Of a stretch of DNA of 31,837 nucleotides, positions 1 to 31,837 are shown one piece after another. Each line of letters starts with the position of its first letter. The stretch's first letter is position 1. The notes beneath the pieces are model-generated. The model searched no databases and was not told the origin of the DNA. It saw nothing but the letters and a program-made list of their open reading frames with translations. The translations under genes and the position numbers were made by a program. Source of the DNA: a virus; the IMG/VR virus record IMGVR_UViG_3300022752_000256, positions 1 through 31,837 of that record. One strand, given 5' to 3'.

Positions 1-6
1 TGACCG

Positions 7-20
7 CGCAGATTTCTGCG
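7..20. repeat. Short inverted repeat at left end of window
   Basis: CGCAGA, two bases, then TCTGCG form a perfect 6-bp inverted repeat just before the first gene. If the genome is circular or joined at cohesive ends, it lies between the HNH endonuclease gene and the terminase genes, where cos or terminase-binding sites are usually found. That role is inference; the repeat itself is seen directly. Confidence 0.4.
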
Positions 21-47
21 AAATTGAGATTGGGGGGTTTGTACCGA

Positions 48-446
48 ATGTCCGAATTAGAACTGTTTGAGATTTTGCGCAAAAGTTTTTTGCCTGATTT
101 GAAAAAGAGTGCTAAGCAATTTTCGCGCTTTGATTGCGAATCTGAATCCGCGAAGCTGCACATTGAACTTAAATGTCGCAGAACTCATTACGATGATTTA
201 CTAATTGAAAAGAAAAAGTTTGATGCCCTAGTTGAGCGAGCTGATCAAATCGGCTTTGCACCTTGCTACATCAACGCAACACCGCAGGGAATCTATGCGT
301 TCAATTTGCGTAAGGTTCAAATCACTTGGGAAAATCACTCAATGCCTGCAACAACAGATTTTGGCAATGCGCAGTTGGTTGAAAAAGCCGTTGGCTTTTT
401 ACCAATCGCGCAGGCGGTTCATCTACCGGGGGCGGTGGATTTATGA
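48..446 (+). CDS. PD-(D/E)XK-like nuclease/resolvase-like protein
   Basis: A protein of 132 residues. The segment D29...E40-L-K42 matches the Asp-x(n)-Glu-x-Lys catalytic pattern of PD-(D/E)XK nucleases, placed after an N-terminal helix as in small Holliday-junction-resolvase-like or restriction-type folds. I chose the ATG at 48 because a GGGGGG tract lies about 10 nt upstream; a TTG at 24 in the same frame lacks a ribosome binding site. It ends 9 nt before the small terminase gene, so it is probably the first gene of the packaging operon. Possible roles are trimming branched DNA before packaging or helping cos processing. The family assignment rests on the motif only; the exact substrate is unknown. 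Confidence 0.55.
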   Translation: MSELELFEILRKSFLPDLKKSAKQFSRFDCESESAKLHIELKCRRTHYDDLLIEKKKFDALVERADQIGFAPCYINATPQGIYAFNLRKVQITWENHSMPATTDFGNAQLVEKAVGFLPIAQAVHLPGAVDL

Positions 447-455
447 GAGGAACAA

Positions 456-923
456 ATGACAGCAGGCAGACCACCAAAGCCAGTAGAACAAAAGCGTAAG
501 AACGGCAATCCTGGTCAGCGCAAACTGCCTGATCTAAAGAATGTCATTGCGTTACCGCAGATTAAGAATCAGCCGCCAATTCATCTTTCTGATTCAGGGA
601 AAAAGATTTGGTTAGAGATTCGCGAACTTGCGCCTTGGGTTGCAAGCACCGATGGCAAGTTGCTTGTTGAACTTTGCGAAAAGATGGATAAGAAGTACGA
701 GCTAAAAGAGAAACTAGCTGCTACTGATTATGTGTTGTTCACCGATAAGGGTTATGCCTATGCAAACCCGTTGTTTGGAATGTTGAACACGGTTGAGAAT
801 GACATTGTTAAATTGCTTTCATTGCTTGGTTTAACACCTATTGATCGAAGCAAATTAGGGGTTGCTGAAGTAACAACAAAGGGCAAGTTAGCTCAGTTGT
901 TAGAGCAGCAAAAATCTAAGTGA
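456..923 (+). CDS. terS: Terminase small subunit (P27 family)
   Basis: 155 residues. The N-terminus carries the G-R-P-P-K-P ... N-G-N-P-G-Q-R-K-L-P signature typical of P27-type small terminase subunits. The rest is mainly helical, with a predicted helix-rich core (about residues 45-130) matching the DNA-binding and oligomerisation part of the family. Small terminase recognises phage DNA and hands it to the large subunit. It sits directly before terL, overlapping it by 4 nt, which is the usual arrangement and implies translational coupling. A ribosome binding site (GAGAGGAAC) precedes the ATG. Length fits the family. Confidence 0.93.
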   Translation: MTAGRPPKPVEQKRKNGNPGQRKLPDLKNVIALPQIKNQPPIHLSDSGKKIWLEIRELAPWVASTDGKLLVELCEKMDKKYELKEKLAATDYVLFTDKGYAYANPLFGMLNTVENDIVKLLSLLGLTPIDRSKLGVAEVTTKGKLAQLLEQQKSK

Positions 924-2443
924 CAAATTCTTGGCCCCCTAAATGGCTCACGCCGGTGCCGATTGAAGATCAAGAACGCGGCGATGGCGCACTCTATGCC
1001 AACTTCACCGAGGCAGTTTGCCGAGTAACTAAAGATTCAGTTGGCTCGCCTGCGGGCAAGCTGCTTGTCTTGCGCGATTGGCAAAAGCAATTGTTAAACC
1101 ACGCCCTTGCCCGCCGCGATGACGGGCGCTTTCGCCACCGCACCGCCCTAATTGGGATGTCGCGTAAGTCAGGCAAGTCTGCACTGGGCGCTTCAATTGG
1201 GTTAGCGGGTTTGACACTAGGCGGTCACGGTTCGGAAATTTATTCTTGCGCCGCCGATAAAGAACAGGCGCGAATTGTATTTGGCACCGCCAAGCGAATG
1301 ATTGAGATGGATGAAGAACTTTCATCTATGTTTACCCTTTACCGCGATGCGATTGAGTTCAAAGATAAGGGTTCGGTTTACCGAGTGCTTTCTGCTGAGG
1401 CTTATTCCAAAGAAGGTTTGAACCCTTCGCCTCTTGTTATCTTTGATGAAGTTCACGCCCAACCTAGTTGGGAATTGTGGAATGTGCTTTCACTCGCAGG
1501 TGGTGCGCGTGAGGATTCATTGCTTTTAGGAATCACAACCGCAGGCGTTAAGTCACAAAGCAACGGTCAAGATTCTCTTTGCTATTCGTTGTATCAATAC
1601 GGGCAACAAATTGTTAAAGAGGAAAAGAAAGATCAATCATTTTTCTTTGCTTGGTGGGAACCTGAGAAGGTTGAAGCTGATCACCGCATTGAAGAACTTT
1701 GGCATCAATCAAATCCCGGTCTTGGTGACATCACCGATTTAGATGAAATGCGTTCGGCAGTTTTGCGAACACCTGAAGCTGAGTTTAGAACCAAGCGCCT
1801 TAATTGTTTTGTGAATACTTCGGTTGCTTGGTTGCCAACAGGTGCTTGGGAAGCGTTAGCAGATGAAGATCGTTACCCCGAAATTGGCGAGGATGTAATT
1901 CTTTCCTTTGATGGTGCGTTTTCAAATGACTCAACCGCACTTGTTGCGTGGTTGCTTGGTGGTTCAAAGCCACACTTAATGGTTGTCGGTTTATGGGAAA
2001 GGCCAGATGATGCCGAACAAGATTGGCACATCCCCGTTGCCGAAGTCGAAGAAACAATCATCAGCACCTTCAGAGATGAAAGATTTAGTGTCCGAGAGAT
2101 CGTGTTTGACCCCGCCCGTTGGCAGCGAACTTTTATGGTCTTGGATGAGGAAGGGCTACCCGTTGTCAGCTATCCGAATTCTGCTGAACGAATGGTTCCC
2201 GCCACGCAAAAATTCTACGAAGCAGTTGTGAACCAATCGTTTACTCACGATGGCAATCCCGCACTTGCTAGACACATTGCAAACTGCGTGACAAAGCAAT
2301 CATCTCGCGGAGTTATGGTTGCCAAGGCAAGTTCACGCCGCAAGGTAGATGCTGCCGTTGCTTCAATTTTCGGATATGACCGTGCCACCCAACCGCTTGA
2401 ACCTGCAAAGCCGGTTGCCAAATTCTTTTCGATTCAGGTTTAG
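920..2443 (+). CDS. terL: Terminase large subunit
   Basis: 507 residues, start GTG overlapping the terS stop (GTGA). The ATPase domain shows a Walker A (S-R-K-S-G-K-S, residues 81-87), Walker B with catalytic glutamate (V-I-F-D-E, about 173-177) and a T-T-A-G coupling segment near 207. The C-terminal RNase H-like nuclease has acidic residues at D331 (S-F-D-G), D397 (F-D-P-A-R) and D477 (V-D-A-A). This is the Terminase_1/HK97-like motor that cuts concatemers and pumps DNA into proheads. Length and domain order are normal, and all key residues are present. The downstream 48-codon gene starts 9 nt after the stop. Confidence 0.97.
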   Translation: MTNSWPPKWLTPVPIEDQERGDGALYANFTEAVCRVTKDSVGSPAGKLLVLRDWQKQLLNHALARRDDGRFRHRTALIGMSRKSGKSALGASIGLAGLTLGGHGSEIYSCAADKEQARIVFGTAKRMIEMDEELSSMFTLYRDAIEFKDKGSVYRVLSAEAYSKEGLNPSPLVIFDEVHAQPSWELWNVLSLAGGAREDSLLLGITTAGVKSQSNGQDSLCYSLYQYGQQIVKEEKKDQSFFFAWWEPEKVEADHRIEELWHQSNPGLGDITDLDEMRSAVLRTPEAEFRTKRLNCFVNTSVAWLPTGAWEALADEDRYPEIGEDVILSFDGAFSNDSTALVAWLLGGSKPHLMVVGLWERPDDAEQDWHIPVAEVEETIISTFRDERFSVREIVFDPARWQRTFMVLDEEGLPVVSYPNSAERMVPATQKFYEAVVNQSFTHDGNPALARHIANCVTKQSSRGVMVAKASSRRKVDAAVASIFGYDRATQPLEPAKPVAKFFSIQV

Positions 2444-2452
2444 GAGATGAAA

Positions 2453-2599
2453 ATGAAATTGAATAAGATTGATTTCTCACTCATCGTTGAAGTTGTTGGC
2501 ATCAGCCTTGTTACTTCAGGGTTAGCAATGATTTCTTTGCCTGCCGCATTTATTGTTTTAGGTTCATTTCTAATATGGATTACAGAGAAGGCTAACTAA
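2453..2599 (+). CDS. Small single-span membrane protein between terL and portal
   Basis: 48 residues with one long hydrophobic stretch (about residues 9-42) containing a central Ser-Leu-Pro kink, and a short charged C-terminus. An AGGAG site lies 6 nt before the ATG at 2453; an ATG at 2447 is too close to it. The stop overlaps the portal start (TAATG), so the two are coupled. Comparable tiny membrane proteins (for example those grouped as DUF1056) occur between terminase and portal in other siphophages. I recall that pattern and could not check it. The function is unknown; anchoring head assembly at the membrane would be speculative. Confidence 0.7.
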   Translation: MKLNKIDFSLIVEVVGISLVTSGLAMISLPAAFIVLGSFLIWITEKAN

Positions 2600-3990
2600 T
2601 GAGTTTATCTAAGCGTTTAAGTGGGGCAAGCAATAAGCGAGCAATAAATTCTCAATATGTTGAGCCAATTATCCCTGGCCGCCCGCCAAGTCAATCAATG
2701 TCGGGTGTTGTCGTAGATGCTGATTCAGCTATCCGAATGGCAACAGTTTATTCTTGCGTTCGCTTGCTTTGCGATACCGTTTCATCGCTACCTGTTGGCG
2801 CTTATGTTCGCCGAGGTCGCAACCGTTTGCCTTACTCAGTTGTTTATGGCGAACAACCAACTTGGGTTTCAAAACCAAACCCTGAAACCACTCGCCTAGA
2901 ATTCTATGAGCAGATTGTTTCCTCATTCAAACTTGAGGGCAACGCTTACATTATGACCTTGCGCGATGATATGGGTGATATTCAAGAGCTTTGGGTTCTT
3001 GACCCACGCGATGTTCGCATTGAACGCCCAAATCCAAATGAACCTTTGGTTTATTATGTGAAGGCAAGAGATGCCCAAGGCATCTATGAGCAAAAATTAA
3101 GTGGCAAAGATGTTCTTCACATTCCTGAATTCCGTTTGCCGGGTCAGCGTTACGGTCTAAGCCCAATCGCCGCCTGCCGAACCACAATTGGTTCAGCTAT
3201 GGCTGCTGATACCTATGCTGCCTCATATTTCGGCAATGCTGCCAACCCCGGCGGTGTTATTGAAGTTCCCGGTGACTTAACCGAAGAACAGGCATCAGAT
3301 ATTGGGCGCGATTGGAATATCACTCACACAGGCCCTTATCGTGCGGGCAAGATTGGCATCCTTTCGGGCGGTGCGCAGTTCAAACCGCTGCAAATTAACG
3401 CCCAAGATGCACAATTATTGGACACTCGCCGTTTCTCAGTTGAGGAAATTGCTCGCATTTTCCGCGTTCCGCTTAGCCTTTTAGGTCATCCTGTTGCCGG
3501 TGCGATGTCATTTGCCTCAGTTGAAGCGCAGAATCTTTCATTTGTTCAGCACTCATTGCGCCCAATCTTGGAGCGAATTGAGCAAGCACTATCAACTTTG
3601 TTGCCTGAACCTGATGGTTTCATTCGATTTAACCTTGATGCGCTACTTCGTGGCACAACTCTTGAGCGTTATGATGCTTACACAAAGGGATTGCGTGAAG
3701 GTTTCTTGAGCTTAAACGATGTTCGCAGCATTGAGGATTTATCACCTGTTGAGTCAGGTGATCAGTACCGAGTGCCGCTACAAAACATTGATGCCGCCGA
3801 TGCCAAGGATGTTGGATTGAAGTTGCGAGCAGAAATTGCGGCGAACTTGATTCAAGTTGGCTTTGACCCATCCGCAGTTGCGATGGCAGTTGGCTTGCCT
3901 GATATGAAGCACACAGGTTTGCCTTCATCTCAGCTACAACAGATTTCAAGCATTGACCCTGCTGACCCATCATCGGCATATCCTGTCTAA
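2599..3990 (+). CDS. Portal protein (HK97 family)
   Basis: 463 residues, normal for HK97-type portals. The early segment around residues 44-70 (A-T-V-Y-S-C-V-R-L-L-C-D-T-V-S-S-L-P) is the classic portal signature. It is followed by a conserved W-V-L-D-P-R-D-V region and by the G-A-M-S-F-A-S-V-E segment with a long stem helix near 300. The protein forms the dodecameric ring at the capsid vertex through which DNA passes, and it nucleates prohead assembly. It overlaps the upstream small gene by 1 nt and the downstream protease gene by 1 nt (TAATG), so the block is tightly coupled. Confidence 0.96.
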   Translation: MSLSKRLSGASNKRAINSQYVEPIIPGRPPSQSMSGVVVDADSAIRMATVYSCVRLLCDTVSSLPVGAYVRRGRNRLPYSVVYGEQPTWVSKPNPETTRLEFYEQIVSSFKLEGNAYIMTLRDDMGDIQELWVLDPRDVRIERPNPNEPLVYYVKARDAQGIYEQKLSGKDVLHIPEFRLPGQRYGLSPIAACRTTIGSAMAADTYAASYFGNAANPGGVIEVPGDLTEEQASDIGRDWNITHTGPYRAGKIGILSGGAQFKPLQINAQDAQLLDTRRFSVEEIARIFRVPLSLLGHPVAGAMSFASVEAQNLSFVQHSLRPILERIEQALSTLLPEPDGFIRFNLDALLRGTTLERYDAYTKGLREGFLSLNDVRSIEDLSPVESGDQYRVPLQNIDAADAKDVGLKLRAEIAANLIQVGFDPSAVAMAVGLPDMKHTGLPSSQLQQISSIDPADPSSAYPV

Positions 3991-5894
3991 TGCCGTATTA
4001 CATTTCAGACAAAGAGAGCGATTGCGCAGGTTGGGCAACCGTTAAAAAGAATCCTGATGGTTCATTTGAAACTATTGGGTGCCACGATTCAAAGCAAGGC
4101 GCAGTTGATCAAATGGTTGCGGTTTCACTTGCCGAAGGAATTGAACCAATGGGCGAAGTTCGAGCAGTTGATTTAAGTGTTCCATCATTTATTCGTGAAA
4201 ATGCCAAGCGCGGTTTGAAATACCTTGATGAAGGTTTCGGTGGCGATGGTTTAACTGATGGCACAAAGCGAGAAGCGCGTGAATTAGCTGCCGGGCGTGT
4301 AACTGAAAACAAAGTTCGCAAAATGGCACCTTGGTTTGCTCGCCATAAAGTTGATGGGCAAGCGCCAAAGAATAATGACCCTTCAAATGCCCAATATCCT
4401 GGCGCGGGTTTAGTTGCTTGGTTACTTTGGGGTGGAGATTCTAATTTTAGCGATGCAACTCAGAATTGGGCACAACGCAAGATTGATGCTTTTGATGCTG
4501 AGCAAACTCGCAAGCGCGATTCAAACACCGTTGTTATTGTTGATGTGGATGGAACCGTGCTAAATGGCAGCGAGGGAATTCAAAAAAACATTGATTTTGT
4601 CAATGAACTTGGAAAAACAGATTTCATTCACATTGTCACAGGTCGCTTAGAATCTGATCGTGAAAAAACTGCCAATGATTTACACGCAGCAGGTTTGGTT
4701 TACAACGCCTTAACTTTGAACGATACAGATATGGCAAGCCCTGAATACAAAAAAGCAACAGCCGAGGAAATCCTCAAGACAAAAGAAATAAAGTTGGCAA
4801 TTGATAACGGGGAAAGTGCAAGGGCTGCTTATCAATCCCTTGGAATTAAAACAATGAATCCATCAAGCATTTCCGCAAGTGCTAATTCAAGGAGTAAAAT
4901 GAAAAAGATCGAGCGCCGCACCTTCACAGTTCGCGATGTTGAAGCAAGACAAGCAACCGATGGCACAATGCGCCTTTCTGGTTATGCCGCAGTTTTTAAT
5001 GAGGCAAGTGTTCCTCTACCATTCATTGAAACAATCGCCCCTGGCGCATTTCGCAAAACTTTAAGTGAAACCCCTGATGTAAGGTTGTTGATAAACCACG
5101 AAGGGTTGCCGGTGGCTAGAACCAAGAATGGCACCTTAACCCTTACCGAAGATGATCGCGGGTTGTATATGGATGCAATTATTGCCGATACAACTGAAGG
5201 TCGCGACCTTTACAAATTAGTTGAGCGTGGCGATGTTGATCAAATGAGTTTCGCCTTCCGCGTTATTCGTCAAAAATACAATGAAGATCGTTCGCAGCGA
5301 ACACTTACAGAACTTTCATTGGCAGATGGCGATGTATCGGTTGTAACCTATCCTGCCTATCCAACTACCTCAGTTGAGGCTCGTGAGGCGCTACGCAAAG
5401 CAATTGATGCAGTTAAAGAAGGCCGTGAAGTTACAGGCGAATCTTTGATTGTTTTGAAAACAATTTTTGATGACCTTTCTGAAGGTCACGATTACATAAT
5501 GAAAGCCGTTGAAATGATGGCAATAATGACAGGCGAAACTATGATGCCAAATGATCCTATGAGCGATTATTCAAGTCGTGAAGCAGTTGGTGATTTTGTG
5601 CGCTGGAACGCATCAGGTGGCATTGCTCGCGGTAAGATTGAGAAGATTCAAACAACAGGCGAGATCAATGTGCCAAATTCTAGTTTTTCAATTATGGCTG
5701 AAGAAGGTGACCCCGCAGTTTTGATTCGTGTTTACGAAGAAATCCGCGATGGTTATCGCCCAACAGATACTCTTGTTGGTCATAAAATGAGCGAACTAAC
5801 ACAGATTGACCCGCTGCCTGAACCATCACCTGAACAGGCAGCTCGCAAAATCTCACTTCGCCTTGCTAAGGCAATTGTAAACAACACAAAATAA
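3990..5894 (+). CDS. Prohead maturation protease fused to N-terminal phage domain and HAD-like phosphatase domain
   Basis: 634 residues, about three times a usual HK97 protease. Residues 1-60 resemble a short domain I associate with other phage head proteins (Y-Y-I-S ... C-A-G-W-A-V-type start, C-H-D-S-K). Residues 65-170 form a helical G-A-G-L-V-A-W-L-L-W-G-G-D domain. Residues 179-290 look like a HAD phosphatase: D185-x-D187-G-T, T217 in H-I-V-T-G-R, lysines 254/255, and D272-N. Residues 305-465 are the U35-type protease with H370, S420 and an acidic D448 before V-S-V-V. Residues 530-605 resemble a small Tudor/SH3-like domain (G-D-F-V-R-W-N ... V-G-H-K). The protease should process capsid delta domains in the prohead. 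The phosphatase role is unknown. Confidence 0.9.
   Translation: MPYYISDKESDCAGWATVKKNPDGSFETIGCHDSKQGAVDQMVAVSLAEGIEPMGEVRAVDLSVPSFIRENAKRGLKYLDEGFGGDGLTDGTKREARELAAGRVTENKVRKMAPWFARHKVDGQAPKNNDPSNAQYPGAGLVAWLLWGGDSNFSDATQNWAQRKIDAFDAEQTRKRDSNTVVIVDVDGTVLNGSEGIQKNIDFVNELGKTDFIHIVTGRLESDREKTANDLHAAGLVYNALTLNDTDMASPEYKKATAEEILKTKEIKLAIDNGESARAAYQSLGIKTMNPSSISASANSRSKMKKIERRTFTVRDVEARQATDGTMRLSGYAAVFNEASVPLPFIETIAPGAFRKTLSETPDVRLLINHEGLPVARTKNGTLTLTEDDRGLYMDAIIADTTEGRDLYKLVERGDVDQMSFAFRVIRQKYNEDRSQRTLTELSLADGDVSVVTYPAYPTTSVEAREALRKAIDAVKEGREVTGESLIVLKTIFDDLSEGHDYIMKAVEMMAIMTGETMMPNDPMSDYSSREAVGDFVRWNASGGIARGKIEKIQTTGEINVPNSSFSIMAEEGDPAVLIRVYEEIRDGYRPTDTLVGHKMSELTQIDPLPEPSPEQAARKISLRLAKAIVNNTK
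4889..4901 (+). promoter_or_regulatory. Internal ribosome binding site and in-frame ATG inside the protease gene
   Basis: AAGGAG, 4 nt, then ATG at 4899. The ATG is codon 304 of the 634-codon gene, exactly in frame and right before the protease domain begins. Translation from it would give a free 331-residue protease without the N-terminal and HAD-like domains. The site looks as good as the ribosome binding sites of separate genes in this genome. Use of the site is inference. Confidence 0.6.
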
Positions 5895-5898
5895 GTTT

Positions 5899-5916
5899 CT
5901 GCTAAACAATTAGCAG
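5899..5916 (+). promoter_or_regulatory. Hairpin in the leader of the major capsid gene
   Basis: CTGCTAA, loop ACAA, TTAGCAG: a perfect 7-bp stem with a tetraloop, starting 5 nt after the protease stop. No T-run follows, so it is unlikely to terminate. In the 113-nt gene-free leader before the capsid gene it may protect the 5' end of processed capsid mRNA or act as a cleavage site. No clear promoter was seen in the rest of this leader. Confidence 0.5.
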
Positions 5917-6007
5917 ATGAAGTCGGAGCGACCTCACACCCTCAAAGCGCCGTGAAACCATCGCCACCACCTCAAAATTTCCAACAAACTCATAAGGAGC
6001 AAAACAA

Positions 6008-7351
6008 ATGTCATTTCTTGACAAAGTAATTGAGCGCCGTGATGCAGTTAAGGCTGAACTAGATGCAGTTCTTGAAGCGGTTGCCGCTGAAGAACGCACA
6101 GACTTAACCGCCGAGGAAACCGAAAAGGTTGATGCCTTGGTTGAAGAATCACGCTCACTAGATTCAAAGATTGAAAAATTCAATGCACAAGCAGTTGCAG
6201 ATGCAAAGGCATCTGAGGTTCGTGCTTCAGTTGCAGCAGTTGTTACACCTAAGGGTGGCGCAGTTGTTACACGCGAAGCTCGCACATACTCACCTGAGGC
6301 TGATGCTTCATTCGTTAAGGATGCTCTAGCAGCATCAACACGCAATGACTTCGCAGCCAATGAGCGCCTTGCTCGCCATATGCGCGAAGAATCAATCGAG
6401 CGCCGCGATGTCGGAACAGCTCAGTTTGATGGTCTAACAATTCCACAATACCTTGTTGATCTAGCAGCACCACTTGCTCGCGCAGGCCGCCCAACAGCGG
6501 ATTTCGCAACAAGCAAGCACACTCTGCCAGCAGCCGGAATGACCCTGAATATCAGCCGTATGACCACCGGGACTTCAACAGCCGTTCAGGTTACACAGAA
6601 TGATGCAGTTTCAGAAACAGATGCAGATGACACACTATTGACAATCAATGTGCGCACAATTGCAGGTCAGCAAGATATTTCAAAGCAGGCTATCGAGCGC
6701 GGAACAGGCATTGATTCATTCATCGTTGCCGATCTAATCCGTTCTTGGCACACAACACTTAACTCACAGATTCTTAACGGTGCAGGTACAGCAGGCACAA
6801 TCAAGGGAATCCGCAATTCAGGTGGAAATGCCATTACATTCACAGCAACAACACCAACAGTTGCGTTGCTATATCCAAAACTAGCTGATGCAATTGCGCA
6901 ATGTCAGGCAAATACATTCACATCACCAACTCACTTCATTATGCACCCACGCCGCCTTGCTTTCTTAATGGCAGGCGTAGATGGTTCAAACCGCCCATTA
7001 GTAGTTCCTCAAGCTAATGGCGCAATGAACGCAGTTGGCGTTGGCACTGGCAATTCTCAGTACGGCAACAGCGGCTATCAGATGCTTGGACTTCCAATCA
7101 TCACAGATGCTTCAGTTGGTACAACTTATGGCGCTGCAACAAACCAAGATGAAATCTATTGCGTTGCTGCACCTGAAATGCACCTTTGGGAACAACCTGG
7201 CTCACCATTCGCATTGTCATTCGATGCTACTGGCGCAGGCAATCTCACAGTTAAGTCAGTTGTTTACGGCTACGCAGCGTTTTCTGCTGAGCGTTACGCA
7301 CTTGCTGCTTCGATCATTTCGGGCACAGGTTTAGTGGCACCAACCTTCTAA
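6008..7351 (+). CDS. Major capsid protein with N-terminal delta domain (HK97 fold)
   Basis: 447 residues. Residues 1-70 are a charged coiled coil (E-R-R-D-A-V-K-A-E-L and repeats of Glu, Lys and Ala), the scaffolding delta domain normally removed by the upstream protease. A low-complexity linker follows to about residue 130. The rest matches the HK97 capsid family: a substrate-like A-D-F-A-T-S-K-H-T-L-P segment, T-I-A-G-Q-Q-D-I-S-K-Q-A, the L-I-R-S-W-H-T-T-L-N-S-Q-I-L-N-G-A-G spine helix region, and a conserved C-terminal V-K-S-V-V-Y-G-Y. The strong site AAGGAG precedes the ATG. The gene has its own leader and is followed by a large hairpin, consistent with separate high expression. Confidence 0.95.
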   Translation: MSFLDKVIERRDAVKAELDAVLEAVAAEERTDLTAEETEKVDALVEESRSLDSKIEKFNAQAVADAKASEVRASVAAVVTPKGGAVVTREARTYSPEADASFVKDALAASTRNDFAANERLARHMREESIERRDVGTAQFDGLTIPQYLVDLAAPLARAGRPTADFATSKHTLPAAGMTLNISRMTTGTSTAVQVTQNDAVSETDADDTLLTINVRTIAGQQDISKQAIERGTGIDSFIVADLIRSWHTTLNSQILNGAGTAGTIKGIRNSGGNAITFTATTPTVALLYPKLADAIAQCQANTFTSPTHFIMHPRRLAFLMAGVDGSNRPLVVPQANGAMNAVGVGTGNSQYGNSGYQMLGLPIITDASVGTTYGAATNQDEIYCVAAPEMHLWEQPGSPFALSFDATGAGNLTVKSVVYGYAAFSAERYALAASIISGTGLVAPTF

Positions 7352-7369
7352 TCTGAAGGTTTCTTGATT

Positions 7370-7411
7370 GTGTTGAGAGGGTAAGACTCCCCCGACTTAC
7401 CCTCTCAACAC
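7370..7411 (+). terminator. Strong hairpin after the major capsid gene
   Basis: A perfect 16-bp stem (7370-7385 with 7396-7411) and a 10-nt loop rich in C. No run of T follows, so it may be a partial terminator or an mRNA stabiliser rather than a classical rho-independent terminator. It lies 18 nt past the capsid stop, where phages often place an expression control that favours capsid mRNA. Confidence 0.75.
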
Positions 7412-7437
7412 TTCCCAACACAGATTCGGGGGAATCT

Positions 7438-8121
7438 ATGAAGTCAGCTCACAAAGTTTCAATCGGTAGTTGCGACCCTGGCACCGTCAATGGTGCCTTT
7501 GCTTATCGCCTTATTCAATTAGCGCAAGCAAGGTCAGCAAGACTTGGCCCATTTGTTCGGGTTAAAGGTTCAGGGTTATTATCAAAACAACGCAACCGCG
7601 TTGTAAAGCAATTCTTAGATGGCACAAAGTCTGATTGGTTATTGCTAATTGATAGTGATGAACAATTGACATTGGAAGCATTTGATAAGTTGCTTGAAAC
7701 TGCTCACGATAAAGAACGCCCTGTCGTGGCAGGTTTAGTTTTTGCAGGATTTGGAATTGAAGGCGCACCGTATCCAAAACCGGTGCCTGCTATCTTCCAA
7801 GATGCACCCGAAGGTTTTTTGCCTTTGTATAAGTACGATAAAGATTCAGTTTTTGAAATTGATGCTGCGGGAACAGGTTGCTTACTTATCCATCGCAGCG
7901 TGTTAGAAAAAATGCGCGAAACCGCAGATAAAAACCAAGGCACGGATTGGTGTTGGTTTTGGGATGGCCCTATTGATGGCAATTGGATTGGTGAAGATTT
8001 ACTTTTCTGCCGTAGAATTAGGGCGCTAGGTTTTCCAATTTATGTAAACACAGGCGCAATTTTGCCGCATCAAAAGTCTTATTGGTTAGATGAACGGCAC
8101 CATCAATTATGGAAAGATTGA
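7438..8121 (+). CDS. Glycosyltransferase-like protein (GT-A fold), head region
   Basis: 227 residues. L-L-L-I-D-S-D-E (D72-x-D74) is a GT-A type DxD motif for metal and nucleotide-sugar binding. A later G-E-D-L-L-F-C-R-R segment and a C-terminal I-L-P-H-Q-K motif resemble the acidic base and metal-binding histidine regions of family 2-like transferases. A GGGGGA site precedes the ATG. Its position between capsid and head-tail adaptor genes suggests a virion component may be glycosylated, but cell-surface targets are possible. No signal peptide or membrane span is present, so it acts in the cytoplasm. Family assignment is fairly safe; substrate unknown. Confidence 0.78.
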   Translation: MKSAHKVSIGSCDPGTVNGAFAYRLIQLAQARSARLGPFVRVKGSGLLSKQRNRVVKQFLDGTKSDWLLLIDSDEQLTLEAFDKLLETAHDKERPVVAGLVFAGFGIEGAPYPKPVPAIFQDAPEGFLPLYKYDKDSVFEIDAAGTGCLLIHRSVLEKMRETADKNQGTDWCWFWDGPIDGNWIGEDLLFCRRIRALGFPIYVNTGAILPHQKSYWLDERHHQLWKD

Positions 8122-8234
8122 AAAGAATTTTGCGATTAGCTCGCAAGCCAAAAGAAACCGCAACGGCTGCCCCTGATTTAGAAAGGGCGATGCTGCCTAA
8201 AGCAGAAAAGAGAATCATTCGTGGCAATAACTAA
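8109..8234 (+). CDS. Small basic protein of 41 residues
   Basis: Starts 13 nt inside the end of the glycosyltransferase gene and overlaps the next gene's start by 14 nt, filling the gap between them completely. The sequence is rich in Lys and Arg at both ends (M-E-R-L-K-R-I-L-R) with an Ala/Pro-rich middle. No good ribosome binding site is visible, so it would depend on coupling with the upstream gene. It could be a minor head protein or simply a leader that keeps ribosomes on the mRNA. I do not recognise a family. Confidence 0.45.
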   Translation: MERLKRILRLARKPKETATAAPDLERAMLPKAEKRIIRGNN

Positions 8235-8829
8235 CGGCTACTGCACACTTGCCGAGTTAAAGGCATCTCTTGCCATCACCGACAGCGTGGATGACACCCC
8301 GCTTGAAGCTGCCGTTACCGCAGCAAGTCGAATGATTGACGATTACACCGGGCGCTTCTTTTACGCAGATGGAACTACTGGTTCACCTGTTTATCGTTAT
8401 TACACACCCGAAGATGCTTATATTTTGCCCGTTGATGATTTTGTCAGCATTGCTCAAATCGCAACAGATGACAATTTCAACCAAACTTATCAAAGTGTTT
8501 GGACAACAGCAGATTTCTTGACCGAACCAATCAATAATCCCCGCCGAGGTTGGCCTTACTCACGCATCTTGGCGGTTGGAAGTTATGTTTTCCCCTACTT
8601 CCTACCTCAAGCAGTTCGCGTTCGCGGCGTTTGGGGATGGGCAGCGGTTCCTTCTGAGATCAATATGGCAACGCTAATTCAGGCTTCCCGCCTCTTTGTA
8701 CGCCGTCAATCACCATTTGGAATTGCTGGCACTCCCGACCTTGGCACCGTTCGACTTTCTGCCAAATTAGATGCCGATGTTGAGGCATTAGCTCGCCCAT
8801 TCCGCAAGCAGAATGGCGTTGCTAAATGA
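8221..8829 (+). CDS. Head-tail connector/adaptor protein (HK97 gp6-like)
   Basis: 202 residues, start GTG. The opening N-G-Y-C-T-L-A-E-L-K ... D-D-T-P-L-E-A-A-V-T-A-A-S-R-M-I-D-D-Y-T-G-R is the usual N-terminal helix pair of gp6-like connector proteins. The middle holds beta strands and a W-G-W-A-A-V-P turn, and the C-terminal helix contains R-R-Q-S-P-F-G. The family forms a ring under the portal to join head and tail. The GTG start is supported by the family's usual N-terminus. It overlaps the next gene by 4 nt (ATGA). Confidence 0.85.
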   Translation: MAITNGYCTLAELKASLAITDSVDDTPLEAAVTAASRMIDDYTGRFFYADGTTGSPVYRYYTPEDAYILPVDDFVSIAQIATDDNFNQTYQSVWTTADFLTEPINNPRRGWPYSRILAVGSYVFPYFLPQAVRVRGVWGWAAVPSEINMATLIQASRLFVRRQSPFGIAGTPDLGTVRLSAKLDADVEALARPFRKQNGVAK

Positions 8830-9224
8830 ATGTAAGCACCGTCAGAGATGGGCTTAAAACCCGTTTGCAGACCATCTCAGGGCTTCGCGCCTTTGACTTA
8901 ATCCCTGAGGTGCCAACGCCACCCTGCGCCATCGTAGGGCAATTAGATTTCACATTTGATATTGATAATGCGCGAGGTTTAGACCAAGCAAATGTTGATA
9001 TTTATGTGATTGTGCAACGCTTTGATGCCCGTTCGGGTCAAGACAAGCTAGATGCTTACTTGGCAGGAACGGGAGCAGGTTCAATTAAGGCCGCTCTTGA
9101 AGGTGATCGCACACTAGGGGGCGCAGTTCAAACTTTGCGAGTAATGAGTGCCGAATCAGGAACTTATGACTCTCAAGGCAATCTTTATTTATCGTACCGC
9201 TACCGCCTCACAATTTGGGGATAA
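8826..9224 (+). CDS. Probable tail terminator / head-tail completion protein
   Basis: 132 residues with an alpha/beta pattern: an N-terminal helix (V-R-D-G-L-K-T-R-L), strands around V-D-I-Y-V-I-V-Q-R, and a C-terminal strand pair Y-L-S-Y-R-Y-R-L-T-I. This pattern and the size fit tail terminator proteins, which cap the tail tube and join it to the head. Position between connector and tail tube genes agrees. Sequence similarity alone does not let me separate it from other neck proteins. Overlap ATGA with the connector gene suggests coupling. Confidence 0.65.
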   Translation: MNVSTVRDGLKTRLQTISGLRAFDLIPEVPTPPCAIVGQLDFTFDIDNARGLDQANVDIYVIVQRFDARSGQDKLDAYLAGTGAGSIKAALEGDRTLGGAVQTLRVMSAESGTYDSQGNLYLSYRYRLTIWG

Positions 9225-9234
9225 GGAGAAACAA

Positions 9235-9414
9235 ATGAGCTACACAGTAACCTCAGATTTAGAGGTTTGCGGAAAAAGCAAAGGTGACACTCTCACCGAA
9301 AAAGAACTACTTGAAGCAGGTGTGAACATTGAAGCACTTGTTGAAGGTTCACACATTAATTCAGATTCAACACCGTCAATCAAGCCAGTAACAACTCAAG
9401 AAGGAGCCAAATAA
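9235..9414 (+). CDS. Small protein of 59 residues before the tail tube genes
   Basis: ATG at 9235 has AAGGAG 6 nt upstream, so I use it instead of an in-frame upstream codon. The protein is acidic, opens with a short beta strand (Y-T-V-T-S-D), then a turn (K-S-K-G-D-T-L) and a helix with I-E-A-L-V-E-G-S-H-I. Proteins with this G-D-x-(V/L) ... N-I-E-A-L-(I/V)-E-G pattern occur near tail genes of other actinobacteriophages, as I recall. The function is unknown. Its stop is directly followed by the first tail tube gene. Confidence 0.75.
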   Translation: MSYTVTSDLEVCGKSKGDTLTEKELLEAGVNIEALVEGSHINSDSTPSIKPVTTQEGAK

Positions 9415-9822
9415 ATGGCAAGAATCGTATTAACAGATGCGAAGGTGACAGTAAACGGAGTCAATTTGAGTGATCATATTGCTTCAGTTTCACTTTCAAG
9501 ATCAGATGATGTCATTGAAACATCAGCATTTTCTTCAACAGCGGCAAAGACCCGCGTTGCCGGCTTGCAAGATAATTCCGTGACTTTAGAATTTCACCAA
9601 GACTTCGCAACTTCAAATGTTGAAGCAACCATTTACCCACTTTTGGGAAGTACCACTACAATTGTGGTATCACCAACTTCAACCGTAAGTGCAACATCAC
9701 CTTCATATACTTTCACAGCAATTGTTTCAGAGTGGACACCACTTAACGGTGGAGTTGGTGAACTCGCAACAGCATCAGTAACTTGGCCTATCTCAGGCGC
9801 GATCACAAAGGCGACATCATAA
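9415..9822 (+). CDS. Major tail tube protein, copy 1
   Basis: 135 residues, mostly beta strands with many Ser/Thr, the normal look of siphophage tail tube proteins. Key stretches are L-S-D-H-I, F-H-Q-D-F-A-T-S, Y-P-L-L-G-S and a C-terminal W-T-P-L-N-G-G-V-G-E-L-A-T-A-S-V-T-W-P-I. AAGGAG precedes the ATG. It is a close paralogue of the next gene, separated by one base. Hexameric rings of such a protein stack around the tape measure to make the tube. The position before the tail assembly chaperones supports the call. Confidence 0.85.
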   Translation: MARIVLTDAKVTVNGVNLSDHIASVSLSRSDDVIETSAFSSTAAKTRVAGLQDNSVTLEFHQDFATSNVEATIYPLLGSTTTIVVSPTSTVSATSPSYTFTAIVSEWTPLNGGVGELATASVTWPISGAITKATS

Positions 9823-9823
9823 A

Positions 9824-10231
9824 ATGGCAAGATTAGTATTAAACAACGCGTACATCGTATTTGGAACAAACGATCTTAGCGACCATATTAACAACATCAG
9901 TATTTCAACAAGTTATGACATTGTTGAAACAACAAGTTTTGGTGACACCGCCAAAAAGCGTGTTGCCGGACTTGCCGACAATTCAGTAACTTTTGAATTT
10001 CATCAGGATTTCGCAACATCAAGCGTTGAACAGGTAATTTATCCTTTACTTGGCACCGCCGTAACTTGCACCGTCAAGCCAGTAAACACAACAATTGGCG
10101 CGACAAATCCTTCGTACACATTCTCAGTTCTTGTATCAGAATGGACACCACTTAACGGCGGCGTTGGCGAACTTGCCACAGCTTCAGTTACTTGGCCAAT
10201 TTCAGGCGCAATCACAAAAGCAATCGCTTAA
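9824..10231 (+). CDS. Major tail tube protein, copy 2 (tandem paralogue)
   Basis: 135 residues, the same length as the preceding protein, with clear similarity from start to end and an identical 28-residue C-terminal segment beginning at E-W-T-P-L. In that segment 13 of 28 codons differ, all silently, so the duplication is old and kept by selection on protein. The N-terminal halves differ more, which may change ring contacts. It lacks a strong ribosome binding site and begins one base after the stop of copy 1, so it probably relies on re-initiation. It may give a second tube protein for a special segment, or a mixed tube. Confidence 0.85.
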   Translation: MARLVLNNAYIVFGTNDLSDHINNISISTSYDIVETTSFGDTAKKRVAGLADNSVTFEFHQDFATSSVEQVIYPLLGTAVTCTVKPVNTTIGATNPSYTFSVLVSEWTPLNGGVGELATASVTWPISGAITKAIA

Positions 10232-10251
10232 TTAAACTAGGGGGAAAATAA

Positions 10252-10530
10252 ATGGATGGATTACAGATAAAGGTTAAAACAACTGATGGTTTCGAGGGAG
10301 TCTTTTCTTTGACTCCCCGAATCATCGTTGGGTTTGAGCAAAAGTTTGGCAAGGGATTTGCTAAGTTACTCAGCGAGGAACAAAAGCTAGAACACATCTA
10401 TTACCTTGGACACGCAGCTCTTGCCGCTAACGGCAAAGTTGTCAAGCCTTTTGGTAACGGTTTTCTTGATGAACTTGTTTCAGTTGAGTTAGTCGCAGAC
10501 CCAAATTCCGAATCCACCGAGATAGCCTGA
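10252..10530 (+). CDS. Tail assembly chaperone, short form (G-like)
   Basis: 92 residues, start preceded by AGGGGGA. It lies between tail tube and tape measure genes, where siphophages encode the chaperone pair that coats the tape measure protein during tail assembly. The sequence has an N-terminal beta strand (I-K-V-K-T-T-D-G), then helices around F-E-Q-K-F-G-K-G-F and E-Q-K-L-E-H-I-Y-Y. The last nine residues are made only when no frameshift occurs at the CCCAAAT site. Family size and context fit well. Confidence 0.85.
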   Translation: MDGLQIKVKTTDGFEGVFSLTPRIIVGFEQKFGKGFAKLLSEEQKLEHIYYLGHAALAANGKVVKPFGNGFLDELVSVELVADPNSESTEIA

Positions 10531-10658
10531 CCTATTCAATAGCAGCAATTTCGGTGGAGTCGGGCTTATCTCCAACGGCTTTACTTGATGCACCTGATGG
10601 CATTTTGGAAGCAATCGTTGCCTATATCAAAGAACGCAACAAAGCGCGGAGTAAATAA
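10252..10658 (+). CDS. Tail assembly chaperone, long form by -1 frameshift (GT-like)
   Basis: Residues 1-85 come from the zero frame. After slippage at 10500-10506 the ribosome reads 50 more codons in the -1 frame, to the TAA at 10656-10658, giving about 135 residues. The extension contains L-T-Y-S-I-A-A-I-S-V-E-S-G-L-S-P and a helix ending I-K-E-R-N-K, typical of the second chaperone domain. This frame is open past the short form's stop, and its TAA overlaps the next gene's ATG (TAATG). The extended product usually contacts both tape measure and tube proteins; that is family knowledge. Confidence 0.8.
10500..10506 (+). promoter_or_regulatory. Slippery heptamer C CCA AAT for -1 frameshift
   Basis: In the chaperone reading frame the codons are CCA AAT, preceded by C, giving X-XXY-YYZ with X=C, Y=A, Z=T. 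Slipping back one base re-pairs CCC and AAA. It is 9 codons before the zero-frame stop, and the -1 frame stays open to the next gene. The placement is as expected for tail chaperone frameshift sites. Confidence 0.8.
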
Positions 10659-11215
10659 TGGCTGAAGAAGCAATTGTTTTGATTGGTGTTAAAGAAACCT
10701 TGGCGGCATTAAAGAAATTTGATGAAGATGCCGTCAAGGGCTTTAACAAGGTTGTGACTTCGGAGCTTAAAATTGCAAGAGATGATGCCCGAAATAAAGT
10801 TGATAAAATTCAAAGCAGGAATTCAGACACTCCGATGAGTGGTTGGCGTAAAGTTGAACCAAAGAATCCAAGCAAGACTTCTCGCGGTGGCAAAGGTTGG
10901 CCTGCTTGGGATACCGGCGCAATCAAAACAGGCATTGTTTCAACTCGCGCTCAAGGTAAAGTTCGCGCCGATTACACAACAAATGCAGGTGCCTTGCTCA
11001 ATAAATCAGCAGCAGGTGCCATCTTTGAAGTTGGCGGGCGTTTAGGCGGTAGTGGTCGCTTTATTGAAAACCTTAATTGGTTTGGCAAAGCCTCACGCCT
11101 TATTTGGTGGGCAGTTGATAAGAACAAAACAGAAATTGAAAAGAAAATTTCAGATGCGTTAGATGATGCAAAAAGAACACTTCAACAGCATCTAAATACA
11201 GATAAGAAAGGCTAA
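10658..11215 (+). CDS. HK97 gp10-like / minor tail-neck protein
   Basis: 185 residues. The N-terminal I-G-V-K-E-T-L-A-A-L-K-K-F-D helix-strand start and the C-terminal F-G-K-A-S-R-L-I-W-W-A-V-D-K-N followed by a long helix resemble the HK97 gp10 family of neck proteins. Such genes usually lie before the tail tube genes, whereas this one sits between chaperones and tape measure. A middle loop rich in Lys, Pro, Ser and Gly (about residues 60-90) may be disordered. It overlaps the long-form chaperone stop by one base. The role in neck or tail assembly is inferred from similarity of pattern only. Confidence 0.55.
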   Translation: MAEEAIVLIGVKETLAALKKFDEDAVKGFNKVVTSELKIARDDARNKVDKIQSRNSDTPMSGWRKVEPKNPSKTSRGGKGWPAWDTGAIKTGIVSTRAQGKVRADYTTNAGALLNKSAAGAIFEVGGRLGGSGRFIENLNWFGKASRLIWWAVDKNKTEIEKKISDALDDAKRTLQQHLNTDKKG

Positions 11216-11218
11216 TCA

Positions 11219-13681
11219 ATGGCACTTGGAGCAGTAGTTGCCCGAATTGTTAGCCAATACTCTGACAAAGGTTCAAAGGCAGCTCAAAGAGATATTGCCA
11301 AATTAGGCAAGAATTTTGATGCTTTTGCTAAAAAAGCAACAAAAGCCTTTGCAGTTGCAGGTGCCGCCTCAGCAGCATTTGCCGTTAAAGTTGGCGTTGA
11401 TGCAGTTAAAGCCGCAATCGAAGATCAAAAATCACAGGCACTTCTTGCCAACTCTTTGCGAAATACCGTTGGCGCTACTGATTCAGCTATTGCTTCGGTT
11501 GAAGATTACATTACCAAGCAACAAAAATTGTTCTCAGTTGCCGATGACAAATTAAGACCATCGTTAGCGGCACTCGCTGCCGCTACCGGGTCAATTACGG
11601 AAGCACAAAAACTTCAAAGCGTTGCCCTTGATATTGCCGCAGATAAGCAAATTGATTTAGTTACTGCTTCAAAGTTACTTGCCAAGGCTCACGGTGGCAA
11701 CATTAGTGCGCTGAAAAAACTTTATCCTGAGATTTCAGCGAACACCGTTAAATCTAAAGACTTTGCCACAGCTCTTGATGTAGTTGCTAAAACTTCAGGT
11801 GGTGCTGCTGCTACCGCTGCCGACAGTTTGGCAGGTCGCCTTGAAGGTTTGAAATTAGCCTATGGCGAAGTTCTTGAAACTTTGGGTTATGCTTTATTGC
11901 CCGTTATCACAGAATTTGTTGCCTATATTCAAGCAAATGTTTTGCCTGCGCTTGAAAAATGGACATCAGCAAATAGAGATAAAATTGCTAACAGTTTAAG
12001 AAGTATTTTTGAAGTTCTAAAAGTTGTAATTGTTAAAATGGGCGAGTTCTTTGGCTTTATTTCTCGCAACATCGGAATCATCAAATTATTCGGCGCAATT
12101 ATGGCTGGCATTTTTGTTGGCGGCAAAATTGCCGCTGGCATTGGAGCATTAGTTTCAGCTATTGGTTTAGTTACAACCGCACTAACTGCTCAAACTGCCG
12201 CAGCAAGCACGGCAGCAATTGCGACAGGATTTGCCACAGCAGGTGTAAGCCTTACTTTGGGCGCAGCCGCAGCAGTCTATTTCTATAAAGAAATGGGCAA
12301 AGTTCAAAAATCAGTTCAAGGTGCAACAAGTGCCATCAATGCTCAAACTGGCGCAATTGGCAATTATTCAATGTCAGCAAATCGAGTTTATACATCAACT
12401 GAAAAGGTTGTTGTAAAACTAACCGCTGCTGAGGTTGCTGCCGCTAACGCATCAAAGGCATCCGCTGCTGAAGCAGCCGCAGCTGCTAAGAAAAAGGCAG
12501 AAAGTCTTAAGGCAATTGCTGCTCTTACTAAGATGGGCGCAAAGCCAACTTCTGAGAATGACCCAATTCAACTTGAAGCGGCTCGCCTCAATCTAGTCAA
12601 GCAAGGCGCGATTGCTGAACAAGAACGATTTGCAAAATTCGTTGCTGCCCGAAAGTTTGAAATTGACTCAAACAACGCTGCCGCCGAATCTGCCAAGCGT
12701 TACAACGATATTTTGATGGCATTGGCTGATGCTAAAATCACGCCTGCTGAGTTTGAATTGCTTGCTGCTAAGTGGGGCATCACTACAAACGCCGCGCAAC
12801 TTTATGTTCAAACAATTATCTCAATTCGAGATAATGACATCAGCGCCGCAGATGTAGCGAAGTTAGCTGAATCTTGGGGCGTTACCTATCAACAGGCAGC
12901 AACTTATTTATCCTTCTTCCAAGCCTTAAATGATGGCACTTTGTCGGATGCTGAAATTGGCAAACTCCAAGAAAAATGGGGATTGACTAGCAAGCAAGTT
13001 ACTCAATACAGCGAAGTCTTTGCCGCAGCCGATGATGGCAAAATTGATTTATCTGAAATCACCGCCCTTGCTAACAAATGGGGAATGACTAAGACCGAAG
13101 CTGAAAATTATGCTAAAGAAATTCTTAAAAAGTTTGGCTATGATGTAAGCCTATTAGAAGCGCCAATCACAACTAAAGATAGTTGGACAGCAGCCTATGG
13201 AAGCGTTATTGCTTACAAGGCAATTGCCGAAGGCACCTTTACTTATGACCCAAGCATCACAGCAGGTTCAGATGCCGCCGCCGTTGGGTGGTATTCGGCA
13301 GCAGCAGCCGCCGCCTCTTATGCAGCGGCAGCCGCCTCTGCCAATACTGCAATCATTACTCCACCTATTGCGCCACAAAAACCAAGCAGCGGCGGTTTTG
13401 GTTTCTCTTTGCCAGATTATCTTAAAGAGCAAATTCCTCTTACATTTATGGCAGCAGGCGGCATCGTAACTTCACCAACACTTTCAATGATTGGTGAGAC
13501 TGGCCCTGAAGCGGTGATTCCACTTTCACAATTAGGTTCAATGAGTGGTGGTTCAAACATCACTATCAATGTTGGTGGCAGCGTTATCAGCGAAGGAGAT
13601 TTGGTAGCAGCTATTCGTGATCAACTTCTTGGTTTTCAACAATCAGGTAAATCAATAACATTGTCTGCGATTTCACTATAA
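11219..13681 (+). CDS. Tape measure protein
   Basis: 820 residues, the largest gene, as expected for a tape measure protein that sets tail length and is ejected with DNA. The N-terminus is helical and Ala/Lys-rich. Hydrophobic segments at about residues 280-310 and 330-360 can insert in a membrane. Residues 400-430 form an Ala-rich coiled coil. Residues 503-638 contain four 34-residue repeats. The end has the standard G-G-I-V-T-S-P-T-L-S-M-I-G-E-T-G-P-E-A-V-I-P-L-S motif of phage tape measures. I see no peptidase or lysozyme domain. The stop overlaps the next start by one base. Confidence 0.93.
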   Translation: MALGAVVARIVSQYSDKGSKAAQRDIAKLGKNFDAFAKKATKAFAVAGAASAAFAVKVGVDAVKAAIEDQKSQALLANSLRNTVGATDSAIASVEDYITKQQKLFSVADDKLRPSLAALAAATGSITEAQKLQSVALDIAADKQIDLVTASKLLAKAHGGNISALKKLYPEISANTVKSKDFATALDVVAKTSGGAAATAADSLAGRLEGLKLAYGEVLETLGYALLPVITEFVAYIQANVLPALEKWTSANRDKIANSLRSIFEVLKVVIVKMGEFFGFISRNIGIIKLFGAIMAGIFVGGKIAAGIGALVSAIGLVTTALTAQTAAASTAAIATGFATAGVSLTLGAAAAVYFYKEMGKVQKSVQGATSAINAQTGAIGNYSMSANRVYTSTEKVVVKLTAAEVAAANASKASAAEAAAAAKKKAESLKAIAALTKMGAKPTSENDPIQLEAARLNLVKQGAIAEQERFAKFVAARKFEIDSNNAAAESAKRYNDILMALADAKITPAEFELLAAKWGITTNAAQLYVQTIISIRDNDISAADVAKLAESWGVTYQQAATYLSFFQALNDGTLSDAEIGKLQEKWGLTSKQVTQYSEVFAAADDGKIDLSEITALANKWGMTKTEAENYAKEILKKFGYDVSLLEAPITTKDSWTAAYGSVIAYKAIAEGTFTYDPSITAGSDAAAVGWYSAAAAAASYAAAAASANTAIITPPIAPQKPSSGGFGFSLPDYLKEQIPLTFMAAGGIVTSPTLSMIGETGPEAVIPLSQLGSMSGGSNITINVGGSVISEGDLVAAIRDQLLGFQQSGKSITLSAISL
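12725..13132 (+). repeat. Four tandem 102-bp (34-residue) repeats in the tape measure gene
   Basis: Residues 503-638 split into four units of exactly 34 residues. Each begins with a D/N-rich turn (A-D-A-K-I, D-N-D-I, N-D-G-T-L, D-D-G-K-I), followed by an acidic helix, then W-G-(I/V/L/M)-T and a second helix with an aromatic residue. DNA identity between units is low, so the repeats are old. The turn looks like an EF-hand-type loop, best in unit 4 (D-D-G-K-I-D-L-S-E). Confidence 0.8.
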
Positions 13682-14937
13682 TGGCAGGATTACCACAACT
13701 TAAAGCAAGCATTGACTTCACCAATGGCCCTGCATTTGTTTCAACCGCTTTTACTTTGGGTGATGCAACTAAAGGCAGACTTGGAACAGGTCAATTAGCT
13801 GATGCCGATGATAACGCTGACATTTCAGATACCATTTTGCGAGTTGGAATTCGGCGTGGTCGAAATCGTATCTTGGACAAGTTTGAAGCAGGAACGGCAA
13901 CAGTAATTCTTGAAGATACAACGGGCGCATATAATCCAAGCAACCCGGCATCTCCCTACTATGGCAAGTTAGTTCCATTGCGTAAAATCCGCATTTGGGG
14001 CGAATATGGAAGTGTTCAGTATCCACTTTTTGCGGGTTATATTCAAAGTTATGACACAAATTTTCAAGTTGGCGTGAGCGAAACCTCAACCGTCACCTTA
14101 AAGTGCGTTGATGGTTTCCGATTCTTCAATGGTGTCAGCGTTACAACTTTGGCGGGCGCATCGGCGGGGCAATTGTCGGGTTCGCGTATTACCAATTTTC
14201 TTGATTTAGTTGATTGGCCTGCATCTCAAAGATCAATTGATACAGGCGATTCCACGCTTCAAAACGATACAGGTGAAGCCAATCGAGATGTTCTTGGTGC
14301 TATTCAAGTGGTTGAAAAGTCAGAATTTGGTGCTTTCTATCTTGATGCTTCAGGAACCGTTAATTACCTTTCGCGCTCAACCGTTAGCAAGAAGGCAGAT
14401 TCAACGCCTGTTGTTTATGCCGATGATGGGTCAGGAATCTATTATCAAGGCATTGACTTTGCCTATGATGACACACTCATTGTGAATGATGTGTCGGTTC
14501 AGCGCCTTGGCGGTACTGTTCAAAATGTTTATGATCAAACTTCAATTGATACTTACTTTTTACATTCAGGTGTTAGAGATGGTTTGCTAATCCAAACCGA
14601 TACCGAAGCCAACAATCAGGCAGTTATGCTTTTGGCAGCTCGCAAAGATGCCATCTTGCGCATTGATTCTTTGACTTTGAACATATTTGATGACTCGGCA
14701 AATACAAGAATCGTTGCTGCCCTTGATTCAGAGATTTTTGACTTAATCAATATCACCAAGGCAGTTCCCGGCGGTTCAACCGTTACTCGCGAACTATTCG
14801 TTCAAGGTATCGCCCACGATGTAACCCCGCGTAGTTGGACAACAACTTTACTAACATCGGAACCTATCATTCAAGCATTTATTTTAGACAGCACAACAAC
14901 TCAAGGCAGACTTGGCTCAGGCATCCTGAGCTACTAA
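13681..14937 (+). CDS. Distal tail / minor tail protein
   Basis: 418 residues, immediately after the tape measure gene, the usual place of the distal tail protein that starts the baseplate. The N-terminal part is beta-rich with A-T-V-I-L-E-D-T-T-G-A-Y-N-P, then R-K-I-R-I-W-G-E-Y-G and L-F-A-G-Y-I, a pattern of actinobacteriophage minor tail proteins where a T-G-A-(Y/F)-(D/N)-P turn precedes L-x-P-G/V-R-K-I-R-I. The middle third carries D-N-D-V-like strands and the end is beta-rich. The protein should form the tail tip ring holding fibres. Start ATG overlaps the previous stop by one base. Confidence 0.8.
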   Translation: MAGLPQLKASIDFTNGPAFVSTAFTLGDATKGRLGTGQLADADDNADISDTILRVGIRRGRNRILDKFEAGTATVILEDTTGAYNPSNPASPYYGKLVPLRKIRIWGEYGSVQYPLFAGYIQSYDTNFQVGVSETSTVTLKCVDGFRFFNGVSVTTLAGASAGQLSGSRITNFLDLVDWPASQRSIDTGDSTLQNDTGEANRDVLGAIQVVEKSEFGAFYLDASGTVNYLSRSTVSKKADSTPVVYADDGSGIYYQGIDFAYDDTLIVNDVSVQRLGGTVQNVYDQTSIDTYFLHSGVRDGLLIQTDTEANNQAVMLLAARKDAILRIDSLTLNIFDDSANTRIVAALDSEIFDLINITKAVPGGSTVTRELFVQGIAHDVTPRSWTTTLLTSEPIIQAFILDSTTTQGRLGSGILSY

Positions 14938-14950
14938 CAAGGAGATATAA

Positions 14951-15643
14951 ATGGCAGGTGCAGGCTACAAGTTATTTGCAACGGGAGATGTTTTGACGGC
15001 TGCGCAAGTAAATACTTACTTGATGCAACAAACCGTAATGGTCTTTGCTTCATCGGCTGCTCGTTCTACCGCAATTTCAGGTGTTCTTGCCGAAGGAATG
15101 GTGAGCTATCTTCAAGATACAAATACGCTTGAAGTTTATGATGGTTCAGCGTGGGTTGGTGCAACAGGTGACATCACAGCTTTAACTGCGGGAACAGGTA
15201 TTTCAATAACTTCAGCAACGGGGCCAGTTCCAACTGTTGCAATCGACACCGCGACAACTGCCGACCTGACAACTGCCCAAACGCTAACCAATAAGACTTT
15301 GACATCGCCGCTGATCAATCTCGGCATCAATGCCAACACTTCAACAACTTACACTTTCGTTCTAGCTGATAACGGCAAGTTGGTAACATCAAACAACGCC
15401 TCAGCGCAGACACTTTCAATCCCAACAAACGCAAGCGTTGCCTTCCCCGTAGGAACTCAGATAAATGTGGCTTGGATTACGGGCGCAGGTCAGCCAACAA
15501 TTCAGGCAGTAACAAGCGGAACAACCACCGTTTTAAGTACCGGCGCGACTTCAACAGCTCCAAAACTTCGAGTGGTCAATTCGGTTGCTTCTTGCGTGAA
15601 AATCGCAACTGACACCTGGTTAGTGACGGGCGATGTTGCCTGA
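14951..15643 (+). CDS. Tail fibre / minor tail protein
   Basis: 230 residues with AAGGAG before the ATG. The N-terminus (Y-K-L-F-A-T-G-D-V-L-T-A-A-Q-V-N-T-Y-L) is a widespread start of tail-tip proteins in phages of aquatic bacteria. It is followed by Y-L-Q-D-T-N-T-L-E-V-Y-D-G-S-A-W and a trimeric-fibre-like repeat T-L-T-N-K-T-L-T-S-P, then a beta-sandwich-like C-terminal half ending in W-L-V-T-G-D. It probably links the baseplate to the receptor-binding proteins encoded next, whose first gene overlaps its stop (TGATG). Host recognition is the likely task. Confidence 0.78.
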   Translation: MAGAGYKLFATGDVLTAAQVNTYLMQQTVMVFASSAARSTAISGVLAEGMVSYLQDTNTLEVYDGSAWVGATGDITALTAGTGISITSATGPVPTVAIDTATTADLTTAQTLTNKTLTSPLINLGINANTSTTYTFVLADNGKLVTSNNASAQTLSIPTNASVAFPVGTQINVAWITGAGQPTIQAVTSGTTTVLSTGATSTAPKLRVVNSVASCVKIATDTWLVTGDVA

Positions 15644-16194
15644 TGCCAAACTTAGGAATCATCGCCTCTAGCATTTCGGGCAACCTTTGGGCGCCAGGCA
15701 AAGACTTTGACAGCATTGCAACGGTGACGCCTTACACAACAACAACAACCGTTGTTTTCAGTTCAATTCCTAGCACCTACCGTCATCTTCAATTAAGAGC
15801 ATCTGCGGCTGGTAGCGCTGCTGCAAATATAACAATTCGTTTTAACGGTGATACTGGCAATAATTATAATTATCATTTTCTTGAAGGTAATGGTGCTTCA
15901 GTTTCTGTAGGCGGTGGTGCTGGTAGTATTCAATACATTGTTGGCCCAGTAGTTACAAACACAGCAAGTTCATATACAGGTATAGTTATGGACATCCTGG
16001 ACTACAAAGATACAAATAAAAATACTACCTTGCGTTCATTGTCAGGTGCGGACTTAAATGGTTCAAGCAACTGGCTAACCTTTAATTCAGGTGTTTGGTT
16101 TAATACAGCAGCAGTTAACAGCATTTCAATAACTGTCAGCGGTGCAACATTTGCCGCCAACAGCCATTGGGCTTTATACGGAATTAAGGGGTAA
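15643..16194 (+). CDS. Receptor-binding/fibre domain protein, paralogue A
   Basis: 183 residues, nearly all beta strand. The pattern F-S-S-I-P-S-T-Y-R-H-L ... F-N-G-D-T-G-N-N-Y ... D-I-L-D-Y-K-D-T-N-K ... G-V-W-F-N-T-A-A-V-N-S-I ... W-A-L-Y-G-I recurs in the next two genes, so the three are paralogues. Such beta-sandwich modules are common at the tips of tail fibres in marine and freshwater phages. It would act on the outside of the virion and contact the host surface. The exact ligand is unknown. Confidence 0.72.
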   Translation: MPNLGIIASSISGNLWAPGKDFDSIATVTPYTTTTTVVFSSIPSTYRHLQLRASAAGSAAANITIRFNGDTGNNYNYHFLEGNGASVSVGGGAGSIQYIVGPVVTNTASSYTGIVMDILDYKDTNKNTTLRSLSGADLNGSSNWLTFNSGVWFNTAAVNSISITVSGATFAANSHWALYGIKG

Positions 16195-16199
16195 CGACA

Positions 16200-16703
16200 A
16201 TGGCCGCAGGCAACACATATTCGCAAATCGCCAGCACCACTCTTGGTTCTGCCGCTTCAAGCGTAACATTCTCAAGCATTGCTGCCACTTATACTGATTT
16301 GGTTATTGTTGTTCAAGCAGCAGTTACAGCAGGAAGTATCGCTTTGCGTATGCAGTTTAATTCAGATACTGGTACAAACTATTCATCTACTTGGCTCACT
16401 GGTAATGGAACAACTGCTTCATCAAGTCGCAATACCAGCACAACTTATATGAAAATTGATGAAAACTCTGGTATGAATACCACGCTTGGTCAAGGGTTAA
16501 ATGTCATCAATGTAATGAACTATGCCAATACAACTACTTACAAAACTGCGCTAACTCGCCCTAACCGCGCTGATTTAGGCGTTGATGCAGTTGTTGGTTT
16601 ATGGCGTTCAACTGCTGCAATCAACTCAATCACATTGCTAACTTCATCTAGCACTTTTGTAACTGGCAGCACATTCAATTTATATGGCGTAACGGCAGCA
16701 TAA
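16200..16703 (+). CDS. Receptor-binding/fibre domain protein, paralogue B
   Basis: 167 residues, start 5 nt after the previous stop, with GGGG upstream as ribosome binding site. It shares with paralogue A the order F-S-S-I-A-A-T-Y-T-D-L, F-N-S-D-T-G-T-N-Y, I-N-V-M-N-Y-A-N, G-L-W-R-S-T-A-A-I-N-S-I and a final F-N-L-Y-G-V. The central loop between the N-Y and N-Y-A-N motifs differs strongly, as expected of a ligand-contacting face. It probably forms part of the tail tip together with A and C. Confidence 0.72.
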   Translation: MAAGNTYSQIASTTLGSAASSVTFSSIAATYTDLVIVVQAAVTAGSIALRMQFNSDTGTNYSSTWLTGNGTTASSSRNTSTTYMKIDENSGMNTTLGQGLNVINVMNYANTTTYKTALTRPNRADLGVDAVVGLWRSTAAINSITLLTSSSTFVTGSTFNLYGVTAA

Positions 16704-16714
16704 GGGGAAACTAA

Positions 16715-18037
16715 ATGCCTAATACATATACACTCCTAGAAACAATTACTGTCGGCGCTGCGGGAGCAAGCAGCGTTACATTTAACAGCATCCCTCAAAC
16801 TGGCTACACCGATTTGGTGATAAAAATATCAGCGCGTTCTGCCAATGCAAGCAATTTTGACAATCCGCGCATATCAATTAACGGTAGCACTTCAACATTT
16901 ACTCGCAGAGAAATCTATGCTGAGTCAGGTTCTGTTGGTTCAGAATCAGTAGCAGACCGCATTATTGGCGCTATTCCTGCTGCTAATGCGACTTCAAGCA
17001 CATTTGGTTCATTAGATTTTTACTTGCCAAATTACACAAGTTCAAACTATAAATCTTATAGCGTTGATTCTGTTACAGAAAACAATTCAACTACTCAAGC
17101 ATCTTGGTTACTTGCTGGTTTATGGAGTACCACAACAGCGGTTTCAACTATTGCCGTTTCATTACAATCAGGTGGCAATTTTGTCCAATACTCAACCTTC
17201 TCCCTTTACGGCGTATCTGCCCTTGGCGTTACCCCAACAAAGGCACCAAAGGCAACTGGCGGTTCAATCATTCAGACCGATGGCACTTATTGGTACCACG
17301 CATTTCTTAGTTCAGGCACCTTTACGCCAGCCACAAGTTTGTCTTGCGATGTGTTAGTTGTCGCAGGTGGTGGTTCAGGTGGAAGTGGAACAGGCGGTGG
17401 CGGTGGTGCTGGCGGCTATCGTTCAACAACTGCGCTCTCAGTTTCATCAGCAATAACTGTAACTGTTGGTGCAGGTGGCGCTGGTTCTGGTACTGCAAAC
17501 AATGGCAATGATTCAGTATTTTCTAGCATCACTTCAACTGGTGGTGGTCAAGGCGGTGGTAATCTTGCTAATGGATTTGATGGTGGTTCAGGTGGTGGTT
17601 CTCGTTACAACGGAAATGGTGGTATTTCATCTCCAGTAACTTCTCCCGTTCAGGGTTATGCTGGCGGTTCATCAACTTCAGGAACATATACACCTAACTA
17701 CGGCGGTTCAGGTGGTGGCGGTGCTGGTGGAGTAGGCGGCAACGGAACTGGTACTACTGGTGGAAACGGCGGCGCTGGTTCAAATGCACATTCAACTTGG
17801 CTTTCAACTGTTGGCTTAGGAGTAAGCGGTTATTTAGCAGGTGGCGGTGGTGGTGGAACTTATGGCGGTGGAACTCCTGGTTCTGCTGGCTCAGGCGGCG
17901 CTGGCGCAGGTGTTTATACAAGTGCTGCTAATAATGCAACCGCTAATACGGGTTCTGGTGGCGGCGGTTCAGGAAATAATGGCTCAACAAATGGTTCTGG
18001 CGGTTCAGGTCTAGTGATTGTGAGGTATTTAGCATAA
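16715..18037 (+). CDS. Receptor-binding protein C: fibre domain plus glycine-rich adhesin domain
   Basis: 440 residues. Residues 1-170 repeat the beta-sandwich of genes A and B (F-N-S-I-P-Q-T-G-Y-T-D-L, G-L-W-S-T-T-T-A-V, F-S-L-Y-G-V). After a linker, D-V-L-V-V-A-G-G-G begins a domain of about 230 residues packed with Gly and Ser in short Gly tracts, ending in G-S-G-L-V-I-V-R-Y. This start and end are typical of glycine-rich phage adhesin domains, some of which fold as polyglycine II sandwiches with loops that set host range. It is the best candidate for the host-range determinant here. RBS AGGGGAAA. Confidence 0.82.
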   Translation: MPNTYTLLETITVGAAGASSVTFNSIPQTGYTDLVIKISARSANASNFDNPRISINGSTSTFTRREIYAESGSVGSESVADRIIGAIPAANATSSTFGSLDFYLPNYTSSNYKSYSVDSVTENNSTTQASWLLAGLWSTTTAVSTIAVSLQSGGNFVQYSTFSLYGVSALGVTPTKAPKATGGSIIQTDGTYWYHAFLSSGTFTPATSLSCDVLVVAGGGSGGSGTGGGGGAGGYRSTTALSVSSAITVTVGAGGAGSGTANNGNDSVFSSITSTGGGQGGGNLANGFDGGSGGGSRYNGNGGISSPVTSPVQGYAGGSSTSGTYTPNYGGSGGGGAGGVGGNGTGTTGGNGGAGSNAHSTWLSTVGLGVSGYLAGGGGGGTYGGGTPGSAGSGGAGAGVYTSAANNATANTGSGGGGSGNNGSTNGSGGSGLVIVRYLA

Positions 18038-18339
18038 TGGCACATTTTGCAGAGATAGACCCTAACGGTGGAACCGTTCTACGGGTATTAGTTGTACCAG
18101 ATGAGCAAGAGCATCGCGGTCAAGACTTCCTAGCCAATGAACTTGGCTTAGGTGGCGTCTGGGTACAAACAAGTTACAACGCTAATATCAGATTCAAATA
18201 CGCTGGCATTGGCGATACCTACGATGCTACCCGTGATGCCTTCATCTCGCCTAAATGTCACGATGAAGCAACGCTAGATGAAACCACTTGTACTTGGACT
18301 TGTACAAATTCAGATCATACAATCAAGGAGATAAACTAA
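18037..18339 (+). CDS. Conserved phage tail-region protein of unknown function
   Basis: 100 residues. The pattern M-A-H-F-A-E-I-D ... V-L-R-V-L-V-V ... G-G-V-W-V-Q-T-S-Y-N ... Y-A-G-I-G-D-T-Y-D-A-T-R-D-A-F-I matches a small protein often found beside tail fibre genes of T4-like cyanophages and related aquatic phages. Its function is not known to me; a fibre-associated or assembly role is likely from position. The C-terminus has several Cys and Thr residues and a shorter tail than the cyanophage forms I recall. It overlaps both neighbours by one base. Confidence 0.75.
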   Translation: MAHFAEIDPNGGTVLRVLVVPDEQEHRGQDFLANELGLGGVWVQTSYNANIRFKYAGIGDTYDATRDAFISPKCHDEATLDETTCTWTCTNSDHTIKEIN

Positions 18340-18572
18340 TGTCAGATGTTCCAGTAAAAATTGAAGTTAACTGTGCCACCGGCATTGCCGTTGAAGTTCC
18401 GCTAACTGCTGAGGAAATCCAACAGCGCGAACTAGATGCTATCGCTGCAGCAACCGCAACAGCCGAACGCGAAGCAGCGGAGGCAGCAGCGGCAGATGCT
18501 AAGGCATCAGCACAGGCTAAGTTATCTGCCCTTGGATTATCAGCCGAAGAAATCGCAGCACTTACAAAGTAA
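18339..18572 (+). CDS. Alanine-rich coiled-coil protein, probable fibre accessory
   Basis: 77 residues. ATG at 18339 has AAGGAG upstream and overlaps the preceding stop (TAATG); an in-frame codon at 18288 is not supported. After a short strand (V-N-C-A-T-G-I-A) a long Ala/Glu helix runs from about 25 to 65 and ends in L-S-A-L-G-L-S-A-E-E-I-A-A-L. Small proteins of this build, often next to fibre genes, are likely chaperones or trimerisation aids, but no function is demonstrated here. Confidence 0.75.
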   Translation: MSDVPVKIEVNCATGIAVEVPLTAEEIQQRELDAIAAATATAEREAAEAAAADAKASAQAKLSALGLSAEEIAALTK

Positions 18573-18604
18573 TTCAAATCTTTCGGGGATAATCTAGGAG
18601 AGAA

Positions 18605-18859
18605 ATGCCAATTTCATCAGCTCAAGTGACAGTTACAACCTCACCAACATTGTTGGTCGCAGGCGATGCTCAAGCTGAGCAAGTAAACTTGCACTCATCA
18701 AGTGGCACCATTTATCTTGGTGATTCCAACCTCACTTCATCAACAGGGTATCGAATGGATAACGGTGACAAAGTAGTGCTTCAAAATCACGAAAACGCGA
18801 TTTATGGCATTTGTTCATCAGGAACCGCGCTGATGTCGGTGTTGGTGATTACGAAATGA
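18605..18859 (+). CDS. Small beta-rich tail-region protein
   Basis: 84 residues, start after TAGGAGAG. It reads as a compact beta barrel: V-T-V-T-T-S-P-T-L-L, Q-V-N-L-H-S-S-S-G-T-I-Y-L-G, G-Y-R-M-D-N-G-D-K-V-V-L and A-I-Y-G-I-C-S-S-G-T-A. Proteins of this type are common in tail modules of actinobacteriophages and podophages and may decorate head or tail. Function unknown. It overlaps the holin-like gene by 4 nt (ATGA), so it closes the structural block and couples to the lysis block. Confidence 0.7.
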   Translation: MPISSAQVTVTTSPTLLVAGDAQAEQVNLHSSSGTIYLGDSNLTSSTGYRMDNGDKVVLQNHENAIYGICSSGTALMSVLVITK

Positions 18860-19095
18860 CAGTTCAAGACTATCTAACAATGGCGGTGGCTATCTGCACC
18901 ATTATCGGCGCATTTGCTACCGCAACCCGTTGGATGGTCAAGCATTACCTAAGCGAATTGAAACCGAATTCCGGCAGTTCACTCAAAGATTCCGTCACTC
19001 GACTTGAACGCCAAGTTGAGGAAATATACAAAATACTAATTACGGGGGCAATAAATGAACCAAAGAAACCAAATCGTAGAAATAGCAACGGCTGA
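18856..19095 (+). CDS. Holin-like membrane protein 1
   Basis: 79 residues. One N-terminal membrane span (about residues 7-25, L-T-M-A-V-A-I-C-T-I-I-G-A-F) is followed by R-W-M-V-K-H-Y-L and a charged coiled coil (L-K-D-S-V-T-R-L-E-R-Q-V-E-E-I). This one-span plus coiled-coil build with the endolysin gene next to it fits a class of small holins in actinobacteriophages. The ATG at 18856 uses the ATGA overlap. The 3' end overlaps the endolysin gene by 41 nt. Confidence 0.68.
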   Translation: MTVQDYLTMAVAICTIIGAFATATRWMVKHYLSELKPNSGSSLKDSVTRLERQVEEIYKILITGAINEPKKPNRRNSNG

Positions 19096-19561
19096 ACTAG
19101 GGTTAATTGAAGGCCCAAAAGAGAATCAAACCAAGTACCAAAAGATAAACCAACCTTGGTGTGGCGCTTTTGTTAATTGGGTGTTCAAAGAAGTAGGCGT
19201 AAAAATCCCTAATTGTGTTTCAACACTTGCAGGTGCCACCGCCTTTAAGAAAAACAATGCCTGGCAAGATGCCGAGTCAGCTACCCCTGAAATTGGCGAT
19301 TGCGTGTTCTTTGATTTCCCGCACGATGGAATTGACCGCATTTCACATATTGGGATTGTAACTAAGGTCAATCTTGATGGAACTGTCACCACAATTGAAG
19401 GCAATACTGTTCCTGAGAAAAATAAAAAAGGCGATCAACGCAACGGTGGCGAAGTATGCCAAAGAGTGAGAGCATATAAGAAGAAGAATCGGGGCAAGTT
19501 AAAACCCTCTTTGCCGGTTCACATTGTAGGATTCGGCAAGCCAACTTTTAAGGAGTCATAA
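19055..19561 (+). CDS. Endolysin with CHAP amidase/peptidase domain
   Basis: 168 residues, start after GGGGG. The CHAP signature Q-P-W-C-G-A-F-V-N-W-V-F has the nucleophile C36, with H98 in I-S-H-I-G-I-V and E115/N117 in I-E-G-N-T completing the site. It should cut peptide or amide bonds in host peptidoglycan at the end of infection. There is no separate cell-wall binding domain; the basic C-terminal stretch (K-K-K-N-R-G-K-L-K) may help wall binding. No signal peptide, so export depends on the flanking holin-like proteins. The stop overlaps the next start by one base. Confidence 0.9.
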   Translation: MNQRNQIVEIATAELGLIEGPKENQTKYQKINQPWCGAFVNWVFKEVGVKIPNCVSTLAGATAFKKNNAWQDAESATPEIGDCVFFDFPHDGIDRISHIGIVTKVNLDGTVTTIEGNTVPEKNKKGDQRNGGEVCQRVRAYKKKNRGKLKPSLPVHIVGFGKPTFKES

Positions 19562-19755
19562 TGAACAAGGTTCAATTCGAAGCAATTGTTAAAACATATT
19601 TGCGAGCTGCTGCGGCATCAATCATCGCCCTATACCTTGCAAGCCCTGATCAACCACTAAAGACTTATTTTGTTGCAGGTTTAGCAGCCGTTGCTGGCCC
19701 TGTTCTAAAGGCGCTTGACCCAAAGGCATCAGAATTCGGCAAAGGTTCTAAGTAA
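19561..19755 (+). CDS. Holin-like membrane protein 2
   Basis: 64 residues, start coupled to the endolysin stop (TAATG) with AAGGAG upstream. Two hydrophobic segments (about residues 13-27 and 32-50) flank a short turn with S-P-D-Q-P, followed by P-V-L-K-A-L-D-P-K and a polar tail. Small two-span proteins after an endolysin are usually holins; this pattern resembles holin-like proteins in cyanophages as I recall. Having two candidates around the endolysin suggests a holin/antiholin or two-component pair; which one triggers lysis cannot be told. Confidence 0.72.
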   Translation: MNKVQFEAIVKTYLRAAAASIIALYLASPDQPLKTYFVAGLAAVAGPVLKALDPKASEFGKGSK

Positions 19756-19758
19756 CCA

Positions 19759-20028
19759 ATGCTTCGGGGGGATATTCTTAAAGAGGCTTCACGCCTCACG
19801 CACGGTGATCGAAATAAAAACTACGGTGATCCGCTAACAAATCATCAACGAATTGCGGCGCTTTGGTCGGTATATCTTGAAGCGGAAGTTTCGCCCGCCC
19901 AAGCCGCGATTATGTTGGCGCTAGTAAAGGTTGCTCGATTGATTGAGTCACCTGATCATCTTGATTCCTTCATTGATGGCGCTGCCTACTTTGCCATTGC
20001 AGGGGAGATTGCCAATCGTGAAGGATAA
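19759..20028 (+). CDS. DUF6378-like conserved phage protein
   Basis: 89 residues. I-L-K-E-A-S-R-L-T-H-G-D-R-N-K-N-Y-G-D-P, then N-H-Q-R-I-A-A-L-W, and K-V-A-R-L-I-E-S-P-D-H-L-D-S-F-I-D-G-A-A-Y match a domain widely encoded by phages of Actinobacteria and Proteobacteria (DUF6378). The all-helical fold and conserved acidic and His residues recall MazG-like nucleotide pyrophosphohydrolases, but that link is only a suggestion. It lies after the lysis genes and overlaps the next gene by 11 nt. Confidence 0.82.
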   Translation: MLRGDILKEASRLTHGDRNKNYGDPLTNHQRIAALWSVYLEAEVSPAQAAIMLALVKVARLIESPDHLDSFIDGAAYFAIAGEIANREG

Positions 20029-20683
20029 ACTTCTTGTTCTAGTTCCTACACGCGGGCGGCCTCATAATGCGCAGGCGTTGCGCGATGCCTTTAATGACAC
20101 TCAAGCAACTGCCGATTTATTATTTGTTATTGATAAAGATGACCCTGAGTTTGCGGGTTACGATGTCACCGATATTGATTACATCTTAATTGAGAACACC
20201 ACTCGCGGGATGGCTTACCCGCTAAATGAAGTGGCGAAAGAATACGCCGAGCATTACAAATACCTTTGTTTTATGGGCGATGATCACAGGCCAAGAACCC
20301 ACAAATGGGATGACAAGTTGATCAGCAAACTTCAAGATGCCCCTGCCCTTGCCTACGGCAATGACCTTTTCCAAGGTCAGAGCTTGCCAACAATGGTTGC
20401 AATGACTTCGGATATTGTCACCGCCCTTGGCGGGATGGTGCCGCCGAATATGCGCCACCTTTATCTTGACAATTTTTGGCTACGCCTTGGAAATGATTTG
20501 GGCAAGATTACCTATTGCCCTGAAATCATTATTGAGCATTGCCACCCGCTAATTGGTAAAGCTGAGATGGATGAAGGTTACAAAACCGTAAATGCCGCTG
20601 AGGTTTACACCGCAGACAGAGATGCCTTCAACAACTTCATCAGTTCTCTTATGTATAAGCAACTTCTTGAGGCGCTTAGATGA
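20018..20683 (+). CDS. Glycosyltransferase-like protein (GT-A fold), second copy
   Basis: 221 residues. I chose the GTG at 20018, with GGGGAG upstream, giving M-K-D-K-L-L-V-L-V-P-T-R-G-R-P. The start V-P-T-R-G-R-P resembles nucleotide-sugar-binding openings of GT-A proteins. F-M-G-D-D-H-R-P-R-T (D88-D89) is the likely metal-binding motif, and a late I-I-E-H-C-H-P has a possible metal-binding histidine. It is not close to the glycosyltransferase at 7438. Its coupling to an epimerase gene (ATGA overlap) suggests the two act on one sugar nucleotide. Target may be host surface glycans, DNA or virion protein. Confidence 0.7.
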   Translation: MKDKLLVLVPTRGRPHNAQALRDAFNDTQATADLLFVIDKDDPEFAGYDVTDIDYILIENTTRGMAYPLNEVAKEYAEHYKYLCFMGDDHRPRTHKWDDKLISKLQDAPALAYGNDLFQGQSLPTMVAMTSDIVTALGGMVPPNMRHLYLDNFWLRLGNDLGKITYCPEIIIEHCHPLIGKAEMDEGYKTVNAAEVYTADRDAFNNFISSLMYKQLLEALR

Positions 20684-21540
20684 AGATTCTGATTACCGGC
20701 AACGCGGGTTTTGTAGGTCGCGCTTATCACCGCGCCTTTGGCGATCAACACGATATAACAGGAATTGACATTGCCAACGGCATTGATGCCCGCGATTTCT
20801 TTGCTAAAGATGACACACACTTTGACCTTGTTATTCACCTTGCAGCAGTAGTCGGCGGCAGAGCCACCATCGAAGGTAATCCCTTGGCAGTTGCCACCGA
20901 CCTTGCAATTGATAGTGATCTCTTTCAATGGGCGCTACGAACTCGCCCTGACAGAATCATTTATTATTCTTCATCGGCTGCTTATCCTGTTTATTTACAA
21001 ACAGGTGAAATGCCAATTATGTTAGAAGAAAAAGACATTGATTTGAGCCAAATCCGCACTCCCGATTTCAGCTACGGTTGGGCAAAACTATCGGGTGAGA
21101 TGTTGGCAATGTATGCAAGGCGCGAAGGGTTAAAGGTCACGATCTTGCGCCCGTTTAGTGGCTATGGTCAAGACCAAGATTTAGATTACCCTTTCCCGTC
21201 ATTTGTCAGCCGTTGTTGGAACCAAGAAAAAGAGTTTAAGATTTGGGGCAGCGGCAGGCAGGTTCGAGATTTCATCCATATTGACGATGTGGTTGAGGGC
21301 AGTTTAGTAGCTGCGCAAAATGATGTTGAAGTTATTAACCTTTGTTCAGGCGTTCCCGTGAGTTTTATTGAACTTGCTGAGATGATGATGGATATTAGCG
21401 GGCATCGGGTGCCGATTGTGACCGATGAAACCAAACCTGTTGGTGTAATGTTCCGAGTTGGCGACCCAACTAATATGCTCAAAGTGTTTACGCCAAAGAT
21501 TTCGCTTGAAGAAGGAATTGCTCGAAGTTTTCAGATTTAG
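20680..21540 (+). CDS. NAD-dependent sugar-nucleotide epimerase/dehydratase (extended SDR)
   Basis: 286 residues. Rossmann start I-T-G-N-A-G-F-V-G (GxxGxxG, residues 7-13), D30 for NAD(H), L-A-A-V-V-G-G, Y-Y-S-S-S-A-A-Y-P and the catalytic Y132-G-W-A-K136 place it in the extended short-chain dehydrogenases that epimerise or dehydrate nucleotide sugars. The R-D-F-I-H-I-D-D-V segment is typical of UDP-glucose 4-epimerase and GDP-fucose-synthase-like enzymes. It should act with the preceding glycosyltransferase. It ends the rightward structural/lysis block, directly before a strong terminator. Confidence 0.88.
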   Translation: MKILITGNAGFVGRAYHRAFGDQHDITGIDIANGIDARDFFAKDDTHFDLVIHLAAVVGGRATIEGNPLAVATDLAIDSDLFQWALRTRPDRIIYYSSSAAYPVYLQTGEMPIMLEEKDIDLSQIRTPDFSYGWAKLSGEMLAMYARREGLKVTILRPFSGYGQDQDLDYPFPSFVSRCWNQEKEFKIWGSGRQVRDFIHIDDVVEGSLVAAQNDVEVINLCSGVPVSFIELAEMMMDISGHRVPIVTDETKPVGVMFRVGDPTNMLKVFTPKISLEEGIARSFQI

Positions 21541-21560
21541 TGCGTTCACCGCACCCCCAA

Positions 21561-21600
21561 GAAAGAACCCCCAACAGCCGTTCCTGTTGGGGGTTCTTTC
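21561..21600. terminator. Bidirectional-type terminator between convergent gene blocks
   Basis: A perfect 17-bp stem (21561-21577 with 21584-21600) and a 6-nt loop, with a stem top of C/G and lower stem of A/T ending in TTCTTTC. It lies 20 nt past the epimerase stop and 8 nt past the 3' end of the minus-strand block. A hairpin between convergent genes can serve both directions. Confidence 0.9.
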
Positions 21601-21608
21601 GCCTTTTG

Positions 21609-21734
21609 CTAGGCGTAATCTTTTAAGTAAGCAACAATCACTTCGCTTATATTCTTGCCTTCGCTTTCAGCTTTCTCTTTGGCTTTGCGCCATAGTTCTT
21701 CATTGATACGAATTGAGCGTTGCGGGGTAACCAT
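21609..21734 (-). CDS. Ribbon-helix-helix DNA-binding protein
   Basis: 41 residues. R-S-I-R-I-N-E-E-L-W-R-K-A-K-E-K-A-E then G-K-N-I-S-E-V-I-V-A-Y-L is the standard beta strand, helix, G-x-(T/N)-(V/I)-S-x-(V/L)-I turn and second helix of Arc/MetJ-type regulators. It should form a dimer that binds a short palindrome. AGGTGG precedes the ATG on this strand, and the start overlaps the previous gene's stop (TAATG). It is the only recognisable dedicated repressor-like protein in the window and could control its own block from the palindromes near 22646-22669, which is inference. Confidence 0.8.
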   Translation of the reverse strand: MVTPQRSIRINEELWRKAKEKAESEGKNISEVIVAYLKDYA

Positions 21735-21880
21735 TACAGACCACCTACGCACTTGACGGCATCGCCCCAACAGTAACCTTCAGATGTCCACCAAAGGTTT
21801 TGCGCGATCTCAATTACTAACCAAATACTTGCGATGATGAAGGCGGTTCTAACCAAACGCCATTTGCGGGTCATTCTCAT
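21734..21880 (-). CDS. Small membrane protein of 48 residues
   Basis: Begins M-R-M-T-R-K-W-R with positive charges, then one membrane span (about residues 12-27, T-A-F-I-I-A-S-I-W-L-V-I-E-I-A), and ends with a short part containing two Cys and three Trp (W-W-T-S-E-G-Y-C-W-G-D). By the positive-inside rule the Cys-bearing end faces outside. GGGAG lies 7 nt before the ATG at 21880; start and stop overlap both neighbours (ATGA, TAATG). It might alter the host envelope or exclude other phages; no family recognised. Confidence 0.65.
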   Translation of the reverse strand: MRMTRKWRLVRTAFIIASIWLVIEIAQNLWWTSEGYCWGDAVKCVGGL

Positions 21881-22062
21881 TTTACTGCTCCCATTTCTTT
21901 TAGAGTATTGCGCATTTCAACTAACTTGATGATTGATTGGCAAAGTGCCAAATCTATTGTTTCAAAGGTGGCATTTTGCAGGTCAAATCCATCTTGCAAA
22001 GTTTGATTGATTTCGGCAACGCCTGTTGTTAGGTCAAGGTAAAGAGATTTCATTGCGCTCAT
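21877..22062 (-). CDS. Small helical protein of 61 residues
   Basis: Overlaps both neighbours by ATGA, so it is coupled within the minus-strand block. The sequence is acidic and helical: L-Y-L-D-L-T-T-G-V-A-E-I-N-Q-T-L-Q-D-G-F-D and a second helix ending E-M-R-N-T-L-K-E-M. A second ATG three codons in is possible. I do not recognise a family and no enzymatic motif is visible. Confidence 0.65.
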   Translation of the reverse strand: MSAMKSLYLDLTTGVAEINQTLQDGFDLQNATFETIDLALCQSIIKLVEMRNTLKEMGAVK

Positions 22063-22370
22063 ATTGCACGCGGATAATCTAGTTGAAATTGATTGAACTC
22101 AGCTTCGGTGACAACGCCTTTATATTCGTTGCAGTTTAAGCAAACGCGATAATTGCCCACCTTATTATCGCAAAACACGCAGTAGTAAGTTTCGGCAACT
22201 TCTTCCAACCATCCAATAGGGAAAGAACAATAAGTGCCATCATCCATCTTGACAGTCACTTTCATACAAAATTGAATTGCGCGTGAAGCATCTTTTGCGC
22301 TTTCAATAATGCCAAATTCAACGCCTGAAATGTGTGAAACACGAACACGCATATTGTCGCGGATATTCAT
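22059..22370 (-). CDS. Zinc-knuckle protein of 103 residues
   Basis: Residues about 68-85 read Y-Y-C-V-F-C ... V-C-L-N-C, two CxxC pairs 12 residues apart that should bind one zinc. The N-terminal 60 residues look like a small beta barrel (V-R-V-S-H-I-S-G-V-E-F-G-I-I, K-V-T-V-K-M-D-D-G-T-Y). ATG at 22370 overlaps the upstream stop (TAATG); a TTG at 22388 is less likely. It could bind nucleic acid or another protein. Nothing more specific can be said; the barrel plus zinc knuckle is a reading of pattern only. Confidence 0.7.
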   Translation of the reverse strand: MNIRDNMRVRVSHISGVEFGIIESAKDASRAIQFCMKVTVKMDDGTYCSFPIGWLEEVAETYYCVFCDNKVGNYRVCLNCNEYKGVVTEAEFNQFQLDYPRAI

Positions 22371-22597
22371 TATGCACCTACCTTCCAAGAATAATTGTGA
22401 ACATACATTTTGTGTTGTTCAACTTCACGAATCATTGATGCTTTAATTGCGCCACCGCTTCTTGATTCCCAACCACAAGAACAAGTTACATCCCAAGCAT
22501 TATGAATAAATCCTTTGTTATTACGATATTTTTCTCCACCTGTTGTAACCCAAAACCATTTGATTTGCACTTTTTCATTTGTTGGAACGAGTTTCAT
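22370..22597 (-). CDS. C-x-C-G-W zinc-binding-like protein of 75 residues
   Basis: First gene of the minus-strand block. W-D-V-T-C-S-C-G-W-E-S-R-S-G-G-A-I-K followed by H-K-M-Y-V-H offers a Cys-Cys-His-His zinc site. Similar short proteins (C-S-C-G-W-E-S then G-G-A and a helix with His) occur in many actinobacteriophages; their function is unknown to me. The start ATG at 22597 has TAGG upstream on this strand. Its promoter should lie in the divergent region to its right. Confidence 0.75.
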   Translation of the reverse strand: MKLVPTNEKVQIKWFWVTTGGEKYRNNKGFIHNAWDVTCSCGWESRSGGAIKASMIREVEQHKMYVHNYSWKVGA

Positions 22598-22645
22598 TTG
22601 AGCCTACTTTCTTGGGGCCGTTCCCCATAAGAGAAACTTAGTGCC

Positions 22646-22669
22646 TGTCTAGACATAGATGTCAAGACA
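22646..22669. promoter_or_regulatory. Twin palindromic operator and leftward -35 element
   Basis: TGTCTAGACA (22646-22655) is a perfect palindrome, and TGTCAAGACA (22660-22669) repeats the TGTC-N2-GACA core, with centres 14 bp apart. On the minus strand the second copy contains TTGACA, a perfect -35 box for the leftward block; a matching -10 about 17 bp further is only weak (ACTAAG). Overlap of repeats with a -35 box is the usual layout of a repressor site. Confidence 0.6.
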
Positions 22670-22741
22670 CGCAGACAAATTAAGGGCAATTTTCCGCCTG
22701 CCCCCGCCTGTTACCCACCCCACAAATACCCCTCAAGCGGG

Positions 22742-22747
22742 TAGAAT
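22742..22747 (+). promoter_or_regulatory. -10 element placed for leaderless transcription of the Ntn hydrolase gene
   Basis: TAGAAT lies 7 bp before the ATG at 22755, so transcription would begin at or next to the start codon. The gene has no clear ribosome binding site, which agrees with a leaderless mRNA, common in Actinobacteria. No convincing -35 was seen upstream. Confidence 0.5.
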
Positions 22748-22754
22748 TGCCCCT

Positions 22755-23327
22755 ATGACCACGATTGCAGGCTACCAAGGCAAAGGCTTTGCCATCCTTG
22801 GAGCTGACAGTCAAATCACCGATGGTGACAAACGCATCATTTCGCCTTCAACGCCAAAAATCATCAAGGTAGGCAAGTACCTCTTGGGTGTCTGCGGAGA
22901 TTGCCGCCCCGGTGATGTGCTTATGTATAATTGGAAACCGCCTGCCTACGATGGCACCGACCCCGTAATGTTTATGGGTCGAAAGGTGATTCCAAGCATT
23001 ATCAAGGCGTTCAAAGACAATGGCTACGATTACCAAAAAGAAGGCGCGAGCTTTGCCTACTTGCTCGCCTTCAATGGCAACATCTTTGAAATTGGCAATG
23101 ATCTAGGAATCTCGCAATCAATAGACTTCACCTACGGCATTGGGTCGGGTAGCGCCTACGCCCTTGGCTACCTAACTTCAATGGCAGATGTTTATGGCGA
23201 GGCAACAGGGGAAACACTAAACATTGACACCGCAAGCAACGCGATCAAATCTGCCCTTGAACTTTCAGCTAAGTTTGATGTGAATACAGGCGCACCATTT
23301 CAGGTGGAGATTCAATTTAGCCGTTAG
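22755..23327 (+). CDS. Proteasome/HslV-like Ntn hydrolase
   Basis: 190 residues. M-T-T-I-A-G-Y followed by F-A-I-L-G-A-D18-S-Q and S-P-S-T-P-K35-I resembles proteasome beta and HslV subunits, where the Thr after Met becomes the nucleophile and Asp17/Lys33 complete the site. G-V-C-G-D-C-R-P-G-D matches the later conserved glycine turn. The ATG at 22755 puts the Thr pair at the N-terminus and has a -10 box 7 bp upstream; an in-frame ATG at 22659 would bury the Thr. It opens the rightward early block, facing away from the minus block. The function may be proteolysis or another N-terminal hydrolase task; unknown. Confidence 0.78.
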   Translation: MTTIAGYQGKGFAILGADSQITDGDKRIISPSTPKIIKVGKYLLGVCGDCRPGDVLMYNWKPPAYDGTDPVMFMGRKVIPSIIKAFKDNGYDYQKEGASFAYLLAFNGNIFEIGNDLGISQSIDFTYGIGSGSAYALGYLTSMADVYGEATGETLNIDTASNAIKSALELSAKFDVNTGAPFQVEIQFSR

Positions 23328-23395
23328 CGTGTCGCGAATAAGGTTTTGGTGTAGCGTGTGTCACCCTTGACCTTGAACGGAAAGGAAAACGCCAA

Positions 23396-23479
23396 ATGTT
23401 TTGGTTAGCTCTAGTTGTAATTATTATTAGCACGATTTCGATTGTCGGCATTTTTGCTGATAACGATGGCGAGATTTAA
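23396..23479 (+). CDS. 27-residue single-span membrane peptide
   Basis: M-F-W-L-A-L-V-V-I-I-I-S-T-I-S-I-V-G-I-F-type stretch (about 20 hydrophobic residues) followed by a short acidic tail A-D-N-D-G-E-I. AAAGGA lies about 9 nt before the ATG, and the stop overlaps the next gene's start (TAATG), both signs of a real gene. The 68 bases before it hold no other gene and no promoter I can support. The function is unknown; it may act on the host membrane early in infection. Confidence 0.6.
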   Translation: MFWLALVVIIISTISIVGIFADNDGEI

Positions 23480-23832
23480 TGTCTAAAGCCAAAGCAAAGG
23501 GAACCTCAGCGGAAACTGCCGTTGTGAAATTCTTAATTGATAACGGTTTTCCCTACGCCGAAAGAAGGTCGCTCAACGGGTCAGTTGATCTCGGCGATAT
23601 TACAGGAACCCCTGCATTAGCTTGGGAAGTTAAAAATCACAAAACATATAAGATTCCTGCTTGGTTAAAAGAAACCGAGTTGGAAACCAAGAACGCTAAA
23701 GCAGACTTTGGCGTTTTGGTTGTAAAACCTAACGGCGTTGGTGTCACCAACACCGCGAATTGGTGGGCGATTATGTCGCTAGAACAAATCACCAATTTAC
23801 TTCGAGAAGCAGGCTACGGAACAAGGAGATGA
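23479..23832 (+). CDS. Holliday-junction-resolvase-like PD-(D/E)XK nuclease
   Basis: 117 residues. K-G-T-S-A-E-T-A-V-V-K-F-L starts the fold with E12; D37/D40 lie in S-V-D-L-G-D-I; W-E50-V-K52-N-H-K is the E-x-K motif. This order (Glu in helix 1, Asp, then Glu-x-Lys) is that of archaeal-type resolvases and related phage nucleases, and I recall close patterns among actinobacteriophages. It would cut branched DNA during replication or before packaging. It overlaps the WhiB-like gene by 4 nt (ATGA). Substrate not proven by sequence. Confidence 0.8.
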   Translation: MSKAKAKGTSAETAVVKFLIDNGFPYAERRSLNGSVDLGDITGTPALAWEVKNHKTYKIPAWLKETELETKNAKADFGVLVVKPNGVGVTNTANWWAIMSLEQITNLLREAGYGTRR

Positions 23833-24296
23833 ACTTTGACATATTCAGCGATTCCCCAAAGTTTACCGAAGCCAAATGTGCGCAGATTGAGGATAAGGAT
23901 TATTTCTTTCCGGACAATAAGCGCGATGAGGCAGAACGACTGCCCCAACTTCAGCAAATCTGCGGGAGTTGTATCCACAGAAAGGAATGTTTGGAGTACG
24001 CACTTGACAAGCGAATTGTTTATGGATTTTGGGGTGGATACACCGCCGATCAACGGCGCAGTATCAACCGCAAAGGTCGCAGAACTATAATATCTAAGAA
24101 GGCAATTATGATTCATCAGATGTTATGGGAAAACAAAAGCGCCAACGAAATTGCCATCACTCTTGAGTGTTCAAGCCAATATGTTTACAAGGTTTCAGCT
24201 CAACTTGCGAAGGCAGCTAGAGAAGGAGCAATCCAATCAAACCAACAGACAAACAAATCATTAGACGAATCATCCTTATTGTGGTGGTTAGCATAA
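23829..24296 (+). CDS. WhiB-family regulator with C-terminal helix-turn-helix
   Basis: 155 residues. C17, C45-x2-C48-x5-C54 and G-F-W-G-G (66-70) are the iron-sulfur ligands and G-(V/I)-W-G-G turn of WhiB proteins. R-K-G-R-R follows as the basic tail. Unlike short WhiB forms, it adds about 70 residues with a helix-turn-helix (K-S-A-N-E-I-A-I-T-L-E-C-S-S-Q-Y-V-Y-K-V). WhiB proteins bind the main sigma factor in Actinobacteria, so the phage may redirect host RNA polymerase. The ATG overlaps the upstream stop; AAGGAG directly abuts it, so translation may be coupled. Confidence 0.88.
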   Translation: MNFDIFSDSPKFTEAKCAQIEDKDYFFPDNKRDEAERLPQLQQICGSCIHRKECLEYALDKRIVYGFWGGYTADQRRSINRKGRRTIISKKAIMIHQMLWENKSANEIAITLECSSQYVYKVSAQLAKAAREGAIQSNQQTNKSLDESSLLWWLA

Positions 24297-24667
24297 TGAC
24301 TTCACTTTTAACACAGGCAATCAATCCGACACCTGCAATTCCTGAGTTGGTAATCTACAAAGAGCGCCCACCTTTGATGCAGGTAAATCACAAAGAACTC
24401 GCCCGCGAGTTACTTACAGCAAAAGACTTCAAATGTTTTAACGCACTTATGGTTCGTGAATCACATTGGAAGAATAAAAAGAATCCAACAAGCTCAGCCG
24501 AAGGGGTTGGGCAATTGTTAGATTCAACTTATAGAAACCTTGGGCTAAAGCGGAGTTCATCCGAAGTCGCCCAAACCGTTGCTGCCCTTGCTTACATTGG
24601 CAGAAAATATGGTTCAGGTGGCCCCTGCGCTGCCTGGACAAAATGGAAAAAAGACAAATGGTACTAA
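24296..24667 (+). CDS. Lysozyme-like / transglycosylase-fold protein
   Basis: 123 residues, start overlapping the WhiB-like stop (TAATG). C-F-N-A-L-M-V-R-E55-S-H-W offers the catalytic Glu of the lysozyme-like family, then A-E-G-V-G-Q-L, A-L-A-Y-I-G-R-K-Y-G and C-A-A-W-T-K at the end match transglycosylase domains like those of actinobacterial resuscitation or aggregation-promoting proteins. No signal peptide is clear, though the N-terminal 20 residues are mildly hydrophobic. Its place among early genes, far from the lysis block, is odd. It could assist lysis or be packaged in the virion. Confidence 0.75.
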   Translation: MTSLLTQAINPTPAIPELVIYKERPPLMQVNHKELARELLTAKDFKCFNALMVRESHWKNKKNPTSSAEGVGQLLDSTYRNLGLKRSSSEVAQTVAALAYIGRKYGSGGPCAAWTKWKKDKWY

Positions 24668-24685
24668 AAAACTTTGGGGGTTAAA

Positions 24686-25003
24686 GTGACCGTTGAAATA
24701 GAGAAAGGCATCGTTGATTTCGATGCCGATGCAAATGCGTGGCTTGAGCAATACAAAGCTGCGTTGTTAAAGATTAAGGAATGGACAGAGGTTGCAGACA
24801 TTGCCCGTTCACACTTGGAAGCCGCCCTTGGCGATGCCCAAGTTGGGATGTTTGGTAACCGCCCTGTCATTCGATGGTCGGTTGTTGAGTCAAAACGATT
24901 TGACACTAAGCGGGCGCGAGAAATCCTGCCTGCTCAAGTGATTGACTTGCTTGAAGTTGTTTCAACAACACGCCGATTCACCGTTGTAAGAGATGATGAA
25001 TAG
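24686..25003 (+). CDS. Recombination-associated small protein of unknown function
   Basis: 105 residues from the GTG at 24686, which has GGGGG 5 nt upstream; a TTG at 24674 lies inside that site. The N-terminal half is helical (W-L-E-Q-Y-K-A-A-L-L-K-I-K), the second half has strands V-I-R-W-S-V-V-E-S-K-R-F-D and ends in R-R-F-T-V. Similar proteins accompany RecB/Cas4-like exonucleases in phages, with the R-W-x-x-V-x-S-x-R-x-D stretch as common element. It probably acts with the exonuclease gene that follows 3 nt later. Confidence 0.7.
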   Translation: MTVEIEKGIVDFDADANAWLEQYKAALLKIKEWTEVADIARSHLEAALGDAQVGMFGNRPVIRWSVVESKRFDTKRAREILPAQVIDLLEVVSTTRRFTVVRDDE

Positions 25004-25006
25004 CAG

Positions 25007-25750
25007 ATGACCTTTGCACCTTTGAACACTCCAAGTAAGGCGCTTGCAATTGAATTGGGCGAGATTATTACCCAAGCGGGTATTTTCTCGCCCCGTTCGC
25101 AGCAGGTTTACATTGGCCCAAGTGAAGTGGGGCAAGAATGTACCCGCAAGTTAGCTTACAAATTACTTGATTGGGATAAGGTGAATGTCAGTAGTGGGGG
25201 CAATTGGGCAGCTCAAGTTGGAACTGCCATTCACTCACACTTGGAAGGCATCTTTGCAAAGTTTCCTGATCGCTTTGAGGTTGAGAGCAAGGTTAAGATT
25301 CGTGCCAATCTTGCCGGGACAGTTGATCTCTATGATAAGGAAAACGGAATTGTCATTGATTGGAAAACAACCTCACCCGCTAATGTCAAGGAGAAGCGCA
25401 ATAGCGGTGCGAGCCAACAACAGATAATTCAGGTTATGTTGTACGCCTACGGCAAGGCGCAAGAGGGCCACGATGTTAAGCAGGTTGGGCTTGCCTTTCT
25501 CCCAACTGGCGGCCAAATATCGGATATGTACCTTGAGCTTCATCCTTACGATGAACAAATTGCCGTAGGCGCACTTCAACGATTAGATAATGTTTATGAA
25601 TTACTCTCAACAGTTGATGTTGAGAAATCACCTACGATGTGGGCAGTTATTCCTGCGGTGCCATCGCGGAATTGTAATTACTGCCCCTACTTCAGACCAT
25701 TCAGCACCGATTTATCGGTTGCCTGCAATGGAGATACGGAGCCAAAATGA
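25007..25750 (+). CDS. Cas4/RecB-like exonuclease (PD-(D/E)XK)
   Basis: 247 residues. H76 in G-T-A-I-H-S-H-L-E-G, D107 in A-G-T-V-D-L, D118-x-K120 in I-V-I-D-W-K-T-T and Q142-x3-Y146 in Q-V-M-L-Y-A-Y are the motifs of RecB-type nucleases. C45, C223, C226 and C240 may hold an iron-sulfur cluster as in Cas4 and AddB. The protein probably resects DNA ends for recombination-dependent replication, together with the ssDNA-binding-like protein at 26129. It is followed by an ATGA-coupled small gene. Confidence 0.87.
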   Translation: MTFAPLNTPSKALAIELGEIITQAGIFSPRSQQVYIGPSEVGQECTRKLAYKLLDWDKVNVSSGGNWAAQVGTAIHSHLEGIFAKFPDRFEVESKVKIRANLAGTVDLYDKENGIVIDWKTTSPANVKEKRNSGASQQQIIQVMLYAYGKAQEGHDVKQVGLAFLPTGGQISDMYLELHPYDEQIAVGALQRLDNVYELLSTVDVEKSPTMWAVIPAVPSRNCNYCPYFRPFSTDLSVACNGDTEPK

Positions 25751-25983
25751 CTTATGAAGAATTAGTGTCAAAATTACTCATTGAAAAAGGTTCTGCAATT
25801 GGTGATGCCATTCTCGCAGTAGTTGAACTACATAAGCCTAAAAAAACAGTTTTACAAAATGGAATCAACGCAGGAAATTTTGCAATAGGATGCGCAACCT
25901 GCATTAGCAAAAGCAGATATGAAACAGCAAATGCAAAGTATCCTTGCTCAACTATTCAAGCAATTGAAAAGGAATTAGCCTAA
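25747..25983 (+). CDS. Small conserved phage protein with Cys motif
   Basis: 78 residues, coupled to the exonuclease gene by ATGA. C-A-T-C (about 49-52) and a later Y-P-C-S-T-I give a possible metal site, and the ending P-C-x-T-I-x-A-I is a pattern I have seen in small proteins of actinobacteriophages. The first third is helical (E-E-L-V-S-K-L-L). No enzymatic motif is visible, so a zinc-binding accessory protein is the best description. Confidence 0.72.
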   Translation: MTYEELVSKLLIEKGSAIGDAILAVVELHKPKKTVLQNGINAGNFAIGCATCISKSRYETANAKYPCSTIQAIEKELA

Positions 25984-26132
25984 TGTGCTGCACCGATGGT
26001 TGCGCCTGCGGGATTCCCGCAAAAACAATCAATGATATAGCCAAAGAATTGGCTGAACTATCACCACCAATAGAGTTGGAAAACCAACAAAAACCAAGCA
26101 ACACCCAAACAGAAACGGGGGATGTCAAATGA
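25983..26132 (+). CDS. 49-residue protein with N-terminal cysteine cluster
   Basis: M-C-C-T-D-G-C-A-C-G places four Cys in the first nine residues, followed by a short helix (I-N-D-I-A-K-E-L-A-E-L) and a polar Gln/Asn/Thr tail. It begins at the overlap TAATG with the previous gene and ends with ATGA overlapping the next, so it fills the space with no slack. The Cys cluster may bind a metal ion. I do not recognise a family. Confidence 0.6.
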   Translation: MCCTDGCACGIPAKTINDIAKELAELSPPIELENQQKPSNTQTETGDVK

Positions 26133-26575
26133 CATTCAGCGCACCAAGTAGTTCCACCGAAAGTGTCAAAGTAGCTGACCTTGCCGGTGCTTTGTTAATT
26201 ATCGAACCAACCGAATATAAGGTTGGAATTCAAACCGTTCACGGTGAAACCGATGCAATTGAAGTAAACATTGTTGATCTTGATAACAATAAGACTTACA
26301 ACAATGTTTTGTTCTTCAATGTCGCACTAAAGAACGCACTCAAGGCAAAGGTTGGGCAGAAAGTTCTAGCTCGCATCGGGCAAGGCGTTGCCAAGCCAGG
26401 TAAATCCGCACCTTGGATTCTAAATGATGCAACAGGCGATGTCGCAGCAGTTGCCAAGGCAAATGCCTTCATTGGCGGGGCGAATACCCCTGCCCCTGCG
26501 GTGATTGATACACCTGCGGGGATTACACCTGAAGTTGCTGCACTTTTGGCACAATTAGGCGCACAACAGAAATAA
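26129..26575 (+). CDS. OB-fold, ssDNA-binding-like protein
   Basis: 148 residues. An N-terminal strand-rich region (D-L-A-G-A-L-L-I-I-E-P, A-I-E-V-N-I-V-D-L, N-V-L-F-F, V-L-A-R-I-G-Q-G) and G-K-S-A-P-W-I-L fit a small OB barrel, with an Ala/Pro-rich tail after residue 110. This layout is found in many actinobacteriophages next to exonuclease genes and is often taken to be an ssDNA-binding protein. It is probably abundant and binds the single strands made by the exonuclease and helicase; function is inferred from context and fold pattern. Confidence 0.7.
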   Translation: MTFSAPSSSTESVKVADLAGALLIIEPTEYKVGIQTVHGETDAIEVNIVDLDNNKTYNNVLFFNVALKNALKAKVGQKVLARIGQGVAKPGKSAPWILNDATGDVAAVAKANAFIGGANTPAPAVIDTPAGITPEVAALLAQLGAQQK

Positions 26576-26583
26576 ACTAAATC

Positions 26584-26610
26584 TCCCCGTTTCATCGTTG
26601 TTGGCGGGGA
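26584..26610 (+). terminator. Hairpin after the ssDNA-binding-like gene
   Basis: TCCCCG and CGGGGA pair over 6 bp around a 15-nt loop, starting 9 nt after the stop. There is no T-run, so termination is uncertain. It may instead frame the tRNA-like element that starts 2 nt later. Confidence 0.35.
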
Positions 26611-26611
26611 A

Positions 26612-26676
26612 CGAAATGGCAGGTTTGCGTTGGCGGGGGGAAGCGCCTTCAGTTGGTTCGATTCCAACCATTTCAC
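26612..26676 (+). ncRNA. Compact tRNA-like cloverleaf element (degenerate tRNA?)
   Basis: A perfect T-arm GTTGG-TTCGATT-CCAAC (26652-26668) is followed by CATTTCA, which pairs over 6 of 7 positions with CGAAATG at 26612-26618, the open pair being C1 with A72 as in bacterial initiator tRNAs. Between them lie a mini hairpin GCA-GGTT-TGC and an arm GGCG/CGCC with an 8-nt G-rich loop. Total length is 65 nt, short for a tRNA; no T33 or clear anticodon is seen and no CCA is encoded. It may be a decayed or specialised tRNA-like RNA. Confidence 0.45.
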
Positions 26677-26699
26677 GGCTACAAAACAAAGGGGAGAAT

Positions 26700-26870
26700 G
26701 TGCCAATCATTGATTACAAATGCCCGAAGTGCGAAGTGGTGATGCCAATCTTTCGCAAGGTTGATGAAGCTGAAATTCTATATGGATGCAGCAATTGCAA
26801 GGTACCGATGGAAAGGATTTGGGCGGCACCTGCCGTTCATTTTAAGGGAACGGGTTGGGGGAAAGATTGA
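26700..26870 (+). CDS. FmdB-type zinc ribbon protein
   Basis: 56 residues from the GTG at 26700, preceded by GGGGAG. C8-x2-C11 and C30-x2-C33 form a zinc ribbon, and the end A-A-P-A-V-H-F-K-G-T-G-W is the standard C-terminal signature of the FmdB family of small regulatory zinc ribbons, common in Actinobacteria. A longer reading from 26598 would run through the tRNA-like element and is rejected. It may bind nucleic acids or modulate transcription. It overlaps the next small gene by 4 nt. Confidence 0.85.
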   Translation: MPIIDYKCPKCEVVMPIFRKVDEAEILYGCSNCKVPMERIWAAPAVHFKGTGWGKD

Positions 26871-26983
26871 ACGATGATTGCCCCAATTGCAAAAGACAGG
26901 TGAGATGGGCGCACAAAATGTGCGGGCAAGATATTGTCAGAGAATGTTTAACTTGTAAGCATAAAGAACACTTGACTAAATAA
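26867..26983 (+). CDS. 38-residue zinc-finger peptide
   Basis: TTG start overlapping the FmdB-like stop (TTGA), with GGGGGAAAG upstream. The peptide has C5-P-N-C8, C19, and C27-L-T-C30, flanked by many Lys, Arg and His residues, so a small zinc finger that binds nucleic acid is plausible. The gene ends 13 nt before the next ATG. The Cys pattern together with the ribosome binding site supports a real gene even though it is short. No family is recognised. Confidence 0.55.
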   Translation: MNDDCPNCKRQVRWAHKMCGQDIVRECLTCKHKEHLTK

Positions 26984-26996
26984 AAGGGGCAACGGA

Positions 26997-27134
26997 ATGG
27001 TAAAAGAAATCAGAATCAAAGAAAGTTTATTTTTAACTTTTGGCACTCGCAAAGGTTTTGGCTTGGGAATCGTAATTGATAAGTGGTCCCTATCAATTGA
27101 TCTTGGCCCATTGTGGATGGCGTTGGAGTGGTAA
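26997..27134 (+). CDS. 45-residue beta-rich small phage protein
   Basis: AAAGGGG lies about 10 nt before the ATG. Strands alternate with Gly turns: L-F-L-T-F-G-T-R-K-G-F-G-L-G-I-V-I and S-L-S-I-D-L-G-P-L-W-M-A-L-E-W. Small proteins with this F-G-x-R-x-G-F-G-L-G ... G-P-L pattern are frequent in actinobacteriophages, as I recall, with unknown function. It is followed by the HTH-like gene 7 nt later, so all belong to one transcript. Confidence 0.68.
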   Translation: MVKEIRIKESLFLTFGTRKGFGLGIVIDKWSLSIDLGPLWMALEW

Positions 27135-27141
27135 AAGGATA

Positions 27142-27330
27142 ATGAGTGATTATCCTCTGGAGTATATTTTTGAACAATTAGATCGTGGCTTTGATTTGGA
27201 ATTTATCGCCAAGGATGCAGGCGTTCAGCTTGATTCCTTAACGCGCAGATTAGATCGAGCAAGAAAAGCAGAAAAGTTAAAGCACCGGCATATTGTAATT
27301 TTAGATAGATTCTTGGGGAGAATAGAATGA
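27142..27330 (+). CDS. Small helix-turn-helix-like protein
   Basis: 62 residues, ATG at 27142 after AAAGGAT. F-E-Q-L-D-R-G-F-D-L-E-F-I-A-K-D-A-G-V-Q followed by L-D-S-L-T-R-R-L-D-R-A-R-K looks like a helix-turn-helix with a basic recognition helix. It overlaps the primase-helicase gene by 4 nt (ATGA). It may bind the nearby candidate origin or regulate the replication block; that is inference, since no family can be named. Confidence 0.7.
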   Translation: MSDYPLEYIFEQLDRGFDLEFIAKDAGVQLDSLTRRLDRARKAEKLKHRHIVILDRFLGRIE

Positions 27331-29441
27331 ATAACGCAACCCTAACCACCGCGCTTCGCTTCTTAGCTGAGGGCATCAGCGTTGTTCCTGTCGCAAATGA
27401 CGGAAGCAAGCGCCCTGCCTTATCTTGGCAGAAATACCAAGAGCAACTGCCAACTGCCGATGAATTATTGCTTTGGTTTAAGCACGATGTTGATGGCATC
27501 GGTGTAATCACAGGCAAGGTATCGGGCAACCTTGAAATGCTAGAGCTTGAAGGTCGAGCAGTATCACAAAAGATGCACCTTGACATTGCTGAGATTGCCA
27601 ACAACTCAGGGTTAGGCGAACTTTGGCAGCGCCTAAATGCAGGATATGTTGAGATAACGCCATCAGGCGGGTTGCATTGGCTCTACAAAGTCCTTGACGG
27701 GGATATACCTGGCAACACCAAGTTAGCGCGAAAGCCAGGCGAAAACGGCGGTGTGGATGTGTTTGCCGAAACGCGAAGCGAAGGCGGGTTCACCATCACC
27801 GCGCCATCGGGCGGTTCAACCCACCCCAACGGTGGTAATTGGACACTAATCGGCGGTTCAATTGAGGCAATCCCAAAGATTACGATGCAGGAAAGAGCAG
27901 CCCTTCACCAAATCTTTGCGATGTTTGATGAGATGCCAAAGGCGCAAGTAATTCAGGCAGATGTAGTTGCTAAGCACGATGGCACCCTAAGCCCCGGTGA
28001 CGATTACAACGCCCGCATCACTTGGGATGAAATCTTGCTACCTCTTGGTTGGTCAAAGGTTTATCAAAAAGGTGAGGCAACAGTATGGCGCAGACCGAAT
28101 AAGAACGAAGGCATCAGCGCCACCACGAATTTCAACGGCAATGACAAACTATTTGTTTTCTCAACCTCAACCATCTTTGAAGCTGAAAGTTCCTATTCTA
28201 AGTTTGCCGCTTACGCTCGCCTCAACACCTCAGGGGATTTTAAGCAGGCTGCCCAACAATTAAGAAACCTTGGCTACGGGGCAACAGAACTCAAAGAACT
28301 GCAACCCACCAATAATTTATTGGCAACAAATGCCATTGAAGCCCCGCCACAACCCACCACCGCCAATCTAAGCGATGATGAGTCAAGTTGGAAGCCAATC
28401 CAACTAAATGATTTCTATGATGGCTTATTTCAGATGCCGACAGCCACAATCTTGAAGCGAAGTGACGGCGCGGGGTTGATTTATCCTGGCAAGGTTCACT
28501 CATTTTATGGTGAATCCGAGTCGGGAAAGTCTTGGATTGCTCAAATTGCCACCGCCGAATTGCTCAAGATTGATAAAAAGGTCATCTATATTGACTTTGA
28601 ATCCGACCCAATTGACATTGTAAATCGCCTTAAAACCTTAGGCGTGAGTAGGGCCAACCTCTTGCAATACTTCTCATATATTCGACCTGATGGCCCAAGA
28701 GATGTAACTGACCCATATTGGCACGATATTCTTGAACCGAACAGGTCGGATTTAGTGATAATTGATGGCGTAACCGAAGCTCTAACAATGTGGGGCGGGC
28801 AAACTAAAGACAATGACGAAATCACCCGTTGGATGCGAGTATTTCCAAGAACGGTAGCAAAAGCCTCTGGCGCTGCCGTTGTGCTGATTGACCACATTAC
28901 TAAGAACGCAGAAACACGCGGGCGTTTTGCCATTGGCGGGCAGAGCAAGTTGGCAACAATTGATGGCGCTGCCTACCTATGCGAACCAATTGAATTGTTA
29001 GCACCGGGCAAGATCGGCACAATATCGTTGCGGGTGACTAAAGACCGCATTGGCGATGTGCGCCGAAAGGCAGGGGCGCAAAGGGGTAAAGATCGGATGC
29101 AGGAAGCGGCTATCTTTACCGTTGATTCAACTCGCCCGCAGATGGAATATGTGATCGGTGTGCCATTGCGCGAGGATGAGGCAGATGCCAACCGCGAGTT
29201 CAAGAAACTCAAAGAGGTAGCTGAGTTCATCCACAACCACCCCGGTTCAACCCGCCGAATGGTTCAGGATGGGGTTGCAGGTTCTAAAGAGTCCATTGGC
29301 AACATCATTGGCGATTTGGTGGCAGGTGGATGGATTGAAAACAGGGGCAATGATAGGTCATTTGTTCTTTATCTGTCAGAGATCGGCAAAGATCATTTCA
29401 GCTTTGTTGATGCCAAAATCTCTTACTTGGGGGCAAATTAG
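27327..29441 (+). CDS. Primase-polymerase and RecA-like helicase fusion
   Basis: 704 residues. Residues 1-190 are a bifunctional primase/polymerase-like domain: G-V-I-T-G-K-V-S-G-N-L-E-M-L-E-L-E (E73/E75 where DxD is usual), S-G-G-L-H117-W and D144 in G-V-D-V-F. A helical middle domain follows. Residues about 370-620 form a RecA/RepA-like ATPase with Walker A G-E-S-E-S-G-K-S near 395 and Walker B L-V-I-I-D-G near 477, plus D-H-I-T-K. The last 70 residues resemble a winged helix. It should prime and unwind phage DNA. No separate DNA polymerase gene is present, so host polymerase is probably used. Confidence 0.9.
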   Translation: MNNATLTTALRFLAEGISVVPVANDGSKRPALSWQKYQEQLPTADELLLWFKHDVDGIGVITGKVSGNLEMLELEGRAVSQKMHLDIAEIANNSGLGELWQRLNAGYVEITPSGGLHWLYKVLDGDIPGNTKLARKPGENGGVDVFAETRSEGGFTITAPSGGSTHPNGGNWTLIGGSIEAIPKITMQERAALHQIFAMFDEMPKAQVIQADVVAKHDGTLSPGDDYNARITWDEILLPLGWSKVYQKGEATVWRRPNKNEGISATTNFNGNDKLFVFSTSTIFEAESSYSKFAAYARLNTSGDFKQAAQQLRNLGYGATELKELQPTNNLLATNAIEAPPQPTTANLSDDESSWKPIQLNDFYDGLFQMPTATILKRSDGAGLIYPGKVHSFYGESESGKSWIAQIATAELLKIDKKVIYIDFESDPIDIVNRLKTLGVSRANLLQYFSYIRPDGPRDVTDPYWHDILEPNRSDLVIIDGVTEALTMWGGQTKDNDEITRWMRVFPRTVAKASGAAVVLIDHITKNAETRGRFAIGGQSKLATIDGAAYLCEPIELLAPGKIGTISLRVTKDRIGDVRRKAGAQRGKDRMQEAAIFTVDSTRPQMEYVIGVPLREDEADANREFKKLKEVAEFIHNHPGSTRRMVQDGVAGSKESIGNIIGDLVAGGWIENRGNDRSFVLYLSEIGKDHFSFVDAKISYLGAN

Positions 29442-29580
29442 GTGTTCGTTCCGTTCCTTTTGTGTTCCTTTTTCAAAAAGGGAACACAGGCAGAAATGAG
29501 CGTGATCGGTGTTCGTTCCGTTCCGTATATGTATATATACGGAAAGAGGAACACCATCATTATCGGTACAGGAACGAACA
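29441..29580. other. Candidate replication origin with GTTCC iterons
   Basis: About 140 bp without a gene. GTTCC or its complement GGAAC occurs eight times. A 17-bp direct repeat GGTGTTCGTTCCGTTCC is present at 29441-29457 and 29508-29524. GTGTTCC (29462-29468) and GGAACAC (29481-29487) flank an A/T stretch; TTCCGTATAT and ATATACGGAA (29521-29530, 29535-29544) form a 10-bp AT-rich stem; GGTGTTC and GAACACC enclose it. Iterons plus an AT-rich unwinding-type element next to the primase-helicase gene fit an origin. Confidence 0.6.
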
Positions 29581-29581
29581 A

Positions 29582-29932
29582 TTGAGCCAATATCTATTTT
29601 CTGCTATTGATTGCCGAAATTGCGGGAATCTGATTTGGAACGGTCACAGCTCAACCGCAGTTCCAACCAAACTTGACCCGACCCCACTCAACCTTTTGGC
29701 AGAGATCACAGCCAAGGTCGGCGGGTTGCGAACCTATCAAATCCACCGACTAGGGCGAACCTTTGAGGCAACGCCAAGGGTCGGGGCAAGGATGTGGGCA
29801 AAGAACCCAATTGTGCTTGCCGAGCATCAATGCCGCGACTTCGGGCTATTTGCCCAAGAAATGCCCGATTACTTTGGCAATGGTGGATTGCCACCAAAAT
29901 CAGCTACTTCAACCGATGGGATACCGTTCTAG
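29582..29932 (+). CDS. Zinc-binding-like protein of 116 residues
   Basis: TTG start at 29582, with AGGA about 9 nt upstream; the longer frame from 29462 runs through the repeat region and is not supported. D-C-R-N-C-G-N-L-I-W-N-G-H near the N-terminus and A-E-H-Q-C later give Cys and His residues for one zinc. P-L-N-L-L-A-E-I-T and L-R-T-Y-Q-I complete a pattern known to me from small actinobacteriophage proteins. It lies right beside the candidate origin. The role is unknown. Confidence 0.65.
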   Translation: MSQYLFSAIDCRNCGNLIWNGHSSTAVPTKLDPTPLNLLAEITAKVGGLRTYQIHRLGRTFEATPRVGARMWAKNPIVLAEHQCRDFGLFAQEMPDYFGNGGLPPKSATSTDGIPF

Positions 29933-30693
29933 TGGAAACCGAGCAACTAACCTGCAACATCTGCCTTCGACCATCTCGCAATGAGGGTGCCTGCTTCACC
30001 TGCCGATTGAACTTACAGAGTCAATTGATTGAGTTGCCTGCCCTTCAGGTCAAGGCGGGCGAATACCTAGTGCCAGGCAGATCAGGTTCAGGCTCCCCTT
30101 CAACCGAGCGTTCAATTGGAATCAATGTCAGCGCCCTAGATTTCTCAATGGCAACTGAGCTGATCGCCATCCTTCACGGTTGGGAACAGATCATTAGAAC
30201 CGAAAGGCAATTGACTCCACCGGCGTTGATGGTCAAGCAATCAACAACAACCAAAGAGGTTGAGGCAACCTGCCAATTCCATATTGCCCACCTTGATTGG
30301 ATTGTGAATCAAGATTGGGCGAAAGACTTTGCGAATGAAGTTAAAGAGCTACATTCAAAAGGAATGGCAGCAGCCAAGCAATTCAAAGAGCAACCAAGGC
30401 GTATCCCTTGCCCAACTGATGATTGCCGAAAGTTCGTTGTGATTGATGTTGAGAACTTAGAGAAGGGCGTGACCTGTCACGGATGCAAGAACTCTTGGAG
30501 TGTTATTAGATTGATTGCCCTTGCGATGAGCAATCCCAATCGGCGGTTCTATTTAGACATTGAGGCAATTGCCTTATGGCTTGGCATTACGCAACGGGCG
30601 GTGTATAAGATCATCAAGGGCAATGCGATACCGCAAAAAGGTAAGCTATTTGACTTGGCAGCTATTATCAAGATGAGAGATAAAACCAACTAA
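29932..30693 (+). CDS. Zinc-finger / helix-turn-helix protein
   Basis: 253 residues from the GTG at 29932, which overlaps the previous stop (TAGTG). C-N-I-C ... C-F-T-C near the start and C-P-T-D-D-C ... C-H-G-C near residues 160-185 form two zinc sites. A helix-turn-helix follows (D-I-E-A-I-A-L-W-L-G-I-T-Q-R-A-V-Y-K-I-I-K-G). This order is shared with many actinobacteriophage proteins of unknown function. It probably binds DNA and could regulate early genes or act at the origin. Last gene before the promoter-terminator unit. Confidence 0.75.
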   Translation: METEQLTCNICLRPSRNEGACFTCRLNLQSQLIELPALQVKAGEYLVPGRSGSGSPSTERSIGINVSALDFSMATELIAILHGWEQIIRTERQLTPPALMVKQSTTTKEVEATCQFHIAHLDWIVNQDWAKDFANEVKELHSKGMAAAKQFKEQPRRIPCPTDDCRKFVVIDVENLEKGVTCHGCKNSWSVIRLIALAMSNPNRRFYLDIEAIALWLGITQRAVYKIIKGNAIPQKGKLFDLAAIIKMRDKTN

Positions 30694-30695
30694 AT

Positions 30696-30736
30696 TTGAC
30701 AGTTGGTTCAATTCTATGCGTTACACTATGTGTAAC
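30696..30736 (+). promoter_or_regulatory. Promoter-like element with palindromic operator
   Basis: TTGACA (30696-30701) is a perfect -35; TACACT (30722-30727) is a good -10 but 20 bp away, longer than the usual 17. GTTACAC-TAT-GTGTAAC (30720-30736) is a perfect 7-bp inverted repeat over the -10, as expected for a repressor site. The long spacer suggests an activator or a weak basal promoter. Confidence 0.5.
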
Positions 30737-30759
30737 AGGAATCGCTATCTACTCACTAC

Positions 30760-30790
30760 CCTCACCGTTATCCAACAGGTGAGGTTTTTT
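30760..30790 (+). terminator. Rho-independent terminator
   Basis: CCTCACC and GGTGAGG pair over 7 bp around an 11-nt loop, directly followed by TTTTTT (30785-30790). It is the clearest intrinsic terminator in the window. It ends the early block that stops at 30693, and it would also stop a transcript started from the promoter-like site just upstream. Confidence 0.9.
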
Positions 30791-30806
30791 CATTTACAGG
30801 AATGAT

Positions 30807-30956
30807 ATGGATACTGATACTGAAACCATTGCAGAGATAGATGAAGCCTTAGCTCACGCAATTGCCTCACGCAAAACAACAATTGATAGCAAGAAACATT
30901 TAGTTGATAAGTTTATTGATGACTTACTTGATAGCCGATTGGAGTTAAGCCAATGA
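30807..30956 (+). CDS. 49-residue acidic helical protein
   Basis: AGGA lies 6 nt before the ATG. M-D-T-D-T-E-T-I-A-E-I-D-E-A-L opens with acidic residues; the rest is two helices (A-H-A-I-A-S-R-K, K-H-L-V-D-K-F-I-D-D-L-L-D-S-R). The stop overlaps the next ATG (ATGA). The D-x-L-L-(D/E)-x-R ending recalls small actinobacteriophage proteins of unknown function. It is first after the terminator, so its transcription depends on read-through or an unseen promoter. Confidence 0.65.
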   Translation: MDTDTETIAEIDEALAHAIASRKTTIDSKKHLVDKFIDDLLDSRLELSQ

Positions 30957-31132
30957 TAATGATTAGCGTTTCAATCGGTGATGTATGCACCGAGGTAAGC
31001 ACCGACCAACCAATTTCATTTGATGCTATTGAAACATTGTTATCACGCGCTTCAACATCATCTCTTAATGCTTATGCGCTTTATTCATCAATGCCTGAAC
31101 CTATTGGTGACTTCGACAGAGATGACGATTAA
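30953..31132 (+). CDS. 59-residue protein of unknown function
   Basis: ATGA-coupled to the preceding gene. Starts with a strand (M-I-S-V-S-I-G-D-V-C), then a helix (F-D-A-I-E-T-L-L-S-R-A) and an acidic C-terminus (D-F-D-R-D-D-D). It overlaps the start of the endonuclease VII gene by 11 nt. No motif identifies a family; the packed layout and intact frame support it as a gene. Confidence 0.58.
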   Translation: MIMISVSIGDVCTEVSTDQPISFDAIETLLSRASTSSLNAYALYSSMPEPIGDFDRDDD

Positions 31133-31496
31133 CACAAAGCGTTGCCGCAATTGTTTAGAGAGTAAAGGCGTAGATGCTTTCCACAATGATAAGCGCACTC
31201 CTGATGGTCGCTACGATGTTTGCCGTGATTGTCGCAGCAAGCATCGCAACATTACTGATATTCCGAAAGAAGATTATGAAGCGTTACTCCAAGCGCAAAA
31301 CTATTCGTGCGCTATATGTGGTGTCAATGCTGAGGAAAGTAAGAACGGATTAGCAGTTGATCACAACCACGCAACAGATCAAGTGCGTGGGCTGCTATGT
31401 GTTAGATGCAATGTTGGTCTTGGTTACTTCAAAGACAACATCAATAGTTTGAATGAAGCAGTTAATTATTTATTAAGAACCGATGATGCTATCTAG
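31122..31496 (+). CDS. Recombination endonuclease VII-like protein
   Basis: 124 residues, ATG at 31122. C63-x2-C66, V-D80-H81-N-H83, R-G-L-L-C93-x2-C96-N97 are the zinc and catalytic residues of T4 endonuclease VII, which cuts branched DNA such as Holliday junctions. An N-terminal C8-x2-C11 ... C34-x2-C37 pair adds a second zinc site, common in small phage forms. The ribosome binding site is weak, so coupling with the gene overlapping its start is likely. It may clear branches before packaging. Confidence 0.9.
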   Translation: MTINTKRCRNCLESKGVDAFHNDKRTPDGRYDVCRDCRSKHRNITDIPKEDYEALLQAQNYSCAICGVNAEESKNGLAVDHNHATDQVRGLLCVRCNVGLGYFKDNINSLNEAVNYLLRTDDAI

Positions 31497-31779
31497 ACCG
31501 TGCGTGGATTGCGGTGTTGTTGTACGGGCTACCCGGTGCCTTAATTGTTCGCGGGTGCGTGAACGCAAACGCCCGTCACGATTAGATCGTGGTTATGATG
31601 CAGAGTGGCGCAAGTTATCTAAAGCGGCAAGGGCTGCTCAACCTTGGTGTTCTATTTGCAAGACCACTAAAGACCTGACCGCTGATCACATCCAACCATT
31701 AGCTGATGGCGGTTTGTCGGTTTGGTCAAACATTCAAGTTCTTTGTAGAAAATGTAATTCACGCAAATCGGACAAATAG
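31483..31779 (+). CDS. HNH endonuclease beside terminase
   Basis: 98 residues; a second ATG one codon in is an equal choice. C56-S-I-C59, A-D68-H69-I-Q-P, N83 and C88-R-K-C91-N form the HNH site with its structural zinc; an N-terminal C7-x2-C10 ... C19-x2-C22 adds another. HNH proteins next to terminase genes stimulate cos cleavage in HK97-like phages. In a circular map this gene lies directly before the nuclease and terminase genes at the left end. It overlaps the endonuclease VII gene by 14 nt. Confidence 0.92.
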   Translation: MMLSRPCVDCGVVVRATRCLNCSRVRERKRPSRLDRGYDAEWRKLSKAARAAQPWCSICKTTKDLTADHIQPLADGGLSVWSNIQVLCRKCNSRKSDK

Positions 31780-31837
31780 CCCCCCGTGGCACTATCGGGT
31801 ACGGGTCAAATCCCACGCCTGTTTATATGAGATTTAC
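31780..31837. other. Right-end non-coding sequence, possible packaging-site region
   Basis: 58 bases after the HNH gene hold no gene. CGTGG (31785-31789) and CCACG (31813-31817) are inverted over a GGGTACGGGTC stretch. Joined to bases 1-47 this makes about 105 bp of gene-free DNA between HNH and the first nuclease gene, the expected place for cos. No overlap between the window ends was found. The role is inference. Confidence 0.4.

Follow-up and report, generated by a model that had tools for sequence, protein, structure and literature searches.

Organization of the portal-protease-capsid locus

The window analysed here, that is, the whole stretch of 31,837 bases, is a complete virus record of a phage that belongs to an environmental group with probable actinobacterial hosts. 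Between the portal gene on its 5′ side and the major capsid gene on its 3′ side lies a stop-free open reading frame for a prohead protease with a long N-terminal extension (Table 1), the limits of which had been given exactly in an earlier note on this DNA. The TAA stop codon of the portal gene overlaps the initiating ATG (3990-3992) by a single base, and the Shine-Dalgarno sequence ahead of this ATG is not strong (duplex -1.7 kcal/mol), so that translation of the long form is probably coupled to that of the portal gene. What the earlier note had described as one N-terminal phage domain is indeed present but comprises two separate modules, N1 and N2; the C-terminal Hva1_TUDOR domain, the internal start codon with its Shine-Dalgarno sequence and the shuffling of the N-terminal cassette described below had been overlooked.

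Table 1. Features of the portal-protease-capsid locus (positions in the window).
Feature	Position	Strand	Remarks
Portal gene	2599-3990	+	TAA stop at 3988-3990
Long form, N1-N2-HAD-S78 protease-TUDOR-C-tail	3990-5894	+	634 aa; ORF and domain searches
Module N1	3990-4160	+	residues 1-57
Module N2	4161-4499	+	residues 58-170 (start and end approximate); helical; phrog_2859
HAD module	4515-4877	+	residues about 176-296; D185, D187, G188, T189, T217, G218, R219, K254, D272
Internal Shine-Dalgarno sequence, AAGGAG	4889-4894	+	4 nt 5′ of ATG 4899
Predicted short form, plain protease from Met304	4899-5894	+	331 aa
S78 prohead protease domain	4941-5387	+	residues 318-466
Hva1_TUDOR domain	5589-5729	+	residues 534-580; Pfam
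Conserved C-terminal peptide ISLRLAKAIVNNTK	5850-5891	+	
HK97-type major capsid protein gene	6008-7351	+	N-terminal scaffold-like region; AAGGAG ribosome site, duplex -7.1

The protease part was identified in profile searches: the Pfam Peptidase_S78 match has an E-value of 9e-42, the scores against PF04586 and TIGR01543 are 143 and 112 bits (cut-offs 21 and 59, respectively), and the head maturation protease family phrog_80 was matched in PHROGs. His370 and Ser420, which we take to be the catalytic residues from what is known of the family, are invariant in 81 of 81 sequences. The TUDOR domain is found in some relatives and absent from others, whereas the C-terminal peptide stays in place and is retained although the stretch preceding it varies, which makes it a candidate encapsidation signal. 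Two relatives depart from the common layout, namely L044 with an internal deletion within the protease domain (1002-1415) and L023 with a frame break that separates N2 from the protease (3600-4072); either may be an assembly error or real.

Elsewhere in the window, the capsid gene is immediately followed by one for a GT2-like glycosyltransferase (7438-8121), and positions 20680-21540 encode a nucleotide-sugar epimerase; glycosyltransferase genes likewise follow the capsid gene of the Pontimonas phage phiPsal1, and glycosylation of the capsid in the window phage is possible. The same genome also encodes a proteasome/HslV-like peptidase (22659-23327; Pfam Proteasome, E = 8e-7; phrog_1040, E = 2.5e-25).

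A conserved, probable HAD phosphatase domain resembling T4 Pnkp in its predicted fold

A profile-led search of IMG/VR for homologues of the HAD domain yielded 80 loci; HAD peptides served as seeds, and one contig is represented by more than one locus in several cases. D185, D187, T189, T217, G218, R219 and K254 do not vary among the 56 distinct homologues, and D272 is kept in 55 of them. The HAD motif set proposed in the earlier note was accordingly placed right for D185, D187, G188, T189, T217 and D272, and no homologue lacks the DxD or the T motif; of the two lysines listed there, K254 is the catalytic one, whereas K255 is not conserved and is a Gly in many homologues. The catalytic set is kept across 40%-95% identity and the dN/dS of the module lies between 0.09 and 0.14, indicative of purifying selection. 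This number of distinct homologues and the selection acting on them indicate that the HAD-protease fusion is not due to chance. We rejected a degenerate HAD domain in view of the conservation, and an assembly or sequencing error behind the fusion in view of the recurrence of the same fusion across many independent contigs.

Assignment within the HAD superfamily was less straightforward at the sequence level. The Pfam class IIIB family Acid_phosphat_B was matched weakly, albeit above the cut-off, over residues 199-269 (E = 1e-6), HAD_PNKP reached an E-value of only 0.39, and the polynucleotide kinase family phrog_415 in PHROGs was matched over residues 172-302 (E = 2e-10 with the excised domain). 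Sequence searches of the PDB returned only weak HAD matches, and a fold search was required. The AlphaFold2 model built from 16 sequences (mean pLDDT 91.5) is a capless, Rossmannoid alternation of strands and helices, in agreement with the HAD assignment of the earlier note, and the best solved structures retrieved by Foldseek were those of the 3′-phosphatase of T4 Pnkp (1rrc, E = 8e-6, TM-score 0.77 relative to the query; 5uj0); Nir2 ranked next, and lipin-type HADs came lower down. Alignment by hhalign with the T4 Pnkp sequence, obtained by translating the T4 record, gave an E-value of 5e-7 and a probability of 92.5 for what is a remote match, at about 17%-20% identity.

Sequence motifs, predicted fold and conservation thus argue that the HAD domain upstream of the protease is probably an active phosphatase, as the earlier note had expected from its DxD motif. 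Since both the nearest fold and the profile match point to the T4 Pnkp 3′-phosphatase, action on nucleic-acid ends, also raised in the earlier note, receives moderate support, and a polynucleotide is our leading guess for the substrate. The DxDGT, [ST]GR, Lys and D[DN] motifs of the two proteins correspond, but the domain described here is shorter, lacks a kinase domain and has no invariant counterpart of Arg176 and Asp254 of T4 Pnkp, which are required for 3′-phosphatase activity. A tblastn search of the phages collection with the HAD domain alone gave no match; likewise, none of the 91 pattern matches in bacterial and archaeal genomes proved to be a relative, so that no host enzyme was found as the source of the domain.

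A probable internal start within the protease gene

Met304 (position 4899) is preceded by tcAAGGAGtaaaATG, and the corresponding nucleotide element, [A/G]GGAG-N4-ATG/GTG, is present in 21 of 21 distinct versions found. It is kept whatever precedes it, be it HAD, N2, N1 or no module at all as in unfused phages; in two of the relatives, L007 and L008, it is the sole start of the protease. The Arg codon of the element is AGG in all 15 distinct fused versions, a choice made for only 3 of the 1391 Arg codons of the protease domains, and in L086, where Ser is replaced by Arg at the element, the AGGAG bases are intact. No equally strong site precedes any of the 92 further internal in-frame ATGs in the window genes sampled, and the ribosome site of the capsid gene is likewise AAGGAG.

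On this evidence, the protease very probably also starts by itself at Met304. The fusion reported in the earlier note is real, but it does not describe the whole output of the locus: because the internal element is preserved in all versions found, including those of unfused phages, the gene is probably nested, one frame yielding the HAD-protease as its long product and the plain protease as its short one. A distant HAD-bearing clade (L089-L105 and relatives) possesses the Met at the protease start, whereas a strong Shine-Dalgarno sequence is absent; a universal nested start is thereby ruled out, and we limit this arrangement to the clade of the window. In addition, N1 is preceded by a good ribosome site in some relatives, so that a low level of the long form cannot be general.

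An exchangeable cassette of modules upstream of the protease

Searches with module HMMs built from the loci themselves revealed that N1, N2, HAD, a further module, N3, and a short Cys module are combined upstream of the protease in more than 10 orders. N1, where present, is always first and also constitutes the N-terminus of phrog_80, the core of N3 matches DUF5824, and the Cys module shows a weak match to HiPIP; N2 has structural matches among portal, XkdF and prohead-protease proteins as well as capsid-annotated ones (BFVD). The HAD-protease fusion emphasized in the earlier note is therefore but one of the arrangements encountered, the HAD domain being one of several interchangeable modules that is missing in many relatives and forms part of a separate protein in some. 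For instance, there are close relatives without HAD, without N2 or without any module. Similarly, phiPsal1 carries N1, the Cys module, N2 and the protease in a single protein annotated as 'prohead protease'. Structure databases already contain 'prohead protease' entries with a HAD domain from uncultured phages, and we found no description of the fusion for them.

The distribution of HAD along the protease tree is patchy, requiring nine changes, of which at least seven are forced by well-supported branches; judging from this tree, the domain is gained or lost several times, and three of the 'losses' correspond to loci in which HAD is encoded in a separate ORF. Such separate ORFs for a HAD-containing module protein, ending just 5′ of the protease gene, occur in L124, L110, L116 and L146, and fusion is thus not required for the function of the modules. 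With the exception of L153-L158 and L160, all HAD relatives found lie upstream of a protease or in ORFs cut by the end of a contig. L153-L158 encode a HAD relative that stands alone, two of the contigs concerned being >200 kb long, whereas the L160 ORF (2-931) comprises an N2-like domain, HAD and a C-terminal Cys motif, without a protease domain, and its distantly related HAD has Glu in place of the motif-IV Asp.

Comparison of the window with its relative L006 points to the mode of exchange. Nucleotide identity is 98% in N1 and 94% in HAD, as opposed to 79% in the protease, and declines from the start codon on, for which reason the modules appear to have been swapped in blocks that reach roughly to the internal start. 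Nearly all modules, be it N2, HAD, N3, Cys or the protease, have an Arg residue at their start or immediately ahead of it (e.g. L090, L133 and L140), and an invariant Arg also precedes the capsid N-arm. The recurrent Arg, the sole basis for considering cleavage between modules, might mark prohead-protease sites with a preference shared with the capsid N-arm; it is only suggestive, because the ERR motif probably contributes to the first strand of the protease fold as well.

Discussion

HAD phosphatases and prohead proteases are both known families; what sets this locus apart is that it joins the two and adds a probable nested start and modules that can be swapped. It resembles the HK97-family prohead proteases (S78, TIGR01543) in the protease domain, the catalytic His and Ser and the portal-protease-capsid gene order, but differs from them in about 300 additional N-terminal residues organized into exchangeable modules and in the TUDOR domain on the C-terminal side. 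The predicted use of one frame for two head-assembly products of different length parallels the C and Nu3 genes of phage lambda, nested in-frame head genes in which internal initiation yields a short product, the scaffold, alongside the long one; in the present case, by contrast, the short product would be the protease and the part restricted to the long product would consist of cargo-like modules. The closest conceptual precedent is provided by polyvalent proteins, multidomain phage proteins for most of which packaging and injection are predictions; their assemblin-like peptidase invariably lies at the C-terminus and is proposed to take part in processing during virion assembly (Iyer et al. 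2017; PMC5512222). As in those proteins, disparate domains are shuffled within one polypeptide with a peptidase of the prohead-protease superfamily on the C-terminal side; unlike in them, it is the S78 head-maturation protease itself that serves as the peptidase, in its usual place between the portal and capsid genes and with its own internal start, and it is followed by TUDOR and a short tail rather than being strictly C-terminal. The terms 'phosphatase' and 'haloacid' are absent from the main text of that study. Head-associated domains joined to variable effector domains are also encountered among MuF-fused phage effectors and polymorphic toxins, as outlined in PMC5576092 and PMC5512222, but MuF is a different family, and the variable part here is N-terminal and attached to the protease. 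No prohead protease with a HAD domain was found in the literature searched, which includes few subscription journals, and we consider the arrangement a new variation on the polyvalent-protein idea.

The HK97-like protease is located inside the prohead (Prohead 1 of HK97 contains about 60 copies of the protease versus 12 of the portal protein; PMC12749128), and an N-terminal cassette fused to it would enter the prohead as well. For this reason, and given the polyvalent-protein precedent, we read the locus as a protease with cargo. On balance, we lean towards a nested in-frame pair in which the long form represents HAD cargo that is packaged with the protease and acts at injection or early in infection. 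The long product, carrying N1, N2 and the PNKP-like HAD phosphatase N-terminal to the prohead protease, would probably be made in small amounts through translational coupling to the portal gene, whereas the short product from Met304, with its strong internal ribosome site, would be the plain protease, the supply of which the internal start would protect. The protease part would bring the long form into the prohead, a step that we regard as plausible; inside, the cargo modules may be freed by proteolysis or left attached and, in either case, retained in the particle. We infer that the modules would then act at injection or early in infection, with HAD most likely dephosphorylating a nucleic-acid end or a nucleotide. 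A more elaborate version, which we advance only tentatively, casts the protease as a modular cargo loader: the internal start would set the ratio of plain to cargo-bearing protease, recombination at this point would swap modules in frame, and the protease would both carry the cargo and cut it free, delivering a Pnkp-like end-repair phosphatase to the next host.

The locus can also be read without cargo. Its position between the portal and capsid genes and the N2-like domains of portal, XkdF and capsid-annotated proteins (BFVD matches) would equally suit N-terminal modules that serve as assembly or chaperone domains, for example, in portal-vertex or scaffold contacts, with HAD in a structural or regulatory role, and that accompany the protease into the prohead only to be destroyed at maturation; in the HK97-like phage D3, the protease is present in Prohead 1 and absent from the cleaved Prohead 2 (PMC12749128). 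Yet a structural HAD would have no need of the catalytic residues kept in 55-56 of 56 distinct copies, and close relatives missing HAD, N2 or all modules imply that none of these is essential for assembly, which renders this explanation rather unlikely in our estimation.

Alternatively, HAD might work in the cytoplasm late in infection, dephosphorylating nucleotides or RNA ends, with a fusion that is incidental and tolerated through the protease's own start. The strength and independence of that start, the stand-alone relatives L153-L158, some of them on very large contigs, and, somewhat, the separate module proteins of L124, L110, L116 and L146 all speak for such a role. If so, a stop codon at the junction would be cost-free, yet the frame there is open in 15 of 15 distinct fused versions from the window clade, and, L153-L158 and L160 excepted, the relatives otherwise stay upstream of a protease or in ORFs truncated by contig ends; we therefore hold a purely cytoplasmic function to be improbable. 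Least credible is a decayed or decorative, non-enzymatic HAD: the substituted motif-IV Asp of the distant relative L160 and the weak PDB sequence matches could be taken as signs of decay, but a catalytic set kept down to 40% identity, at a dN/dS of about 0.1, makes this highly improbable.

If the cargo reading is true, a standard and essential capsid enzyme would double as a loading device for virion-carried effectors in environmental, probably actinobacterial phages, and the swapped modules would amount to a readable catalogue of proteins likely to travel as virion cargo. In that case, the conserved internal start would offer a simple and testable account of how large protease fusions may exist without loss of normal assembly. 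Finally, the automatic label 'prohead protease' on a long ORF such as this one masks both the probable nested gene and its putative cargo.
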